A stretch of DNA of 64,000 bases from Janthinobacterium sp. 344. GTDB lineage: Bacteria; Pseudomonadota; Gammaproteobacteria; Burkholderiales; Burkholderiaceae_D. The DNA lies in NCBI RefSeq assembly GCF_900112025.1, contig NZ_FOKL01000001.1, forward strand, positions 1,169,084 to 1,233,083, read 5' to 3'. The position numbers and the translations under genes were made by a program. This document shows positions 1 through 64,000 of the stretch, one piece after another; position 1 is the first letter of the stretch, and the number at the start of each line of letters is the position of its first letter. The notes under the pieces are model-generated. The model was given only the letters and a program-made list of their open reading frames with translations. It had not been told where the DNA came from and did no database searches.

Positions 1-34
1 CGCCACGATTTCCCCCAGCCTCCCGGCGGGGCGC

Positions 35-2227
35 ATGCGCCCGTTGGCCGCCGCCGTCCGCTCGGCCCTGCTGGCGGCAACGCTGGGCGCCGGCGCGGCC
101 CTGGCTGCCGACGCCCCGGCCGACTCCGAGGAAGCGACCCTGAGCGAGATCAAGGTGCTGGGCCAGCAAGACAAGGCAGCGACGGAGAACACGGGTTCGT
201 ATACGACAAAACAGATGGGCACGGCCACGCGCATGGGCCTGTCGATGCGCGAAACGCCGCAATCGATCTCGGTGGTGACGCGCCAGCGCATGGACGACAT
301 GGGCCTGAATAGCCTGGCCGAGGTGCTGGTACAGTCGACGGGGGTGACGGTGCAGGAAAACGACAGCGAGCGCACGACCTTTTCAGCGCGCGGCTTTTCC
401 ATCGGCAATTACCAGATCGACGGCGTGGCCGTCAATTCGGGCAGCAATGCGCTGTTCGACACGGCCCTGTATGACCGCATCGAGATCGTGCGCGGCGCCA
501 CGGGCCTGGTCAGCGGCAATGGCGACCCGTCCGCCACCATCAACATGCTGCACAAGCGCCCCGGCAAGGAATTTTCTGCCTCGGCCGGCCTGACCGTCGG
601 TTCGTGGAGCAAGGTCCGGCTGGACGGCGACATCAGCGCGCCGCTGAATGCGGATGGCAGCATCCGCGGGCGCGTCGTGGTGGCCGGCCAGAACCGCCAT
701 TCCTACATGGACCTGTACCAGGAACGCAAGCGGGTGGGCGCCGTCATCGTCGAGGCGGACCTGACGCCGGCCACCTTGCTGACGGCCGGCATCGACTACC
801 AGAAAAACACGCCGAAAGGCACGAGCTGGGGCACCACGCCCCTGTTCTTCTCGGATGGCACGCCGGCCAACATGCCCCGCTCGTTCAACATGGCGGCCAA
901 GTGGAGCAGCTGGGAACGCGCATTCGAGAACAAATACGTCTACCTCGAACACCGCTTCGCCAACGACTGGAAGGTCAAGGCCGCCTATGGCCGCCTGGAC
1001 AGCTCGTCGAACGGCAAGCTGTTCTACGGCGGCAGCGGCTACCCGAACCGCGACGGCTCGGGCCTGTCCGTGTGGAGCAGCGCCTTCCCCTACGATGAAA
1101 AACAGGATAACTTCGACGTGTCGGCCAACGGCACCTTCCCCCTGCTCGGCCGCCAGCACGACCTGGTGCTGGGCGTGAACGGCTGGAAGCGCGTCGGCAC
1201 GACGAATGAAACGCAGTTCGAGGACCCGCTGCCCTTCGCCACCACCATCCCCGACTTCCGCCACTGGACGGGCGATGTGCCGGAGCCGGCCATGCTGCGC
1301 ACGGGCGCGCGCGACGTCGCGACGACGAAACAGTCGGGCGCCTTTGTCGCCACGCGCATCCACCTCATGGACAATCTGAAGGTGCTGGCCGGCGCGCGCA
1401 TCTCCAAGTGGGAAACCTATAACGACCGCTATGACACCCAGGGGCGTTTTGTGAAGCGCAGCTCGGCCTACAAGACGGACGATGTCGTCACGCCCTATGC
1501 GGGCGTGGTGCTCGACGTGAGCAGGAGCACCTCGCTGTACGCCAGCTACACGGACCTGTTCAAGCCGCAAAACCTGAAGGACAAGCACAACGCCTTCCTC
1601 GATCCGATCACGGGCAGCAACGTGGAAGCGGGCGTGAAAAGCGAATTCTTCGACGGCGCCGTCAACGCCTCGTTCGCCGTCTACCAGGCCAGGCAGGACA
1701 ACCTGGGCGAGGAGGATATGTCCGTGCCGCCGGCGTTCCTGCTGCCGGACGGCAGCCGTCCGTATGTCTCGACGGGCAAGGGCACGAAAAGCCGCGGCTA
1801 CGAAATGGAAGTGTCGGGCAGCCCGCTGGCAGGCTGGCAGCTGTTCGGCGGGTTTACGCACGGCACCTCGAAGACGGGCAAGGGCGTGCTGACCAACACC
1901 ATCCAGCCGGCCAGCATGCTGCGCGCCTCGACCACCTACCGCCTGCCGGGCGCACTGCAACACCTCACCATCGGCGGCGGCGTGAACTGGCAGAACGAAA
2001 TCTGGACGACGGCCACCTTGCCGGACAAGACCAGGACGCGGGTCAGCCAGGGCAGCTACGCGCTGGCCAACCTGATGGCGCGCTACCAGATCAGTCCCAA
2101 GCTGGCCGCCACCCTGAACGTCAACAACCTGTTCGACAAGACGTATTTCCGCCGCGTGGGTTTCTATAACGGCGGCTATTACGGCGAACCGCGCAACGTG
2201 GCGCTGAACCTGCGTTACCAGTACTGA
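35..2227 (+). CDS. TonB-dependent siderophore receptor (FhuE/FpvA-like, no STN domain)
   Basis: This is an outer-membrane receptor of about 730 residues that should import a ferric siderophore using TonB energy. A signal peptide ends near AALAADAP; a short TonB-box-like segment (SEIKVLG) follows, then a plug domain (about residues 55-175, with RETPQSISVVTRQRM and YDRIEIVRGATGLVSG) and a 22-strand barrel ending in an aromatic residue (LRYQY). It lacks the N-terminal signalling domain present in the second receptor at 7081. The reading frame is open to the left edge of the window, so translation may start upstream of the ATG at 35. The four genes that follow look like its inner-membrane and periplasmic partners. 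The ligand cannot be read from the sequence. Confidence 0.92.
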   Translation: MRPLAAAVRSALLAATLGAGAALAADAPADSEEATLSEIKVLGQQDKAATENTGSYTTKQMGTATRMGLSMRETPQSISVVTRQRMDDMGLNSLAEVLVQSTGVTVQENDSERTTFSARGFSIGNYQIDGVAVNSGSNALFDTALYDRIEIVRGATGLVSGNGDPSATINMLHKRPGKEFSASAGLTVGSWSKVRLDGDISAPLNADGSIRGRVVVAGQNRHSYMDLYQERKRVGAVIVEADLTPATLLTAGIDYQKNTPKGTSWGTTPLFFSDGTPANMPRSFNMAAKWSSWERAFENKYVYLEHRFANDWKVKAAYGRLDSSSNGKLFYGGSGYPNRDGSGLSVWSSAFPYDEKQDNFDVSANGTFPLLGRQHDLVLGVNGWKRVGTTNETQFEDPLPFATTIPDFRHWTGDVPEPAMLRTGARDVATTKQSGAFVATRIHLMDNLKVLAGARISKWETYNDRYDTQGRFVKRSSAYKTDDVVTPYAGVVLDVSRSTSLYASYTDLFKPQNLKDKHNAFLDPITGSNVEAGVKSEFFDGAVNASFAVYQARQDNLGEEDMSVPPAFLLPDGSRPYVSTGKGTKSRGYEMEVSGSPLAGWQLFGGFTHGTSKTGKGVLTNTIQPASMLRASTTYRLPGALQHLTIGGGVNWQNEIWTTATLPDKTRTRVSQGSYALANLMARYQISPKLAATLNVNNLFDKTYFRRVGFYNGGYYGEPRNVALNLRYQY

Positions 2228-2242
2228 TCTGATGCACCGTGC

Positions 2243-2273
2243 CGGCCGCCTTCTTCGGGAACGCGGCCGTTTT
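2243..2273 (+). terminator. Hairpin after the receptor gene
   Basis: A 7-bp stem CGGCCGC/GCGGCCG (2243-2249 with 2263-2269) carries an inner TTC/GAA stem closed over a TTCG-type loop and is followed by TTTT. It probably terminates or attenuates transcription between the receptor and the DUF4198 gene. The U-run is short, so read-through is likely. Confidence 0.5.
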
Positions 2274-2308
2274 GACTGTTTCACATAAAAAAATACAAGG
2301 GATACACC

Positions 2309-3055
2309 ATGCACATCACTTCCATCGCGCGCCGCGGCGCCCTCGCCACCGCCTTGCTGGCGGGCTTCCTTGCCGCTGGCACGGCCAGCGCGCACCAGAT
2401 CTGGCTGCAGCAGGACGGCAAGGCGGCCAGCGTGTATTTCGGCGAATTCGGCGACAACCTGCGCGAAGCGTCGCCGGGCCTGCTGGACAAATTCCGCTTC
2501 CAGAGCGTGACGTGGATTGCGCCCTCCGGCAGCAAGCTCCTGCAGGCGAGCAAGACGGCCGGTGCGTTTATCCTGAACGGCAAGGTGGCGGCCGGCGAAA
2601 GCATCATCGTCGAGGAAAACGCCTACCCGTCGTGGGAAGAGAAAAAGGAGGGCAAGGCCACGCGCACCGTGTGGGTGCCGGCCGCGCGCCTGATCGCCGA
2701 CGCCAAGGCGCAGGCGCCCGCGCTGACCCTGGACCTCGTGCCGACGGGCAAGCCGGGCCAGTTCCAGGTCAGCTACCGTGGCAAGCCGCTGGCGCAGGCC
2801 AAGGTCAACGCCGTGGTGCAGTCGGGCTGGGGCAAGGAAGCGTGGAGCGATGCGCAGGGCCTGGTCAGCTTCCCGCTGCCGTGGAAGGGCACGTATGTGC
2901 TGGAAGTGCAGCACACGGACCAGACGGCCGGCCAGCGCGGTGACGAGCATTACGACAAGGCCATGTACGTGACCAGCCTGAGCCTGGTGCAGCCGCAGGG
3001 CGTGGCCCCGCTGCCGGCCGGTCCGGCCCTGCCACCGAGCCAGGACCACGACTGA
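2309..3055 (+). CDS. DUF4198 periplasmic protein
   Basis: A 248-residue exported protein. Residues 1-26 form a signal peptide (basic RR start, hydrophobic core LATALLAGFLAAG, cleavage after ASA), and the mature chain starts HQIWLQQDGK, with the early His-Trp typical of DUF4198 proteins, which are often encoded next to TonB receptors and metal-uptake genes. The rest is predicted beta-sandwich with a carboxypeptidase-regulatory-like segment near residues 155-200 (KPLAQAKVNAVV, DAQGLVSFPLP). The stop codon is 2 nt from the next ATG, so it should be translated together with the DUF3649 gene. A role in handling iron or another metal in the periplasm is inference from family and position. Confidence 0.85.
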   Translation: MHITSIARRGALATALLAGFLAAGTASAHQIWLQQDGKAASVYFGEFGDNLREASPGLLDKFRFQSVTWIAPSGSKLLQASKTAGAFILNGKVAAGESIIVEENAYPSWEEKKEGKATRTVWVPAARLIADAKAQAPALTLDLVPTGKPGQFQVSYRGKPLAQAKVNAVVQSGWGKEAWSDAQGLVSFPLPWKGTYVLEVQHTDQTAGQRGDEHYDKAMYVTSLSLVQPQGVAPLPAGPALPPSQDHD

Positions 3056-3057
3056 CC

Positions 3058-3414
3058 ATGCAAGCACCCGCCCATACCGCATCGACTGACGCCGTTGAAA
3101 AAATCGCGCGCCGGCGCCTGTCCGCCGGCGCGCTCTACCGCCTCGGCGTGGCCTCGCGCAGCGTGGCCGCCATCGTTGGCGGCTACGTGCTGGCGGCGCT
3201 GCTCACCATGCTGCTGTCGGTGAGCCTGCCCATGGCACGCTCCGAAGCCGTCATGACGGCCACGCTGCTGTCGTTTGCCATCTACACCTGCGTGGTGATG
3301 TGGGTCTTCGCCACCCGCAGCGCCCTGCGCGCCTGGCTGGGTCTGCTGATCCCGGCCGCCCTCATCGCCGCCATCCTGCAGGCGATGGACGCCTTATCCT
3401 GGAGTCTCGCATGA
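3058..3414 (+). CDS. DUF3649 small membrane protein
   Basis: A 118-residue integral membrane protein with three hydrophobic helices (about residues 38-60, 67-88 and 90-110). It matches the DUF3649 pattern, a family found between TonB siderophore receptors and PepSY proteins. Its stop overlaps the next start (ATGA), so it is cotranslated with the PepSY gene. Likely role: accessory subunit of an inner-membrane ferric-siderophore reductase or iron transporter. No catalytic residues are visible. Confidence 0.82.
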   Translation: MQAPAHTASTDAVEKIARRRLSAGALYRLGVASRSVAAIVGGYVLAALLTMLLSVSLPMARSEAVMTATLLSFAIYTCVVMWVFATRSALRAWLGLLIPAALIAAILQAMDALSWSLA

Positions 3415-5033
3415 AAGAAGGTTTCCGCCAGTCGATGGCATGGCTGCACACCTGGTCCGGCCTGCTCGTCTGCTGGATTTTATTGCTGGTGTTTTGCGCC
3501 GGCACGGCCAGCTACTATCGCGATGAAATCACCTTGTGGATGCAGCCCGAGTTGCACGGCGCCGCCGCCAGCCAGGTGAGCACCGAGGAAGCGGCCAAGG
3601 TCGCGCAACAGGCCATGGAAGAGCGGGCCGGCGGCGCCACGCGCTGGTTCATCAGCCTGCCCGGCGAGCGCCATCCCGCCACGCAGCTGGGCTGGAGCAA
3701 GCCGGCAAAGCCCGGTGAAAAGAAACGCGGACGGCGCGGCAATTTCCACAGCGAGGCGGCCGACCCGGCCACGGGCGAAGTGCTGTCCAAGCCGCGCGAC
3801 ACGCGGGGCGGCGAATTCCTCTACCGCCTGCACTTCGACCTGCACTACATGTCCGCCATCTGGGGCCGCTGGATCGTCGGTTTCTGCGCCATGTTCATGT
3901 TCGTCTCCATCATCAGCGGCATCGTCACGCACAAGCGCATCTTCAAGGACCTGTTTACCTTCCGGCCGAAAAAGGGCCAGCGCTCGTGGCTCGACGCGCA
4001 CAACGTGACGGCCGTGCTGGCCCTGCCCTACCACATGATGATCACCTACACGGGCCTGGTCACGCTGATGTTCCTGTACATGCCGTCCGGCGCCACGGCC
4101 GCCTACAAGGGCGACCAGGACGCCTTCTTTGCCGAGGCCTTCCCGGGCCGCTCGGACGAGCGCAAGGCGGCCGGCGTGGCCGCGCCCCTGACGCCGCTGG
4201 CGCCGCTCGTGCGCCAGGCGGAGCAGCACTGGGGCGGCGGCAAGGTCGAGCGCATCTCCGTGAACCACCCGGGCGACGCCAACGCCACCATCTCGCTGTC
4301 GCGCGCGGCCGGGCGCGACATCTCGTCGAAGCAGCCGTCGATGGAATTCGATGGCGTTTCCGGCAAGCTGCTGGCCACCGATGGCGAAGCGCTGCCCGGC
4401 GCCGCCGCCACGCACGGCGTGATGTATGGCCTGCACATCGCCCGCTTCGGCGGCCCCCTGCTGCGCGCGCTGTTCTTCCTGTCCGGCCTGGCCGGCTGCG
4501 CCATGGTCGCCACGGGCGCCCTGCTGTGGGCCGTCAAGACGCGCCAGAAACAGGCCAAGGCGCTGGCCGCCGGCAAGCGTCCCAGCTTCGGCCTGCGCCT
4601 GGTGGAGGCGCTCAATATCGGCGCCATCGCCGGCATCCCCATCGCCTTCGGCGCCTACTTCTGGTCCAACCGCCTGCTGTCGGTGACGATGGAAGACCGG
4701 CCGAAGGAGGAAATCGCCTGCTTCTTCGGCGCCTGGGCCCTGGCCGCCATCGTCGCCCAGCTGCGTCCCTCGCGCGCCATGTGGCGCATGCAGCTGGCAG
4801 TCGGCGCCTTCCTGCTGGCATCGCTGCCCGTGCTGAACGTCTTCACCAGCGGATCGCACCTGGGCGTGACCCTGTTCCTGGGCCGCGGCCCCGTGGCGGT
4901 GGCCGCCTTCGACCTGGTGGTGCTGGTGCTGGGCCTGGGCCTGGCGTATGCGGCGTTCAAATTGAAACCGCTGCCCGTGAAAGGGGCCAAGGCGGCGCCG
5001 GTGAAACCAGCGCAGACGATGGAGGCCGCGTGA
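3411..5033 (+). CDS. PepSY-associated TM protein, putative ferric-siderophore reductase
   Basis: A 540-residue inner-membrane protein of the PepSY_TM family. The N-terminus MKEGFRQSMAWLHTWSGLLVCW has the conserved HTWSGL motif in the first helix. A large periplasmic region (about 45-190) follows, then helices near 150-175 (RWIVGFCAMFMFVSIISGI), 205-230 (LPYHMMITYTGLVTLMFLYM) and four or more at the C-terminal end. Conserved His in HLHYMS-like context and LPYHMM could bind haem. Relatives such as FoxB and PiuB are linked to siderophore-iron release at the cytoplasmic membrane. The start at 3411 overlaps the previous stop; a more upstream start would run through the DUF3649 gene. Confidence 0.88.
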   Translation: MKEGFRQSMAWLHTWSGLLVCWILLLVFCAGTASYYRDEITLWMQPELHGAAASQVSTEEAAKVAQQAMEERAGGATRWFISLPGERHPATQLGWSKPAKPGEKKRGRRGNFHSEAADPATGEVLSKPRDTRGGEFLYRLHFDLHYMSAIWGRWIVGFCAMFMFVSIISGIVTHKRIFKDLFTFRPKKGQRSWLDAHNVTAVLALPYHMMITYTGLVTLMFLYMPSGATAAYKGDQDAFFAEAFPGRSDERKAAGVAAPLTPLAPLVRQAEQHWGGGKVERISVNHPGDANATISLSRAAGRDISSKQPSMEFDGVSGKLLATDGEALPGAAATHGVMYGLHIARFGGPLLRALFFLSGLAGCAMVATGALLWAVKTRQKQAKALAAGKRPSFGLRLVEALNIGAIAGIPIAFGAYFWSNRLLSVTMEDRPKEEIACFFGAWALAAIVAQLRPSRAMWRMQLAVGAFLLASLPVLNVFTSGSHLGVTLFLGRGPVAVAAFDLVVLVLGLGLAYAAFKLKPLPVKGAKAAPVKPAQTMEAA

Positions 5034-5386
5034 TGGAACCAGTCGCGAACTTCCTCGTGTTTGCCCTGTGCTATGCGGGCCTGTCGTCGCTGTGCCTGGC
5101 CATGGATCGCCACTACGCCGACTTGCACGGACGCGGCGCCGAACCGCCCGCGCCCCTGCGCCGCCGCCTGCGGTGGACGGGGTGGGTGGCACTGGCGGCC
5201 GGCCTGGCCTGGGCCATGCACATCGCCGGCGCCGGCTATGGCCTCGTCTACTGGGTCGGCAGCCTGACGGGCTGCGGCTTGCTGCTGATCTGGCTGCTGC
5301 CCTACGCGCCGCACCAGGCCATGCGCCTGGCGCGCTGCATCGGCGGCGCGGCCGTGCTGGCCGCCATCGCGCTGGCCGTGCTGTAG
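5033..5386 (+). CDS. DUF3325 small membrane protein
   Basis: A 117-residue protein with four hydrophobic helices, the first being FLVFALCYAGLSSLCLAM. It fits DUF3325, which usually closes the receptor/DUF3649/PepSY cluster. The stop of the PepSY gene and this ATG share one base (TGATG), showing translational coupling. Function is unknown; it is presumably a further membrane subunit of the PepSY iron-reductase unit. Confidence 0.82.
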   Translation: MEPVANFLVFALCYAGLSSLCLAMDRHYADLHGRGAEPPAPLRRRLRWTGWVALAAGLAWAMHIAGAGYGLVYWVGSLTGCGLLLIWLLPYAPHQAMRLARCIGGAAVLAAIALAVL

Positions 5387-5404
5387 CGGGCCTGGCTGGC
5401 CCGC
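5386..5404 (+). terminator. Hairpin at the end of the iron-reductase operon
   Basis: A perfect 7-bp stem GCGGGCC/GGCCCGC with a 5-nt loop begins on the last base of the DUF3325 stop codon. There is no U-run, so it may act as a weak terminator or an mRNA 3' end stabiliser. Confidence 0.35.
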
Positions 5405-5469
5405 CACGCGCCAGTCAATGCGTGGTGGGCCAGCAACAGCGCATTGCGCCGCCAAGGCCACCGCGCTAA

Positions 5470-5488
5470 AATGAGAATAATTCTTATT
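5470..5488 (+). promoter_or_regulatory. Fur box upstream of the ECF sigma gene
   Basis: The 19 bases AATGAGAATAATTCTTATT match 12 of 19 positions of the classical Fur consensus and contain a near-perfect GAATAATTC dyad core. The site lies 20 bp before the sigma-factor ATG, as expected for iron repression of a FecI-type gene. Confidence 0.85.
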
Positions 5489-5508
5489 TGCATTAAGGCC
5501 TTACCACC

Positions 5509-6051
5509 ATGCCAGGCAGTCCGTTCGCGCCCACTCCCCTGCTGCCGACGCAGCTCGACAGCCATTACCGCGCGCACCACGGCTGGCTGGCGCACTGGCT
5601 GCAGCGGCGCCTGGGCAATGCCGCCGAGGCGGCGGACCTGATGCAGGACACCTTCGCGCGCCTGCTGGCCGGCGCGCCCGCGCAGCCGCACACGCCGGCC
5701 CTGCGCGCGCCCAAGGCTTACCTGGCTACCGTCGCCAAGCACCTGCTGATCAACCATCTGCGGCGCCAGTCGCTGGAGCGGGCCTGGGCCGAGGCATTGG
5801 CCGCCCTGCCGCAGCAGCACCAGCCGTCCGCCGAACAGCACGCCGAGCTCCTGCAGGCACTGCAAGCCGTCGACGCCATGCTCGACGGCCTGAAGCCGAA
5901 GGTGCGCGCCGTCTTCATCCTGGCGCAGATCGAAGGCCACGCCTACGCGGATATCGCCGCGCAGCTGGGCATCGGCGAGCGCTCCGTGAAGCGCTACATG
6001 GCCGAGGCGCTGACGCAATGCGTGCTGCTGGCACCGGAGCTGCCGGCATGA
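5509..6051 (+). CDS. FecI-like ECF sigma factor
   Basis: A 180-residue extracytoplasmic-function sigma factor. Region 2 lies at about residues 18-85 (HHGWLAHWLQRRLGNAAEAADLMQDTFARLL, then KAYLATVAKHLLINHLRR) and region 4 at about 125-172 (LDGLKPKVRAVFILAQIEGHAYADIAAQLGIGERSVKRYMAEAL, a helix-turn-helix). This is the FecI iron-starvation subgroup. It is preceded by a Fur box and overlaps fecR by 4 nt. It should direct RNA polymerase to the promoter of the receptor at 7081 and perhaps to others when ferric siderophore binds that receptor. Confidence 0.93.
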   Translation: MPGSPFAPTPLLPTQLDSHYRAHHGWLAHWLQRRLGNAAEAADLMQDTFARLLAGAPAQPHTPALRAPKAYLATVAKHLLINHLRRQSLERAWAEALAALPQQHQPSAEQHAELLQALQAVDAMLDGLKPKVRAVFILAQIEGHAYADIAAQLGIGERSVKRYMAEALTQCVLLAPELPA

Positions 6052-7001
6052 GCGCCGCCGCTCCGCCATCCCCTCCGCTGTCGCGCAAGGTGGCGCGCCA
6101 GGCCGTCGAATGGTATCTGCTGGAGCAGTCGGGCCAGGCCACGCCGGACGACCTGGCCGCCAGCGCGCAATGGCGCGCGCGCGACCCGGAACACGCGCGC
6201 GCCTGGAGCCGGGTGCAGCAGGTGAGCCAGACGGCCGGCCTGCTGCCGCCCGCCCTGGCCGCGCCCGTGTTGCGCCGGCCGCAGCGCCGCATCGCCATGC
6301 AGGCGCTGCTGGCGCTGATGGCGGCACCGGCCGCCTGGCTGCTGGTGCGCCATGAATTGCTGGCCGACTACCGCAGCGGCGTGGGCCAGCGGCGCGACAT
6401 TGTCCTTCCCGATGGCGGCGCGCTGGTCCTCAATACCGACAGCGCCGTCGACCTGGCGTATGGCGCCGACGAACGCCTGCTGACCCTGCGCCGCGGCGAA
6501 GTGCTGGTGCAGACGCGCCCCGACCATGCGGGCAGCCGCCCCTTCATCGTCGCCACCTGCCATGGCCGCATCCGCGCGCTGGGCACGCGCTTCACCGTGC
6601 GGATCGACGACGATGGCTGCCGCGTGACGGTGCTGGAACACGCGGTGGAAATCACGCCGCGCGCGCCCTCGGCCACGGTGCGCACCGTCGCGGCAGGCCA
6701 GCAAAGCCGCTTCGACGCCAGCCACGCCAGCCTGCCGACACCGGCGCCGCTGCAAGCCGATGCGTGGGCGCGCGGCGTGCTGGCGGCGCAGGACATGCGC
6801 CTCGACGCCTTCGCCTCCGAGCTGTCGCGCTACCGTCCCGGCCTGCTGCGCGTGCAACCGCAAGTGGCGGGCTTGCGCCTGTCGGGCGCCTTCCAGCTCG
6901 ACGACACGGACGCCGTGCTGGCAAATCTCGCGCGCATGCTGCCCGTCGACGTGCTGTACCGCACCCCGTACTGGGTCACCATCGCGGCCCGCCAAAAATA
7001 A
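6048..7001 (+). CDS. FecR-family anti-sigma regulator
   Basis: A 317-residue inner-membrane sigma regulator. Domains in order: DUF4880 at about 12-55 (ARQAVEWYLLEQSGQ...W...DPEHARAWSRVQQ), one transmembrane helix around 88-105 (MQALLALMAAPAAWLLV), a FecR domain at about 110-205 (DIVLPDGGALVLNTDSAVDLAY, FIVATCHGRIRALGTRFTVR) and a DUF4974-like C-terminus (FASELSRYRPGLLRV, LSGAFQLDDTDAVLANLARMLPV). The ATG overlaps the sigma-factor stop (ATGA), giving coupled expression. It transmits the signal from the STN domain of the receptor at 7081 to the sigma factor. Confidence 0.93.
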   Translation: MSAAAPPSPPLSRKVARQAVEWYLLEQSGQATPDDLAASAQWRARDPEHARAWSRVQQVSQTAGLLPPALAAPVLRRPQRRIAMQALLALMAAPAAWLLVRHELLADYRSGVGQRRDIVLPDGGALVLNTDSAVDLAYGADERLLTLRRGEVLVQTRPDHAGSRPFIVATCHGRIRALGTRFTVRIDDDGCRVTVLEHAVEITPRAPSATVRTVAAGQQSRFDASHASLPTPAPLQADAWARGVLAAQDMRLDAFASELSRYRPGLLRVQPQVAGLRLSGAFQLDDTDAVLANLARMLPVDVLYRTPYWVTIAARQK

Positions 7002-7080
7002 TTGGCACAAGTTGGCCCCTTTTTCCAGCATGGCCTGTCCTGTGGGTATGACAACGACACTCCACCGGAAAGGCAAGACC

Positions 7081-9531
7081 ATGCATACCCCCCGTTTGAC
7101 TCCCCTCGCGCGCGCCGTCGGCGGCGCCGTATTCCTGATGCTGCTGGCGCAGGCGCCGGCCATGGCTGCCGATGCCGCCGCCGCGCCAGCCGCCGTGCCA
7201 GTGCATGTCAGCGTGCCGCCGGGCGATCTGTCGGCCGCCATCGCCAGCTTTGCCATCGAGGCGAAAGTGAGCGTGGGCGCGGCGGCCGAACTGCTGCAGG
7301 GCATGCGCACGCCGGGCCTGAGCGGCAGCTACACGGTGCCGCAGGCGCTGGCCCGCCTGCTGGCCGGCACGGGCCTGGAAGCGCTGCCCGGCGGCGAACG
7401 CAGCTACGTGCTGCGCAAGGCGGCTGCGGCATCCGGCGGCGCGCCGATCGCCGCCACCCTGGGCGAAGTGGCCGTCAGTTCCAGCGCCCTGCGCGACGGC
7501 ACCACGGAAGGCAGGCGCGGCTACGCTGGCCTGACCAGCGCCACGCGCCTGAACCTGTCGCTGCGCGAAACGCCGCAGGCCGTCAGCGTCATCACGCGCC
7601 AGCAGATCGAGGACCAGGGCTTGCGCACCTTGCAGGACGTGCTGGTGCAGGCGCCCGGCATCACGGTCGACCATTCATCGAGCACGCGCGAATACGACCA
7701 GGTGTTTTCGCGCGGCTTCGAAGTGACGTCGTACATGTTCGACGGCATCCCGACCAGCAAGAACCTGGAAGCGCGCACCTTTGACATGGCCATCTACGAC
7801 CGCGTCGAGATCATCCGCGGCGCGACGGGCCTGATCAGCGGCACGGGCAGCCCGTCGGCCGCCATCAACCTGGTGCGCAAGCGCCCGGGCCGCGCCTTTG
7901 CCGCCACGGCCGGCGCGCAAGCGGGCTCGTGGGACCGCTACCGCATCGAGGGCGATGTCTCCACGCCCTTGACGGCGGACGGCAAGGTGCGCGCGCGCCT
8001 CGTCGCCGCGCATGAAGACCAGCGCTCGTTCATCGACCGCTACCGGCAGAAAAAAGACGTGCTGTACGCCATCGTCGAAGCGGACCTGGCGCCGTCGACG
8101 GTGCTCAGCGCCGGCGTCAACTATCAGAAGGAAAAGCTGAAGGGCGCGGGACGCGACTTCCCCATGTTCTATGCCGACGGCACGCAGACGCATTTCCCCC
8201 GCTCGATGAATGGCACGGCCGCATGGAGCACGTATGACCGCGAACAGAGCATGCTGTTCGCCACGCTCGACCATTATTTCGACAATGACTGGATCGCCAA
8301 GGTGGCCGTCAGCCGCAGCAGCAACCGCTACGATGCCTTGCAGGGCTTTTCCGGCAATGGCTACCCGGACCGCGTGACGGGCGGCGGCATGCAGCTGTGG
8401 CTGGCCAACTGGCACAGCAAGCCGCAGCAGACCGCGCTCGACGCCTACGTCAGCGGCCCGTTCCAGGCCTTCGGCCGCCAGCATGAACTGGTGCTGGGCG
8501 CAAGCGCCTCGGAACTGCGGACGAATGGCCCCATCTATCCGGGCTGGCGCCTGGACGGCTACGACTACACGGTGCCGGATATCCACGCCTGGCATGGCGC
8601 CATGCCGGTGCCCGACTACAGCGGCACGCGGCAGGGCACCTCCTACGACAAGGAACGGGAAAGCGGCCTGTATTCCACGCTGCGCCTGCGCCCCACGGAA
8701 GCGCTGTCGGTGATTTTAGGTGCGCGCCTGTCGTACTGGAAGCGCGACATCCGCAGCGATTATGTCAACGACACGGACCTGTACGACGCCATGCGCGAAA
8801 ACGGCAAGATCACGCCGTATGCGGGCCTGGTCTACGACCTGGGCCGGCACTGGTCGGCCTACGCCAGCTACACCAGCATCTTCACGCCGCAAAGCCAGCG
8901 CGACGCCAGCAGCCGCTTCCTGGCGCCGCTGGAAGGCAAAAACTACGAAGTGGGCGCCAAGGGCGAATTCTTCGGCGGCAAGCTCACCACCAGCGCCGCC
9001 GTGTTCCATCTGCGCCAGGAAAACCTGGCCGAAGCCGATCCGGGCAACGTCTGGATCATCGGCACGGGCGGCGGCTCCTACGCCTATCACACGGTGAAGG
9101 GCGCCACCACGCGCGGCGTCGAGGCGGAAGTATCGGGCCAGCTGCGTCCCGACTGGCAACTGACGGCCAGCTATGCCTACAGCCGCATCCGCAACGCGGC
9201 CGGCGAGCGCATCCAGACCAACCAGCCTCAGAACATGGCCAAGCTGTGGACCACCTGGCGCCTGGCGCAGGGCGTGCCGGGCCTGCTGCTGGGGGGCGGC
9301 GTGAACTGGCAGAGCACTATCTATATGGATGAGCGCGGCCCGAACGGCGAACGCTTCACGCAAAAGGCCTATGCCGTGGCGGGACTGATGGCGCAGTACC
9401 AGCTCAACCCGCAACTGGTGGCGACCCTGAACGTCAACAATGTCTTCGACAAGCGCTACTACTCGACGGGCATGGGCGGCTACTACGGCGATCCGCGCAA
9501 CGCCATGCTGTCGCTGCGCTACAAGTTCTAG
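7081..9531 (+). CDS. TonB-dependent siderophore receptor with STN signalling domain (FecA/FpvA type)
   Basis: An 816-residue outer-membrane transducer. A signal peptide (ends PAMAAD) is followed by an STN domain at about residues 40-95 (VPPGDLSAAIASFAIEAKVSV, LARLLAGTGLEAL), a plug at about 150-270 (RETPQAVSVITRQQIEDQGL, YDRVEIIRGATGLISGTGSPSAAINLVRKRP) and a barrel ending LRYKF. STN domains touch FecR, so this receptor is the cell-surface input of the preceding FecI/FecR pair. The start at 7081 is chosen because it begins the signal peptide; upstream in-frame codons would add an unlikely leader. It is a clear paralogue of the receptor at 35-2227, with shared GGGVNWQ and LATLNVNN motifs. Confidence 0.94.
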   Translation: MHTPRLTPLARAVGGAVFLMLLAQAPAMAADAAAAPAAVPVHVSVPPGDLSAAIASFAIEAKVSVGAAAELLQGMRTPGLSGSYTVPQALARLLAGTGLEALPGGERSYVLRKAAAASGGAPIAATLGEVAVSSSALRDGTTEGRRGYAGLTSATRLNLSLRETPQAVSVITRQQIEDQGLRTLQDVLVQAPGITVDHSSSTREYDQVFSRGFEVTSYMFDGIPTSKNLEARTFDMAIYDRVEIIRGATGLISGTGSPSAAINLVRKRPGRAFAATAGAQAGSWDRYRIEGDVSTPLTADGKVRARLVAAHEDQRSFIDRYRQKKDVLYAIVEADLAPSTVLSAGVNYQKEKLKGAGRDFPMFYADGTQTHFPRSMNGTAAWSTYDREQSMLFATLDHYFDNDWIAKVAVSRSSNRYDALQGFSGNGYPDRVTGGGMQLWLANWHSKPQQTALDAYVSGPFQAFGRQHELVLGASASELRTNGPIYPGWRLDGYDYTVPDIHAWHGAMPVPDYSGTRQGTSYDKERESGLYSTLRLRPTEALSVILGARLSYWKRDIRSDYVNDTDLYDAMRENGKITPYAGLVYDLGRHWSAYASYTSIFTPQSQRDASSRFLAPLEGKNYEVGAKGEFFGGKLTTSAAVFHLRQENLAEADPGNVWIIGTGGGSYAYHTVKGATTRGVEAEVSGQLRPDWQLTASYAYSRIRNAAGERIQTNQPQNMAKLWTTWRLAQGVPGLLLGGGVNWQSTIYMDERGPNGERFTQKAYAVAGLMAQYQLNPQLVATLNVNNVFDKRYYSTGMGGYYGDPRNAMLSLRYKF

Positions 9532-9543
9532 GCGTGTGGCACG

Positions 9544-11355
9544 CTACACGGCGGCGCCGCTCCTGAGCAGCGCCTCGACGCCGTCGGGCGCCATGGCGCG
9601 GCCGAGGAAATAGCCGAACGCCTCGTCGCAGCCCATCTCGGCCAGCAGTTCCAGCTGCTGGCCATTTTCCACGCCGCCGGCGATAGTGCGCAGCTGCAGC
9701 GTGTGCGCCATGGCCACGATGGCGCGCACCATGGCGCCGTCGCCGCCGGGCGTGCCCAGGTCATCGACGAAACACTTTTCGATCTTCACGGCGTCCGTGG
9801 GAAAGCGCTTCAGGTAATTGAGCGAAGAGTCGCCCGTGCCGAAATCGCTGATGGCGATCGCGATGCCCAGCTGGCGGAACTGGCGCAGGATCAGCTCGCA
9901 ATTCTGGTTGCTGTCGATCAGGATGGCGGCGGCGATTTCCAGTTCGATGCAGTGCCCGGGCACGCCGGCCGCCTCCAGCGCGGCGGCGAAATTGCGCACG
10001 ATGTCGCGCTGGTAGAACTGGCGCGCCGACAGGCTGACGGAGACCGTCAGCGGCTGGCCTTGCGCGATCCAGCTGCGCGCCTGTTCCACGGCGGTGGCCA
10101 GCACCCAGGCGCCGACGGGCAGGATCAAGGCGCTTTCCTCCAGCACGTGCAGGAAATCGAGCGGCATCATCAGCCCCAGCTCCGGATGCTTCCAGCGCAG
10201 CAGCGCCTTCACGCCCGTGATGCTGCGCGTCTTCAGGTTCATGCGCGGCTGGTAGTACAGCACGAACTCGTTGCGCTCAAGCGCATGGCGCAGCGCCGTC
10301 TCGAGGATGGTGCGCGAATACGACTGCGTCTGCATGCGCGCCGCATAGCGCTGGCAGGTGCCGGGCGCGTGGCGCTTGGCCGCATACATGGCCAGGTCGG
10401 CTTTCTCGATCAGCGCGTTGACGTCGTCATCGTCGTCCGGATACAGGGCCACGCCCACGCTGGCCGCCACCGTCAGGCTGTATTCGCCGATGACGAAGGG
10501 CGCGCCGATGGCGCCAACGATTTTCTCGGCCACGCGCTCGGCATCCTGCGCCGTGCGCAGTTCCGTCAGCAGGATGATGAATTCATCGCCGCCCTGGCGC
10601 GCCACCGTGTCGACCTTGCGCACGCACTGCTGCACCCGCCGCGCGAACTCCGTCAGCACCTGGTCGCCCACGTCGTGTCCCAGGCTGTCGTTGATGGATT
10701 TGAAGCGGTCGATGTCGACGAACAGCACCGCCAGCAAGCCCTGGTGGCGGCGCGCGTAGGCGATGCCGTGCTCGAAGCGGATCTGGAAATGCAGGCGGTT
10801 CGGCAAGCCCGTCAGGCCATCGTGGTGGGCGATGAATTCCAGCTGCTGCTCGGCGCGCCGGCGCGCCGACACGTCGTGCAGCAGCAGCACCGCGCCGCCG
10901 TGCGACAGCGGCGCGCAGCTGTATTGCACGTCGATGCGTTTGCCGTCGAGATGGCGCAGCAGCACGGCGCCGCGCGCCACTTCCAGCACCTCCTGCTGCG
11001 CCACGCAATCGCGCACCTGGCGCGCCGCATCGACGGGCGTGCCATCATGGAACAGCGGCAGCAGCTGCGTCACGGGCTGGCCCAGGCCATCGTCGCCCAG
11101 CAGGCCGCCCATGGCGCTGGCGCGCGGATTCAGGTAGCGCACCACCCCATCGTGGTCCGTGCCGATGACGGCCGCCGGCAGCGCGTGCAGCAGGGCCAGC
11201 GCGTCCGCCATGCGCCGCGCCTGCGCCGCCTGCAGCAGCAGGCCGGCCGCATGGCGCAGGCGCCACGTGCGCGCCGCCTGCCACTGGCAGGCCAGCAGCA
11301 CGCTGAGCACCACGGCCAGGCACAGGCACAGCAGCGCCAGCAGCGGCGCCGTCAT
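9544..11355 (-). CDS. PAS-GGDEF-EAL protein with intact GGDEF and degenerate EAL
   Basis: A 603-residue membrane-anchored c-di-GMP protein. Residues 4-23 are a transmembrane helix, 52-160 a PAS-like sensor, 175-335 a GGDEF domain, 345-595 an EAL domain. The GGDEF domain keeps GGDEF at 255-259 and the RxxD inhibitory site RKVD at 246-249, exactly five residues before it, so diguanylate cyclase activity is expected. The EAL domain has lost most catalytic positions: EAL reads KAL (383-385), the NLS motif reads SLS (441-443), ELEITE reads ELEIAA (471-476), DDFG reads SDFG (503-506), EGVE reads GGVE and the late Gln is Phe580. It is therefore unlikely to hydrolyse c-di-GMP. Its 3' end is 12 nt from the convergent receptor gene. 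Confidence 0.93.
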   Translation of the reverse strand: MTAPLLALLCLCLAVVLSVLLACQWQAARTWRLRHAAGLLLQAAQARRMADALALLHALPAAVIGTDHDGVVRYLNPRASAMGGLLGDDGLGQPVTQLLPLFHDGTPVDAARQVRDCVAQQEVLEVARGAVLLRHLDGKRIDVQYSCAPLSHGGAVLLLHDVSARRRAEQQLEFIAHHDGLTGLPNRLHFQIRFEHGIAYARRHQGLLAVLFVDIDRFKSINDSLGHDVGDQVLTEFARRVQQCVRKVDTVARQGGDEFIILLTELRTAQDAERVAEKIVGAIGAPFVIGEYSLTVAASVGVALYPDDDDDVNALIEKADLAMYAAKRHAPGTCQRYAARMQTQSYSRTILETALRHALERNEFVLYYQPRMNLKTRSITGVKALLRWKHPELGLMMPLDFLHVLEESALILPVGAWVLATAVEQARSWIAQGQPLTVSVSLSARQFYQRDIVRNFAAALEAAGVPGHCIELEIAAAILIDSNQNCELILRQFRQLGIAIAISDFGTGDSSLNYLKRFPTDAVKIEKCFVDDLGTPGGDGAMVRAIVAMAHTLQLRTIAGGVENGQQLELLAEMGCDEAFGYFLGRAMAPDGVEALLRSGAAV

Positions 11356-11521
11356 GCGTCACCCGGCAGGCGGAAAGAACGGAACATGGTTTTCCTTTGC
11401 AACGCGCGCCATGCGGCCGGGCGCAGATACATGCGGAAAGGAAATAGTATAAGAATTCGGGCAACATAATTGACTGATGCGACGCCGCTTGACAGGTGTC
11501 AAGCGGCACGCCCGGCCGGCG

Positions 11522-13159
11522 TCAGGCCAGCGAAAGGCGCCGGCGAGGAGCACCATGGGCGGCGCCCGCCAGCGCGGCACCGGCGGGCGCCGCGTGCAGC
11601 TTGAAGATGCTGACGGCATCGGCCAAGCCGGCCGCCTGCTGCTGCAAGGCGTCGGCCGCGGCCGCGGCCTGTTCCACCAGGGCCGCGTTCTGCTGCGTCA
11701 CGCCATCCATCTGGCTGATGGCGATGCTGATCTGTTCGATGCCGTCGCGCTGCTCCACGCTGGCCACGGCGATCTCGCCGATGATGGCGTTCACGCGCTG
11801 CACGCTGCCCACCACTTCCTCCATCGTGCGCCCCGCCTGGCCGGCCAGCACGCTGCCCTCTTCCACCGTGCGCACGGATTCGCCGATCAGCTGCTTGATT
11901 TCCATGGCCGCCGCGGCCGAGCGCTGCGCCAGGTTGCGCACCTCGCTGGCGACGACGGCGAAGCCGCGTCCCTGTTCGCCCGCGCGCGCCGCTTCCACGG
12001 CCGCGTTCAGGGCCAGGATATTCGTCTGGAAGGCGATGCCGTCGATGACGGCGATGATGTCGACGATGCGTTTCGACGAGGCATTGATATGCACCATCGT
12101 CCGCACGACCTGCGCCACGGCTTCGCCGCCGCGCTGCGCCACCTCGGCGGCGCCGCCGGCCAGCTGGCGCGCCTGGTCCGCGTTGTCGTTATTCTGCCGC
12201 ACGGTGGAGGTCAGCTCGATCATCGAGGCGGCCGTCTCTTCCAGCGAACTGGCCTGCTCCTCCGTGCGCGACGACAGGTCCATGTTGCCGCTGGCGATTT
12301 CCGCCGACGCCGTGGCGATGGCGTCCGTGCCGGTGCGCACCCGGCCCACGATGGCGGCCAGGTTGCCGCTCATGGCTTTCAGGGCGCGCAGCAGTTCGCC
12401 GATTTCATCGCGGCCGCTGTCGGCCACCACGGCGCGCAAGTCGCCCGCCGCCACTTGCTGGGCGATGCCGACGGCGGCACCCAGGGGCCGCGTGATGCTG
12501 CGGATCAGCCACCAGACGGTGACGCTGCCGATGATCAATGTCACCAGCACGGTGGCCAGCATGGCGATGCTGGCACTGCGGTGCGCGGCCGCGTCCTCTT
12601 CCTTCATCTGCGCCATCAGGCTGTGCGACTGCTTGCCGATGGTGGCGACGATGGCGTCGATCTGGCGCGTCGGTTCGCGGTCCATGCCCTTGACCAGCGC
12701 ATCGACGGCTTGCGCGCTGTCGGCGCGCGCGCCATCATATTTTTGCAGCGCCGCCAGGTAGCTCACGCCCAGCGCGTCGTGCGTCTGCATGGCTCGCGCC
12801 ACGGGCGCCGTATCGAGCTGCAAGGCGGCCATCATGACTTGCAGGCTGGCCAGCTCCTTGCGCGTCTGCGCGCCGCTGGCGACAAACGCCTCGCGGTAGC
12901 GCTGGAAGGCGGCCGCATCGCCGCCGCGCAGCAGGATATTTTTCCACTCCTGCACCTGGATCTTGAATTCCACCTGCGCGCTGCGCGCCGCGTCGACCGC
13001 TTCCGTCAGGGCGACGGAACGCTGCATGGCCTCGCTGCCGCGCGCGCTGGCCGCGTCGAGGGCGCTCCAGCCGCGCACGCCGACGAACAGCAGCGCAAGA
13101 AAGAAGAAGGCGCCCAGCAGACCCAGGCGGACGGAGATTTTCAGATTCGCGAGTTGCAT
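11522..13159 (-). CDS. Methyl-accepting chemotaxis protein
   Basis: A 545-residue chemoreceptor. TM1 is at about residues 10-32 ([17 protein letters not shown]), followed by a periplasmic four-helix-bundle sensor (about 35-190), TM2 at about 190-212, HAMP at about 212-265 and the cytoplasmic signalling domain. The signalling tip is intact ([36 protein letters not shown] region). Candidate methylation segments flank it ([14 protein letters not shown]). The start at 13159 has a GGGAGA ribosome-binding site; an earlier in-frame start would put 35 non-hydrophobic residues before TM1. No CheR-docking pentapeptide is seen at the C-terminus. Ligand unknown. Confidence 0.93.
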
Positions 13160-13364
13160 GTATTTCTCCCGGCGGCAAGAACAGGATGGCAACAAAGACG
13201 CCGCCCAATCTATCCAATTCTCACCGAATACAGAAATCATGCGGCGCGCCCCGTGAAAAACCAAGCGGCGCTTTCGCTAGAGAAACACTTTCAACATAGA
13301 AACAACAAATTACACGGAAAGGTTAACTGGTTGGCCATATTCCCATCGGCGCAGCATGGCCGCA

Positions 13365-13380
13365 CCGGCAATCTTGCCGG
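13365..13380 (-). terminator. Palindrome just after the polyol operon
   Basis: CCGGCAA and TTGCCGG face each other across two bases, 5 bp beyond the xylulokinase stop on the minus strand. There is no U-run. It may mark the 3' end of the operon mRNA. The rest of 13160-13364 is the promoter region of the chemoreceptor gene and is A-rich; I see no gene in it. Confidence 0.4.
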
Positions 13381-13385
13381 CCCCG

Positions 13386-14861
13386 TCAGCGCGCTGCCGC
13401 AGCCGCTCCCGCGAACTCCGCGCGCAACAGCGGATACAAACGCCGGTAGCGCGCCAGGCGCTCGTCCAGCATGCCGGACGCCTGCGGCGCCACCGTTTCC
13501 AGCACGGCCGGGCGCGTGCACACCTGCGCGGGCGGCAAGCCCGTCACCGCCATCTGCGCCAGGCGCGCCGCGCCCAGGGTGCCGCCGGCCACGCCATGGT
13601 CGTGGCGCAGCACCTGCAAGCCCGAGGCATCCGCGCACAGCTGGGCCCAGAAGCGGCTGCGCGAGCCGCCGCCGACGAACGACGCTTCGCGCAGCTGCGT
13701 GCCGGCGCTGCGCAAGGCCGCATTGCCGTCGGCCATGGCAAAGGCCACGCCTTCCATCACGCTGTAGGCCAGTTCCGCGCGCCCGTGTTCCGTCGACAGG
13801 CCGAAGAACACGCCGCGCGCCGTGGCGTCGTTGTGCGGCGTGCGCTCGCCGCTCAGGTACGGCAGGAAGATCGGCGCCGTGCGCGCCTCGACGTTTTCCG
13901 CCAGGCGGACCAGTTCACCGATGTCGGACGACTGCGTCAGCCGCGCCACCCAACTGAGGCTGGACGCCGCGCTGAGGATCACGCTCATCTGGTGCCAGCG
14001 CTCGGGCAGGCAATGGCAGAACGCGTGCACGCCCTGGCCCGGATTCGGCGCGAAGCCGTCGCTGCCGGCGAACAGCACGCCGGACGTCCCCAGCGACAGC
14101 AGGCCGGCGCCCGGCTCCACCACGCCCAGGCCCACGGCGGCGGCCGCGTTGTCGCCCGCGCCACCGGCCAGCAGCACCGGATGCGCGATGCCCCATTCCT
14201 GGCACAGGGACGCTCGCACCTGCGCGGCGGCGGCGCTGCCTTCGACCAGGCGCGGCATGTGCTCGCGCGCGAGGCCCGTGGCCGCCAGCATGCGCTCGGA
14301 CCAGTCGCGCCTGGCCACGTCCAGCCACAGCGTGCCGGAAGCGTCGGACATGTCGGACACATACTCGCCCGTCAGGCGCAGGGCCACGTAATCCTTGGGC
14401 AGCAGGACCTTGGCCGTGGCGCGGAACAGCGACGGCTCGTACTTTTGCAGCCACAGCAGCTTGGGCGCCGTGAAACCGGGCATGGCCTGGTTGCCCGTGA
14501 TGGCGCGCGACTCGGGCACCAGGGCTTCCAGTTCCACGCATTCGGCAAAGGCGCGCGTGTCGTTCCACAACATCGCCGCGCGCAGCACATGCTGCTGCTT
14601 GTCGAGCAGGGTGGCGCCATGCATCTGGCCGGACAGGGCGATGCCGCGCAGGCCGGAAAACGCCAGCGGCTGGGCGGCGCGGATGGCGGCGATGACGTCC
14701 AGCGTGGCGTGCCACCAGTCTTCGGGATTCTGTTCCGACCAGCCGGGATGGGGGCTCGACACGCGCAGGGTCACGCCGGCGCTGGCGAGGATGGCTTGCG
14801 CGTCATCGGTGAGGATGGCCTTGACTTCGGAGGTGCCGATATCGATACCGAGATATGTCAC
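13386..14861 (-). CDS. xylB: Xylulokinase
   Basis: A 491-residue FGGY-family sugar kinase that phosphorylates D-xylulose to D-xylulose 5-phosphate in the cytoplasm. The N-terminal phosphate loop is YLGIDIGTSEVKAIL; GQMHGATLLD at about 76-85 carries the MHG motif typical of xylulokinases; PKDYVALRLTGE and the glycine-rich ATP-site segment AGGAGDNAAAAVGLG follow. The start is GTG at 14861, since no in-frame ATG precedes the conserved TYLGIDIG. It is the last gene of the minus-strand polyol operon and should act on the ketose made by the dehydrogenase at 16941. Confidence 0.93.
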   Translation of the reverse strand: MTYLGIDIGTSEVKAILTDDAQAILASAGVTLRVSSPHPGWSEQNPEDWWHATLDVIAAIRAAQPLAFSGLRGIALSGQMHGATLLDKQQHVLRAAMLWNDTRAFAECVELEALVPESRAITGNQAMPGFTAPKLLWLQKYEPSLFRATAKVLLPKDYVALRLTGEYVSDMSDASGTLWLDVARRDWSERMLAATGLAREHMPRLVEGSAAAAQVRASLCQEWGIAHPVLLAGGAGDNAAAAVGLGVVEPGAGLLSLGTSGVLFAGSDGFAPNPGQGVHAFCHCLPERWHQMSVILSAASSLSWVARLTQSSDIGELVRLAENVEARTAPIFLPYLSGERTPHNDATARGVFFGLSTEHGRAELAYSVMEGVAFAMADGNAALRSAGTQLREASFVGGGSRSRFWAQLCADASGLQVLRHDHGVAGGTLGAARLAQMAVTGLPPAQVCTRPAVLETVAPQASGMLDERLARYRRLYPLLRAEFAGAAAAAR

Positions 14862-14895
14862 GATGGTTCCATAAAGAAAAGTGAAAAACGGGCCG

Positions 14896-15774
14896 TCACG
14901 AAAACGACTCCGGCATGTTCGCCTGCAGGCAGGAGCGGAACTTCGATGGCGACATCTGCTTGTGGGCCAGGAACTGGCGGTTGAAATTGGACAGATTGTT
15001 AAAGCCGGGGCGGTAGCAGATATCGGTGACCTTCATGTCCGTGTTCATCAGCAGCTCGCAGGCCAGCGCGATGCGTTCCTGGTTGACGTAATGGATGAAG
15101 GAAGTGCCCGTGTGCTTGCGGAAGAAGCGCGTGAATTTCAGCGTGTTCATCTCCGCCACGTCGGCCACGTCCTGCTCGCAAAAATCCAGGGTGATGTTCT
15201 GCTTGATGTAGGCCAGCACCAGGTTGATGGTCGAGGACATGTAGCGGCCCGCCTGCGCCAGGTAGGTGACGCTGGCCAGCGGACGCCGCTCGCGGCAGTC
15301 GCACAGGTCGCCGAACAGGCGCGCAAACAGTTCCACCCGGCGCGGCCCCTGCGCCGTCGTCAGCTCGCGCAGCAGCGGCGCCAGGCGCAGGCCCAGGTCA
15401 TCGGGAAACTGCAAGCCCCTGCCCGCCTCGCCCAGCAGGGTTTTCAACGGCGCCATTTCCGGGAACAGCAGCGCGCAGCGCTCGACGAAGTCGCTGGAAA
15501 ACTGCAGCACCAGGTCGCGCGCGGGCAGCTGCACCCCTTCGGCCAGTTCGCTGACCCAGTTGTGCGGCAAGTTCGGTCCCGTCAGCACCAGGTTGCCGGG
15601 CGCATAACTGCCGATATGGTCGCCGACGAAGAACTTCCCCGTCGACGTGGTGATGATGTGCAGCTCGTACTCGGGATGAAAATGCCATTTCGCCACCGCG
15701 TGCGGATAGCCGTGCGCCCACGCGCGAAACGATTCGTGGATCGGTTTGTGGATCAGTTCCAGGTCAGGCGTCAC
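14896..15774 (-). CDS. AraC-family regulator with N-terminal cupin domain
   Basis: A 292-residue regulator. Residues 15-85 form a cupin effector pocket (WHFHPEYELHIITTSTGKFFVGDHIGSYAPGNLVLTGPNLPHNW), and about 185-285 hold the two AraC helix-turn-helix units (VADVAEMNTLKFTRFFRKHTG and MKVTDICYRPGFNNLSNFNRQF). The start is GTG with AAGGGA seven bases upstream. It lies inside the polyol operon, between the ATPase and xylulokinase genes, so it likely activates this operon in response to the polyol. Confidence 0.9.
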   Translation of the reverse strand: MTPDLELIHKPIHESFRAWAHGYPHAVAKWHFHPEYELHIITTSTGKFFVGDHIGSYAPGNLVLTGPNLPHNWVSELAEGVQLPARDLVLQFSSDFVERCALLFPEMAPLKTLLGEAGRGLQFPDDLGLRLAPLLRELTTAQGPRRVELFARLFGDLCDCRERRPLASVTYLAQAGRYMSSTINLVLAYIKQNITLDFCEQDVADVAEMNTLKFTRFFRKHTGTSFIHYVNQERIALACELLMNTDMKVTDICYRPGFNNLSNFNRQFLAHKQMSPSKFRSCLQANMPESFS

Positions 15775-15816
15775 GGCAGTTCCCTTGCACGGTCTCGATC
15801 ACCTATTCTAACGACT

Positions 15817-16938
15817 TCAGGCCGCGGCCACTGCCAGCCCGCTGTCGGCGTCGAACAAGTGCATGTGTTCCTCGTCGAAGGCCAGCGCCAGCATCTGCCC
15901 CACCTGCGCCGCGCTGTTGGCCGCGTTCGCCGGCAGCAGGGCAGACAGGCTCAAGGCCCCGCACTGGAAGCTGATCAACGCCTCCGCGCCCAGCAGCTCG
16001 ACCAGGTCGACCACGCACGCCAGGCCATGGCTGCCCGCCTGCGGCTCGCGCTGCGCGTGCGGCGTGGCGGCGCGCAAATGGTTGGGGCGCAGGCCGAAGA
16101 CCACGCGCGCGCCTGCCGGCAAGCCCGCAAAGCGGGGCGAGACCAGGGGCCAGCGGTAGCCGGCGCACGCGAGCACCGTTTGCCCGCCCTCCTTTTCGAT
16201 GACGCCGTCGATGAAGTTCATGGCAGGGGTGCCGATGAATCCTGCCGCGAACAGGGTGCGCGGGTGGTTGTACAGCTGCGCCGGCGTGCCGATCTGCTCG
16301 ATATGCCCGCCCTTCATCAGCACCACCCGGTCGGCCAGGGTCATCGCTTCGAGCTGGTCGTGCGTGACGTACAGGGTGGTGGTGCGCAGGCGGCGGTGCA
16401 GGCGCTTGATGTCGGCGCGCAGCTGCGCGCGCAGCTTGGCGTCCAGGTTCGACAGCGGTTCGTCGAACAGGAACACCTGCGGCGTCTTGATCATGGCGCG
16501 GGCGATGGCAGTGCGCTGCTGCTGGCCGCCCGACATGGCGCGCGGCTTGCGCTCCAGCAGGGTATCCAGGCTGAGGATGGCCGCCACCTCGCGCACGCGG
16601 CGCTCGATTTCGTCATTCGGCACCTTCAGGCGGCGCAGGCCGAAGGCGATATTGTCGTACACCGTCATGTGCGGATACAGCGCGTAGTTCTGGAACACCA
16701 TCGCCACGTTGCGCGCGCGCGGCGGCAGGTCGTTGACGATGGCGCCGCCGATATGCAGCTCGCCGCCGCTGATGTCTTCCAGTCCCGCGATCATGCGCAG
16801 CAGGGTCGATTTGCCGCAGCCCGATGGCCCCAGCAGGACGATGAATTCGCCGTCATCGATCTCCAGGTCGAACGGCTGCAGCACGGCCGTCTTCTGGTCA
16901 TAGGTCTTGTGCAGCTGCCTGCAGGCGATGTTTGCCAT
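15817..16938 (-). CDS. Polyol/sugar ABC transporter ATP-binding protein (UgpC/MalK/SmoK type)
   Basis: A 373-residue importer ATPase. Walker A is GPSGCGKST (about 36-44), the Q-loop is VFQNYALYPHM, the signature MSGGQQQRTAIARAM, Walker B VFLFDEPLSNLD and the H-loop YVTHDQ. A C-terminal TOBE regulatory domain of the MalK/UgpC group covers about 240-370. It starts 2 nt after the dehydrogenase stop. It powers import through the two permeases at 17994-19699. In MalK-type systems one such ATPase can serve several importers. Confidence 0.92.
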   Translation of the reverse strand: MANIACRQLHKTYDQKTAVLQPFDLEIDDGEFIVLLGPSGCGKSTLLRMIAGLEDISGGELHIGGAIVNDLPPRARNVAMVFQNYALYPHMTVYDNIAFGLRRLKVPNDEIERRVREVAAILSLDTLLERKPRAMSGGQQQRTAIARAMIKTPQVFLFDEPLSNLDAKLRAQLRADIKRLHRRLRTTTLYVTHDQLEAMTLADRVVLMKGGHIEQIGTPAQLYNHPRTLFAAGFIGTPAMNFIDGVIEKEGGQTVLACAGYRWPLVSPRFAGLPAGARVVFGLRPNHLRAATPHAQREPQAGSHGLACVVDLVELLGAEALISFQCGALSLSALLPANAANSAAQVGQMLALAFDEEHMHLFDADSGLAVAAA

Positions 16939-16940
16939 GA

Positions 16941-17981
16941 TTAGTCTCCTGTCAGTGCGATCTGGATCTTGACGTCGTGCGGATGGCCCTTGGCCGCTTC
17001 CTCGAACGCCTGCACGCCATCGGCAAAGCCGAAGGTGCGCGAAATGAAGGGCTGCACATCGATCTTGCCGGAGGCGAGCAAGGCGATCGCGCGGGGGAAG
17101 ATGTTCGCGTAGCGGAACACGGACTCGATGCGCACCTCCTTGGCCTGGATGGCGACGATATCGAAGGGGACGTGCCCGGGCGGCATGCCGACCAGCACCA
17201 GGCAGCCATTCGGGCACAGCAAGTCGACGATGTTGTCATAGGCGCGCATGCTGCCGCTGGCTTCAAAAACGATGTCGGCGCCCCAGCCATCGGTGGCCTC
17301 GCGCACCGTGTCGGCCAGGCTGGCCTGGCGCACGTCGACCGTGGTGACGGCGGGATTGCCGGCGAAGAGGGCCAGTTTTTCCGGCACCAGGTCGGCCAGG
17401 ATCACGTGCGAGCAGCCGCCCGCCAGCGCCGCCAGGGCGGTCATCGCGCCGATGGTGCCGGCGCCGATCACCACCGCCACGTCGCCGGGCTTGATGGCCG
17501 CCTTCTTGGCCGCCTGCAGGCCGATGGCCAGCGGTTCGACGATGGCGCCTTCGCCGAAGCTGACGTTATCGGGCAGCTTGAAGGTAAACGCGGCCGGATG
17601 CACGACATACGGCGTAAGGCAGCCGTGGATCGGCGGCGTGGCCCAGAAGCGCACGGCCGGGTCGAGGTTGTACAGGCCGCGCATGGTGGCCGGCGAGTCG
17701 AACTGCGGCACGCCCGGCTCCATGCAGACCCGGTCGCCCACTTGCAAATGCGTCACCTCATTCCCCACTTCCGCCACCACGCCGGAGGCCTCGTGACCGA
17801 GCACCATCGGCGCTTCGACGGCAAAGGGGCCGATCTTGCCATGTTTGAAGTAATGCACGTCGCTGCCGCAGATGCCGACAGTATGAATCTTGATCTTCAC
17901 GTCGCGCGGGCCGACGACGAGCGGCACGTCGATGTCGCGCAAGGTGATTTTTTCCGCCTGTTCCAAAACGAGTGCTTGCAT
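16941..17981 (-). CDS. Zinc-dependent polyol dehydrogenase (xylitol/sorbitol dehydrogenase type)
   Basis: A 346-residue medium-chain dehydrogenase oxidising a polyol to a ketose with NAD(P). Catalytic-zinc residues are Cys38, His63 and Glu64 ([10 protein letters not shown] and LGHEASG). The Rossmann motif is [11 protein letters not shown] (about 170-180). The segment where related sorbitol dehydrogenases carry four structural-zinc cysteines (about 88-108) reads [21 protein letters not shown] and has none of them. Being next to xylulokinase favours xylitol (giving D-xylulose), or D-sorbitol/D-arabitol as alternatives. It is part of the transporter operon, 12 nt after the permease gene. Confidence 0.9.
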
Positions 17982-17993
17982 GATGAATTCCTT

Positions 17994-18821
17994 TTATTTG
18001 TGTTTGAGCATGGAGTTGAGCAGCCGTCCCAGGATGCCGACGAACAGCAGCGGCGGCAGCGCCAGCAGCACGGTGGAAGCGTTCACCACGCCCCACGGCA
18101 CTTCCTGGCCCATCGAGGTAAACGCCGACGCCACCACGGGCAGGGTCATGCTTTTCGACGAGGTGAGCGCCAGCGCGATCATCAGTTCATTCCAGACCAG
18201 CACGAAGCTGAAGACGATGCCGCCCATCAGGGTCTTCGACGCCACCGGCAGGGCCACGTGCCAGAACACCTGGTACGGGCCGTAGCCGTCCAGCGCGGCC
18301 GCTTCCTCGATCTCTTTCGGGATGCGGGCAAAGGCGGGAATCGACAGCCAGATGATGGTCGACAAAGTGACCAGCAAATACGTCACCACCATCGACAGGC
18401 GCGAGTCGTACAGGCCCAGGTCGATCCAGATCGAGATCAGCGGAATGGCGACGGCCACGGGCGGCAGGAAGCGCAGCGAGAGCAGGAAGAACTGGATATC
18501 CTTCTTGGCCGGGATCGGATAGCGGGCGATCGCATACGCGGCCGGCACGCCCAGCACGGCGCCCAGCAACACGGCCACGCCGACGATGGCCACGCTGTTG
18601 CCCAGTCCCGTGAGTACCTCGGGGCTGGCCAGCACCTGCTGGTAGTTGGCCAGGGTCGGGCTGAAGAAAAAGCGCGGCACGGGCGTGACGATGTCCATCA
18701 GCTCCTTGAAGGAATTGAGCACGGCCCACAGGATGGGAAACAGCGCCACCAGGATAATCACGGTGGTGATGGCGGTGGTGGCGACGGCACCAAAACCGCG
18801 AGAGAGCGTCAGTTTTCCCAT
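17994..18821 (-). CDS. Polyol ABC transporter permease 2 (MalG/SmoG type)
   Basis: A 275-residue inner-membrane permease with six predicted helices. It carries the cytoplasmic EAA loop EEAAALDGYGPYQVFWHVALP (about 185-205) that docks on the ATPase. The N-terminus MGKLTLSRGFGAVATTAITTVIILVALFP begins in the 3' end of the preceding permease gene (13-nt overlap), supporting translational coupling. It pairs with the permease at 18809-19699. Confidence 0.91.
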   Translation of the reverse strand: MGKLTLSRGFGAVATTAITTVIILVALFPILWAVLNSFKELMDIVTPVPRFFFSPTLANYQQVLASPEVLTGLGNSVAIVGVAVLLGAVLGVPAAYAIARYPIPAKKDIQFFLLSLRFLPPVAVAIPLISIWIDLGLYDSRLSMVVTYLLVTLSTIIWLSIPAFARIPKEIEEAAALDGYGPYQVFWHVALPVASKTLMGGIVFSFVLVWNELMIALALTSSKSMTLPVVASAFTSMGQEVPWGVVNASTVLLALPPLLFVGILGRLLNSMLKHK

Positions 18822-19699
18822 TTGGCGACCCGTTTCCAGAGAAGAGTGAAGATGACGGTGGTGGCCAGCATCATCAGCACGGCCATGCTCGATGCGTACG
18901 AGACCTTGCCCATCAGGCCGATGCCTTGCGCATACGCGTACATGTCCAGCGTTTCGGTGGAGATGCCGGGGCCGCCCTTGGTCATCACGTAGATCAGGTC
19001 GAACGAACGCAGCGACTCGACCATCTTGATGAACACGAGGCTCATGATGGGCACCTTCAGCATCGGCAGCGCAATGTAGGCATACACCTGCAGCGTGCTG
19101 GCGTAATCGAGGCGCGCCGCTTCCAGCGGTTCGGCGGGCAGGGTTTCCAGCAGCTTCAGGATGACGGCGCCGAAGAACAGGCCCCACTGCCAGATGTCGA
19201 CCAGCGCCACCGCGTACAGGGCCGTGGCGGGGTCCGACAGCAGCGCCGTGCCGCCCAGGCCCACGCATTCGAGCAGCCAGTTCAAAATGCCCATCAGCGG
19301 CGAATACATGAACTTCCAGATGAAGGCGGCCGAGACGCGCGGCAGCAGCACGGGCACGATCAGGAGCAGCGCGATGACATCGCGCGTGCGGCCCTTGACC
19401 TTCTCGAACAGGAACACGGCCAGCAGCACGCCGACGAGCAGCGAGCCGGCCACGGTGACCACCTCCCAGATGGCCGACACCTGCACGGCATTGAGGAAGC
19501 GGCGGTCGCCGAACAGGCGGATAAAATTGGCCAGGCCCACATACTCGCTGTCGCTGTAGCGCAGCACGCGGTTTTGCAGGGCCAGGTTGATGGCGGCGAT
19601 GCTGGGCACCAGGCCCAGGATCAGCAGGACCAGCAGCGGCAGCGTCAGAAAGACGGCCGGCAGCCAGGTGTGGCGTTTCTTGCGGATGGTATGCGGCAT
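18809..19699 (-). CDS. Polyol ABC transporter permease 1 (MalF/SmoF type)
   Basis: A permease of about 296 residues with six helices. The first is WLPAVFLTLPLLVLLILGLVP, and the EAA loop reads EPLEAARLDYASTLQVYAYIALP. Three possible starts are in frame: TTG at 19714, ATG at 19705 and ATG at 19699. A GAAAG motif lies 8 nt before 19699 but only 2 nt before 19705, so 19699 is preferred. It is separated from the binding-protein gene by about 120 bp that contain a strong palindrome. Confidence 0.9.
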   Translation of the reverse strand: MPHTIRKKRHTWLPAVFLTLPLLVLLILGLVPSIAAINLALQNRVLRYSDSEYVGLANFIRLFGDRRFLNAVQVSAIWEVVTVAGSLLVGVLLAVFLFEKVKGRTRDVIALLLIVPVLLPRVSAAFIWKFMYSPLMGILNWLLECVGLGGTALLSDPATALYAVALVDIWQWGLFFGAVILKLLETLPAEPLEAARLDYASTLQVYAYIALPMLKVPIMSLVFIKMVESLRSFDLIYVMTKGGPGISTETLDMYAYAQGIGLMGKVSYASSMAVLMMLATTVIFTLLWKRVAKWEN

Positions 19700-19757
19700 G
19701 GTCATGGCTTTCAAACGAGAACGGACAAGCGCTGGCGTTACCCCAAAAGCAAGAGCT

Positions 19758-19784
19758 GGGGTCAGACCCGTCGGGTCTGACCCC
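19758..19784. repeat. Perfect 12-bp palindrome GGGGTCAGACCC/GGGTCTGACCCC
   Basis: Arms 19758-19769 and 19773-19784 are perfectly complementary around the loop GTC. The element sits between the binding-protein gene and the first permease gene of the polyol operon. A degenerate relative, with one arm duplicated, lies at 57219-57258, so this looks like a dispersed intergenic palindrome. In the mRNA it would fold into a very stable hairpin protecting the upstream binding-protein message or partly terminating before the permeases. Confidence 0.8.
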
Positions 19785-19819
19785 TGGTTTTAGCTGGTGG
19801 AGTCGTTGGCGATATGGGC

Positions 19820-21091
19820 TTATTTACGCTTGCTGGCCCGCTGCATCACTTCCGTGGCGTACTCGTTGGCTTCATCGAGCGCGCTCTGCACATCGCCGCG
19901 CGTGCCCGTAAACACCTCTTCCAGCACCACGCCCAGGTTGTCGCCGATGTCCGGCCACTCGGGGCTGGGCCAGATGGTGACGCGCGAGACGGGCGTGGTG
20001 TCCGTCAGGCCCGCCTGGATCTGCGGCTTGACGTGCTTGCGGAAGTAGTCGCTGTTGACGGTGCTGGTGCGGTTGTAGTCGCTGAAGACGTTGTCCTTCA
20101 GGCGCGCCTGTTCCTGCTCCTTGCCCGTGGCAAAGGCGATGAACTTGCCGGCAGCCTGGCGCGTGCATTCATCCCTGGCGCCCGTGGCGGAGATGGCCAG
20201 GCCATGGCCGTAGGCGGCCGACGCCAGCGGCGCCGGCGGACGCGCATAGCCGACCTTGTCGACCACCGAGGATTTCTTCGGGTCTTCCATCCAGTCGGCG
20301 AACGGCGTGGACTCGATCATGAAGGCCACCTTGCCCGACCTGAAGGCTTCGAGCGCATTGCTCCAGTCGTAGGTGGCGCCGCCCGGCGGCGAATACTTGA
20401 ACAGGTCGCGGTACAGGGTGGTGGCCTTGACGGCCTGCGGCGAATTGAAGGTGGGCACGCCGTCCTTTTCCCACTTGCCGCCGGCGGCCAGCATGAACGG
20501 CGACCAGCGCCATACATTCATGCCCGAGCCGCGCTGGCCCCGCGCCGCCCAGCCGTACACATTCGGCGGGCTATTGAGTTTCTTGACGGCGGCGACCAGT
20601 TCGTCGAGCGTCTTCGGCACGGCGATGCCGGCTTTTTCCAGCAGGTCGCGGCGGTAGAACAGGAAATCGCTGCCGCCGATCAGGGGCGCGAAATACGCCA
20701 CGCCCTTGTACGAGGCGACGGCGCGACGGCCCGGCAGGAAGTCGTCGTAGTCGGCTTCCTTGGGCAGGTATTTGAGCAGCGGGACGACCCAGCCGGCCGT
20801 GGCAAATTCGGCCACGTTGGCTTCGTCGATGTAATAGACCTGGTAGGAGCCGGCCTTGGTGGAGGCATCGAGGCGGGCTTTCGAGCGGCGATCGTTCTCG
20901 CCGAAATAGCTGATCTGCACCTTGGTGCCGCTTTTCTTTTCATACTCGGCGAGGGTCTTTTCCATCACCGTCAGGCCCAGGCTTTTTTGCGCCAGCACCT
21001 TGATTACGGGAACCGAGCAGCTTTGCGCCGCGGCGTCGGCCAAACCGGCGGACATGAGGGCGCCCCATGCAACAGCAGTCATGATTTTCAT
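19820..21091 (-). CDS. Polyol ABC transporter substrate-binding protein (SmoE type)
   Basis: A 423-residue periplasmic binding protein of the family-1 extracellular solute-binding group. The signal peptide covers about 1-22 (ending SAGLADAAA). The mature chain shows the usual pattern: EKTLAEYEKKSGTKVQISYFGENDRR, YQVYYIDEANVAEFATAGWVVPL, then YGWAARGQRGSG and the hinge region. It is the first gene of the operon, with GGAGA about 8 nt before its ATG. The role is to capture a polyol and deliver it to the two permeases. Confidence 0.92.
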   Translation of the reverse strand: MKIMTAVAWGALMSAGLADAAAQSCSVPVIKVLAQKSLGLTVMEKTLAEYEKKSGTKVQISYFGENDRRSKARLDASTKAGSYQVYYIDEANVAEFATAGWVVPLLKYLPKEADYDDFLPGRRAVASYKGVAYFAPLIGGSDFLFYRRDLLEKAGIAVPKTLDELVAAVKKLNSPPNVYGWAARGQRGSGMNVWRWSPFMLAAGGKWEKDGVPTFNSPQAVKATTLYRDLFKYSPPGGATYDWSNALEAFRSGKVAFMIESTPFADWMEDPKKSSVVDKVGYARPPAPLASAAYGHGLAISATGARDECTRQAAGKFIAFATGKEQEQARLKDNVFSDYNRTSTVNSDYFRKHVKPQIQAGLTDTTPVSRVTIWPSPEWPDIGDNLGVVLEEVFTGTRGDVQSALDEANEYATEVMQRASKRK

Positions 21092-21103
21092 AACACGTCT
21101 CCA

Positions 21104-21148
21104 TTTTTATAGTCCGGCGGTTTTCCACCGGTATGCCAACTATAAAAA
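21104..21148 (-). promoter_or_regulatory. Inverted repeat upstream of the polyol operon
   Basis: TTTTTATAGT (21104-21113) and ACTATAAAAA (21139-21148) form perfect 10-bp arms separated by 25 bp, ending 13 bp before the ATG of the binding-protein gene. The space between includes a smaller imperfect dyad (CGGCGG/CCACCG). It is a candidate operator or looped 5' leader structure for the operon. Binding by the AraC-type regulator is only inferred from position. Confidence 0.5.
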
Positions 21149-21227
21149 CAAAGACGGCGCGCCACCACTACAAAAGGCGCGGCTTTCTAAATACTTTTTT
21201 TCACTTCGCTGGTACGCATTTGCCGCG

Positions 21228-21758
21228 TCAATCCAGGCGAAAATCCCTGCGGTAGATATTCGTCTCCTTGCCGTCGGGCGGCAGGCGCGAGAAACGCTCG
21301 TAGCGCAGCCCCAGCTTGTTGAGCAGGTTGATCGACGCCTGGTTCTGCTGCGAGGTGATGCCGTACAGGGTGGGCAGGCGCAGCACGTGCTGCGCGTGCC
21401 GCACGATGGCGGCCGCCGCCTCCCAGGCATAGCCCTGGCCCCAGTGGGCGGGCCGCACGGCATAGCCGATATCGGGGCCGGGCAGGCTGTCGCGGCGCAC
21501 CAGGCCGGCCATGCCGACGGGCGTGCCATCGCTGCGGCGTTCGATGATGTACAGGGAGTAGCCATGGGTGCGGAACTGCGCCATGGGCCCCGCTTCCAGC
21601 GCCGCGCGCGCCGCTTCCACGGTATGCAGATTGCGCTGCCCGATGTTGGCGATCCACGACGGGTCGTTCACCAGTTCCAGGTAGAAGGCCGCATCGTCCG
21701 GCGTCACGGTGCGCAGGCGCAGGCGCGGCGTCTCGCAGATGGTGATGGCGGCGCTCAT
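21228..21758 (-). CDS. GNAT acetyltransferase (RimJ/RimL-like)
   Basis: A 176-residue acetyltransferase. The N-terminus ITICETPRLRLRTVTPDDAAFYLELVNDPSW is typical of the RimJ/RimL group; the acetyl-CoA loop is HWGQGYAWEAAAAIVRHA (about 108-125) and the late motif NQASINLLNKLGLRYE (about 140-155) is conserved. The start overlaps the preceding gene's stop by 4 nt. Substrate unknown: it may be a protein N-terminus or a small amine. Confidence 0.88.
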   Translation of the reverse strand: MSAAITICETPRLRLRTVTPDDAAFYLELVNDPSWIANIGQRNLHTVEAARAALEAGPMAQFRTHGYSLYIIERRSDGTPVGMAGLVRRDSLPGPDIGYAVRPAHWGQGYAWEAAAAIVRHAQHVLRLPTLYGITSQQNQASINLLNKLGLRYERFSRLPPDGKETNIYRRDFRLD

Positions 21759-22273
21759 GCGGGCCACTGCATCGGATCGGTCAGCAGCTGGTACATGACA
21801 TAGGCGTCGACATAGCCCAGTTGCGCGTGTCGGTAAGCCAGCGGCAGCGTGCCGATGACGGTAAAACCCAGCTTCTTCCACAGGGTGACGGCAGCCAGGT
21901 TGGTGCTGACGACGAAGTTGAACTGCATCGCCAGGTAGCCCGCGCGGCGCGCTTCCTCCATGCAGTGCACGCCCAGCATGCGGCCCACGCCCACGCCCTG
22001 CGCGGCCGGGTCGACCATGAACGAGGCATTGGCCACGTGCGATCCATGGCCCGGCTGGTTCGCCACCAGCTTGTACATGCCCAGCAGGCGCTCCGTGCCC
22101 ATCATGGCGACGTAGCTTTGCACGCCGGGACCGAACCAGTAGGCGTGGCATTCTTCGCGCGTGGTATCGGCGGGGAAGGGATACGTGTCGCCGCCGGCGA
22201 CCAGGGTCTGGAAAATCGGCCACATGGCGTCGAAGTCGGATTCCAGGGCGGGACGGATGTCAATTTCTTTCAA
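21755..22273 (-). CDS. GNAT acetyltransferase
   Basis: A 172-residue N-acetyltransferase. It begins KEIDIRPALESDFDAMWPIFQTLV; the acetyl-CoA binding motif is PAAQGVGVGRMLGVHCMEEAR (about 88-108), and the C-terminal NLAAVTLWKKLGFTVIGTLP segment is conserved. It is translationally coupled to the second GNAT gene (ATGA overlap), so the pair forms a two-gene operon. It resembles the YhhY/phosphinothricin-type acetyltransferases; substrate unknown. Confidence 0.88.
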   Translation of the reverse strand: MKEIDIRPALESDFDAMWPIFQTLVAGGDTYPFPADTTREECHAYWFGPGVQSYVAMMGTERLLGMYKLVANQPGHGSHVANASFMVDPAAQGVGVGRMLGVHCMEEARRAGYLAMQFNFVVSTNLAAVTLWKKLGFTVIGTLPLAYRHAQLGYVDAYVMYQLLTDPMQWPA

Positions 22274-22359
22274 GGTGAAGCTCCGGCAAACAAGTTAGGC
22301 TGATTGTCAGTGATTTGGGCAGGGCCGTCCAGCCGCACACGCGCGCCTGCGTCCGGACC

Positions 22360-23634
22360 TCAACGCCCGAGGCGGAAGTCCACGCTGCCGGGGCGTCCGG
22401 GCAAGTGCAGGCGCGATTGCGCGCGCGGCGCCTCGCTGACGATTTTCCCGCGCCGCAGCACCAGGCGCCGCGCCGCGCGCAGGCGCAGCGCTTCCACGGT
22501 ACTGCCGCAATCGAGGATCAGCAAGTCCGCATGGCAGCCGGGCGCGATGCCATAGCCGTCCAGGCCCAGGATGGCCGCCGGCGTCTGCGTCACGGCCAGG
22601 AAGCAGTCGTGCATGGCTTGCTGGCCCGTCATCTGCGCCACGTGCAGTCCCATATGCGCCACTTCCAGCATGTCGCCCGAGCCCAGGCTGTACCATGGGT
22701 CCATCACGCAGTCGTGGCCAAAGGCGACGGGAATGCCGGCGGCCAGCATCTCGGGCACGCGCGTCATGCCGCGGCGCTTCGGATACGTGTCGTGCCGGCC
22801 CTGCAGGGTGATGTTGATGAGCGGATTGGCAATGGCCGCCACGCCCGCCTCGCGGATCAGCGGCAGCAGCTTGCTCACATAATAATTGTCCATCGAATGC
22901 ATGGACGTCAGGTGCGATCCCGTCACCCTGCCCTGCATGCCAAGGCGCTGGCTGTGGAAGGCCAGGGTTTCGATGTGGCGCGACAGCGGGTCGTCCGATT
23001 CGTCGCAATGCATGTCCACCATCAAGCCCCGCTCGCAGGCGAATTCGCACAGCAGGCGCACGGATTCGGCGCCGTCAGACATGGTGCGCTCGAAATGCGG
23101 GATGCCGCCCACCACGTCGACGCCCATGGCGATCGCGCGTTTTAAATTATCGAAGGCGCCGGGACTGCGCAGGATGCCGTCCTGCGGGAAGGCCACCAGC
23201 TGCAGGTCGAGGTACGGCGCCACCTGGCGCTTCACGTCGAGCAGCGCTTCGACGGCCAGCAGGCGCGGGTCGCAGATATCTACGTGCGAGCGGATGGCCA
23301 GCAAGCCGCGCGCCACGGCCCAGTCGCAATACTGCAAGGCGCGTTCGATCAGCGCGTCCTGCGTCAGCTGCGGTTTCAGCTCGCCCCACAGCGCGATGCC
23401 TTCGAGCAGGGTGCCCGAGGCGTTGACGCGCGGCAGGCCGTAGCTGAGCGTGGCGTCCATGTGGAAGTGGGCGTCGACGAACGGCGGCGTGACCAGGTCG
23501 CCGGCCGCGTCGATTTCCTGCGCGCCCGTCACGGGCAAGGCGGGGCCCACGGCGGCGATGCGGCCGCCCGCGATGGCGATATCGATGGCGCGGCGCCCGT
23601 CGGGCAGGCTGGCATTGCGGATGACTAGGTCCAT
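22360..23634 (-). CDS. codA: Cytosine deaminase-like amidohydrolase
   Basis: A 424-residue metal-dependent hydrolase closely resembling E. coli cytosine deaminase, which converts cytosine to uracil and ammonia. Metal and catalytic residues are in place: His56 and His58 (DAHFHMD), His209 and Glu212 (DMHCDESDD), His241 (GSHLTSMHS) and Asp308 (FGHDC). Gln151 (VAFPQDGIL) corresponds to the pyrimidine-binding Gln of CodA. The residue after the metal Asp, which is Asp314 in E. coli, is Cys309 here, so the preferred substrate may differ. A GAAGGAG site lies before the ATG. No cytosine permease gene is adjacent. Confidence 0.8.
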   Translation of the reverse strand: MDLVIRNASLPDGRRAIDIAIAGGRIAAVGPALPVTGAQEIDAAGDLVTPPFVDAHFHMDATLSYGLPRVNASGTLLEGIALWGELKPQLTQDALIERALQYCDWAVARGLLAIRSHVDICDPRLLAVEALLDVKRQVAPYLDLQLVAFPQDGILRSPGAFDNLKRAIAMGVDVVGGIPHFERTMSDGAESVRLLCEFACERGLMVDMHCDESDDPLSRHIETLAFHSQRLGMQGRVTGSHLTSMHSMDNYYVSKLLPLIREAGVAAIANPLINITLQGRHDTYPKRRGMTRVPEMLAAGIPVAFGHDCVMDPWYSLGSGDMLEVAHMGLHVAQMTGQQAMHDCFLAVTQTPAAILGLDGYGIAPGCHADLLILDCGSTVEALRLRAARRLVLRRGKIVSEAPRAQSRLHLPGRPGSVDFRLGR

Positions 23635-24016
23635 GCGGACACTCCTTCGGTTGGCGACTGTGTCTGGCGTTTCAGTTAATTGTTATTTTATATATTTCCC
23701 ACGGATGTTGCAGTGCAAGAAACCAGCCACTGGCAAAAGCGTAGCCATAGATTCCTTGGCAACGCTTTGCGCGTGCGCAAACTTTCCGCAAATGCTGCCA
23801 GGCGCATGAATGCGGCAAGCACCCGTCGCGCCACCTGAAGAAAATAACTTTCAACTAACTCGAATCACCGCTAGAATATTCATATTGCGTTGCATCATAA
23901 AAAGTCCGTGATCAGCTATTTAGCACGCTACCCACTTTACAAAACGCGGCCAACTCTGGTTTTCGGGATTTTGCACAGCGTTTTGCCAGCATTTTAATCC
24001 GTACAAAGGAGTAAAT
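23635..24016. other. 382-bp AT-richer intergenic region between divergent codA-like and phasin genes
   Basis: The region holds promoters for both neighbours and no convincing gene. Notable items are a perfect dyad TTTGCGC-GT-GCGCAAA at 23766-23781, an AT-rich run at 23673-23695 next to the codA-like start, and a phasin promoter near the right end (listed separately). A 60-codon minus-strand frame at 23672-23854 has no ribosome-binding site or recognisable motif and is not accepted. Confidence 0.6.
23971..23998 (+). promoter_or_regulatory. Sigma-70 type promoter of the phasin gene
   Basis: TTGCAC (23971-23976) and TTTAAT (23993-23998) are spaced 16 bp apart. An AAAGGA ribosome-binding site lies at 24005-24010, seven bases before the ATG at 24017, so the leader would be very short. 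Confidence 0.5.
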
Positions 24017-24919
24017 ATGTTTCCGCTTCCAGAACACATTTCCAGCGCCGCCAAGTCGCAACTGGAAAACCAGCTGCAAATCTTCAGCCTCCTGACCAGC
24101 AAAGTCTTTGAAAGCGCCGAGAAAATCATCGCCCTGAACCTGAACGCCGGCAAGGCCGCCATTTCGCAGACGGCGGAAACGGCGCAGCACCTGCTGGTCA
24201 CGCAGGACCCGCGCGACTTCTTCAGCTACAGCACCAGCCAGGCGCAGCCGAACATCGAGAGCGTGCTGGCCTACAGCCGCCAGTTGTTCGGCATCGCCTC
24301 GGGCACCCAGGCCGAATTGCTGGCCTCGGCCAAGGCCCGCCTCGATGCAGCCTCGCCTGCCGACGCGCCCGCCGCTTCGCGCGCGCCTGCGCCGTCGGCG
24401 GCCGCCCCGGTCGCCCGGCTGGCGCCAGTGCCGGCGGCGCCGCTGCCACTGGCCGCCACCCTGCCGATCGCCGCCTCGGCCCCCGCTGTCACCACGGCCG
24501 CGGAAACGCCCAAGCCGGTGGCCAAGGTGGCCCTTGCCCCTGCGCCAGCCGCCAAGCCGGCACCAGCGGCCAAGGTGGCCGACAAACCGGCCGTGAAAGC
24601 GGCGGAAAGCAAGCCGGCCACCAAGGCGGTGGAGAGCAAGCCAGCGCCGAAAGCGGAAGCAGCCAAGCCCGCCCCGGCACCGGCGAAGGCCGCTGCCCCT
24701 GCGCCAGCGCCAGTAGCGGCCAAGCCCGCCGCCAAGCCGTTCCCGGCCAGCAAACAGGTCGCCAAGCCGGCCAGCGCCGCCGGCCAGACCGTGGCCAAGG
24801 CTGCCGTGAAGCACGCCGCCGCGCCGGCCGCCAAGCCGGCAGCCAAGCCCGCGCCCAAGGGCACGCCATCGAAACAGCTCGACATGCTGGGCGGTGGCAA
24901 AGGCAGCAGCCGCAAATAA
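24017..24919 (+). CDS. Phasin-family protein with long Ala/Pro/Lys tail
   Basis: A 300-residue protein expected to coat polyhydroxyalkanoate granules. Residues 5-110 form the helical phasin domain (MFPLPEHISSAAKSQLENQL..., LNLNAGKAAISQTAETAQHLL). From about 115 to 285 the chain is a low-complexity tail of Ala, Pro and Lys repeats (AAKPAPA, KAAESKPATKAVESKPAPK), similar to histone-like AlgP/PhaF tails that can bind DNA. The C-terminus is GGGKGSSRK. It has its own promoter and a terminator, so it is monocistronic. Granule-DNA tethering is inference from the tail. Confidence 0.88.
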   Translation: MFPLPEHISSAAKSQLENQLQIFSLLTSKVFESAEKIIALNLNAGKAAISQTAETAQHLLVTQDPRDFFSYSTSQAQPNIESVLAYSRQLFGIASGTQAELLASAKARLDAASPADAPAASRAPAPSAAAPVARLAPVPAAPLPLAATLPIAASAPAVTTAAETPKPVAKVALAPAPAAKPAPAAKVADKPAVKAAESKPATKAVESKPAPKAEAAKPAPAPAKAAAPAPAPVAAKPAAKPFPASKQVAKPASAAGQTVAKAAVKHAAAPAAKPAAKPAPKGTPSKQLDMLGGGKGSSRK

Positions 24920-24948
24920 GCCGGCACAGCGCAGCAAGCGGCAAAACA

Positions 24949-24969
24949 ACGGGCTACGGCCCGTTTTTT
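24949..24969 (+). terminator. Intrinsic terminator of the phasin gene
   Basis: ACGGGC and GCCCGT (24949-24954 with 24959-24964) form a 6-bp stem with loop TACG, followed by a run of six T. Confidence 0.85.
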
Positions 24970-25080
24970 GCGTGCCCGTCCACAGCGCGGTTTTCCGCCT
25001 TGTTGTATCCTACGCGTACTTTCTGTCCGCGTGCCCCTCCTTCCGCCCCGCGACACCCCAACAAAACAACAAAGGTAATC

Positions 25081-26832
25081 ATGAGTTTATCGAGGCTCAT
25101 CGCCGGCTTCGTGCGTCAGCATTGGCCGGCGTATGCCGCCGCCGCCGTCATGCTGACGGGCGTGGCAACCCTGACCGTCTGGATCCCGCGCCGCGTGGGC
25201 GCCATCATCGACGCCCTGGCCGCGCACCGCATGACGGCCGCCGAACTGTGGCTGGAGCTGCTGACCCTGCTCGCCGTCGGCGTCGTCATCTACTTCCTGC
25301 GCGTGGGCTGGCGCATCACCCTGTTCAAGGCCGCCTACCAGCTGGGCGTGATGCTGCGCACGCGCTTCTACACGCGCATGTCGCAGCAGGGCGCGTCGTT
25401 CTACCAGCACCAGCGCACGGGCGACCTGATGGCGCTGGCGACGAACGACATCGACGCCATCGAAATGGCCGCCGGCGAAGCCATGCTGGCCGGCTTCGAC
25501 GGCACCTTGACCCTGCTGATGGTGCTGGGCATCATGCTGCTGGGCGTGGACTGGCGCCTGGCCTGCATCGCCCTCTTGCCGTTCCCCCTGATGGGACTGG
25601 CCTTCTGGCGCATCTCCAGCCATATCCACACGGCCTCGACGGACTCATTACAACGCTTTGCCGCGCTGAACGACCATGTGCAAGAGTCCTTGTCGGGCGT
25701 GCGCACCTTGCGCGCGCTGGGACTGGAAGAACGCAGCAGCAAGCAGTTTTCCACCCTGGCCGGCCACGCGGCCAACGCCAGCCTGACGGCGCAGCGCTGG
25801 GAAGCGGCGTACGAACCGGCCGTCGGCCTGACCCTGACGGCCGCCACCGCGCTGACCTTGGGCCTGGGCGGCTACCTCGTATGGCACGACCAGCTGACCA
25901 TCGGCGCGCTGACGAGCTTTTCCATGTACCTGGGCCAGCTGATCTGGCCCATGTTCGCCGCCGGCTGGGTGCTGTCATTGATCGAACGGGGCCGCGCCGC
26001 CTGGCAGCGCCTGCAGCCCATGCTCGATGCGCCGCTGGCCATCGACGACCATGGCACGATCGATACGCTCACGCCCGGCCCCCTGCAATTGCAGGATATC
26101 GGCTTTGCCTACGCGGGCCAGACGGCGCCCGCGCTGTCGGGCATTTCGCTGCGCCTGCTGCCGGGCCAGACCCTGGGCCTGGTGGGCCCGACGGGCAGCG
26201 GCAAGTCGACCCTGCTGCGCGTGCTGCTGCGCCAGGTCACGCCGCAATCGGGCACGGCCACGTGGAGCGGCCAGCCGCTTGATGCATATACCCTGCACGC
26301 GCTGCGCGCGGCCATCAGCTGGGTGCCGCAGGAATCCTTCCTGTTCTCCGCCACCATCGCCGACAATATCGCCCTGGCCCGCCCCGGCGCCACGCGCGAG
26401 GAAGTGGAGCGGGCGGCGCAGCTGGCCGACATCCATGCCGACATCCTGCAGTTCCCCGATGGCTACCAGACGCACGTGGGCGAGAAAGGCATCACCCTGT
26501 CGGGCGGCCAGCGCCAGCGCGTGGCGATTGCCCGGGCCCTGCTGGCCGACAACGGCTTGCTGCTGCTCGATGATGCGCTGTCCGCCGTCGACACGGGCAC
26601 GGAAACGCGCATCCTGCAGCACCTGGAGGACCTGCGCCGCAAGCGCCCCGAGCGCAGCGCCATCATCGCCAGCCACCGCCTGAGCGCCGTCGTGAATGCC
26701 GATGTGATCCTGGTGCTGCGCGATGGCCACGTGACGGAAACGGGCAACCACGAGACCCTGATGCAGCGCGACGGCTGGTATGCCAGCCAGTGGCGCTATC
26801 AACAACTGGAGGCCAGCCTCGATGCCATCTAA
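25081..26832 (+). CDS. mdlA: ABC exporter half-transporter MdlA/SmdA-like
   Basis: A 583-residue exporter subunit with six transmembrane helices (about 15-305) and an ATPase domain (about 335-570). It aligns along its length with E. coli MdlA as I recall that sequence (HRTGDLMALATNDIDAIEMAAGEAML, TSFSMYLGQLIWPMFA, RYQQLEASLD). Walker A is GPTGSGKST, the signature LSGGQRQR. Walker B reads LLLLDDALSAVD, with Asp where the catalytic Glu normally stands. The start at 25081 follows AAAGGTAATC. It overlaps the partner gene by 11 nt; the two should form a heterodimeric exporter in the inner membrane. Substrate unknown, though multidrug or lipid-like compounds are plausible. Confidence 0.9.
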   Translation: MSLSRLIAGFVRQHWPAYAAAAVMLTGVATLTVWIPRRVGAIIDALAAHRMTAAELWLELLTLLAVGVVIYFLRVGWRITLFKAAYQLGVMLRTRFYTRMSQQGASFYQHQRTGDLMALATNDIDAIEMAAGEAMLAGFDGTLTLLMVLGIMLLGVDWRLACIALLPFPLMGLAFWRISSHIHTASTDSLQRFAALNDHVQESLSGVRTLRALGLEERSSKQFSTLAGHAANASLTAQRWEAAYEPAVGLTLTAATALTLGLGGYLVWHDQLTIGALTSFSMYLGQLIWPMFAAGWVLSLIERGRAAWQRLQPMLDAPLAIDDHGTIDTLTPGPLQLQDIGFAYAGQTAPALSGISLRLLPGQTLGLVGPTGSGKSTLLRVLLRQVTPQSGTATWSGQPLDAYTLHALRAAISWVPQESFLFSATIADNIALARPGATREEVERAAQLADIHADILQFPDGYQTHVGEKGITLSGGQRQRVAIARALLADNGLLLLDDALSAVDTGTETRILQHLEDLRRKRPERSAIIASHRLSAVVNADVILVLRDGHVTETGNHETLMQRDGWYASQWRYQQLEASLDAI

Positions 26833-28630
26833 AACCATGCGGGCCGACAGCGCCACGTCCTCCGTGCGCCGCCAGGCCGTGCAGGCCATCGGCCTGCTGC
26901 GCCGCGCCGCCGCGCCCGACCTGCGCCATTTGTACTGGGCCACGTTCTGGCTGATCCTCGCCGCCGCGCTGGAAGTGACGGGCCCCATCCTGGGCAAGGC
27001 CCTGATCGACCAGCACCTGCTGCCGCGCCACCTGGACTGGACGCGCATGTCCCTGCTGCTGGGCGGCTGCCTGCTGACGGGCTGGGTCGCGTCCGGCTTG
27101 CGCTACCTGCAGCTGGTGCGCCTGTCCGGCCTGGCCATGCGCTCGGTGCAGCGCCTGCGCGAAACCGTGTACCAGCACGTGCTGCGCCTGCCGATGGCCT
27201 TCTTCGACCGCGCCATCACGGGCCAGCTGGTCAGCCGCGTCACGAACGACACGGAAGCGGTGAAATCGCTGTACGTGCAGGTGCTGTTCGTCATTCTCGA
27301 CAGCTCCATCGTCCTCGTCGGCACCATGGCCGCCATGGCTTTCCTCGACTGGCGCCTGATGCTGATCGTGCTGGCCCTGCTGCCGGCCGTGCTGGTGATC
27401 GTCTTCCTGTACCAGCGCTGGAGCGCGCCGGCCGTCACGCGCGCGCGCGCCCTGCGCAGCGAGATCAATGGCCAGATCGCCGAATCGATCGGCGGCATGA
27501 GCGTGCTGCAGGCGAACAATGCGGAAAAGCGCTTCGGCGCGCGCTTCACGGGCATCAACCAGGACCACTACACGGCGCGCATGCAGGAATTGCGCGCCAA
27601 CGCCTGGCTGCTGCGCCCCGCGCTCGACATGCTCAACATCGTGCTGCTGGCCGTCGTCATCTTCAGCTTCGGCCGGCGCGAGATGGGCGCCGTGGAGGTG
27701 GGCGTGCTGTATGCGTTCATCAGCTACATCGCGCGCGTGATCGAGCCGCTGATCCAGATCACCATGCAGTTCAGCCAGCTGCAGCAATCGGTGGTGGCGA
27801 CGGCGCGCGTCTCGGCCCTGCTCGATGAAGCGCAGGCGCTGGAACACGCGCAGGGCAGGCAAACACCGGCCCTGCGGCAGGCGCACACGGGGGGCGACGT
27901 GCCCGCAGTGGACATTGCCCACCTGACCTTCGCCTACGTGGAAAACCAGCCCGTGCTGCACGACCTGTCGCTGACCATTCCGCAGGGCGCCTTCTTTGGC
28001 ATCGTCGGCCACACGGGCAGCGGCAAGTCGACCCTGCTGTCGCTGCTGCTGCGCTTTTACCCCGTCACGCAGGGCGGCATCGCCATCAATGGCGTGGCCC
28101 TCGACAGCATCGACAACGAGCATTTCCGCGCCGACGTGGGCCTGGTGCCGCAAGACCCCTTCCTGCTGGCCGCCTCGGCGCGCGAAAACATCGACATGGG
28201 CCGCGGCTACACGCAGGCGCAGATCGAGACGGCCGCGCGCGCCGCGCATGCGCACGATTTCATCGCCGCGCTGGAACACGGCTACGACACGCCGCTGGGC
28301 GAAGGCGGCTCGCGCCTGTCGTCCGGACAGAAGCAGCTGATCGCCATTGCCCGCGCGCTGGCCGGCCAGCCGCGCATCCTGCTGCTCGACGAAGCCACGT
28401 CGCGCATCGATAGCCAGACGGAGCAGATCGTGCAGACGGCCCTCAATGAATTGCGCGGCAAAGTCACCATCATCGCCATCGCGCACCGCCTGTCGACCAT
28501 CCGCGACGCCGACCGTATCATCGTGCTCAATCACGGCCGCATCACGGAAGCGGGGCCGCACGATGCGCTGATGCAGATCGACGGCGGCCTGTACCAGCGC
28601 CTGTACCTGCTGCAGCAGCTGGCGCAGTGA
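26822..28630 (+). CDS. mdlB: ABC exporter half-transporter MdlB/SmdB-like
   Basis: A 602-residue partner of the preceding subunit. Six transmembrane helices span about 40-325, with RLPMAFFDRAITGQLVSRVTNDTEAVKSLYVQV in the coupling region, and the ATPase domain covers about 365-595. Walker A is GHTGSGKST, Walker B ILLLDEATSRID with the catalytic Glu intact, and the signature is LSSGQKQL rather than LSGGQ. The heterodimer would thus have one complete ATP site (this Walker B with MdlA LSGGQ) and one degenerate site. The ATG at 26822 lies inside the mdlA 3' end; a second in-frame ATG is 15 nt later. Confidence 0.9.
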   Translation: MPSKTMRADSATSSVRRQAVQAIGLLRRAAAPDLRHLYWATFWLILAAALEVTGPILGKALIDQHLLPRHLDWTRMSLLLGGCLLTGWVASGLRYLQLVRLSGLAMRSVQRLRETVYQHVLRLPMAFFDRAITGQLVSRVTNDTEAVKSLYVQVLFVILDSSIVLVGTMAAMAFLDWRLMLIVLALLPAVLVIVFLYQRWSAPAVTRARALRSEINGQIAESIGGMSVLQANNAEKRFGARFTGINQDHYTARMQELRANAWLLRPALDMLNIVLLAVVIFSFGRREMGAVEVGVLYAFISYIARVIEPLIQITMQFSQLQQSVVATARVSALLDEAQALEHAQGRQTPALRQAHTGGDVPAVDIAHLTFAYVENQPVLHDLSLTIPQGAFFGIVGHTGSGKSTLLSLLLRFYPVTQGGIAINGVALDSIDNEHFRADVGLVPQDPFLLAASARENIDMGRGYTQAQIETAARAAHAHDFIAALEHGYDTPLGEGGSRLSSGQKQLIAIARALAGQPRILLLDEATSRIDSQTEQIVQTALNELRGKVTIIAIAHRLSTIRDADRIIVLNHGRITEAGPHDALMQIDGGLYQRLYLLQQLAQ

Positions 28631-28685
28631 TGACGTCCTGTCCATGCCCGTAGTGTGCACTTTCGGAGATTTCTGCAGTGCGCAT

Positions 28686-28714
28686 GATATTTCTTGATTG
28701 CAACAGAATATAAT
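28686..28714 (+). promoter_or_regulatory. Promoter of the TPR-GGDEF gene
   Basis: A perfect TATAAT is at 28709-28714, with a weak -35 candidate (GATATT, 28686-28691) 17 bp upstream. It lies after mdlB and implies separate transcription of the next gene starting near 28721. This excludes the in-frame TTG at 28694 as its start codon. Confidence 0.55.
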
Positions 28715-28750
28715 CGTTGCAGACAAGTGGGCCATTGCGGGGGCGGGACG

Positions 28751-30880
28751 TTGGCAGGCAGAGAGAAACGGGCATCATGGCGAAAGGCACACTGGCTGCT
28801 GCTACTGGCCTGCTGGCTGCCGCCCGCCGCCAGCGCCCAGGAAGCGTCGCTGCAGCAGCAGATCGACGCCGTGCGCGAAGACGGGCGTTTCGTGCCCGAA
28901 CGCGCCCTGCAGCGCCTGCAGGAAGTGGAAACGCAGGCGCGTAGCGCCGCCCTGCCCGTGCGCGCCGAATTTCTTACCCAACTGAGCAACGCCCGCATGC
29001 GCCTGGGGCAGCACGACATCGCCATGCAGCTGGCCGAGGAACTGATCGCCGACGCGCGCCAGAACCACAACGACGTGGCGCTGGCCAAAGGCATCCTGAA
29101 CAAGGCCTACATCACCTTCGCCATGAACGAGCGCCGCGCCTCGCACCTGCTGGCGTTCGAGGCGGAGCGCGTTGCCAACCGCACGGACGACTTGCCCGTG
29201 CGCGTGCAGGCGACCATCAGCGCGGGCCAGTCGTGGGCCGAGGAAGGCAACTTCCCGTTCGCGCTGGCCAAGCTGCAATCGGCCGTCGACCTGGCGCGCC
29301 AGAGCGATTCCCCGTCCACCCTGGCCGCCGCCCTGAATGCCCTGACCTTGCTGTACACGCAGATGCGCGAGTACGAGCAGGGCTTCAGGACACTGGACGA
29401 ATTGCTGGCCGTCTCCGCCACCCTGGCCTCGCCGGGACGCATGGCGCAGGCGAAGAATACGGAATATGGGCTGGCGCTCGATGCGCAGCAGCCGCAGCGG
29501 GGCCAGCGCGCCCTGCTGGCGGCCCTGGCGCTGGAACGCCAGCTGGGCGCGAAGGGCATGGTAGCGACCACCCTCGTCAACCTGTCGGACAGCTACCTGA
29601 AGGAGGGCGACTATGCGCGCACCCTGCGCTATGCGAATGAAGCCATCACGGCCGCGCGCCTGGTCAACAACGAACAGGTGGAGGCGACGGCGCGCCTGAA
29701 CATCGGCCAGGCGCTGATCGGCCAGGGCCGCCTGCAGGAAGGCAAGCAGAGCGTGGCCACGGGGCTGGCTTATTACGAGCGCACGGCCAGCCAGCCGGAC
29801 ATGCAGGCGGTGCTGCAGGAATACGGCATGGCGCTGGAAAAGGCGGGCGACATGCGCGGCGCCGTGACGGCGTACCACCGGGAACGGGGCATTTCCAACC
29901 AGCTGTTCGAAAAGCAGCGGCAAAAAGCCGTGTACGAATTGCAGGAAAAATATGAGGCGGAAAAGAAGCAGCGCCAGATCGAACTGCTCAGCCGCGAAAA
30001 CCAGCTGAAGAGCACGGAGATCGACAACCGCCGCCTGCAGCAGCGCGTGTGGTGGCTGCTGGCGCTGGTGCTGGCCATGGGAAGCGCCATCGTCGGCTTG
30101 CTGTACCGCAAGGTGCGCCATGCCAACGTCCAGCTGAAGGTGAAAAACCAGGAACTCAAGCGCCAGAGTTCGCGCGATCCGCTGACGGCCCTGTACAACC
30201 GCCGGCACTTCCAGGAATTCATGCGCAGCCACGCGGGCCGCGCGCCGCAACTGACGCCGCAGACGGGCAGCGATCTTGTCGGCGCCCTGTTCCTGCTCGA
30301 TGTCGACCATTTCAAGCACATCAACGACCGCCATGGCCATGCGGCGGGCGACCTGGTGCTGACGACGATCGCCGAAACCCTGCACGAGGTGCTGCGCGAA
30401 ACGGACATGATCGTGCGCTGGGGCGGCGAGGAATTCCTCGCCTTTCTGCCGGCCGTGGCGCGCGATGGCCTCGATGATATCGCCCGGCGCATCCTGCATG
30501 GCGTGGCCGCGCAAGCCATCGCCTACCAGGGACAGGCCATCAAGGTGCAGGTTTCCGTGGGGTTCGCGCCCTACCCGCTGGCACCGCTGGGCCAGCCCCT
30601 GAGCTGGGAACGCAGCGTGAACCTGATCGACATGGCGCTGTACCTGGCCAAGTCGCACGGGCGCAACCGGGCCTATGGCTTGCGCGGTTTCCGGCACGTG
30701 GAACGCACGACCCTGGAAGCGGTGGAGCAAGACCTGGAACGGGCGTGGCGCGACGGCTACGTGGACTTGAGCGTGGTGGTGGGGGCGGAGGACGGGACGG
30801 GTGGTGCGGGAATGACAACGGCGGCGCAGGGCCGGCCGGCGGGGAACGGCGAGGCTTACGGGACAGCGGCCGCCAGTTGA
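28751..30880 (+). CDS. TPR-containing membrane diguanylate cyclase
   Basis: A protein of about 709 residues. A signal sequence (HWLLLLACWLPPAASA) leads an extracytoplasmic TPR-type helical repeat region (about 30-390; for example ATTLVNLSDSYLKEGDYARTLRYANEAI), a coiled-coil linker, one transmembrane helix at about 432-455 (WWLLALVLAMGSAIVGLLY) and a GGDEF domain (about 485-660). The active-site motif is GGEEF near 558, with the RxxD inhibitory site RETD five residues before it. It should make c-di-GMP in response to a periplasmic signal. No ATG precedes the signal peptide in frame; TTG 28751 is preferred because it lies after the promoter and a G-rich stretch, GTG 28727 being the alternative. 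The C-terminal 35 residues are Gly/Ala-rich. Confidence 0.87.
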   Translation: MAGREKRASWRKAHWLLLLACWLPPAASAQEASLQQQIDAVREDGRFVPERALQRLQEVETQARSAALPVRAEFLTQLSNARMRLGQHDIAMQLAEELIADARQNHNDVALAKGILNKAYITFAMNERRASHLLAFEAERVANRTDDLPVRVQATISAGQSWAEEGNFPFALAKLQSAVDLARQSDSPSTLAAALNALTLLYTQMREYEQGFRTLDELLAVSATLASPGRMAQAKNTEYGLALDAQQPQRGQRALLAALALERQLGAKGMVATTLVNLSDSYLKEGDYARTLRYANEAITAARLVNNEQVEATARLNIGQALIGQGRLQEGKQSVATGLAYYERTASQPDMQAVLQEYGMALEKAGDMRGAVTAYHRERGISNQLFEKQRQKAVYELQEKYEAEKKQRQIELLSRENQLKSTEIDNRRLQQRVWWLLALVLAMGSAIVGLLYRKVRHANVQLKVKNQELKRQSSRDPLTALYNRRHFQEFMRSHAGRAPQLTPQTGSDLVGALFLLDVDHFKHINDRHGHAAGDLVLTTIAETLHEVLRETDMIVRWGGEEFLAFLPAVARDGLDDIARRILHGVAAQAIAYQGQAIKVQVSVGFAPYPLAPLGQPLSWERSVNLIDMALYLAKSHGRNRAYGLRGFRHVERTTLEAVEQDLERAWRDGYVDLSVVVGAEDGTGGAGMTTAAQGRPAGNGEAYGTAAAS

Positions 30881-30885
30881 CGGCG

Positions 30886-30919
30886 GGCCGCTGCCGGGGC
30901 AAGGCCGGCGGAAGCGGCC
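30886..30919. terminator. Hairpin between convergent genes
   Basis: GGCCGCT (30886-30892) pairs with AGCGGCC (30913-30919), with further inner GCCGG/CCGGC pairing. No U-run is present. It is placed to act for both converging transcripts. Confidence 0.4.
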
Positions 30920-30929
30920 TGTGCGGGAT

Positions 30930-31259
30930 TTACTTGTGGGCGGCGTCCTGCATCTTTTCGCCCGCTTTTTCCACTTTTTTACCGACGGCATCCGCCGCTT
31001 CGGACATTTTCTTGTCTGCATCAGCAGCGACCTGATCCATCTTGGCGCTCGTATCGGCAGCAGCGCTGCTCACGGCGGCATCGGCCTTGGCGGCGGCGGC
31101 CTTGATGTCGGCTTCGGCCTTGGCGGCGGCGGCATCGATTTGCTGGCCAGCGTGCTCAGCCGGACCGGCAGCGACGTCTTCCTTCTTCTGGCAAGCGGCC
31201 AACGCCACGACGATCATTCCGGCGGCGCACAACGTCATCAGATTTTTGCTTACTTTCAT
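30930..31259 (-). CDS. Small Ala/Lys-rich lipoprotein
   Basis: A 109-residue lipoprotein. The signal MKVSKNLMTLCAAGMIVVALAAC ends in a lipobox LAAC at about 20-23. The mature part is almost entirely Ala, Lys, Asp and Glu in an amphipathic helical pattern (AAAAKAEADIKAAAAKADAAVSS, DKKMSEAADAVGKKVEKAGEKMQDAA), similar to apolipoprotein/LEA-like or entericidin-neighbour proteins. A good AAGGGA site precedes the ATG. It is presumably an outer-membrane lipoprotein of the envelope; I know no defined function. Confidence 0.83.
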   Translation of the reverse strand: MKVSKNLMTLCAAGMIVVALAACQKKEDVAAGPAEHAGQQIDAAAAKAEADIKAAAAKADAAVSSAAADTSAKMDQVAADADKKMSEAADAVGKKVEKAGEKMQDAAHK

Positions 31260-31398
31260 GATTATTCCCTTTCATTGTTATCAAAAGACACAGATCAGTT
31301 CGCAATATACACCTGGATAATATTTTCAAGCGTTCGCTAACGCACATAAGATCGGGCTTTTGTAGCGTATTTGTAAGCAATGGTATCTTGCTATCTTT

Positions 31399-32721
31399 TT
31401 AGCCGGTTTTCCCCTGCCCCTGCTGCTGCGCTTTGCGCTGCACGGGAGCTGGCGCCTGATAGCCATCCGTCAAGGTGCGCAGGAAAACAATCACGTCGGC
31501 CATTTCCCGTTCGTTCAGGGCCGGCGCCTGGCCCGGCTGGCGGTCGAACGGCGCTTCCACGTTCACGTTCGCTTCCAGCCCGGGCGGCAGATCGTCGTAC
31601 TTGCGCACCTTGCCGTGCTTGTCTTTCGGATACCATTTCTGCGGCGCCGTCTCGCGCTGCACGTAAAAGCGCAGCACCTGCTCCAGGCTGGTGAAACTGC
31701 CGTTATGGAAAAATACCTTGCGCAGGGCCACGTTGCGTAACGATGGCGTCTTGAAGCTGCCGCAGTATTCCTTGTGCTGCGTCAAATCCGTGCGGTCCGG
31801 GCCACACAATCCCAGGTCGAAGAACGCGGGGTCGGCGTTGGCCGGCAGCTTGGCGTTGCGCGGCACGCCGATATTGATCAAGCCGTAATCCGTAAATTGG
31901 GGGAAGGCGCCGCCTTGCGTGATCTGGCTGATGTGGCAGGAAGCGCAATTGCCCTTGTTTTCATCGTTGAACAGGGCCAGGCCGCGCGCTTCCTGCGGCG
32001 TCAAAGTCGCCTGCTGGCGCAGCACGGCGTCGTACTTGCTCGTGTAGGGATAGAAATCGGCGGGGCTTTCCTGGAACACTTCCAGCGACATCAATGCCCA
32101 GCGCAGCGCCTGGTCCGGCTGCCCGAAAATATCCGCGCCATACGTCTGGCGGAACTGCGCCGCCAGGGGGCCGGCGCGTAATTTGGCCACCACGGCGGCC
32201 GCGTCGCGGTTGCCCATCTCGCGCGGCGACAGCAAGGGCGCCAGCGCCTGTTCGTGGCCCGACTGCGCGCGTCCATCCCAGTTGCGCCCGCCCGTCGGGC
32301 CCGCGTCGACGCTGTCGTCGCCATCGTCGTCGTGATAGTGCTCGGTGAAGGCAGGCGCGTTCTGGATATAGCGCAGCGAAGGCGCGGCGCGCGTGCCCGC
32401 ATCCTGCAAGTCCGGGCCGCCCAGCTGCACGGCCAGGTCGTTCGGCGGGCCATACGCGTGATCGGGACTGTGGCAGCTGGCGCACGACAGCTTGCCCGAC
32501 ACGGACAGGCTGGGCTCGAAAAACATGGCGCGCCCCATGGCCGTCATCTGCGCCACCGAAGGCTGGCGTTGCAGGGTGGGCGCATACGCGCCGGACAGAT
32601 AGGCGGGCGGGGAGGAAGGCGCGGGCTTGGCCGCAGCTTCTTTCTGCGCCGCCGGATGGCAGGCGGCCAGCAGGCAGGCCGCCATGGCGGCGAGCAGCAG
32701 GGAGGGTGTCGGTTTCATCAT
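31399..32721 (-). CDS. Di-haem cytochrome c peroxidase/MauG-family lipoprotein
   Basis: A 440-residue periplasmic protein. The signal peptide ends in a lipobox (CLLAAC, about residues 15-20), indicating a lipid anchor. Two haem c motifs are present: CASCHSPDHAYG (about 82-93) and CASCHISQ (about 260-267). RAMFFEPSLSVSGKLSCASC and FKTPSLRNVALRKVFFHNGSF are family-typical. It probably reduces peroxide or performs a MauG-like oxidation at the membrane surface. It is divergent from a phosphatase gene, and a PhoB-like box lies 25 bp before its start, in its own orientation. Two adjacent ATGs (32721, 32718) are possible. Confidence 0.9.
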   Translation of the reverse strand: MMKPTPSLLLAAMAACLLAACHPAAQKEAAAKPAPSSPPAYLSGAYAPTLQRQPSVAQMTAMGRAMFFEPSLSVSGKLSCASCHSPDHAYGPPNDLAVQLGGPDLQDAGTRAAPSLRYIQNAPAFTEHYHDDDGDDSVDAGPTGGRNWDGRAQSGHEQALAPLLSPREMGNRDAAAVVAKLRAGPLAAQFRQTYGADIFGQPDQALRWALMSLEVFQESPADFYPYTSKYDAVLRQQATLTPQEARGLALFNDENKGNCASCHISQITQGGAFPQFTDYGLINIGVPRNAKLPANADPAFFDLGLCGPDRTDLTQHKEYCGSFKTPSLRNVALRKVFFHNGSFTSLEQVLRFYVQRETAPQKWYPKDKHGKVRKYDDLPPGLEANVNVEAPFDRQPGQAPALNEREMADVIVFLRTLTDGYQAPAPVQRKAQQQGQGKTG

Positions 32722-32745
32722 GGGCTGGCAGCGTAGCAAGCACAT

Positions 32746-32763
32746 ATGACAGCTGCGTGACAA
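32746..32763 (-). promoter_or_regulatory. PhoB (Pho) box candidate
   Basis: Read on the minus strand, TTGTCAC-GCAG-CTGTCAT gives two TGTCA half-sites spaced 11 bp, as in the Pho box consensus of two CTGTCAT-like 7-mers separated by 4 bp. The second repeat is exact, the first matches 5 of 7. It lies in the 163-bp gap between the divergent peroxidase and phosphatase genes, suggesting phosphate-starvation control of one or both. Confidence 0.6.
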
Positions 32764-32884
32764 AACCCCGCGAAAACTAATGTATCAAGACCGTACATTA
32801 CGTCATGTAACAGGGGCTGACATGTCACGCAGCGGACATATTCGCTGCCTAGCATGCGACGTTTTCCACCCACAAGGCATGAAC

Positions 32885-35017
32885 ATGAAACCGCAAGCCC
32901 GAATCACCTTAGCTCCCGTCCTACGTCCCTTACCGCTGTTATTGTCGCTGGGCCTGGCCGCCTGCGGCAGCGACTACGCCGTCACGCCGCACATCACGGG
33001 CCAGGTGATCGGCAGCTACTATGAAAACGCCCAGGTCTGCGTGGAAAGCAGCACGGCCAAGCTGACCTGCGACAGCGGCTCGGCCGCCGTGCGCACGGCC
33101 GCCGACGGCAGCTACAGCCTGGAAGGCCAGGGCGCCGTGCTCGTCACGGTGGGCACGGACGCCATCCGCCACGAGGCGATCGGCGACGCGGGCAGCAAGG
33201 TCACGCAAAAACTGCTGCTACGCGCCCCCGCCGGCCATGCCGGCTTCGTCAGCGCCCTGTCGACGGAACTGGTGCAAGTCATGGAAGGCAATGGCGGTGA
33301 CTTTGCCGCCGCCAGCAGCAAGCTGGCGGCGCGCCTGGGCGTCTCCGAAGCGGGCCTGGCATCGGACTTCAACAAGGCCAGCGGCGACGAGCTGGCGAAA
33401 CTGAAGGCGGAAAACGCCAGCGTCACGGCGCTGATCGCCAGCGCCAGCGCACAGGCGGCGCCGGCCGACGCCCTGGCCGCGCTGAACAGCTCCCTGGCGC
33501 TGAACAACATCCAGACCATCGTCGTCATCTACGCGGAAAACCGCGGCTTCGACAACCTGTACGGCCTGTTCCCCGGCGCGAACGGCGTGCCCGGCGTGAA
33601 CCCGACGTCGAGCACCGCCTACGTGCCGCAGAAGGACATCGACGGCAGCACCCTGCCCGTGCTGCCGCCCACCTGGGGCGGCATGACGGCGGCCGGCCAG
33701 AGCACCGTCATCACGCAGGCGCAATCGGCCAACCTGCCCAACAAGCCGTTCCAGATCGATGACGCCAACAGCCCCCTGTACCTGCCGCAATCGGTCATCA
33801 CGCGCGACCTGGTGCACCGCTTCTATAACAACCAGATGCAGATCAACGGCGGCGCCAACGACAAGTTCGCGGCGTATTCCGACGCGGGCGGCCTGACCAT
33901 GGGCTATTACGACGGCAGCAAGATGCAGCTGTGGGACATCGCCAAACAGTATGCGCTGGCCGACAACCTGTTCATCGGCGCCTTCGGCGGCTCCTTCCTC
34001 ACGCACCAGTACCTGATCTGCGCCTGCGCGCCCACCTATCCGAATGCCGACACCTCGGTGGCGAAAGGCTCGATCGCCAAGATCGACGTCGACGCCAAGG
34101 GCAACTTCGTGCGCCTGACGCCGTCCGCCACGGCGCCCGCCACGGTGCTGAACGGCGCGCCCGCCTATGCCAACGATGGCGCGCTGACGCCGGCCGACAG
34201 CACGGGCATGTTCTACGCCGTGAACACCATGCAGCCGCCGTTCCAGCCCAGCAGCAATGCGCCCGCGTCGGGCGACAGCAGCAAGCTGTATGCGGATACC
34301 GGCAAGGCCACCACCTTGCCGCCGCAGACGCAGACGAACATCGGCGACCTGCTCACTGGCAAGAATATCGACTGGGCCTGGTATGCGGGCGCCTGGAAGG
34401 ACACGACGGCCCTGGCCACGGCCAGCGCGCGCGGCGGCAGCTTCCCCAGCCCGCCGAACTTCCAGTTCCACCACCAGCCGTTCAACTACTTTGCCAACAT
34501 GGACCCGGTGAAGGCGCCCGCCTACCGCGCCGCCCACCTGCGCGACTTCGACAGCCAGTTCCTGGCCGACGCGGGCGCCGGCAAGCTGCCCGCCGTGACC
34601 TTCTACAAGCCGCAGGGTAACTTGAACCAGCACGCGGGCTACGCCAGCGTGGCCGATGGCGACGCGCATATCGCCGGCGTCATCGCCCAGCTGAAAAAGA
34701 GTCCGCAATGGAAGAACATGCTGGTCATCGTCACCTACGATGAAAACGGCGGCTTCTATGACCACGCCGCGCCGCCGAAAGGCGACCGCTGGGGTCCGGG
34801 CACGCGCGTGCCCGCCATCCTCGTGTCGCCGTACGTGAAAAAGGGCTTGGTCGATCATACGCAATACGATTCGGCCTCGATCCTGCGCGCCATCACGCAC
34901 CGCTTCGCCCTGCCCGTGCTCGATGGCTTGAGCACGCGCGACAAGGCGCTGGTGGCCAACGGCGGCAAGCCGATGGGCGACTTCAGCGCCGCGCTGGCGC
35001 TGGTGCCGCAAGAGTAA
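32885..35017 (+). CDS. AcpA-type acid phosphatase/phosphoesterase lipoprotein
   Basis: A 710-residue secreted phosphoesterase of the phospholipase C/AcpA family. The signal PLPLLLSLGLAAC gives a lipobox. A carboxypeptidase-regulatory-like domain (about 38-115, ITGQVIGSYYENAQV, DGSYSLEGQG) comes before the catalytic domain (about 210-700), which holds IVVIYAENRGFDNLYGLFPG near its start and VTYDENGGFYDHAAPP towards its end, both metal/phosphate-site motifs of the family. AAGG lies 7 nt before 32885; an in-frame ATG at 32879 is too close to it. It should release phosphate from organic phosphates outside the cell, in line with the nearby PhoB-like site. Confidence 0.9.
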   Translation: MKPQARITLAPVLRPLPLLLSLGLAACGSDYAVTPHITGQVIGSYYENAQVCVESSTAKLTCDSGSAAVRTAADGSYSLEGQGAVLVTVGTDAIRHEAIGDAGSKVTQKLLLRAPAGHAGFVSALSTELVQVMEGNGGDFAAASSKLAARLGVSEAGLASDFNKASGDELAKLKAENASVTALIASASAQAAPADALAALNSSLALNNIQTIVVIYAENRGFDNLYGLFPGANGVPGVNPTSSTAYVPQKDIDGSTLPVLPPTWGGMTAAGQSTVITQAQSANLPNKPFQIDDANSPLYLPQSVITRDLVHRFYNNQMQINGGANDKFAAYSDAGGLTMGYYDGSKMQLWDIAKQYALADNLFIGAFGGSFLTHQYLICACAPTYPNADTSVAKGSIAKIDVDAKGNFVRLTPSATAPATVLNGAPAYANDGALTPADSTGMFYAVNTMQPPFQPSSNAPASGDSSKLYADTGKATTLPPQTQTNIGDLLTGKNIDWAWYAGAWKDTTALATASARGGSFPSPPNFQFHHQPFNYFANMDPVKAPAYRAAHLRDFDSQFLADAGAGKLPAVTFYKPQGNLNQHAGYASVADGDAHIAGVIAQLKKSPQWKNMLVIVTYDENGGFYDHAAPPKGDRWGPGTRVPAILVSPYVKKGLVDHTQYDSASILRAITHRFALPVLDGLSTRDKALVANGGKPMGDFSAALALVPQE

Positions 35018-35031
35018 GCTGGCCTGCAAGG

Positions 35032-35062
35032 CGCCCGCCACCCGGCCAGGCCGCGGCGGGCG
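35032..35062. terminator. Hairpin between convergent phosphatase and zinc-ribbon genes
   Basis: CGCCCGCC (35032-35039) and GGCGGGCG (35055-35062) form a perfect 8-bp stem, with an inner GGCC dyad in the loop. No U-run is seen on either strand. Confidence 0.45.
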
Positions 35063-35078
35063 TCGTGCACTGCAAGCG

Positions 35079-36029
35079 CTACTGGCCCGGCGCCGGTCCC
35101 GGCGCCGCGTCCAGCAGCGAATGTTCGAGCAGTTGCGACAGCGCCGTGCGCAGCGCCTGCGTGCGCTCCGCCAGCTCCGGCCGCTTGTAGCGCTCGGCGG
35201 CGATCAGGCGGCTTTCCAGGCAGACCCGGTCCCCTTTCGCCAGGCAGGCGTCGGCGGCATCGAGCTGCGCGCCGGCCAGCGCCACCTTCACCCTGGCATC
35301 GAGTTCCAGGGTATCGGGATCATCGCCCCAGCGCTTGACATGGGCGGCCAGGCGCGTGGCGGCCAGCTCCGGCTTGCCTCCCTCGAGCGCCTGGTTGACG
35401 GCGGCCTGCGCCGCGCCCCACGCCTGCGCGCGCCGCTGTTGCTTCTCGCACGCGCTGGCGGCCGTCGTGATGCTCGCCTGCAGGCGTTTCAGCTGCGCCG
35501 CCGGCGCCTTGGCGCTTTTCAGCACGGCCAACGCGCTGCGCGCGCCATCGAGGTCGCACTGCGCCGCCAGCGCCATGGCCGTGTCGACCTGCTCGGCCAC
35601 GCTGGCCGGCTTGTCGGCAGGCTTGTTATAAAACCAGATGCCCGTCAGCACCACGGCCGCCGCGATCCATGTGCGCAGGCGCACGGGCGGACGCGGTGGC
35701 GGCACCGAACCCCTGGCGGCAGGCTTGGCGGGCGGCGCCTTGGCCGGTAACGGCGGCGGCGCTGCTGGCGCGGGTGCGGGCGGGGGCGCCGGTGCAGGCA
35801 CTGGCGCCGGCGCCGGCTTGTCCAGGGGCACGGGCATGGGCGGCGGCATGCGCGGCTGAGGCGGCGGCACGGCTGGTGGCGGCACCGGCGGTGCCGGCAT
35901 GGCCGGCGCCACGTTCTGCACGCCCTGCGCCACCTGGCGCGCGCCGCAAAACGGGCAATGCGCCACGCGCAGCGGCAAATAGCGGCCGCAAGCGGTATTC
36001 AGGCAAATTTCATTTACTGGTTCAAGCAC
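35079..36029 (-). CDS. Zinc-ribbon, proline-rich single-pass membrane protein of unknown function
   Basis: A 316-residue protein I cannot assign to a named family. Residues 9-28 hold a four-cysteine zinc-ribbon pattern (CLNTAC...HCPFCG). Residues 40-118 are an extended Pro/Ala-rich linker (PPPAVPPPQPR type). A single helix at about 120-136 (TWIAAAVVLTGIWFY) is followed by a helical C-terminal region with three Cys (CDLDGA, ACEKQQ, DACLAKGDRVCLE). The arrangement suggests a cytoplasmic zinc ribbon joined by a flexible arm to a membrane helix and a periplasmic helical domain. It is divergent from the operon at 36198. Confidence 0.75.
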   Translation of the reverse strand: MLEPVNEICLNTACGRYLPLRVAHCPFCGARQVAQGVQNVAPAMPAPPVPPPAVPPPQPRMPPPMPVPLDKPAPAPVPAPAPPPAPAPAAPPPLPAKAPPAKPAARGSVPPPRPPVRLRTWIAAAVVLTGIWFYNKPADKPASVAEQVDTAMALAAQCDLDGARSALAVLKSAKAPAAQLKRLQASITTAASACEKQQRRAQAWGAAQAAVNQALEGGKPELAATRLAAHVKRWGDDPDTLELDARVKVALAGAQLDAADACLAKGDRVCLESRLIAAERYKRPELAERTQALRTALSQLLEHSLLDAAPGPAPGQ

Positions 36030-36125
36030 GGTCCAACCTTTTCCGGGATTTACTCTGCTGCATTCTGCCGCAATATTACCCTACGCGGCGGCCGTCCCGG
36101 TGCGCCTGCGCGCTGATCGACAGGC

Positions 36126-36139
36126 TTGATAATGATCAA
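36126..36139 (+). promoter_or_regulatory. Perfect FNR/ANR-type site
   Basis: TTGAT-AATG-ATCAA matches the FNR consensus TTGAT-N4-ATCAA at all ten positions. Its centre is about 65 bp before the ATG at 36198. A weak -10 (TAAGCT, 36161-36166) would put the transcription start near 36173, about 41 bp from the site centre, as in class II FNR-activated promoters. The rest of the 168-bp divergent gap shows nothing else clear. Confidence 0.7.
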
Positions 36140-36197
36140 AAGGCATAGTCCGCCGCGGCCTAAGCTGGAGTCACAGGCCACGGACAAGGAGAACGCC

Positions 36198-37088
36198 ATG
36201 TCAGCCCACCTCATCATCGAAGACGGCCAGCCCTGGTGGTGGGACAGCGCCGACATCTGGGTCGTCCCGGGCAATGATCCGAACGGGCCGCCCGGCGCGC
36301 CCATCGCCGGCACCACCAATTACCTGTGGGGACGCGTGCACAACACGGGCAACAGCGCGTCGAACGGCGTGCGCGTGGATTTTTACTGGGCCGACCCGTC
36401 GGGCCAGATCGCCGTCGGCGCCGCCACGCAGATCGGCTCCGCGTTCGCCGACCTGCCGCCCGGCGCCACGCAGGAAGTGCTGTGCCTGGTGCCATGGATC
36501 CCCGTCATCGTCAATGGCGGCCACGAATGCCTGCTGGCCGTGGCCCATGGCCCAGGCGACATCAACCCGCTGCCCGACCCGCTGCCCAATGGCTATCCCT
36601 TCCAGCCCACCTTGCACGAGCAGATCGCCCAGCGCAACGTCACCGTGGTGCTGGCGGCGCGCCGCGCGCAGTTGCTGGCCATTACCGTGGCGGCCCTGCC
36701 CCGCGCGGGGAAAAAAGTGGAACTGCAGCTCGACTATGGCGGCGAACTGCCGGCGCGGCTGCTGGCCACCGTGGGCCTCGACCGGTGGCAGCCTGCCAAG
36801 GAAATACGCCTGGAGGCGGGCCTGGCGCGCACGCCCCACTGCAATGGCGATGGCCCCGGCGAGCAAAAGCTGACCCTGGAGGTGCCGCGCGGCCAGGCGC
36901 TGGCCGCGTACCTGAACCTGCGCGCCGACGCCTTGCCCGCGCGCCAGTATGCGCTGCTGCGCGTGCTGGAAACGCAGGATGGCAAGGTCATGGGCGGCAT
37001 CACCTACATCGTCATCGACCTGGACAATAAAGAACAAGAGCATGAACAAGGCCAGGAACAGCACAGTCCCGAGGAGCAGCCATCATGA
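36198..37088 (+). CDS. Unknown protein with CARDB-like N-terminal domain
   Basis: A 296-residue protein with no signal peptide. The N-terminal 125 residues look like a beta-sandwich of the CARDB/immunoglobulin type (NYLWGRVHNTGNSASNGVRVDFYWADPSGQI, then LPPGATQEVLCLVPWIP). The remainder is less defined, with a beta-rich stretch (VELQLDYGGELPARLLATVG, QKLTLEVPRGQALAAYLNLRAD) and a Glu/Gln-rich charged tail. The start follows AAGGAGAACGCC. It overlaps the next gene by 4 nt and sits behind an FNR-type site, so the pair forms an operon that may respond to oxygen. Function unknown. Confidence 0.78.
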   Translation: MSAHLIIEDGQPWWWDSADIWVVPGNDPNGPPGAPIAGTTNYLWGRVHNTGNSASNGVRVDFYWADPSGQIAVGAATQIGSAFADLPPGATQEVLCLVPWIPVIVNGGHECLLAVAHGPGDINPLPDPLPNGYPFQPTLHEQIAQRNVTVVLAARRAQLLAITVAALPRAGKKVELQLDYGGELPARLLATVGLDRWQPAKEIRLEAGLARTPHCNGDGPGEQKLTLEVPRGQALAAYLNLRADALPARQYALLRVLETQDGKVMGGITYIVIDLDNKEQEHEQGQEQHSPEEQPS

Positions 37089-38599
37089 GCGATACCCCCA
37101 TGCAGGTGCTGACGCGGCCCTTCGCGATCGAGCCCGTCACCAATATCATGCTGCCGGACGGCATTTTCGACAATGCCATCTACGGCTTGCGCATCGCCGC
37201 CCACGTCACCAACATGTCCAGCAGCGCCCTGAGCAATGTCACGGTGTACCTGGAAAGCGTGGGCGATCCCGGCATCGTGCCCGTGGCGCGCACCTTCTTC
37301 TTTGCCAGCATCCCCGCCGGCGCGGCCATGCTGGTGATGTGGGACGCCGATTTCCAGCATGCGGCGCCCGGCAAGCGCCTCGTCAGCTTTGTCGCCAAGG
37401 CCGACGGCTACACGCCACGCCGCTCGATCCAGCAAATCTTCGTCTCGCAGACGCGCTTTGACAGCAGCACCAATACCTATACCTGCACGGTGGAGGAAGG
37501 CACCCTGGAACTGTCCAAGCCGCAAGGCCATGTGCCCGGCAAGCGCTGGGGCAGCACGGGCGGCGACGGCAAAGGCGGGGAAAATGCATGCCGCTGCCCG
37601 CCCGGCCTGGGGCCGATCGTGCCGACCGGCATGACCCTCGTGTGGACACCGAATCCCGCCTATGCGGGCACACATGGCGACCTGCCGTTTTCCGACCCGT
37701 GGTGGAAAATTCTCGCCATCATCATCGCCATCATCGCGGCACTCGTGGCCATCATTGCCGCCGCGCTCGGCTCGGGCAAGGCCAGCTTCAGCGTGGGCGG
37801 TAGCTTCGAGGAAACGGAGCCCGACGTGCACTGCTGTTCGCTGGAAGGGGCCGGTTCGGGCCAGCCCGAGTTCACGGTGGCGGGCGTGGCATCGGCCATT
37901 GCCTCGGGCGCCATCGCCGTCGCCTGTTCCGACGTGGCCGACCCGTTCTGGCGTGGCCAGGAAGCAACGCCCCCGGCGGCCGGCGAACTGACCCTGGCCG
38001 AGCGCGTGGTGGCGCAATGGGTCTTGCCGGAAGCGCCGAATGCAGGCCTGCCCTACACGGCCGACATCAGCTGGGAATACCAGCGTTTCACCACGGGCGC
38101 CACCTACCAGCATGCCGTCACCGAAACGCAGGTCAACATCCACGTGGCGGGGCCCGTGGAAACGGATACGCCCGCCGTCGTGCAGGCATATGAACCGTTA
38201 TGGATACGCGCCAGCTTCAAACGCGACAATGGCAATGTCTTCCGCGGCACGGAACTGTATGCCTTCGTGCTGTTCCAGGCGCCGCAGGGCCTGTATTTCG
38301 TCGAATCGCTGACCGATGACGGCCTGGGTTTCGACCCGGGCGCCAATGACGGCGTGTACGCAGGCAGCCTGGACTTGAAACGCGCTTACCGCACCCTGCT
38401 GCAATACGACCAGAAGGTCTACGGCACCTGGAGAGTCTTCGTCTTCGCCCAGGACGTCAACCTGACCAAGCCCGGCACGCCGCCGGAAATCGCCGCCCAG
38501 CACATCGGCGGCATGTTCGTCGCCAGCGCCATCGAAATCACCTTCGACGACACCCTGCCCTGCCCGCTCAAGGCGCAGGCGACTATCATCGTGGTGTAA
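37085..38599 (+). CDS. Unknown protein with a central hydrophobic helix and beta-sandwich ends
   Basis: A 504-residue protein without an N-terminal signal. Residues 1-130 resemble another CARDB-like domain (IYGLRIAAHVTNMSSSALSNVTVYLESVG). A Gly/Cys segment (GGENACRCPPGLGP) precedes a long hydrophobic helix at about 208-232 (WKILAIIIAIIAALVAIIAAAL), then a pair of cysteines (HCCS) and a C-terminal beta domain (about 320-500) carrying DDGLGFDPGANDGVYAG, a motif type seen in bacterial Ig-like surface domains. The single internal helix suggests membrane insertion from an unusual topology. It is coupled to the preceding gene by ATGA. No function can be named. Confidence 0.78.
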   Translation: MSDTPMQVLTRPFAIEPVTNIMLPDGIFDNAIYGLRIAAHVTNMSSSALSNVTVYLESVGDPGIVPVARTFFFASIPAGAAMLVMWDADFQHAAPGKRLVSFVAKADGYTPRRSIQQIFVSQTRFDSSTNTYTCTVEEGTLELSKPQGHVPGKRWGSTGGDGKGGENACRCPPGLGPIVPTGMTLVWTPNPAYAGTHGDLPFSDPWWKILAIIIAIIAALVAIIAAALGSGKASFSVGGSFEETEPDVHCCSLEGAGSGQPEFTVAGVASAIASGAIAVACSDVADPFWRGQEATPPAAGELTLAERVVAQWVLPEAPNAGLPYTADISWEYQRFTTGATYQHAVTETQVNIHVAGPVETDTPAVVQAYEPLWIRASFKRDNGNVFRGTELYAFVLFQAPQGLYFVESLTDDGLGFDPGANDGVYAGSLDLKRAYRTLLQYDQKVYGTWRVFVFAQDVNLTKPGTPPEIAAQHIGGMFVASAIEITFDDTLPCPLKAQATIIVV

Positions 38600-38645
38600 T
38601 GACGAGAAGCAGGATGGCGAGCGAGGTCAGGCGCAGGTCGCGCAG

Positions 38646-38681
38646 GTCGGATTGGCGGGGCAACGCCCTGCGTAATCCGAC
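38646..38681. repeat. REP-like palindrome GTCGGATT...AATCCGAC
   Basis: Perfect 8-bp arms (38646-38653, 38674-38681) enclose an inner GGGC-AAC-GCCC stem. Just before it, the nonamer GCGCAGGTC occurs twice in tandem (38631-38648). It lies in the gap between two converging genes, the usual position of REP elements, and may serve as their terminator. Confidence 0.65.
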
Positions 38682-38735
38682 AACGTTGTTGGCGTCAGGA
38701 GTCGTATCGAATTGGCATGCACGCGCGCCAGGCGC

Positions 38736-39182
38736 TTACACCTTGACGCTATCAGGCTTCGCGATCACCGTGCGCGCAATAATCTCCGTTTCCGGGCACG
38801 ACGCCATGGCATCCGAGTACGCCAGCCAGCGCTGCAGGCTGTCCATGCGGCGGATGGTGATGCCCTTGCCATTGATGTAGCCGATCTGCTCGAAATTGGC
38901 GGGGCTGGTGGTCAGCTTCGACACGGTCGGCGCATTGTCGACCAGGCGGTCATACGCCTTGCGCGCCTTGTGCTCCCACTTGGCCAGCACGGGGTCGTCG
39001 AAACGGTTGCTTTCAAAATAGACGGTGATGGTGCGGTCATGATTGGCGAAGCCGACGATGGCCGCGCCCTTGCGTATGGTCAGCAAGACATCTTCCTTGA
39101 CGCCCGGCACGGGAACGAACACAGCGGCACGCCCATCCGTATCGGGCCGCTCCATGGGAATATCCTGTCCAATTATGCTCAT
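38736..39182 (-). CDS. Unknown 148-residue protein
   Basis: I do not recognise this protein. Counted from the ATG at 39182 it begins SIIGQDIPMERPDTDGRAAVF, has a predicted beta-rich first half (VLLTIRKGAAIVGFANHDRTITVYFESNRF), a charged helix (LAKWEHKARKAYDRLVD) and a mixed C-terminal part (IGYINGKGITIRRMDSLQRWLAY). It lacks a signal peptide, membrane helix or cysteine motif, so it is probably cytoplasmic. Longer starts up to 39323 are possible but add unstructured sequence. Codon use agrees with a real gene, and neighbouring genes give no clue. Confidence 0.6.
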   Translation of the reverse strand: MSIIGQDIPMERPDTDGRAAVFVPVPGVKEDVLLTIRKGAAIVGFANHDRTITVYFESNRFDDPVLAKWEHKARKAYDRLVDNAPTVSKLTTSPANFEQIGYINGKGITIRRMDSLQRWLAYSDAMASCPETEIIARTVIAKPDSVKV

Positions 39183-39453
39183 CGCATCACGCTCTTGTCC
39201 TGGCCTGTCGGCCTGTTGTATTGATACCGCTCGCTGGAAACGCCTGGTTAAGCGGACTGTGCCGCCGCGCCAGAGCGCGTCCACGCTCGCTGGCAAGCTA
39301 TCTGTCAAATAATACATTGCCATGTGGCACTACACAAGATCAGCGGCGCCGGCCGCCGGCCTCCGTCGGATGGGGAATGGTGGCGCCCGGGGCAATCGCC
39401 TTATAATGCCGTGTTTACAGACGCTCAACCCACCCGCCCAAGACTTCCGCACC

Positions 39454-40524
39454 ATGACGCTTCCCGAAAATGACACCAGCCGGCTTGACGCCATCAGCGC
39501 CGCCGCCACCGAAGTGGCCGCGCACAACGTGGCCGACCTGCTGGCCATGGCCATCTGCCACCGCCCGGATGAACCGGCGCTGGTCGTCTGCGACAAGCGC
39601 AGCTGGCTCAATGTGGTGCTGACGGAAGCGTATCGCCAGGCCTTGCCGGACGCCACCTTCATCGATTTCGATGACGTCACGCCCGAGGCCGTGCTGGCCG
39701 CGTTTGCCGAGCTGCCGGCCGGCAGCCTGGTCGTGCTGATCCAGTCGACCAGCTTCCGCCTGGAAGCGTTCCGCATCCGCATCGAGCTGTTCAAGCGGGG
39801 CCTGAAAGTCATCGAGCACGTGCACCTGTCGCGCATGCCCGGCGTGCAGGGCTTGCACTACATCGCCTCGCTGGCCTACGACCCGGCGTATTACCGCGGC
39901 GTGGGCCATGCGCTGAAGGCGCGCATCGACACGGCGCGCCACGGCATGGTCGATAGCGGCGGCGAACAGCTGGTCTTCGCCTCGCCTTTCGAGTCGGCCA
40001 AGCTGAATATCGGCGACTACCGCGGCATGAACAATATCGGCGGCCAGTTCCCCCTGGGCGAAGTGTTTACGGAAGCGCAGGACCTGGAAGCCGTCAACGG
40101 GCGCGTACGCATCTTCGTCTTTGGCGACACGCACTTCATGGTCAACCGCCCCGACACGCCGATCACCCTGATCATCGAAAAAGGCCGCGTGACTGGCACG
40201 GAGCACGCCACGCCGGAATTTACCGCCATGCTGGAGATCATCCGCGCGCACGAGGGCGAAGTGTGGGTGCGCGAACTGGGCTTCGGCATGAACCGCGCCT
40301 TTTCGCGCGAGCAGCTGGTCAACGACATCGGCACGTATGAACGCATGTGCGGCATCCACCTGTCGCTGGGCGCCAAGCACGGCGTCTACACGAAACCGCA
40401 ATTCAAGCGCAAGGATGCGCGCTACCACGTGGACATCTTCGCCGTCACCGAAGCCGTCTACCTGGACGACGAGCGCGTGTACGCCGATGGCGCGTGGACG
40501 GTGGAACCCGTCGCCTTCAGCTAA
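39454..40524 (+). CDS. M29 aminopeptidase/NicX-like metalloprotein
   Basis: A 356-residue protein with features of the M29 peptidase and 2,5-dihydroxypyridine dioxygenase (NicX) fold: an N-terminal Rossmann-like half (VVLTEAYRQALPDATFIDFDDVTPEAV, LVVLIQSTSFRLEAFRIRIEL) and a C-terminal metal-binding half with NIGGQFPLGEVFTEAQ (about 190-206), ELGFGMNRAFS, CGIHLSLGAKHGVY and a final YHVDIFA with the His-x-Asp pair used as metal ligands in NicX. Whether it is a peptidase or a ring-cleaving dioxygenase cannot be decided from sequence. An in-frame ATG at 39406 is an alternative start. The 3' end overlaps the LysR gene tail by 8 nt. The 271-bp gap before it (39183-39453) contains a GC-rich palindromic stretch but no gene that I can see. 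Confidence 0.75.
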   Translation: MTLPENDTSRLDAISAAATEVAAHNVADLLAMAICHRPDEPALVVCDKRSWLNVVLTEAYRQALPDATFIDFDDVTPEAVLAAFAELPAGSLVVLIQSTSFRLEAFRIRIELFKRGLKVIEHVHLSRMPGVQGLHYIASLAYDPAYYRGVGHALKARIDTARHGMVDSGGEQLVFASPFESAKLNIGDYRGMNNIGGQFPLGEVFTEAQDLEAVNGRVRIFVFGDTHFMVNRPDTPITLIIEKGRVTGTEHATPEFTAMLEIIRAHEGEVWVRELGFGMNRAFSREQLVNDIGTYERMCGIHLSLGAKHGVYTKPQFKRKDARYHVDIFAVTEAVYLDDERVYADGAWTVEPVAFS

Positions 40525-41476
40525 AAAATCCGGCGGCCGCCAGCTCGCTGTCCCACGGCGGCACGGGCTGGTATTCGGCCACCAGGAAATCGATCAGCGC
40601 GCGTACCTTGGGCGACATTTGCCGGCTGGCCGGATACAGGGCGCTCAAGTGATTCAACGGCAGGTCCCAGTCGGACAGCACGGGCTGCAGGTTGCCATCG
40701 AGCAGATTGCGCCAGGCCAGGAACGTGGTGCTGTAGACGATGCCAAGCCCCCGCTGCGCCGCCTGGTGCAGCACCAGCCCGTTATTCGCCGTAAATCCCG
40801 CCTGCACGCGCACGCTGACCTCCTCGCGTTCATCTCCCTCGCCACGCTGGAAATGCCAGTTCGTGCCATCGGTCAGGTGGCTGAAATGCAGGCACTGGTG
40901 CTGCAACAAGTCTTGCGGCGTCTGCGGCACGCCCCATTGCGCCAGGTAGGCGGGGCTGGCGCACAGCACGGCGCGGCACGGCGCCAGCGGACGCATGGCC
41001 AGCGCGCTGCTGTCCGGGATGCCGCCCACGCGTATCGTCAAATCGAAGCCGTGGCGTATCGGGTCGAGCAGGGCATCGTCGACAAACAACTCGGCCCGCA
41101 CCTGCGGGTGCAGCAGGCTGAAACGGGCGACGGCGTCCGCCAGCCACGCGCTGCCGAAGCTCGATGGCGCCTGGATGCGCAGCGGCCCGGCGAGCTCCGC
41201 CCCCGCGCCCGCCTGCGCCACGTGCGCCACCATGCGCGCCGCTTCCTGCGCCTGGCTGACGGTGGCCATGCACGGCGCCAGGTAGGCGCGGCCCGCGTCC
41301 GTCAAGCTCACTTCGCGCGTGGAGCGATGCAGCAGCCGCGCAGCGAGGCGTTCTTCCAGCTGCATGATGGTCTTGCTGACCATGGCCCGGGTCAGGCCCA
41401 GGCGCTGCCCGGCCACCGTAAAGCTGCGCTGGCGCGCCACCTCGACAAAGATTTCCATCGCTTTTAGTTGATCCAT
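40517..41476 (-). CDS. LysR-family transcriptional regulator
   Basis: A 319-residue regulator. The winged helix-turn-helix is at residues 1-60 (MDQLKAMEIFVEVARQRSFTVAGQRLGLTRAMVSKTIMQLEERL), and the effector-binding domain spans about 92-300 (GPLRIQAPSSFGSAWLADAVARF, QAGFTANNGLVLHQAAQRGLGIVYSTTF). It belongs to the common subgroup with the LHRSTREVSLTDAGRAYL signature. It is divergent from the PhyH/isomerase pair, with a dyad operator between, so it likely controls that pair and itself. Confidence 0.92.
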   Translation of the reverse strand: MDQLKAMEIFVEVARQRSFTVAGQRLGLTRAMVSKTIMQLEERLAARLLHRSTREVSLTDAGRAYLAPCMATVSQAQEAARMVAHVAQAGAGAELAGPLRIQAPSSFGSAWLADAVARFSLLHPQVRAELFVDDALLDPIRHGFDLTIRVGGIPDSSALAMRPLAPCRAVLCASPAYLAQWGVPQTPQDLLQHQCLHFSHLTDGTNWHFQRGEGDEREEVSVRVQAGFTANNGLVLHQAAQRGLGIVYSTTFLAWRNLLDGNLQPVLSDWDLPLNHLSALYPASRQMSPKVRALIDFLVAEYQPVPPWDSELAAAGFFS

Positions 41477-41481
41477 GTCAA

Positions 41482-41508
41482 AGATTGTCTGCGTTTTGGC
41501 GACAATCT
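41482..41508. promoter_or_regulatory. LysR-type operator dyad
   Basis: AGATTGTC (41482-41489) and GACAATCT (41501-41508) are perfect 8-bp inverted arms separated by 11 bp. A further half-site GATTGT occurs at about 41523. The element starts 6 bp upstream of the LysR start codon within the 109-bp divergent gap, a standard arrangement for LysR regulation of a divergent operon. Confidence 0.65.
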
Positions 41509-41585
41509 GTCAACCGCCTGCCGATTGTTTGCACCCATCGGCCGTCCTACAATGACGGCTTCTTTCTACTTACGGAGCCGCCGCC

Positions 41586-42425
41586 ATGCTAAATAAATCA
41601 CAACAAGAACAATACCAGCGCGACGGCTACCTCATCCTGCCCGATTTCAAGGGCGCCGACGAAATCGCCGCCCTGCGCGCGCGCGCCGAGCAGATTGTCA
41701 ACGAATTCGATCCCAGCGTCAGCCAGTCGATCTTCACCACGCGCGACCAGGCGAAGAACACCAATGATTATTTTCTCGCGTCCGACAACACCATCCGCTG
41801 CTTCTTCGAGGAAGAGGCGTTCGGCCCGGACGGTCAATTAAAACAGGCCAAGTCGCTGTCGATCAACAAGATCGGCCACGCCATGCACGACCTGGATCCC
41901 GTCTTCCGCAGCTTTTCGGCCGATCCGAAACTGGCCGCCGTGGCGCGCGACCTGGGCCTGGCGGACGCGCAGGTATGGCAATCGATGTATATCTTCAAGC
42001 AGCCCGGCATCGGCGGCGAAGTGCGCTGGCACCAGGACGCCACGTATTTTGAAACCACGCCGATCAGCGTGACCACCTTCTGGTTCGCGCTGGAAGACGC
42101 GACCCTGGAAAACGGCTGCCTGTGGGCCGAACCGGGTGGCCACCGCGGCCCCCTGCGCGAACGCTTCATCCGCGACGGCGACGCCGTGCGCGTGGAAAAA
42201 CTCGATACGATGCCCTGGCCCGACGACAGCACGGCCGTGCCGCTGGAAGTGAAGGCGGGCGCCCTCGTCTGCTTCCACGGCTTGCTGCCCCACTACAGCG
42301 CGCCAAACCGCTCGCCCGTCTCGCGCCACGCCTACACCTTGCATGCGACGGACGGCCAGACCGAGTACGCGGCGCATAACTGGATCCAGCGCCACGCGGC
42401 GTTCCCCGTGCGGGGCTTCGTCTGA
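41586..42425 (+). CDS. Phytanoyl-CoA dioxygenase (PhyH) family protein
   Basis: A 279-residue Fe(II)/2-oxoglutarate oxygenase. The metal-binding HxD is WHQDATYF (about 142-149), and the distal His with the 2-oxoglutarate-binding Arg lies in FHGLLPHYSAPNRSPVSRHAYTLH (about 230-255). The N-terminal QEQYQRDGYLILPDF is typical of PhyH proteins. It shares one base with the next gene (TGATG), so they are cotranslated. The substrate is a small hydroxylatable metabolite, not identified. The LysR protein encoded upstream is its probable regulator. Confidence 0.9.
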   Translation: MLNKSQQEQYQRDGYLILPDFKGADEIAALRARAEQIVNEFDPSVSQSIFTTRDQAKNTNDYFLASDNTIRCFFEEEAFGPDGQLKQAKSLSINKIGHAMHDLDPVFRSFSADPKLAAVARDLGLADAQVWQSMYIFKQPGIGGEVRWHQDATYFETTPISVTTFWFALEDATLENGCLWAEPGGHRGPLRERFIRDGDAVRVEKLDTMPWPDDSTAVPLEVKAGALVCFHGLLPHYSAPNRSPVSRHAYTLHATDGQTEYAAHNWIQRHAAFPVRGFV

Positions 42426-43243
42426 TGCGCATCGAGGTATTCGCCGCCCACTGGGGCAATAACGACCTGGCGCCCGACGTCTTCATCGACAGGGTGGCGG
42501 CGGCAGGCTTCGACGGCATCGAGATGTCGCTGCCGCTGGACGCGGCCCTGCGCGAGGAATGGACGGACCGCATCGCCAAGGCAGGACTGCAGCTGATCGC
42601 CGCGCAGTGGGAAACCGTCTTCCACAGCGACTTCGAGCTGCACCGCGCGGCCCTGGCCGAACTGCTGGAAAACGCCTGCCTGGCGCGCCCCGTGCTGGTC
42701 AACACGCACACGGGCAAGGATTACTATACCCAGGCGCAGAACGGGGCATTGATCGACCTGGCCGCCGCCATCTCGGAAAAGCACGGCGTGCCCATCGTGC
42801 ATGAGCTCCACCGCAGCCGCTTTTCCGGCCACCCGATGCTGCTGCTGCCGTACCTGGCGCAATACCCGGATTTGCCCTTGACGGCCGACCTGTCGCACTG
42901 GTGCTGCGCCTGCGAATCGCTGCTGGAAGACCAGCCGCACACGCTGGCGCAAGTGCTGCCGCTGGTGCGCCACGTGCATGCGCGCGTGGGCCATGCGCAG
43001 GGTCCGCAGGTGGCCGACTTCCGCGCGCCGGAAGCCAAGGCCGCGCTGGACGCCCACCTGGCCTGGTGGGATGCCATCGTCGCCCTGCGCCGCGCGGCCG
43101 GCGCCGAACGCATGACGTTCACGCCGGAATTCGGCCCCGCCCCATACACGCAAACCCTGCCCTGGACGCAGCAACCCGTGAGCGATGCATGGGAACAGAA
43201 CGTCGCCATGCTGCAGCTGCTGCGCGCGCGCTACGCGCCATAG
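42425..43243 (+). CDS. Sugar phosphate isomerase/epimerase family protein (TIM barrel)
   Basis: A 272-residue xylose-isomerase-like TIM-barrel protein. It begins RIEVFAAHWGNNDLAPDVFIDRVAAAGFDGIEM; candidate metal ligands are Glu in VHELHRSR (about 127), Asp/His in LTADLSHW (about 153-158), His in HVHARVG (about 178) and Glu in FTPEFGP (about 236). It is translationally coupled to the PhyH gene, so the two probably act in the same catabolic route, for example on an inositol- or sugar-derived compound. Specific reaction unknown. Confidence 0.85.
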   Translation: MRIEVFAAHWGNNDLAPDVFIDRVAAAGFDGIEMSLPLDAALREEWTDRIAKAGLQLIAAQWETVFHSDFELHRAALAELLENACLARPVLVNTHTGKDYYTQAQNGALIDLAAAISEKHGVPIVHELHRSRFSGHPMLLLPYLAQYPDLPLTADLSHWCCACESLLEDQPHTLAQVLPLVRHVHARVGHAQGPQVADFRAPEAKAALDAHLAWWDAIVALRRAAGAERMTFTPEFGPAPYTQTLPWTQQPVSDAWEQNVAMLQLLRARYAP

Positions 43244-43250
43244 CGGCTCG

Positions 43251-43276
43251 GGCACCGGATCCACCAGTCCGGTGCC
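43251..43276 (+). terminator. Hairpin after the isomerase gene
   Basis: GGCACCGGA (43251-43259) and TCCGGTGCC (43268-43276) form a perfect 9-bp stem with an 8-nt loop, beginning 7 nt after the stop codon. Only two T follow, so it is a hairpin terminator of uncertain strength. Confidence 0.5.
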
Positions 43277-43312
43277 TTGCGCGGCAGCGCGGCAGCCGCG
43301 CCGCTCACTCGC

Positions 43313-43341
43313 TTGCAATTGAGTAGCGCGCTATATATACT
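43313..43341 (+). promoter_or_regulatory. Promoter of the OhrR-like gene with embedded palindrome
   Basis: TTGCAA (43313-43318) and TATACT (43336-43341) are 17 bp apart. The spacer contains the perfect palindrome TAGCGCGCTA (43324-43333), a candidate operator for autoregulation. Transcription should start at about 43347-43349, on the ATG at 43348. Confidence 0.65.
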
Positions 43342-43347
43342 CTCCCC

Positions 43348-43809
<462 letters not shown>

Positions 43810-43974
43810 TTTCACCGCTACACCAGGCAAAATTTGGCGCCTAACGGCATAGGCTGCGCCTGGAAAACCCTGGCGCACAATTCGCCTTTCTTTATTACAA
43901 ATCGATACAAGCCCGGCACGCCCCTGCGTATAGAATAGTTGCCACTATTTCCGTACAACAATATCAGGGTGGGT

Positions 43975-46350
43975 ATGCGCATTTCTTTCGGTTCCGTGGC
44001 CTCGTTGGCTCTCTGCTTCAGCGTCTCGGCCTTCGCCGCCGAACCCTTCGACGACAAGTTCCGCCAGCTCGACGAAGTGCTGCCCACGCCGAACACCTAC
44101 CGCACGGCGTCCGGCGCGCCCGGCCACGCCTACTGGCAGCAGCGCGCCGACTACACGATCCGCGCCACCCTGGACGAAGCCAAACGCGAAATCAGCGGCA
44201 GCGGCAGCATCACCTATCACAACCAGTCTCCCGACACGCTCGGCTACCTGTGGGTGCAGCTGGACCAGAACATCTACAAGCCCGATTCCGACGCGCGCCG
44301 CATGGCCACGGCGCCGTCACGCCAGGCCTGGGCCAGGACGGCGGGCGACGACACGATGAAATTCGAAGGCTTGCGCGGCATCCTGGCGCGCGGCGACTTC
44401 CAGGGCGGCTTCCATATCCGCGCCTTGAACGGTGCGGATGGCCAGCCCCTGAAATACGTCATCAACCGCACCATGATGCGCATCGACCTGCCGCAGCCCT
44501 TGAAACCGGGGCAGGACTTCGTCTTGCAGATCGACTGGGATTACCGCATCAACGAACAGAAGGTGCTGGGCGGGCGCGCCGGCTATGAAGTCTTCGACGA
44601 CAAGAACGCGCTGTTCGAAGTGGCGCAGTGGTTCCCCCGCATGGCGGCCTATTACGACGCGGCCGGCTGGCAGCACAAGCAGTTCCTGGGCTCGGGCGAA
44701 TTCACGCTGGAATTCGGCGACTACGACGTGCAGCTGACCGTGCCGGCGGACCATGTCGTCGCCGCCACGGGCGAGCTGCAAAACCCGCAGGACGTGCTGT
44801 CGGCCGCGCAGCGCCAGCGCCTGCAACAGGCCCGCACGAGCGACAAGCCCGTCATCATCGTCACGCAGCAGGAAGCGGAAGCGGCCGAGAAATCCGTGAG
44901 CCGCGCGCAAAAGACCTGGCACTTCAAGGCGACCAACGTGCGCGACTTCGCCTGGGCGTCCAGCCGCAAGTTCATCTGGGATGCGCAGGGCTACAAGAAG
45001 GGTGGCAGCGATGTGATGGCCATGTCCTACTATCCGAAAGAGGGCAATCCGCTGTGGGAAAAATACAGCACGCAAGCCATCGTGCACACGATCGAGCAGT
45101 ACAACAAGTACAGCATCGACTATCCGTATCCGACGGCCATTTCCGTCAACGGTCCCGTGGGCGGCATGGAGTATCCGATGATCTCCTTCAATGGCCCGCG
45201 TCCCGTCAAGGATAAAAAGACGGGCGAACTGACCTATTCCAAGCGCACCAAGTATGGCCTGATCGGCGTCATCATCCACGAAGTGGGCCACAACTACTAC
45301 CCGATGATCATCAACTCGGACGAGCGCCAGTGGACGTGGATGGACGAGGGCCTGAACACCTTCGTGCAATACCTGGCGCAGCAGGCGTGGGAAGAGAACT
45401 ACCCGGCCTCGCGCGGCGAGCCGCGCGAGATCGTCGACTACATGCGTTCGCGCGACCAGGTGCCCATCATGACCAACTCCGAATCGCTGCTGCAGTTCGG
45501 TAACAACGCCTACGCCAAGCCGGCGGCGGGCCTGAACATCCTGCGCGAGACCATCCTCGGGCGCGAGCTGTTCGACTACGCCTTCAAGGAATACGCGCAG
45601 CGCTGGAAATTCAAGCGCCCCACGCCGGCCGACTTCTTCCGCACCATGGAAGACGCCTCCGGCACGGACCTGGACTGGTTCTGGCGCGGCTGGTTCTACA
45701 CGACCGACCCGGTCGACATCAGCATCGACGGCATCAGCGAATATGGCGTGAGCTCGAAAAATCCGGACACGGAAAAGGCCTGGAAGAAGGCACAGAAGGA
45801 CGCCCAGCCGGAATCCGTCACCAGCCGCGCCAACAAGGGCATGCCGCGCCGTGTCGATGCGCATCCGGAGCTGAAGGATTTCTACAACCAGCACGACGAT
45901 TTCACCGTCACCAACAAGGACCGCAACAGCTATGCCGAAACGCTGGCCGGCCTGGAGCCGTGGGAAAAGGACCTGCTGAAGCAGGGCAAGCACCTGTACC
46001 TGGTCGACCTGTCGAACGTCGGCGGCATGGTGATGCCATTGATCCTCGAAATCGAACTGAAAAGCGGCAAAAAATACGTCGAGCGCGTGCCGGCCGAAGT
46101 GTGGCGCTATTCGCCGAAGAAAATCACCAAGGTCGTCATCACGGATGAACCGATGGTGGGCCTGGTGCAGGACCCGTACTGGGAAACGGCCGACATCGAC
46201 ACCAGCAACAACGCCTGGCCGCGCAAGATCACGCCATCGCGCCTGGAGCTGTTCAAGAGCGAGAAGTCGCCCAAGGATAACCTGATGCGCGACTTCAATA
46301 CGCCGCTGAAGGGCAAGGGCGCCGCAGCGGCCACAGGCGACGAAGCGTGA
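43975..46350 (+). CDS. M1-family zinc metallopeptidase, exported
   Basis: A 791-residue secreted aminopeptidase-like enzyme. The signal peptide is residues 1-22 (ending SVSAFAA). The zinc site is HEVGH at 435-439 with Glu458 (WTWMDEG), the HExxH-18-E spacing of gluzincins; the substrate-binding GGMEYP motif lies about 45 residues upstream. N- and C-terminal beta domains flank the catalytic core. The start at 43975 is preferred over an upstream ATG at 43939, which would place twelve residues before the signal peptide. It overlaps the DUF6702 gene by 4 nt, a common pairing. Confidence 0.9.
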   Translation: MRISFGSVASLALCFSVSAFAAEPFDDKFRQLDEVLPTPNTYRTASGAPGHAYWQQRADYTIRATLDEAKREISGSGSITYHNQSPDTLGYLWVQLDQNIYKPDSDARRMATAPSRQAWARTAGDDTMKFEGLRGILARGDFQGGFHIRALNGADGQPLKYVINRTMMRIDLPQPLKPGQDFVLQIDWDYRINEQKVLGGRAGYEVFDDKNALFEVAQWFPRMAAYYDAAGWQHKQFLGSGEFTLEFGDYDVQLTVPADHVVAATGELQNPQDVLSAAQRQRLQQARTSDKPVIIVTQQEAEAAEKSVSRAQKTWHFKATNVRDFAWASSRKFIWDAQGYKKGGSDVMAMSYYPKEGNPLWEKYSTQAIVHTIEQYNKYSIDYPYPTAISVNGPVGGMEYPMISFNGPRPVKDKKTGELTYSKRTKYGLIGVIIHEVGHNYYPMIINSDERQWTWMDEGLNTFVQYLAQQAWEENYPASRGEPREIVDYMRSRDQVPIMTNSESLLQFGNNAYAKPAAGLNILRETILGRELFDYAFKEYAQRWKFKRPTPADFFRTMEDASGTDLDWFWRGWFYTTDPVDISIDGISEYGVSSKNPDTEKAWKKAQKDAQPESVTSRANKGMPRRVDAHPELKDFYNQHDDFTVTNKDRNSYAETLAGLEPWEKDLLKQGKHLYLVDLSNVGGMVMPLILEIELKSGKKYVERVPAEVWRYSPKKITKVVITDEPMVGLVQDPYWETADIDTSNNAWPRKITPSRLELFKSEKSPKDNLMRDFNTPLKGKGAAAATGDEA

Positions 46351-46835
46351 CGCCCTGGCGCATGCTCGCGGCCATCGTGCTGGCCGGCGCCAGCCTGACG
46401 GCCGGCGCGCACAATTACCACATGGGCATCGCGGACGTCAGCTACAACGCGGCCAGCGGCAGCACGGAAGTGGTGCACACCTACACGGGCCACGACGTGG
46501 AAGCCTTGCTGACGCAGCGGTACCAGCGCCAGTTCGACCTGGGCCAGGACAACAGCGAGGCGGCCCTGCGCCGCTATGTCGAGAAGCAGTTTTATATCCT
46601 CGCGCCCGGCGGCAGGCGGCTGCGCCTCAACTGGGTCGGCATGAAGGTCAATGCCGACAACGTGGTGATCTTCCAGGAAATCGTACACACGCGCCTGGCG
46701 CCGGGCACGCGCATCCATCATCAGTTGCTGACCGACTTCCTGCCCGGCCAGCGCAACACCCTCAACGTGCAGGATGGCGGCAAGATCCAGACGCTCATTT
46801 TCGACAGCCGGAATGTGGAACTGCCGCTCAGGTAA
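46347..46835 (+). CDS. DUF6702 exported protein
   Basis: A 162-residue protein beginning with GTG inside the end of the peptidase gene (GTGA overlap), or at ATG 46362. The signal peptide is MLAAIVLAGASLTAGA, and the mature chain begins HNYHMGIADVSYNAASGSTEVVHTYTGHDVEALL, matching DUF6702, a family encoded next to M1 peptidases. The rest is predicted beta-strand with a DGGKIQTLIFDSRNVELPL end. Likely a periplasmic or outer-membrane partner of the peptidase; biochemical function unknown. Confidence 0.82.
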   Translation: MTPWRMLAAIVLAGASLTAGAHNYHMGIADVSYNAASGSTEVVHTYTGHDVEALLTQRYQRQFDLGQDNSEAALRRYVEKQFYILAPGGRRLRLNWVGMKVNADNVVIFQEIVHTRLAPGTRIHHQLLTDFLPGQRNTLNVQDGGKIQTLIFDSRNVELPLR

Positions 46836-46852
46836 ATCAAGGAATTGGCGCA

Positions 46853-46871
46853 AACAAGAATAATTCCTATC
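46853..46871 (+). promoter_or_regulatory. Fur-box-like site upstream of the 2OG-Fe dioxygenase gene
   Basis: AACAAGAATAATTCCTATC matches 12 of 19 Fur consensus positions, the same score as the box at 5470-5488, and has the same GAATAATTC core. It lies 84 bp before the dioxygenase ATG. Iron control is inferred. Confidence 0.5.
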
Positions 46872-46954
46872 GGACACTGCACAGGAAGCGCCGCGAAGTC
46901 GTAGAATGCCAGGCTGGATAAACTGAGACAGGCCGCGCCGCGGCCGGCACCGCC

Positions 46955-47689
46955 ATGAGCACTTCCGCACCGATCTTTACCGACCCGTCCCACGTCAAGG
47001 ACGCCTTGCGCGACGACGGCTATGCCGTGCTGCGCCCGCAGGACGTGGCCGCCCTGGCCGGCTGTCCGCTGGAGGCGCTGCGCGCGCTCGAACCCAGCTG
47101 GGACACCCTGGCGCTCGACAACTACCTGAAGGATGGCGGCCGCTACCGCCGCCGGCGCCACTCATGCTTCGTGCAGGATGGCGCGCGCCTGACGCAGACG
47201 GCGCACCGTCCGCACTGGCAGCCGGTCGAGTACAACGCCCTGCACGGCGGCATGCACCGCCTGTTCGAGCCGGTGGAACCGGCCATCGTCGCGCAGGCGG
47301 CCTGGCAGCAGCTGATCCGCGCGCTGGGCGACGCCTGCTCGCAGGTGAAGGGGCAGCAGCCGTGGTTCATCGAGGCGCACCAGTTCCGCATCGATACCAC
47401 CGACGGCATCGGCCGCCCCACGCCGGAAGGCGCGCACCGCGATGGCGTCGACTTCGTCGCCGTGCTGCTGATCGGCCGTGCGCAGATCAAGGGCGGCGAG
47501 ACGCGCATCTTCGAAGCCGATGGCCCCAACGGCAAGCGTTTCACCCTGACGGAGCCGTGGTCGCTGCTGCTGCTCGACGACGCGGCCGTGATCCATGAGT
47601 CGACGCCGATCCAGCCCATCGGCGAGCATGGGCACCGCGACACCCTGGTGCTGACGTACCGGGCTGGTCAATTCCAGGGCGAGAACTGA
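46955..47689 (+). CDS. 2OG-Fe dioxygenase family protein (PF10014, isoleucine-dioxygenase-like)
   Basis: A 244-residue cytoplasmic Fe(II)/2-oxoglutarate dioxygenase. The HxD metal motif is EGAHRDGVDFVAVLLIG (His about 164, Asp about 166), and the distal His is in AAVIHESTPIQP (about 211) with Arg in HRDTLVLTYRAG. The first half contains the family feature YRRRRHSCF. Characterised relatives hydroxylate free L-isoleucine or other amino acids; the substrate here is not known. A Fur-like site and a 119-bp upstream gap indicate separate transcription. Confidence 0.87.
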   Translation: MSTSAPIFTDPSHVKDALRDDGYAVLRPQDVAALAGCPLEALRALEPSWDTLALDNYLKDGGRYRRRRHSCFVQDGARLTQTAHRPHWQPVEYNALHGGMHRLFEPVEPAIVAQAAWQQLIRALGDACSQVKGQQPWFIEAHQFRIDTTDGIGRPTPEGAHRDGVDFVAVLLIGRAQIKGGETRIFEADGPNGKRFTLTEPWSLLLLDDAAVIHESTPIQPIGEHGHRDTLVLTYRAGQFQGEN

Positions 47690-47694
47690 GCGGC

Positions 47695-47716
47695 GGCCCC
47701 GACATTCCCTGGGGCC
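47695..47716 (+). terminator. Weak hairpin after the dioxygenase gene
   Basis: GGCCCC (47695-47700) and GGGGCC (47711-47716) form a 6-bp stem with a 10-nt loop, followed by AAAAT and no U-run. Confidence 0.3.
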
Positions 47717-47721
47717 AAAAT

Positions 47722-47764
47722 AGTTACTTGGAAGTTACTTTTACAGACCTAAATCCGATATAGT
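47722..47764 (+). promoter_or_regulatory. Direct-repeat activator site and promoter of the hybrid kinase gene
   Basis: AGTTACTT occurs at 47722-47729 and again at 47733-47740, an 11-bp period typical of OmpR/PhoB-type response regulators. The second copy overlaps the -35 position (TACTTT, 47736-47741), which is 17 bp from a good -10 TATAGT (47759-47764). This arrangement fits an activator-dependent promoter. Confidence 0.5.
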
Positions 47765-47831
47765 CACAGGATGTCGATATTGCGCGCCCACTGCGCCCAG
47801 CATCAAATATACTGAATTCTAGGAGAGGTCT

Positions 47832-49193
47832 GTGGACTCCAACAACCAAATCAAGCCTGACGAAATCGAGATCCTGATCGTCGAGGACAGCCCGACCCAG
47901 GCGGAGCGCTTGCGCCGCCTGATCCAGTCGCTGCACTACAATGCGCGCGTGGCGGCGAATGGCCAGCTGGCCCTGGCCGCCATCCGCGAACGCAAGCCGC
48001 ACCTGGTGCTGTCCGATATCGTCATGCCTGAAATGAACGGCTACGACCTGTGCCGCGCCATCAAGTCCGACCCGACCCTGCGCGACATTCCCGTGATCCT
48101 CGTCACCTCGCTCAACGATCCGAAGGACATCATCCGCGGCATCGAGTGCGGCGCCGACAATTTCATCCGCAAGCCGTACGCGGAAGACTATCTGCTCAAC
48201 CGCATCAGCCACATGCTGATGAACCAGAAGCTGCGCAAGAACCAGAATGTGGAAATCGGCATCGCCCTGTACCTGGGCGACCAGAAGCACTTCATCAATG
48301 CGGAACGCCAGCAAATCCTCGACCTGCTGATCTCCACCTATGAGCAGGCGGTGCAGGTCAATGGCGAACTGCAGGCGCGCGAACGCCAGGTGATCGAACT
48401 GAACATGCGCCTGGCGCACCACGCGGCCGAACTGGAAACCATCAACCGCGAAATCGCCCTGAAAAACCTGGAACTGGCCGAGGCGAGCCGCATGAAGTCG
48501 GCCTTCATCGCCAACATGTCGCACGAACTGCGCACGCCGCTGAACGCCATCATCGGCTTCACCGGCGCGCTGCTGATGAAACTGCCCGGCCCCCTGACGG
48601 CCGACCAGGACAAGCAGCTCAACACCATCCGCGCCAGCGCGCGCCACCTGCTCTCGCTGATCAACGACATCCTCGACGTGGCGAAGATCGAGGCGGGCAA
48701 GCTGACCCTGTCGATCGAACCCGTGCACTGCCAGGAACTGATGGCCGAGGTGGCCGACACCCTGCGCCCGCTGGCCCAGCAAAAGGGCCTGGCGCTGGAA
48801 ATCGAACTGGGCGAGGCAAGCCAGAAGCCCGCCATCATCGACACGGACCGCCGCGCGCTGACGCAAATCCTCATCAACCTGCTCAACAACGCCATCAAGT
48901 TCACGGAACAGGGCACGGTGCGCATCAGCCTGGCCCAGCGCCAGGAAGACGGCGTGCAGGTGACGGAAATGAGCATCGCCGACAGCGGCGCCGGCATCAA
49001 GGAAGAAGACCAGGCCAAGCTGTTCCAGGCCTTCTCGCAGCTCGATTCCACCTCCACGCGCCACGTGGAAGGCGCGGGACTGGGCCTGTACCTGTGCCAG
49101 AACCTGGCCAACGCCATCGGCGGCGCCCTGTTCTTCAACAGCGACTACGGCTCGGGCAGCACATTTACGCTGGCCCTGCGCAGCAAGGCGTAA
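47832..49193 (+). CDS. Response-regulator/histidine-kinase hybrid (N-terminal receiver)
   Basis: A 453-residue cytoplasmic signalling protein with inverted hybrid order. Receiver domain: about 12-128 (IEILIVEDSPTQ, phospho-acceptor Asp in LVLSDIVMPEMNG, Lys in FIRKPY). A coiled-coil linker spans about 150-215. The HisKA box is FIANMSHELRTPLNAIIGF (about 225-243) and the ATPase domain is about 335-450 with NNAIKF, DSGAGI and GAGLGLYLC. It begins with GTG preceded by AGGAGAGG. No sensor domain or transmembrane helix is present, so the input is likely phosphorylation of its own receiver by another kinase, followed by relay. Confidence 0.91.
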   Translation: MDSNNQIKPDEIEILIVEDSPTQAERLRRLIQSLHYNARVAANGQLALAAIRERKPHLVLSDIVMPEMNGYDLCRAIKSDPTLRDIPVILVTSLNDPKDIIRGIECGADNFIRKPYAEDYLLNRISHMLMNQKLRKNQNVEIGIALYLGDQKHFINAERQQILDLLISTYEQAVQVNGELQARERQVIELNMRLAHHAAELETINREIALKNLELAEASRMKSAFIANMSHELRTPLNAIIGFTGALLMKLPGPLTADQDKQLNTIRASARHLLSLINDILDVAKIEAGKLTLSIEPVHCQELMAEVADTLRPLAQQKGLALEIELGEASQKPAIIDTDRRALTQILINLLNNAIKFTEQGTVRISLAQRQEDGVQVTEMSIADSGAGIKEEDQAKLFQAFSQLDSTSTRHVEGAGLGLYLCQNLANAIGGALFFNSDYGSGSTFTLALRSKA

Positions 49194-49253
49194 TCGCTGT
49201 GCGATGCAACATGCAATTGTGATTTTTTAGCATTTTAGACAGATCGACACCGT

Positions 49254-49300
49254 AGTTCTACTGTATTGCACTGCACCATTTTTAGCGCTATAGTAGAACT
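49254..49300 (+). promoter_or_regulatory. Promoter and 9-bp inverted repeat of the candidate small RNA
   Basis: TTGCAC (49266-49271) and TATAGT (49289-49294) are 17 bp apart, a strong sigma-70 promoter. AGTTCTACT (49254-49262) and AGTAGAACT (49292-49300) are perfect inverted repeats flanking it, the right arm overlapping the -10 box and the start point. Binding of a regulator to both arms would block RNA polymerase. Confidence 0.65.
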
Positions 49301-49367
49301 GTCTCCTCCAATTCGTTCTCCGAACATTGGATTCAGCCCGCGCCGCAAGGTACGCGGGCTTTTTTTT
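49301..49367 (+). ncRNA. Candidate small RNA with anti-Shine-Dalgarno motif
   Basis: A strong promoter ending at 49294 and an intrinsic terminator ending at 49367 enclose about 67 nt with no coding potential. The predicted RNA has an unpaired 5' segment GTCTCCTCC (49301-49309) complementary to ribosome-binding sites, a hairpin CCAATTCG/CGAA-CA-TTGG (49308-49330), and a terminator stem with eight U, the layout of Hfq-type small RNAs. I cannot assign it to a named RNA family. Confidence 0.65.
49335..49367 (+). terminator. Strong intrinsic terminator
   Basis: AGCCCGCG (49335-49342) pairs with CGCGGGCT (49353-49360) around a 10-nt loop, followed by a run of eight T. It lies 140 bp beyond the hybrid kinase gene and could also end that transcript. 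Confidence 0.88.
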
Positions 49368-49377
49368 GCTTGGTGGC

Positions 49378-49498
49378 CATCGAACCCAAGCTGCTGCGCG
49401 GTGCGCCTTGCGGCCGGCGATGCCCACCATACTGTACTGAAGTACGGCTGCGCTTCTCGGCCACAATACCCATCCGCTCGCAATGGTTGGGTTCGATG
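49378..49498. repeat. Element bounded by 12-bp inverted repeats
   Basis: CATCGAACCCAA (49378-49389) and TTGGGTTCGATG (49487-49498) are perfect inverted repeats 121 bp end to end. Inside is a smaller GTAC-TGAA-GTAC dyad at about 49434. It has no ribosome-binding site or credible gene. Size and ends suggest a MITE-like or degenerate mobile repeat, or a long cruciform. The flanks show no obvious target duplication. Confidence 0.5.
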
Positions 49499-49562
49499 TT
49501 GCGGCGCCAAATGATGAAACATCGGCCAGATGTGAACATTAACTACATCAAGTGATTTAGTT

Positions 49563-49582
49563 ATATCAATCGTTTGAGATAT
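49563..49582 (+). promoter_or_regulatory. Candidate TetR operator
   Basis: ATATC (49563-49567) and GATAT (49578-49582) are inverted half-sites separated by 10 bp in an AT-rich stretch, 17 bp before the ATG of the TetR-family gene. Size and position suit autoregulation of the efflux operon. Confidence 0.4.
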
Positions 49583-49599
49583 GTGATTCAATCTGGGGC

Positions 49600-50337
49600 A
49601 TGACTGAAAAAAACATTTCCCATACATCACATGCCGACGACGGGCGCAAGCCCCGTTCCGATGGCGAACAGTCGCGCGAGCGCCTGCTGCATAGCGCCAT
49701 CCGCCTGTTTGCCGAACAGGGCTACGCCAAGACATCCACGCGCGAACTGGCGCAGGCGGCCGGCACGAACGCGGCCGCCATCCGCTATTATTTTGGCGAC
49801 AAGGCGGGCCTGTACCGCGCCGCGTTCGCCCAGCAATCGGCCAACCCGCAAGACAATATCGCCCTGTACGAGCAGCCCCATTTCAGCCTGCGCCAAAGCC
49901 TGGAAGGCTTTTATGCGCAGCTGCTCGCGCCCATGCAGCAGGGCGAGATCGCGCGCGACTGCATGCGCCTGTGGTGCCGCGAGATGCTCGAACCGACGGG
50001 CCTGTGGGCGCGCGAGATCGACCAGAATATCCGCCCCGAACATGAAGCGCTCACGCGCGTGCTGGCGCGCCACCTGGGCGCGCCGGACAACAGCGACGAC
50101 ATGCACCGGCTGGCGTTTTCCATCGCCTCGCTGGCCTTGCAGCACATGGTCGGCGCCGAGGTGCTGCAGACCCTGCGCCCGCAATTGCTGGAAACGCCAT
50201 ACGCCGTCGACACCTGGCTGGCGCGCATGACCGACTACGCGCTGGCCATGGCCGAGGTGGAACGCCGCCGCCTCGCGCCCCCCTCCTCCACACCCCACCC
50301 GCTCAACGACAAGCACAAGGAACAGCATGACGATTAG
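49600..50337 (+). CDS. TetR-family regulator (CecR/YbiH-like, DUF1956 C-terminus)
   Basis: A 245-residue repressor. The helix-turn-helix is at about 22-70 (SRERLLHSAIRLFAEQGYAKTSTRELAQAAGTNAAAIRYYFGDKAGLYRAAF), and the C-terminal ligand domain has the LLAPMQQGEIARDCMRLWCREMLEPTGLW pattern of the CecR group. It is the first gene of the efflux operon, overlapping the outer-membrane factor gene by 11 nt, so it should control its own operon in response to an exported compound. Confidence 0.9.
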   Translation: MTEKNISHTSHADDGRKPRSDGEQSRERLLHSAIRLFAEQGYAKTSTRELAQAAGTNAAAIRYYFGDKAGLYRAAFAQQSANPQDNIALYEQPHFSLRQSLEGFYAQLLAPMQQGEIARDCMRLWCREMLEPTGLWAREIDQNIRPEHEALTRVLARHLGAPDNSDDMHRLAFSIASLALQHMVGAEVLQTLRPQLLETPYAVDTWLARMTDYALAMAEVERRRLAPPSSTPHPLNDKHKEQHDD

Positions 50338-51781
50338 CATGACGATTCGCCGCAACGCCATTCAGCGCGCCCTGGCCGCCAGCATCGCGCTGGCCCTGGG
50401 CGGCTGCGCGCTGCAGGGGCCGCCCGCCGCCGTGGCCGCCAGCGCGCCCGCGCAATGGCAGGCGCCGCTGCCGCACAACGGCAGCCTGACGGACCTGGCC
50501 AGCTGGTGGCAGCACCAGGGCGACAGCCTGCTGGTGGAACTGATCACCGACGCGCAGCAGGTCAGCCCCACCATCGCCGCCGCCGGCACGCGCATCGCGC
50601 AGGCGCGCGCCGACAGGGTGGCCAGCGGCGCCGCGTTGGCGCCCACCCTCGATGCCACGGGCAGCGTGGTGCGCACCAGCCAGCAATCATCGCAACCGAG
50701 CGGCACCACCTCGCAGGCGGCCCTGCAGGCGTCGTGGGAAATCGACGTCTTTGGCGCCAACCGCGCCACGCGCGACGCGGCGCAGGAACGCTACGACAGC
50801 GCCCGCGCGCAGTGGCACGACGCGCGCGTCTCCGTCGCCGCCGAAGTGGCGAACCAGTACTACGCCTTGCGCGCCTGCCAGCAATTGCAGGGCGTGGCCG
50901 AGCAGGACGCCGTCTCGCGCCGCGATTCGGCGCGCCTGACGGAGCTGAGCGCCGGCGCCGGCTTCCAGCCGCCGGCCAACGCCGCCCTGGCCCGCGCCAG
51001 CGCCGCCGAAGGCGCCAGCCGCGCCATCGAACAGCGCGCCGCCTGCGACGTCAGCGTGAAAGCCCTGGTGGCCCTGTCGGCCATGCCGGAAGCTGCCTTG
51101 CGCCAGAAGCTGGCCGCCAGCCCCTTTGTTGCGCCCTCGCCCGTGGCGATCGCGGACCTGCCGGCGCAGACCCTCGCCCAGCGGCCCGACATCTACAGCG
51201 CCGAGCGCGAAGTGGCGGCCGCCAGCTTCGAAGTGCGTGGCGCGCAGGCGCAGCGCTATCCTCGCTTGAGCCTGGCCGGCTCCATCGGCAAGGGCAATAT
51301 CCGCAGCGGCGGCACCAGCATCACGGCCAGCACCTGGAGCATCGGCCCGCTGGCCGTCAGCCTGCCCATCTTCGACGGCGGCACCCGCCGCGCGCAGATC
51401 GCCGCGGCCACGGCGCGCTACGACGAGGCCGTGGTGAAATACCGCGCCGGCGTGCGCCAGGCCGTGCGCGAAGTGGAAGAGGCGCTGGTCAACCTGGCCA
51501 GCACGGACGAGCGCAGCGAGCATGCCAAAACCGCGCTGGAAGGCTACCGCGTGTCGTTCGTCGCCACCGAGGACCGCTACAAGAATGGCCTGGCCAGCCT
51601 GATCGAACTGGAAGACGCGCGCCGCACCCGCCTGGCCGCCGAAAACACGGTGGTCAACCTGGAGCGCGAACGCAGCGCCGCCTGGGTAGCGCTGTACCGC
51701 GCCGCCGGCGGCGGCTGGAACAGCGGCAGCGCCAGCAACAACACCGGCAGCACCAACGCCATCGCCAACAACGCACCCTGA
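50327..51781 (+). CDS. RND efflux outer-membrane factor (NodT/OprM family lipoprotein)
   Basis: A 484-residue TolC-like outer-membrane channel. The signal peptide ends in a lipobox (ALALGGC, about 22-28). Two outer-membrane-efflux repeats follow (about 65-250 and 270-465), with SWEIDVFGANRATRDAAQERYDSARAQW and LPIFDGGTRRAQIAAATARYDEAVVKY as conserved segments. It is encoded before its adaptor and pump genes, an order different from many RND operons. A second ATG lies 12 nt downstream. The C-terminal 20 residues are Asn/Ser/Gly-rich. Confidence 0.92.
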   Translation: MTISMTIRRNAIQRALAASIALALGGCALQGPPAAVAASAPAQWQAPLPHNGSLTDLASWWQHQGDSLLVELITDAQQVSPTIAAAGTRIAQARADRVASGAALAPTLDATGSVVRTSQQSSQPSGTTSQAALQASWEIDVFGANRATRDAAQERYDSARAQWHDARVSVAAEVANQYYALRACQQLQGVAEQDAVSRRDSARLTELSAGAGFQPPANAALARASAAEGASRAIEQRAACDVSVKALVALSAMPEAALRQKLAASPFVAPSPVAIADLPAQTLAQRPDIYSAEREVAAASFEVRGAQAQRYPRLSLAGSIGKGNIRSGGTSITASTWSIGPLAVSLPIFDGGTRRAQIAAATARYDEAVVKYRAGVRQAVREVEEALVNLASTDERSEHAKTALEGYRVSFVATEDRYKNGLASLIELEDARRTRLAAENTVVNLERERSAAWVALYRAAGGGWNSGSASNNTGSTNAIANNAP

Positions 51782-51794
51782 CGGATACGACAAC

Positions 51795-52961
51795 ATGAAA
51801 AGACTGACCCTGAAACCGATGGCGCTCGCGCTGGCCACCCTCTGCCTGGCGCTGGGCGCCGGCGTGGCCCTGTACTCCCCGTCGTCCACGGCGGCCGATG
51901 AGGCCAAAGATAAAAACGCAACGCAAAAGCCCGCGCTGACCGTCACCACGGCCAAGCCGCAGACGGCCAGCCTGCCCATCAAGCTGAGCGCCAACGGCAA
52001 CGTGGCCGCCTGGCAGGAAGCCGTCATCGGCAGCGAATCGAACGGCTTGCGCCTCACCGAGGTCCGCGTGAATGTCGGCGACGTCGTGCGCGCCGGCCAG
52101 GTGCTGGCCGTGTTCTCGAACGACACGGTGAACGCCGACGTGGCGCAAGCCAAGGCCGCCGTGCTGGAAGCGGAGGCGAATGCCGCCGAAGCCTCCGCCA
52201 ACGCGCAGCGCGCCCGCTCGCTGCAAAGCACGGGCGCCATCAGCGCGCAGCAGATCAGCCAGTACCTGACGGCCGAACAGACGGCCAACGCGCGCATCGC
52301 ATCAAGCAAGGCGCAGCTGGCATCGCAGCAGCTGCGCCTGAAATACACGCAGGTGCTGGCACCCGACAGCGGCGTCATCTCCTCGCGTTCGGCCACCGTC
52401 GGCTCCGTGGTGGGCGCCGGCACGGAACTGTTTCGCATGATCCGCCAGGGGCGCCTGGAATGGCGCGCCGAGGTGACGGCCACCGAGCTGCTGAACCTGA
52501 AGCCGGGCACCCTGGCGCAGGTGAAGGCGGCCAATGGCAGCGTCCTCACAGGCAAGGTGCGCATGATCGCCCCCACCGTCGATCCGCAAACGCGCTCGGC
52601 CCTCGTCTACGTGGACCTGCCGGCCAGCACGGGCACGAACGCGCCGTTCAAGGCCGGCATGTACGCCAGCGGCGAATTCGAACTGGGCACGTCGGGCGCG
52701 CTGACCGTGCCGCAGCAGGCCATCGCCGTGCGCGATGGCTTCAGCTATGTCTTCCGCCTCAATCCCGACCAGCGCGTCAGCCAGATCAAGGTGCAGCCGG
52801 GACGCCGGCTGACGGACCGCATCGAGATCATGAAAGGCATCACGGCCGACACCACCATCGTCGTCAGCGGCGCCGGCTTCCTCAATGACGGTGATTTGGT
52901 TCGCAATGTGCAGGCTCCGGCACCGGCCAGGCCTGCCGTCGCCCAGGCAGCGAAAAAGTAA
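51795..52961 (+). CDS. RND efflux periplasmic adaptor (membrane fusion protein)
   Basis: A 388-residue adaptor. The N-terminal hydrophobic segment (LALATLCLALGAGVALY) is a signal or anchor. A split lipoyl domain is at about 65-100 and 178-205 (ANGNVAAWQEAVIGSE, LTEVRVNVGDVVRAGQVLAVF, YTQVLAPDSGVISSRSATVGSVV), with a short helical hairpin between, then beta-barrel and membrane-proximal domains (ATELLNLKPGTLAQVKAANG, ALTVPQQAIAVRDG). It bridges the pump at 52971 and the channel at 50327. Confidence 0.92.
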   Translation: MKRLTLKPMALALATLCLALGAGVALYSPSSTAADEAKDKNATQKPALTVTTAKPQTASLPIKLSANGNVAAWQEAVIGSESNGLRLTEVRVNVGDVVRAGQVLAVFSNDTVNADVAQAKAAVLEAEANAAEASANAQRARSLQSTGAISAQQISQYLTAEQTANARIASSKAQLASQQLRLKYTQVLAPDSGVISSRSATVGSVVGAGTELFRMIRQGRLEWRAEVTATELLNLKPGTLAQVKAANGSVLTGKVRMIAPTVDPQTRSALVYVDLPASTGTNAPFKAGMYASGEFELGTSGALTVPQQAIAVRDGFSYVFRLNPDQRVSQIKVQPGRRLTDRIEIMKGITADTTIVVSGAGFLNDGDLVRNVQAPAPARPAVAQAAKK

Positions 52962-52970
52962 GGAGAGGCC

Positions 52971-55900
52971 ATGAATTTTTCCTCCCTCTCGATCAAGAAC
53001 CCGATCCCGGCCATCATGCTGTTCGCGCTGCTGACCCTGGCCGGCCTGCTGGCTTACAAGGCCAACCCGGTGCAGGATTTCCCCGACATCGAACTGCCCA
53101 TCGTCACCGTCAGCGCCGTGCTGCCGGGCGCCGCGCCGGCGCAACTGGAAACGGAAGTGGCGCGCAAGATCGAAGACTCCGTCGCCACACTGCAAGGCGT
53201 CAAAAACATCTATACCAAGGTGCTCGATGGCGTGGTCACGGTGACCGTCGAATTCATCCTGGAAAAGCAGATCGCCGAAGCCGTCAACGACGTGCGCGAC
53301 GCCGTCGCCCGCGTCAAGGCGGACATGCCGGCCGAGCTGCGCGACCCCACCGTCACCAAGGCGTCCACGGCCGGGCGCGTGGTGCTGACCTTCATCGCCA
53401 CGGCGAAACCCGGCGTCGACAATCCGCTCGATGCGCCCGACCTGTCCTGGTACGTCGACAACACGGTGGCCAAGCGCCTGCTGACGGTGCCCGGCGTGGG
53501 CGCCGTGACCCGCGTGGGCGGCGTCTACCGCGAGATCCAGGTGGAACTCGACGAGGCGCGCATGGCGGCGCTGAAGGTGTCGGCGCTCGACGTGTCGCGC
53601 CAGCTGCGGCTGGTGCAGCGCGAAGCGCCCGGCGGCCGGGGCGACGTCAGCGGCGCCGAACAGTCGGTGCGCACCATCGCCACCGTCAAGACGGCCGATG
53701 AACTGGCCAAGATCGACATTCCCCTGCCGGACGGGCGCCACGTGCGCCTGGAGCAGGTCGCCACCGTGCGCGACACCATCGCCGAGCCGCGCGCGCTGGC
53801 CGAGCAGGATGGCAAGACCGTCGTCGCCTTCGAAGTGTTCCGCACCAAGGGCGCCAGCGAAGTGGCCGTCGCCAAGGGCGCGCGCGCCGCCATCGCCGAC
53901 CTGCAGAAGGAAAACCCCAGCGTGGTGCTGCAGCAGTCGATCGACAATGCCTTCCCCGTCGAGGAAAACTTCGACGGCTCGATGGAGCTGCTGTACGAAG
54001 GCGCGCTGCTGGCCGTGCTGGTGGTGTGGTGGTTCCTGCGCGACTGGCGCGCCACCCTGGTGGCCGCCGCCGCCCTGCCCCTGTCGGTGATGCCGGCGTT
54101 CCTCGGCATCTACTGGTTCGGCTACACGCTCAACACCGTCACCCTGCTGTCGCTGGCCCTGGTGGTCGGCGTACTGGTCGACGACGCCATCGTGGAAATC
54201 GAAAACATCGAGCGCCATCTGCGCATGGGCAAGTCGCCGATGGAAGCGGCCATGGAAGCGGCCGACGAAATCGGCATGGCGGTGATCGCCACCACCTTCG
54301 CGCTGGTCGCCGTGTTCCTGCCGACGGCGTTCATGAGCGGCATTCCCGGCCTGTTCTTCAAGCAGTTCGGCTGGACCGCCGTGCTGGCCGTGCTGGCGTC
54401 GCTGGTGGTGGCGCGGCTGCTCACGCCGATGATGGCGGCGTACATCTTGAAACCGCTGCCGCACAAGGAAGAAAAGGATGGCTGGCTGATGACGCGCTAC
54501 CTGACCGTCATGCGCTGGTGCCTGAGGCACCGCGGCATCACGGCCATCGCCTCGGCCCTGTTCTTTGTCGGCTCGATCCTGCTCGTGCCGCTGCTGCCGA
54601 CGGGCTTCGTGCCGGCCGCCGACCGCGCGCAGACGCAGATCAACCTGGAACTGCCACCCGGCTCCACCCTGGCGGAAACCCAGGCCGTGGCGGCCATGGC
54701 GCGCAATGCGGCCATGCAGATTCCCGGCATCCAGGGCGTCTTCAGTTCGATCGGCGGCGGCTCCAGCGGCGACGCCTTCGCCCCCGGCGCGGCGGCCGAG
54801 GCGCGCCGCGCCGTGCTGACATTGACCACCGTGCACCGCACCGACCGCAAGGAATCGATGGCCGGCCTGGAAACGCAGCTGCGCCACAAGCTCGATGCGA
54901 TTCCCGGCGCCCGCTTCACGGTGGGACCGCCCGACACGGGCGTCAAGATGCAGCTGGTGCTGCGTTCGGAAGACCCGGTGGCGCTGATGGAAGCGGCGCA
55001 AAAGGTCGAGCGCGAACTGCGCGGCCTGAAAGGCATCGGCAACGTCAATTCCAGCGCGTCTCTCGTGCGCCCGGAAATCATCGTGCGGCCCGATTTTGCC
55101 AGGGCGGCCGACCTGGGCGTGACGGCGGCGGCCATCGGCGAAACCGTGCGCGTGGCCACGGCGGGCGACTACGATACGGACCTGACCAAAATGAACCTGC
55201 CCGAGCGGCAAGTGCCGATCCGCGTCAAGCTGCCCGACAGCGTGCGCGCCGACCTGGCCGCCATCGAACGCCTGACCGTGCCCGGCAAGAATGGCCCTGT
55301 GCGCCTGGCGAACGTGGCCACCGTGACGATGGAAAGCGGTCCGGCGCAGATCGACCGCCTGAACCGCAGCCGCAACGTGACCCTCGACGTGGAACTCGGT
55401 TCGCGCACCCTGGGCGAATTGAACGAGGAAGCGCGCGCGCTGCCGTCGATGAAGAACTTGCCGCCTGCCGTGAAGATCGCCGAACTGGGCGACGCGCAGG
55501 AAATGGCCTCGCTGTTCGCCAGCTTCGGCCTGGCCATGCTGATCGGCGTGCTGTGCATCTACTGCGTGCTGGTGCTGCTGTTCAAGGACTTCATGCAGCC
55601 GATGACCATCCTGGCGGCCCTGCCGCTGTCGATCGGCGGCGCCTTCGTGGCCCTGCTGATCACGGGCAGCGCGCTGTCGATGCCGTCGATGATCGGCCTG
55701 ATCATGCTGATGGGGATCGTCACGAAGAACTCGATCCTGCTGGTCGACTATGCGATCCTGGCGCGCCAGGCGGGCATGAACCGCTTCGACGCGCTGGTCG
55801 ACGCCTGCCACAAGCGCAGCCGGCCGATCCTGATGACGACCATCGCCATGGGCGCCGGCATGATGCCGCTGGCGCTGGGCTGGGGCGCCGATCCCAGCTT

Positions 55901-56087
55901 CCGCTCGCCGATGGCCATCACCGTCATCGGCGGCCTGATCACCTCGACCTTGTTGAGCCTGCTGGTGGTGCCGGCCGTCTTCACCTACATCGACGACCTG
56001 GAGCACCTGCTCAAGCGCGGCATGGCGAAACTGCGCCGACACAAGGCGCCGGCGCGGCGCGATGACGCGGTGGTGCTGGAAAAGTAA
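52971..56087 (+). CDS. RND efflux pump, inner-membrane transporter
   Basis: A 1038-residue proton-driven exporter of the HAE/AcrB-type family, with 12 transmembrane helices and two large periplasmic loops. Proton-relay acidic residues are in helix 4 (LVVGVLVDDAIVEIENIERHL, about 400-420). The N-terminus MNFSSLSIKNPIPAIMLFALL and QDFPDIELPIVTVSAVLPGAAPAQLETEVARKIE are typical. AAGGAGAGG lies before the ATG. It is the last gene of the TetR-OMF-MFP-RND operon. Substrate range is unknown; drugs, solvents or an endogenous metabolite are possible. Confidence 0.93.
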   Translation: MNFSSLSIKNPIPAIMLFALLTLAGLLAYKANPVQDFPDIELPIVTVSAVLPGAAPAQLETEVARKIEDSVATLQGVKNIYTKVLDGVVTVTVEFILEKQIAEAVNDVRDAVARVKADMPAELRDPTVTKASTAGRVVLTFIATAKPGVDNPLDAPDLSWYVDNTVAKRLLTVPGVGAVTRVGGVYREIQVELDEARMAALKVSALDVSRQLRLVQREAPGGRGDVSGAEQSVRTIATVKTADELAKIDIPLPDGRHVRLEQVATVRDTIAEPRALAEQDGKTVVAFEVFRTKGASEVAVAKGARAAIADLQKENPSVVLQQSIDNAFPVEENFDGSMELLYEGALLAVLVVWWFLRDWRATLVAAAALPLSVMPAFLGIYWFGYTLNTVTLLSLALVVGVLVDDAIVEIENIERHLRMGKSPMEAAMEAADEIGMAVIATTFALVAVFLPTAFMSGIPGLFFKQFGWTAVLAVLASLVVARLLTPMMAAYILKPLPHKEEKDGWLMTRYLTVMRWCLRHRGITAIASALFFVGSILLVPLLPTGFVPAADRAQTQINLELPPGSTLAETQAVAAMARNAAMQIPGIQGVFSSIGGGSSGDAFAPGAAAEARRAVLTLTTVHRTDRKESMAGLETQLRHKLDAIPGARFTVGPPDTGVKMQLVLRSEDPVALMEAAQKVERELRGLKGIGNVNSSASLVRPEIIVRPDFARAADLGVTAAAIGETVRVATAGDYDTDLTKMNLPERQVPIRVKLPDSVRADLAAIERLTVPGKNGPVRLANVATVTMESGPAQIDRLNRSRNVTLDVELGSRTLGELNEEARALPSMKNLPPAVKIAELGDAQEMASLFASFGLAMLIGVLCIYCVLVLLFKDFMQPMTILAALPLSIGGAFVALLITGSALSMPSMIGLIMLMGIVTKNSILLVDYAILARQAGMNRFDALVDACHKRSRPILMTTIAMGAGMMPLALGWGADPSFRSPMAITVIGGLITSTLLSLLVVPAVFTYIDDLEHLLKRGMAKLRRHKAPARRDDAVVLEK

Positions 56088-56125
56088 GCGCCACGGCAAA
56101 CGGCAAAATCGCCCCCTGCGGGCAA

Positions 56126-56167
56126 GGAAGCGAGGCGGCGGCCAACAGGCCGCGCTCCCTCGCTTCC
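56126..56167 (+). terminator. Long hairpin after the RND operon
   Basis: GGAAGCGAGG (56126-56135) pairs perfectly with CCTCGCTTCC (56158-56167), and inside it GCGGCC pairs with GGCCGC around the loop AACA. No U-run follows, so it may stabilise the mRNA end or act with Rho. Confidence 0.5.
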
Positions 56168-56218
56168 ATCTATCTGGCATACTGCGCCCATTCTCCATGA
56201 ACGCATTCTGCCCTGCCT

Positions 56219-57217
56219 ATGAATTACCGCACCCCGCTCACCCTGCTACTGGCCACCAGCCTGCTCGGCGCCTGTTCGAACAAGACCGCTCCTGCCAGCG
56301 CCAGCGTGGCCGACTCGGCAGCCGACGTGGCCGCCAGCGCGCCTGCCAGCGCCGACGATGCCGCATCGGCCGCATCGGACGCAGCATCTGATGCCGTGCG
56401 CCCGCCCGTCGCCACCGCAGCCAAGACGGAAGACATGAACACGCCCGAGGCGCGCGAGCGCGAAGCGGGCATGATGCGCGCCGTCTTCGGCAAGGAATAC
56501 CGCGACGACAGCGACGATGCGCTGGCCGACCTGCCCGACCCGGACAAGCATATCGACAAGCTCAGTTACGTGGTCAGCGCCGTCAGCCACAAGGTGCTGC
56601 CCGATGGCCGCGCCATCCTGGTGGCGAATGCGGAGACGGCCAACACGGAAGGCACGGCCGAATCGGCGCACGCGTCATCAGGACTGCTGAACGTCTTTTT
56701 CCTGGCGCCCAAGGGCCAGCCGGGCGATGGCCAGTGGAAGGTCGTGAAACGGCTGGAAAACATCGCCGCCCTCGGTTCATCGGGGCAGCTTGGGGAAGTC
56801 CACTGGGTCACGCTGGGGGCGAACAAGCCGGGCCTGGCGATCCGCCATGGCTACACGGGCCAGGGCTACACGATCACGCAACTGGCGCTGTTTGAAATCG
56901 GCGATGGCAAGGTCACGGCGCTCGATGGCGGCATCGACCTGTACTCGGACAATATGGGCGCCTGCACGCCGGACATGGATGAATGCTGGCTGGTCGACGG
57001 AAGCTGGCGCTTCGCACCCGCGCGCGACGGCGGCGCCTACGACGACCTGCTGATCGACTTCAAGGGTTCTTCCGAGAAGATCAAGCCCGGCGCCACCGTC
57101 AAGCCGGACCAGGACCCGCCGCGCATCGCCACGCCCTTGAATGGCCACGCGCGCTATGCCTTCGATGGCAAGGGCTATAAGCTGGTCGAAGGAAAGAATC
57201 CCGTGCCGGGTATTTAA
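56219..57217 (+). CDS. Lipoprotein of unknown function
   Basis: A 332-residue lipoprotein that I cannot name. The signal TPLTLLLATSLLGAC ends in a lipobox LGAC (about 16-19). Residues 22-65 are a low-complexity Ala/Ser/Asp linker, followed by a globular domain (about 95-320) with beta-propeller-like features (VHWVTLGANKPGLAIRHGYTGQGYTITQLALFEIGDGKVTAL, SDNMGACTPDMDECWLVDGSWRFAP) and two cysteines that may form a disulfide. It probably sits on the periplasmic side of the outer membrane. Confidence 0.8.
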   Translation: MNYRTPLTLLLATSLLGACSNKTAPASASVADSAADVAASAPASADDAASAASDAASDAVRPPVATAAKTEDMNTPEAREREAGMMRAVFGKEYRDDSDDALADLPDPDKHIDKLSYVVSAVSHKVLPDGRAILVANAETANTEGTAESAHASSGLLNVFFLAPKGQPGDGQWKVVKRLENIAALGSSGQLGEVHWVTLGANKPGLAIRHGYTGQGYTITQLALFEIGDGKVTALDGGIDLYSDNMGACTPDMDECWLVDGSWRFAPARDGGAYDDLLIDFKGSSEKIKPGATVKPDQDPPRIATPLNGHARYAFDGKGYKLVEGKNPVPGI

Positions 57218-57218
57218 T

Positions 57219-57258
57219 GGGGCCAGACCCTGGGGCCAGACCCGCCGGGTCCGACCCC
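57219..57258. repeat. Degenerate palindrome with duplicated GGGGCCAGACCC arm
   Basis: GGGGCCAGACCC occurs twice in tandem (57219-57230, 57232-57243) and faces GGGTCCGACCCC (57247-57258) across GCC, pairing at 10 of 12 positions. It is the same element type as 19758-19784 and begins 2 nt after the lipoprotein stop, between converging genes, where it could terminate transcription. Confidence 0.65.
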
Positions 57259-57269
57259 ACGCAAGCGAG

Positions 57270-58010
57270 CTACTTGCGCGCCGCCTCCAGGCGCGCCAGC
57301 AGCGGCGCATACATGTCGCGCGTATGGCTGCTCCAGCGGGCCATGGCGCTGTCGATATCGAGCAGCAGGCGTTCCGACAATACCTTGTCGCCCTGCCGCA
57401 GCGCCCAGATCGCGCATTCGGCGCGGCACTCGAAACTGTTGTAGCGCGTCAGCGCATCGTCGAATTCCGCTTTCGCCTCCGCCTGGCGCCCGCTTTGCGC
57501 CAGCGCGCGCGCCGTCAGCAGGGACACCATCTCGGGACGAAAATGGATGTCGCTGCGGCGGATGAATGCCAGGTGCGTCAGCGCTTCGGCGCCCCGCTCG
57601 CACTCCAGGTAGGCGCGCGCCGCGCCCAGGCGGATTTCCAGGTCAGATGAAAACGCGCCCTGCAGGCACGCTTCATACGTCGCTGCCGCCTCTTGCGGGT
57701 TGCCCGCTTCGAGCAGCGCGCTGGCCAGGCGCATCTGGTTCTGCGCCGTCGGCGTGTAGTCGAAGGCGGCTTTCGCCTCGCGCAACTCGCGGTTCGGATC
57801 GAGCACCTGCACGGCCACCGACGCCACCTTGCGCGCGCCTTGCGGCAGGCGCGAATTGGGCAGGTAGATGGCGAAGAAATACACCACGCTGCCCAAGAGC
57901 GGGAACATGAATAAAATGAGCAGCCAGTACAGCTGCTGCCCGTTGCGCACCACGTGAATCGCAAAGAAGACCGCGATCAGGATGTGGATGCCTATGCCAA
58001 AAATCGTCAT
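57270..58010 (-). CDS. PLDc_N-type membrane protein with TPR-like repeats
   Basis: A 246-residue protein. Two N-terminal membrane helices (about 3-22 and 27-50: IGIHILIAVFFAIHVV, LYWLLILFMFPLLGSVVYFFAIYLP) carry the PLDc_N signature known from phospholipase-D-like and related membrane proteins. A cytoplasmic tetratricopeptide-like region follows (about 85-235: QNQMRLASALLEAGNPQEAAATYEACLQGAF, IRLGAARAYLECERGAEALTHLAFI). No catalytic HKD motif is present, so it is not a phospholipase. It may be a membrane scaffold. The 109 bp upstream (58011-58119) hold no gene. Confidence 0.8.
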   Translation of the reverse strand: MTIFGIGIHILIAVFFAIHVVRNGQQLYWLLILFMFPLLGSVVYFFAIYLPNSRLPQGARKVASVAVQVLDPNRELREAKAAFDYTPTAQNQMRLASALLEAGNPQEAAATYEACLQGAFSSDLEIRLGAARAYLECERGAEALTHLAFIRRSDIHFRPEMVSLLTARALAQSGRQAEAKAEFDDALTRYNSFECRAECAIWALRQGDKVLSERLLLDIDSAMARWSSHTRDMYAPLLARLEAARK

Positions 58011-58119
58011 GCTTCAACCTCGTTCATTCGTGACGGGAGCGGCCGGCACCATGCCGCCGCTTTCCCTGATGAGAATATTACACTGGCCGCCGCCGCAAGT
58101 AGCGCCGGGCACGCCGGCG

Positions 58120-59511
58120 CTACGGCGCGCTGGCTTGCCAGCCGCCGCCCATGGCCCGGTACAGGTCGACGGAGGAAACAAGAATGCGCGTCTTCAGCTG
58201 CAGCAGGCCCACGTCGGCGCTATAGAGGGTGCGCTGGGCGTCGAGTTCCTCCAGGTAGGAGGCATAGCCATTGCGGTAGCGGTTGTGCGCGATGCGCAGC
58301 GTCTCGGCCGCCGTGGCGCGGCGCGCGTCGTTTTCCACGGCTTGCTGCTGCAGCCGGTAGATGGCGCCCAGGCTGTTCTCCGTTTCGGCGAAAGCATTCC
58401 TCACCACGTTTTCATACGCGTACACCAGCTGGTCGCGCTGCGCGCCCGCCGCATCCGTCTGCGCCTGGACCCTGCCGCCGTCGAACAAGGGGCCGGCCGC
58501 CAGTGCCGTCAAGCGCCACAGGGCCGTCGGCGCATGCAGGAAATCCGTGAGTGTCGTGGCCTGGCCGCCACCCACGGCCGTCAGTTTGAACGACGGCAGC
58601 AGCTGGTCGCGCGTGGCCGCCAGGCTGGCGTTGGCGGCCGCCAGATTGTGTTCCGCGCGCGCGATGTCGGGCCGGCGGCGCAGCAGTTCGGATGGCAGCC
58701 CCGCCGGCACGGAGGGCGCAGTCAGTTGCGCCAGCGGCATGCCGCGCGCGATGGGGCCGGGATTGCCGCCGACCAGCACGGCGAGCGCGTTTTCCTGTTC
58801 AAAAATCTGCCGCTGCAGCTGCGGCACCTGCTCGGCCGCCGCATGGTATTCCGACTGCGCCTGCAGCCATTCCAGGCGCGAGCTGTAGCCCACCTCGAAC
58901 TGCTTGCGGGCCAGCTCGCGCGACTGTTCGCGCAGCTGCAGGGTCGATTGCGTCAGCGCCAGCTGCGCATCGAGGCCGCGCAGATTCAGGTAGGCCGTGG
59001 CCACGCTGGCGGCGATCGACAGGGCCGCCGCATCGAGGCTGGCCTGCTCGGCGCGGTAGCTTTCGCCCGCCGCGTCGCTGAGCTTGGCCAGGCGGCCCCA
59101 CACATCGATTTCATAGCTGGCCTGCAGTTCAGCCTGGAAGACATTCGTCACATACGGCACGCCGTTGTAGGCCAGGGTGCGCGTGCGCGTGGGCGAGCCA
59201 TCGAAGGCCAGGTTCGGCGCGCGGTTGGCGTCGGCCTGCGCCAGGCGCGCGCGGTATTCCTGCACGCGGGCGCGCGCCACGCGCAAGTCGCCGTTGCGCG
59301 CCAGCGCCTCGCCCACCAGGTCGCTCAGCACGGGGTCGCCAAAGGCCTGCCACCACAGCTGCTCGACATGCGCGCCATCGGCGGTGGCAATCGGCGCCGG
59401 CGCGCGCCAGCCGGACGGCAGCTGCAGGCTCGATGCCGGCTGCGGCGGGGCCTTGGCGGCGCAGCCGGCCAGCGCCAGCGCGCCCGCGAGGATGACATGG
59501 CGGCGTTTCAT
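58120..59511 (-). CDS. Efflux outer-membrane factor (NodT family lipoprotein)
   Basis: A 463-residue TolC-type channel. The signal ends in a lipobox (ALALAGC, about 11-17). Repeats of the family are visible: SYEIDVWGRLAKLSDAAGESYRAEQASLDAAAL and LLRRRPDIARAEHNLAAANASLAATRDQLLPSFKLTA. It closes the EmrB-EmrA-OMF operon and overlaps the adaptor gene by 4 nt. It is only distantly similar to the NodT protein at 50327 and serves the major-facilitator-type pump. Confidence 0.92.
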   Translation of the reverse strand: MKRRHVILAGALALAGCAAKAPPQPASSLQLPSGWRAPAPIATADGAHVEQLWWQAFGDPVLSDLVGEALARNGDLRVARARVQEYRARLAQADANRAPNLAFDGSPTRTRTLAYNGVPYVTNVFQAELQASYEIDVWGRLAKLSDAAGESYRAEQASLDAAALSIAASVATAYLNLRGLDAQLALTQSTLQLREQSRELARKQFEVGYSSRLEWLQAQSEYHAAAEQVPQLQRQIFEQENALAVLVGGNPGPIARGMPLAQLTAPSVPAGLPSELLRRRPDIARAEHNLAAANASLAATRDQLLPSFKLTAVGGGQATTLTDFLHAPTALWRLTALAAGPLFDGGRVQAQTDAAGAQRDQLVYAYENVVRNAFAETENSLGAIYRLQQQAVENDARRATAAETLRIAHNRYRNGYASYLEELDAQRTLYSADVGLLQLKTRILVSSVDLYRAMGGGWQASAP

Positions 59512-60707
59512 GGCTTGGCCTTCGCGGGCGCCTTCTTCGGCGGGGGCGGCGGCGGCGCGGGATTTTCCGCCGAGTCGTTCAACACGGCGGACGTATCGAC
59601 GCTGACCACCACCGACATGCCCGGCAGCAGGCGGCGCGCATTCGCCTGGCCCGGATCGATGCGGATGCGCACGGGAATCCGCTGGGCAATCTTCAGGTAA
59701 TTGCCCGTCGCGTTATCGGCCGGCAGCACGGAAAACTCGGAACCCGTGGCCGGCGAAATGCGCTCGACCTGTCCCGTCAGCACGGCGCCATCGAGGGCGT
59801 CGACGTGGAAGGTGGCGCTTTGCCCTTCCTGCACGCCATTCATCTGCGTTTCCTTGAAATTGGCGATGACCCACATCTGCCGCGGCACCAGCGCCATCAG
59901 CTGCGCGCCCGAATTCACGTAGGCGCCCTGGCGCACCGTCACCTGGCCCAGCTGGCCATCGGAAGGCGCCACGATGCGCGTGTTATCGAGGTCGATCTTC
60001 GCCGCCTTGACGGCTGCCTGCGCGTTCGCCACGGCCGCTTCCAGCGACAGCTTGTTGACCACCACGGAATGCGCGCTTTGCTGGGCGATGTCGAGATTGG
60101 CCCGCGCCTGCGCCAGCGCGGCCGCCATCTGCGCCTGCGCCGCGCGCGACTGGTCGTGTTCGCGCTGCGACAGCGAGCCGTCGGCCACCAGCTGCTCCAC
60201 CCGGTTCAAGTCGGCGCTGGCCTTGCGCGCCTGCGCTTCCGCATTCGCCATCACGGCCTGGCTGACGGCGATGCCCGCCTCCGCGCTGGCCTTTTGCTGC
60301 GTCCAGTTCGACAGCGCCGCCTGCTGCGCGGCCAGTTGCGCCTGCGCCTGTTCATAGCGCTGCTGGTAGATGCGGTCGTCGATGCGCACCAGCAGCTGCC
60401 CTTCCTTGACGTCCATGAAATCCTGCACCGTCACTTCCACGACATAGCCGGACAGCTGGGTGCCGATGATCGTCACCTGCCCCCGCACGGTGGCGTTTTC
60501 CGTCGTCACGATGGGGCTGGTGAACGGCGGCAATCGCCACGCGTACAGCACGATCAGCACCCCCACCAGGGCCACGGCGGCGAAGGCCAGCGCGGACAGC
60601 CACTGATGGCGGCGGTCGGGCTGCGGCGGCGTGGCGCTTGCCGCTGGCGCCGGTGGCGCTGCGGGGACGGCGGGAGCGGAAGGTGGCGTGGTGTTATTGT
60701 CTGTCAT
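59508..60707 (-). CDS. EmrA/HlyD-family efflux adaptor
   Basis: A 399-residue membrane fusion protein with an N-terminal transmembrane helix at about 34-54 (WLSALAFAAVALVGVLIVLYA) preceded by a Pro/Ala-rich cytoplasmic leader. The biotinyl-lipoyl halves (VRGQVTIIGTQLSGYVVEVTVQDFMDVKEGQLLVRIDD and NTRIVAPSDGQLGQVTVRQGAYVNSGAQLMALVP) flank a long coiled coil rich in Gln/Ala (about 115-230). The C-terminus is Pro/Lys-rich (PPPPPPKKAPAKAKP). It overlaps the MFS gene by 14 nt and the OMF gene by 4 nt, so all three are tightly coupled. Confidence 0.91.
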   Translation of the reverse strand: MTDNNTTPPSAPAVPAAPPAPAASATPPQPDRRHQWLSALAFAAVALVGVLIVLYAWRLPPFTSPIVTTENATVRGQVTIIGTQLSGYVVEVTVQDFMDVKEGQLLVRIDDRIYQQRYEQAQAQLAAQQAALSNWTQQKASAEAGIAVSQAVMANAEAQARKASADLNRVEQLVADGSLSQREHDQSRAAQAQMAAALAQARANLDIAQQSAHSVVVNKLSLEAAVANAQAAVKAAKIDLDNTRIVAPSDGQLGQVTVRQGAYVNSGAQLMALVPRQMWVIANFKETQMNGVQEGQSATFHVDALDGAVLTGQVERISPATGSEFSVLPADNATGNYLKIAQRIPVRIRIDPGQANARRLLPGMSVVVSVDTSAVLNDSAENPAPPPPPPKKAPAKAKP

Positions 60708-62388
60708 TGCTCGGTTCCGAATTGGTAATGGGGACGATGGACATGGCCGTCTGCGCGTCGCGCACGGGGCCGACCAGGCGCCGCGCGCCGGTGGTGATGC
60801 GGGTCCAGAACTGGCTGACCAGCATCCACAGCAGGGTGGCGAGGGCGACGCCGGCGATCATCAGGAAAACATCGTTGTAGGCGAGGACATTGGCTTCGCG
60901 CGTGGCGATGGCGCCCAGGCGCGCCACGCCTTCGGCGCTGCGCAAGGTGGGGTCCGTCAGCACGCCGCCGTAGCCGGCCGCGCCCGACTGCACGCGCGCG
61001 GCCACCTGCGGGTCGAGCATGGTGAGATGTTCGACGAGGTAGCTGGAGTGGTATTTTTCGCGCGCCGTCTGGATGGTGCCGACGATGGCCGAACCGAGCA
61101 GGCCGCCCAGGTTCTGCGTCATGGTAAACATCACGGAAAAACTCACCAGGTTGCGCGGTTCGGCGATCACGGCGCCCATGCCGGCCACCATCGTGGGGCC
61201 GAGAAAATACGTGCCGCCAAAGGCCAGCAGGAACTGGCTCACATACATGTTGACGGGGCGCGTCTGGCTGGTGGCGTGCGCGTCGATCAGGGCACCGAAG
61301 GCGATCAGCAGCAGCGCGAACATCAGCGAGCGGTTCAGCGTCGGCGGATTGATGGTCAGGGCGCTGACCACCAGGCCCGCCACGCTGCCCAGGAGCACGA
61401 CGATGAACAGGTTCTGCATCTGGTCCGTATTCAGGCCCAGCGCCTGCAGAAAGCCCACGGCGCCCGTCGATTCGGACAGCACGATGCGAAACAGCAGCAC
61501 GGATAAAAACAGCTTGGCGATCTTGCCCGTGGTGAGCCAGCGCGTGTTGAGCAGCGGGCGCGCGCGGTTATGCTCGATGGCCAGCGCCGCGGCGATCAGC
61601 ACGATGGAAGCGGCCAGGCTCACGCCCACCCACTCGGACGCCGTCCACCACGCCGTGCGGCCCTGCGCCAGCACGGCGCACAGCAGGGCCATGCCGGGGG
61701 CGAACAGGATGAAGGTGAGGAAATCGAGCGGCTCGAATGTCTGCATGCGGTCGCCGGGCGGCAGTTTCAAGGCCAGCACGCAGCCCAGCGCCAGCAGGGC
61801 CAGACCCAGTTCGAACAGGTACAGGCCGTGCCATTCGCCGATCTGCAGCAGTTCGGAGGTGAAGATGCGCGCCAGCGGCAGGGCCAGCTGGGCAAAACCG
61901 AGGCCCAGCACCACGCCCTTCAGCCTGTGTTTGGCGGGGAAGGCCTGCAAGGTGTAGTACAGGCCCAGCACCCCCAGCGCACCGCCCACCATGCCATGCG
62001 CGGCGCGCACGGCGATCGCCGACGACAGGCTGTTGGCATACAGGTGGGCAAAGGTGACGAGCGCATACAGCACCAGGAACGCTTCCGTAAACAGGCGCAG
62101 GCCGAACTGCTGGCGGAACTTCACCAGCAGCAGATTCATCGACACGATGGTCATCACGTAGGCGGCCGGCAGCCACTGCATCTGGTAGGCATACGCCCCC
62201 AGCGCGCCTTGCAGGTTCAGGATATTGGCCGTCACCAGGCCATTGCCCAGCCCCCCCGTCAATGCGACGATCAGGCCGACGATAAAATACGCGACGCGCT
62301 TGGGCGTCGAGTGTTCGGGCATCGATGGCGACCCGGGCAAGGTCGGGCGTTCGCCCGGCCCCCAGGTGCGTGGTGTGTACTTGTCCAT
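60694..62388 (-). CDS. EmrB/DHA2-type MFS multidrug exporter
   Basis: A 564-residue transporter with about 14 transmembrane helices. The first is YFIVGLIVALTGGLGNGLVTANILNLQGALG; the motif-C-like region around residues 125-150 (RAAHGMVGGALGVLGLYYTLQAFP) and a long C-terminal hydrophilic tail are consistent with the DHA2 drug:proton antiporters. With the adaptor and channel it forms a three-part pump spanning both membranes. An internal start at 62322 (MPEHSTPKRVAYF) is possible. Upstream is a small dyad that may bind a repressor encoded elsewhere. Confidence 0.9.
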   Translation of the reverse strand: MDKYTPRTWGPGERPTLPGSPSMPEHSTPKRVAYFIVGLIVALTGGLGNGLVTANILNLQGALGAYAYQMQWLPAAYVMTIVSMNLLLVKFRQQFGLRLFTEAFLVLYALVTFAHLYANSLSSAIAVRAAHGMVGGALGVLGLYYTLQAFPAKHRLKGVVLGLGFAQLALPLARIFTSELLQIGEWHGLYLFELGLALLALGCVLALKLPPGDRMQTFEPLDFLTFILFAPGMALLCAVLAQGRTAWWTASEWVGVSLAASIVLIAAALAIEHNRARPLLNTRWLTTGKIAKLFLSVLLFRIVLSESTGAVGFLQALGLNTDQMQNLFIVVLLGSVAGLVVSALTINPPTLNRSLMFALLLIAFGALIDAHATSQTRPVNMYVSQFLLAFGGTYFLGPTMVAGMGAVIAEPRNLVSFSVMFTMTQNLGGLLGSAIVGTIQTAREKYHSSYLVEHLTMLDPQVAARVQSGAAGYGGVLTDPTLRSAEGVARLGAIATREANVLAYNDVFLMIAGVALATLLWMLVSQFWTRITTGARRLVGPVRDAQTAMSIVPITNSEPSNDRQ

Positions 62389-62444
62389 GCGGCAATCGCG
62401 ATCAGGTGGCTGAAGCTGTTCTTTGCTGCTTTACCGCTGTTTTA

Positions 62445-62462
62445 CTGTTGTTAAGCAAACAG
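62445..62462 (-). promoter_or_regulatory. Inverted repeat upstream of the EmrB operon
   Basis: CTGTT (62445-62449) and AACAG (62458-62462) are inverted across 8 bp, with two more CTGTT copies just to the left (62416-62420, 62437-62441). It lies 57 bp before the start of the MFS gene in an otherwise gene-free 216-bp gap. A MarR- or LysR-type operator is a guess. Confidence 0.3.
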
Positions 62463-62604
62463 TTGCAAATGAACAGTTCTCATGCGCAGCATATCACCGC
62501 AGGACGTTTTCATAGTTTACATTGTTGGAACTGGCGCGGCGGCAGGGCCGGCGTGAAACAGGCTGGAGTGGCGCCGGACGCACCAGCCCCAGCCCGGGTG
62601 GACA

Positions 62605-64000
62605 TCACACGCGCGGCGGGTCCGTTTCGCGCGCAAACGCCCGGTGCGCGGCCAGCGCCTTTTTAAAGGCCGCCACGGCTTTCACCACCTCGCTCGACGG
62701 CACGATGAAGATGGCGGGATCAGGTTTACCATCTGGCAAGGTCGCCGGTATGCCGGCCTTGTCCAGCAAGCCCTTGCCCGCGCCGATGGCCAGCATCGGC
62801 TTGCAGTGGCGGTATTGCAACCGCAGGAAATCGAGCGCATTGGCGTCGCCGCCCAGCTGCTGCACGGCGCCCTGCCCGTCCGGGATCACGACGGCGTCGA
62901 ACAGCACGGACGGCCCCGTTTCCAGGGACATTTCCACGGCCAGCGGCGCGCCGCCGCTCGTGTCGACCTTGCCCAGGTGGCTGCCCACCAGGCGCGGCAC
63001 GGCGCCGTCCGCCAGCAGCGAGGCGTAAATGCTGCGCACCTGCGCGCCGTCGCTGCCCGGCCCCACCAGGATGGCCACGCGCAAGGTGTGGATGCCGGTC
63101 TTGCCGGGCCGGAAAAACAGCGACAGTTCCGGCGACGGCGGATAGCTGGGCACGGGCAGCGGCAAGACGGGTGGCATCGCCGGCGGCAAGGCCAGGCCCA
63201 GGCCATCGGCCAGGCGCTGCGCCAGGGTTTCATCGACATTGCGCAGCATGGCCACGATACGCTTGCGGATAGCCACCGTCTGCACCTTGCTCAGTTCAAA
63301 GCGGAAGGCATGCACGATATGGTCTTGCTCGACCGGTGTCTGGCTGATCCAGAACAGCCGCGCCTGGGCATAATGCTCGGCGAATTTCTCGGGCTTGCCG
63401 CGCACCTTGTCGCCCTCGGTCTGCGCGGGGAAACTGTTAAACCCTTTTGCCCCCGCCTGGTGCGGATCGCCGCCCGCCAGCGAATTGGGTTCGTACGCCA
63501 CCCGGCCCCGGTTGATGGCCTGGCGATGGATGCCGTCGCGCTGGTTGTTGTGCAGCGGCGCCAGCGGCGAGTTGATGGGAATCTCGTGGAAATTGGCGCC
63601 GCCCAGGCGCGTGATCTGCGTGTCCACATACGAGTGGATACGGCCCTGCAGCAGCGGGTCATTGGAAAAATCGATGCCGGGAACGATGTGCGCCGTGCAG
63701 AAGGCCACCTGCTCCGTCTCGGCGAAGAAATTGTCCGGGTTGCGGTTCAAGACCATTTTGCCGACGGGGATCAGCGGTACCAGTTCCTCGGGAATCAGCT
63801 TGGTGGGATCGAGCACGTCGAAGGGGAAGGCTTCGGCCTGTTCTTCCGTGAAGATCTGGAAGGCCAGCTCGTATTCGGGATATTCGCCGCACTCGATGGC
63901 TTCCCACAGGTCGCGGCGGTGGAAATCGGAATCGGCGCCGCTGATCTTGACGGCTTCGTCCCACACCAGCGAGTGCGTGCCGGCCAGCGGCGACCAGTGG
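62605..64000 (-). CDS. katE: Catalase HPII (KatE-type), 5' end beyond the window
   Basis: A partial gene: about 465 codons from the right edge to the stop. It encodes the C-terminal two thirds of a large-subunit (clade 2) haem catalase that breaks down hydrogen peroxide. In the window are [58 protein letters not shown], the proximal haem-Tyr segment [22 protein letters not shown] and the C-terminal flavodoxin/class-I-amidotransferase-like domain (about 290 residues before the stop onward: [35 protein letters not shown]). The distal catalytic His and the N-terminus lie outside. It is transcribed towards the EmrB operon but is separated from it by 216 bp. Confidence 0.93.

Follow-up and report, generated by a model that had tools for sequence, protein, structure and literature searches.

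A double-hairpin small RNA gene of Janthinobacterium carries a conserved promoter box and is a candidate member of a proposed PAS-LuxR regulon

Small RNAs (sRNAs) of Rfam family RF02278, which bears the names Betaproteobacteria_toxic_sRNA and "double-hairpin RNAs", have been published for Burkholderia cenocepacia (four members) and Herbaspirillum seropedicae (four members); this and the following background comes from portions of the source papers. The Burkholderia double-hairpin RNAs are ncS03, ncS05, ncS27, and ncS62, and bdhR1 is also called an RF02278 member. Family members in other species have been detected by Northern blot or RNA-seq, with short transcripts in B. cenocepacia and H. seropedicae, and published siblings are tied to metabolism and transport genes. 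Overexpression of ncS27 attenuates growth and its silencing has the opposite effect, while 55 to 80% of the interactions predicted for the double-hairpin RNAs fall at ribosome binding regions. Three Burkholderia members share a "common upstream motif", and the control of sRNA accumulation in B. cenocepacia, double-hairpin RNAs included, is called unknown (both in the available part of PMC5688073); cloned family members are toxic in Escherichia coli (PMC4603805, in part).

Related sRNAs and a related type of regulator have been described elsewhere. In the available parts of the Bordetella pertussis work, the 5′ end of S17/S17S resembles that of RF02278 members, and S17S, which is BvgA-dependent and processed from a longer RNA, directly represses one mRNA. 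The Neisseria metabolic switch regulator RNA NmsRb (RF02877) and its sibling sRNAs have a metabolic role, according to portions of the published accounts. At the acs promoter of Pseudomonas fluorescens, an inverted repeat between −52 and −36 is required by CrbR, a response regulator of the LuxR type (PMC5715377, in part).

The locus described here lies in a window of 64,000 nucleotides from Janthinobacterium sp. 344, the whole of which was compared with Rfam 15. Cmscan returned a single match over any gathering score, to RF02278 (55 bits against a gathering score of 50; model positions 1 through 64 of 64), on the plus strand; Table 1 lists the features of the locus. These data show that the sRNA belongs to the RF02278 double-hairpin family. 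Membership of RF02877 (23.5 bits against a cut-off of 52) and of the anti-hemB family RF02837 (19 against 49.5 bits) was not found, although a UCUCCUC-type stretch and the terminator of NmsRb and its siblings align with the window sRNA. A sequence-only reading of this DNA had proposed a small RNA with anti-Shine-Dalgarno potential that it could not place in a family; the first part was right, and the covariance search supplies the family.

Table 1. Positions of the promoter and RNA features of the sRNA locus within the 64,000-nucleotide window
Feature	Position	Strand	Basis
Putative regulator box GTAGTTCTACTGTATTG, upstream of and overlapping the −35	49252..49268	+	Invariant in orthologues; recurs in genomes
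9-bp inverted repeat of the sequence-only reading, not proposed as operator	Arms 49254-49262, 49292-49300	.	In window, not conserved
−35 hexamer TTGCAC, overlaps box end	49266..49271	+	Sequence; 4/6 columns invariant (38 orthologues)
−10 hexamer TATAGT, 17-bp spacer	49289..49294	+	Sequence; 6/6 columns invariant (38 orthologues)
RF02278 double-hairpin ("toxic") sRNA gene	49300..49367	+	Whole covariance model matched, over gathering score
UGUCUCC at the single-stranded 5′ end, predicted to pair with ribosome binding sites of the GGAGACA type	49300..49306	+	RNA fold
Hairpin 1	49307..49331	+	RNA fold; compensatory changes in relatives, one control not exceeded
Hairpin 2 and U8 tract, intrinsic terminator	49335..49367	+	RNA fold; poly-U 7/8 columns invariant (38 orthologues)

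The hexamers with their 17-bp spacing and the terminator with an 8-bp stem and eight U, as first read, are present in the sequence and enclose a unit of 68 nt, the eight T lying at 49360-49367. The predicted fold (−24.5 kcal/mol, z −4.0) was not equalled in stability by any of 200 shuffled sequences. Fold and model alignment agree on the family architecture of two hairpins, the second an intrinsic terminator, preceded by 7 unpaired 5′ nt. The unpaired UCUCCUCC of the sequence-only reading is shorter in the fold, which leaves UGUCUCC free and places the following UCC inside stem 1. A terminator scan does not list the sRNA terminator; its stem arms are separated by a loop of 10 nt, and the scan permits 3 to 8. 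The window sRNA thus has the two hairpins and the CU-rich, single-stranded 5′ end of the Burkholderia double-hairpin RNAs and, like them, occurs in several copies per genome; unlike S17S, which is processed from a longer RNA, it has a start predicted directly at its 5′ end.

The sRNA lies in the interval 49200-49600. Its neighbours are a gene at 47832-49193, whose product combines response regulator, HisKA, and HATPase domains, and a gene at 49600-50337 for a TetR regulator whose C-terminal domain is of the CecR type. Directly 3′ of the terminator, 49384-49500 is a repeated intergenic element with 42 genome matches including itself; the other copies have 71 to 83% identity across 41 to 130 bases.

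A DNA search with window positions 49195-49375 gave a match in all 40 same-genus genomes, extending into the promoter in 38 of them (E 7.7e-22 or better); in G022 and G037 just the RNA part matches, weakly. The 38 orthologues that were aligned (30 obtained as loci, 8 fetched) were found by similarity, so that pattern selection does not bias them; in alignment A1, by comparison, the invariance of GTCTCCTCC stems from how loci were chosen, by patterns containing it. Mean identity to the commonest base among the 38 orthologues is 64% over the 18 bases that precede the box, 92% over 49250-49263, 98% in the −35, 100% in the −10, 73% from the −10 to the start, and 97% at 49300-49331. The comparison with relatives suggested by the sequence-only reading thus finds locus, stems, and promoter conserved, and the 7 free 5′ nt recur in the folds of 71 of 72 distinct RNAs, the window RNA included. 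For hairpin 1, an alignment of 44 distinct rows contains 23 double-change cells against a shuffled mean of 8.6 (0 of 500 shuffles as high), and the covariation score and the number of paired cells likewise exceed all 500 shuffles; no excess over the shuffles was seen for the count of pairs in which double changes occur (3) or for that of additional pair types (9).

A pattern scan of genome contigs yielded 98 stretches with box and sRNA. The 80 of these that were listed are labelled Janthinobacterium, Massilia, Duganella, Pseudoduganella, Rugamonas, and Noviherbaspirillum, apart from a single Herbaspirillum sp., two stretches from Oxalobacteraceae bacteria, and one from a Burkholderiaceae MAG. 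In 40 of 81 loci compared, a homologue of the window's histidine kinase is encoded on the strand of the box and ends under 800 bp upstream of it, and in 30 of 81 the start of a TetR homologue, on either strand, falls no more than 1500 bp downstream; as these neighbours are kept in only part of the loci, the promoter-sRNA unit is retained where the neighbours are not. One genome (G091) has two boxed sRNA copies, at C1:4265256 and C1:4548972.

The sigma-70 −35 consensus is TTGACA, which the sRNA −35 matches at 3 of 6 positions, while its −10 matches TATAAT at 5 of 6. With this −35, and with the sRNA promoter missing from the list produced by a sigma-70 scan, the promoter does not deserve the adjective "strong" that it had been given. 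Directly upstream lies a conserved box whose core, GTAGTTCTAC, is centred about 44 bp before the start; GTA (49252-49254), TT (49256-49257), and TAC (49259-49261) are identical in all 38 orthologues. A longer palindrome, CCGTAGTTCTACGG, was tried and rejected: its six pairs hold in 34, 13, 38, 38, 38, and 28 of the 38 orthologues, so the box GTAnTTnTACnGTATTG was used instead.

The exact box GTAnTTnTACnGTATTG occurs at three sites in the source genome: the sRNA promoter, C13:88772 (scoA-scoB), and C8:295123 (livGF-type ABC operon). At all three promoters it ends with the TTG of the −35, and the distance from box start to −10 is 37 bp, with the three −10s (TATAGT, TATGCT, and TATTAT) picked by eye. 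The same box at the same spacing suggests one regulator for scoAB, the livGF-type operon, and the sRNA. ScoA and ScoB (3-oxoacid CoA-transferase) score over the TIGR02429 and TIGR02428 cut-offs. The box at C8:295123 precedes two ABC transporter ATP-binding genes, the first of which has a branched-chain-type C terminus (PF12399) and scores below the curated LivG and UrtD cut-offs. A choline-dehydrogenase-like GMC oxidoreductase gene (L114 2189-3814, minus strand) adjoins this operon, as it does in all 10 regions fetched for livG.

The arrangement recurs in relatives. With up to 2 mismatches, CGTAGTTCTACGGTATTG gives 108 sites in 39 of the 40 genus genomes, against 9 for the reversed control, and 32 of the 40 have three sites each. 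Of 116 family genomes, 75 carry the exact box, with 139 sites in all (reversed control, 5). The 10 regions chosen for PAS-LuxR, ScoA, and ScoB all have the three proteins at the box, and the 10 chosen for livG all have LivG, LivF, and the GMC oxidoreductase there. Among 17 further box regions, four have livG orthologues (L260, L262, L263, and L272), one has scoAB (L273), three have the sRNA (L267, L268, and L269), and one has a weak, distant LivG match (L270); in the other eight, none of livG, scoAB, or sRNA was found nearby (L259, L274, L261, L264, L265, L266, L271, and L275). Box and sRNA occur together, as the exact pattern, in 19 of the 116 family genomes, with two more seen that have CGTCTCC, which makes the sRNA no more than a lineage-specific component of the regulon. 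An exact box of the form GTATTTGTACTGTATTG is present at G001:C1:2347160, G017:C20:28456, and G031:C8:45700, that is, in 3 of 6 genus genomes, and a one-mismatch version lies at C5:33184 of the source genome; the two such regions that were fetched (L259 and L274) have no nearby match to scoAB, livG, or the sRNA. This site may be a fourth regulon member or may be due to chance.

Divergent from scoAB is a gene for a 188-aa protein with PAS_9 and GerE domains (herein PAS-LuxR). The best NCBIfam score of its helix-turn-helix (HTH) domain is to FixJ, under the cut-off of that model, and its PAS part (residues 6 through 123) matches residues 2 through 119 of PDB 3mqo (E 7.5e-42), a 120-residue chain named by its depositors "Transcriptional regulator, LuxR family"; the likeness is one of sequence match and name. 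The gene (E 1e-30 or better) is present in 79 of the 116 family genomes, 75 of which have an exact box somewhere, compared with none of the 37 genomes lacking the gene (Fisher p about 4e-26, a value that ignores kinship). In 73 of the 79 the exact box lies in the divergent gap of the gene, −4 to 149 bp upstream of the matched start and always on the opposite strand; in two further genomes the single box is elsewhere, at livG in G123 and at scoAB in G075, and in G090, G050, G067, and G047 no exact box was found. All 19 genomes with box and sRNA as the exact pattern fall among the 79. The protein is encoded (E 1e-45 or better) in 23 of 300 genomes of the order, and 14 of the 23 belong to other families; in the three of these 14 that were seen as loci, the gene is also divergent from scoA, and the intergenic sequences are related without being identical.

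We consider it likely, from these sequence comparisons, that the PAS-LuxR protein activates the sRNA together with genes for ketoacid use, and that the RNA in turn lowers translation of mRNAs that match it. Location and co-occurrence make the protein divergent from scoAB the best candidate for the regulator. It would bind the box as a class II activator once its PAS domain senses a signal linked to the use of short-chain ketoacids; activation is suggested by position, because the box lies directly upstream of a poor −35 with its core near −44. The RNA would then use the unpaired UGUCUCC of its 5′ end to bind target mRNAs at their ribosome binding sites and reduce their translation, by analogy with its Burkholderia and Bordetella relatives. 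In such a carbon-source regulon the sRNA would serve as the repressing arm, with sibling copies under other promoters.

It is unlikely that the box is bound by a different regulator of LuxR/FixJ or acetate type, such as a CrbR-like response regulator, and that the PAS-LuxR gene is simply one of that regulator's targets. The CrbR repeat occupies a similar place in the acs promoter, and the CrbS/CrbR system resembles the proposed regulon in combining a LuxR-type regulator, an inverted repeat directly upstream of a promoter, and the use of short-chain acids; moreover, a box in a divergent gap leaves the identity of its binder unproven. Against this, the exact box is missing from every family genome without the PAS-LuxR gene, and the CrbR system differs in being built on a response regulator, in its motif sequence, and in that the available part of PMC5715377 mentions no sRNA. 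The CrbR ACTU motif was considered as an identity for the box and rejected, since the ACTU sequences printed in that part, such as TACTACCATCGTCGAAT, differ from it (by eye).

A role of the box as a repressor site, at which PAS-LuxR would silence the three promoters until a ligand appears, has a similarly low probability and is compatible with binding by another regulator. Occlusion is possible, since the last bases of the box (49266-49268) are shared with the −35. Proteins with a GerE-type HTH near −40 usually activate, however, and both the sRNA −35, with half of its positions off consensus, and the placement of the core upstream of it are as for class II activators. Much less credible is that the RNA is half of a toxin-antitoxin pair, which the Rfam family name and the toxicity of cloned members in E. 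coli would suggest: all 40 genus genomes (the source genome included) have RF02278, with between 3 and 12 matches apiece, the published siblings are linked to metabolism and transport, growth on entering stationary phase was only modestly impaired in the available part of the Bordetella S17 work, and the Rfam scan of the window returned no antisense RNA. That the perfect 9-bp inverted repeat AGTTCTACT/AGTAGAACT is a flanking operator, its right arm covering the −10 and the start as the sequence-only reading had it, is extremely improbable, for although the repeat exists in the window and has a single genome occurrence (searched with gaps of 20 to 34), it is whole in just 2 of the 38 orthologues, none of the five columns between the −10 and the start, which make up most of the right arm beyond the −10, is invariant, and the left-hand box alone is conserved. 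What the conserved box suggests is an activator, and not a repressor acting over the start site.

A candidate target of the sRNA is livG, whose ribosome binding site complements UGUCUCC: the site is GGAGAC in all 17 fetched orthologues and GGAGACA, the exact complement, in 10 of the 17. GGAGAC accounts for 10 of 28 GGAG sites in one count and 7 of 48 in another, with a crude choice of start codons; the former count gives a hint that sites of this kind are frequent, in which case livG would not stand out.

The source genome has nine RF02278 matches, eight of them above the cut-off. No PAS-LuxR box was seen by eye at the other eight copies, and the genome contains only the three exact boxes; the window sRNA is in this respect unlike its siblings. 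Seven siblings, on C10, C9, and C20 (L001 through L006 and L008), have another upstream element, roughly GCRGCATMATGCAC (by eye), before TGTCTCC. The siblings seem to be split between two promoter kinds. In four of seven folded siblings a second CUCCUCC lies at the top of hairpin 1, where the window sRNA has UUCUCCGAA. Five copies lie within 8.3 kb on one strand (L009, C10:281178-289480, in region C10:275000-294500), among genes for an Asp-Al_Ex permease, MetE, a pentapeptide-repeat protein, an MFS protein, a LysR regulator, and an S41 protease; the Burkholderia double-hairpin RNAs, by contrast, are not in tandem according to the available part of PMC5688073.

The RNA itself belongs to a known family; the new part is the box, its regulon, and the candidate regulator, none of which was found in the open papers searched. 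With moderate confidence, we propose that a multicopy anti-Shine-Dalgarno sRNA family has had one of its copies placed under PAS-LuxR in Janthinobacterium, Duganella, Massilia, and their relatives, together with a 3-oxoacid CoA-transferase and an ABC operon. The RNA would be the repressing arm of this metabolite-sensing regulon and may also damp livG, a member of the same regulon. If true, PAS-LuxR would be the first transcription factor for an RF02278 double-hairpin RNA in the literature searched, the relative S17 being BvgA-dependent. Provided that the box is correct, sRNA control would become directly testable in easily grown environmental bacteria, through one candidate regulator gene and three target promoters, and the locus would show how sibling sRNAs with the same pairing end can be divided among different signals.
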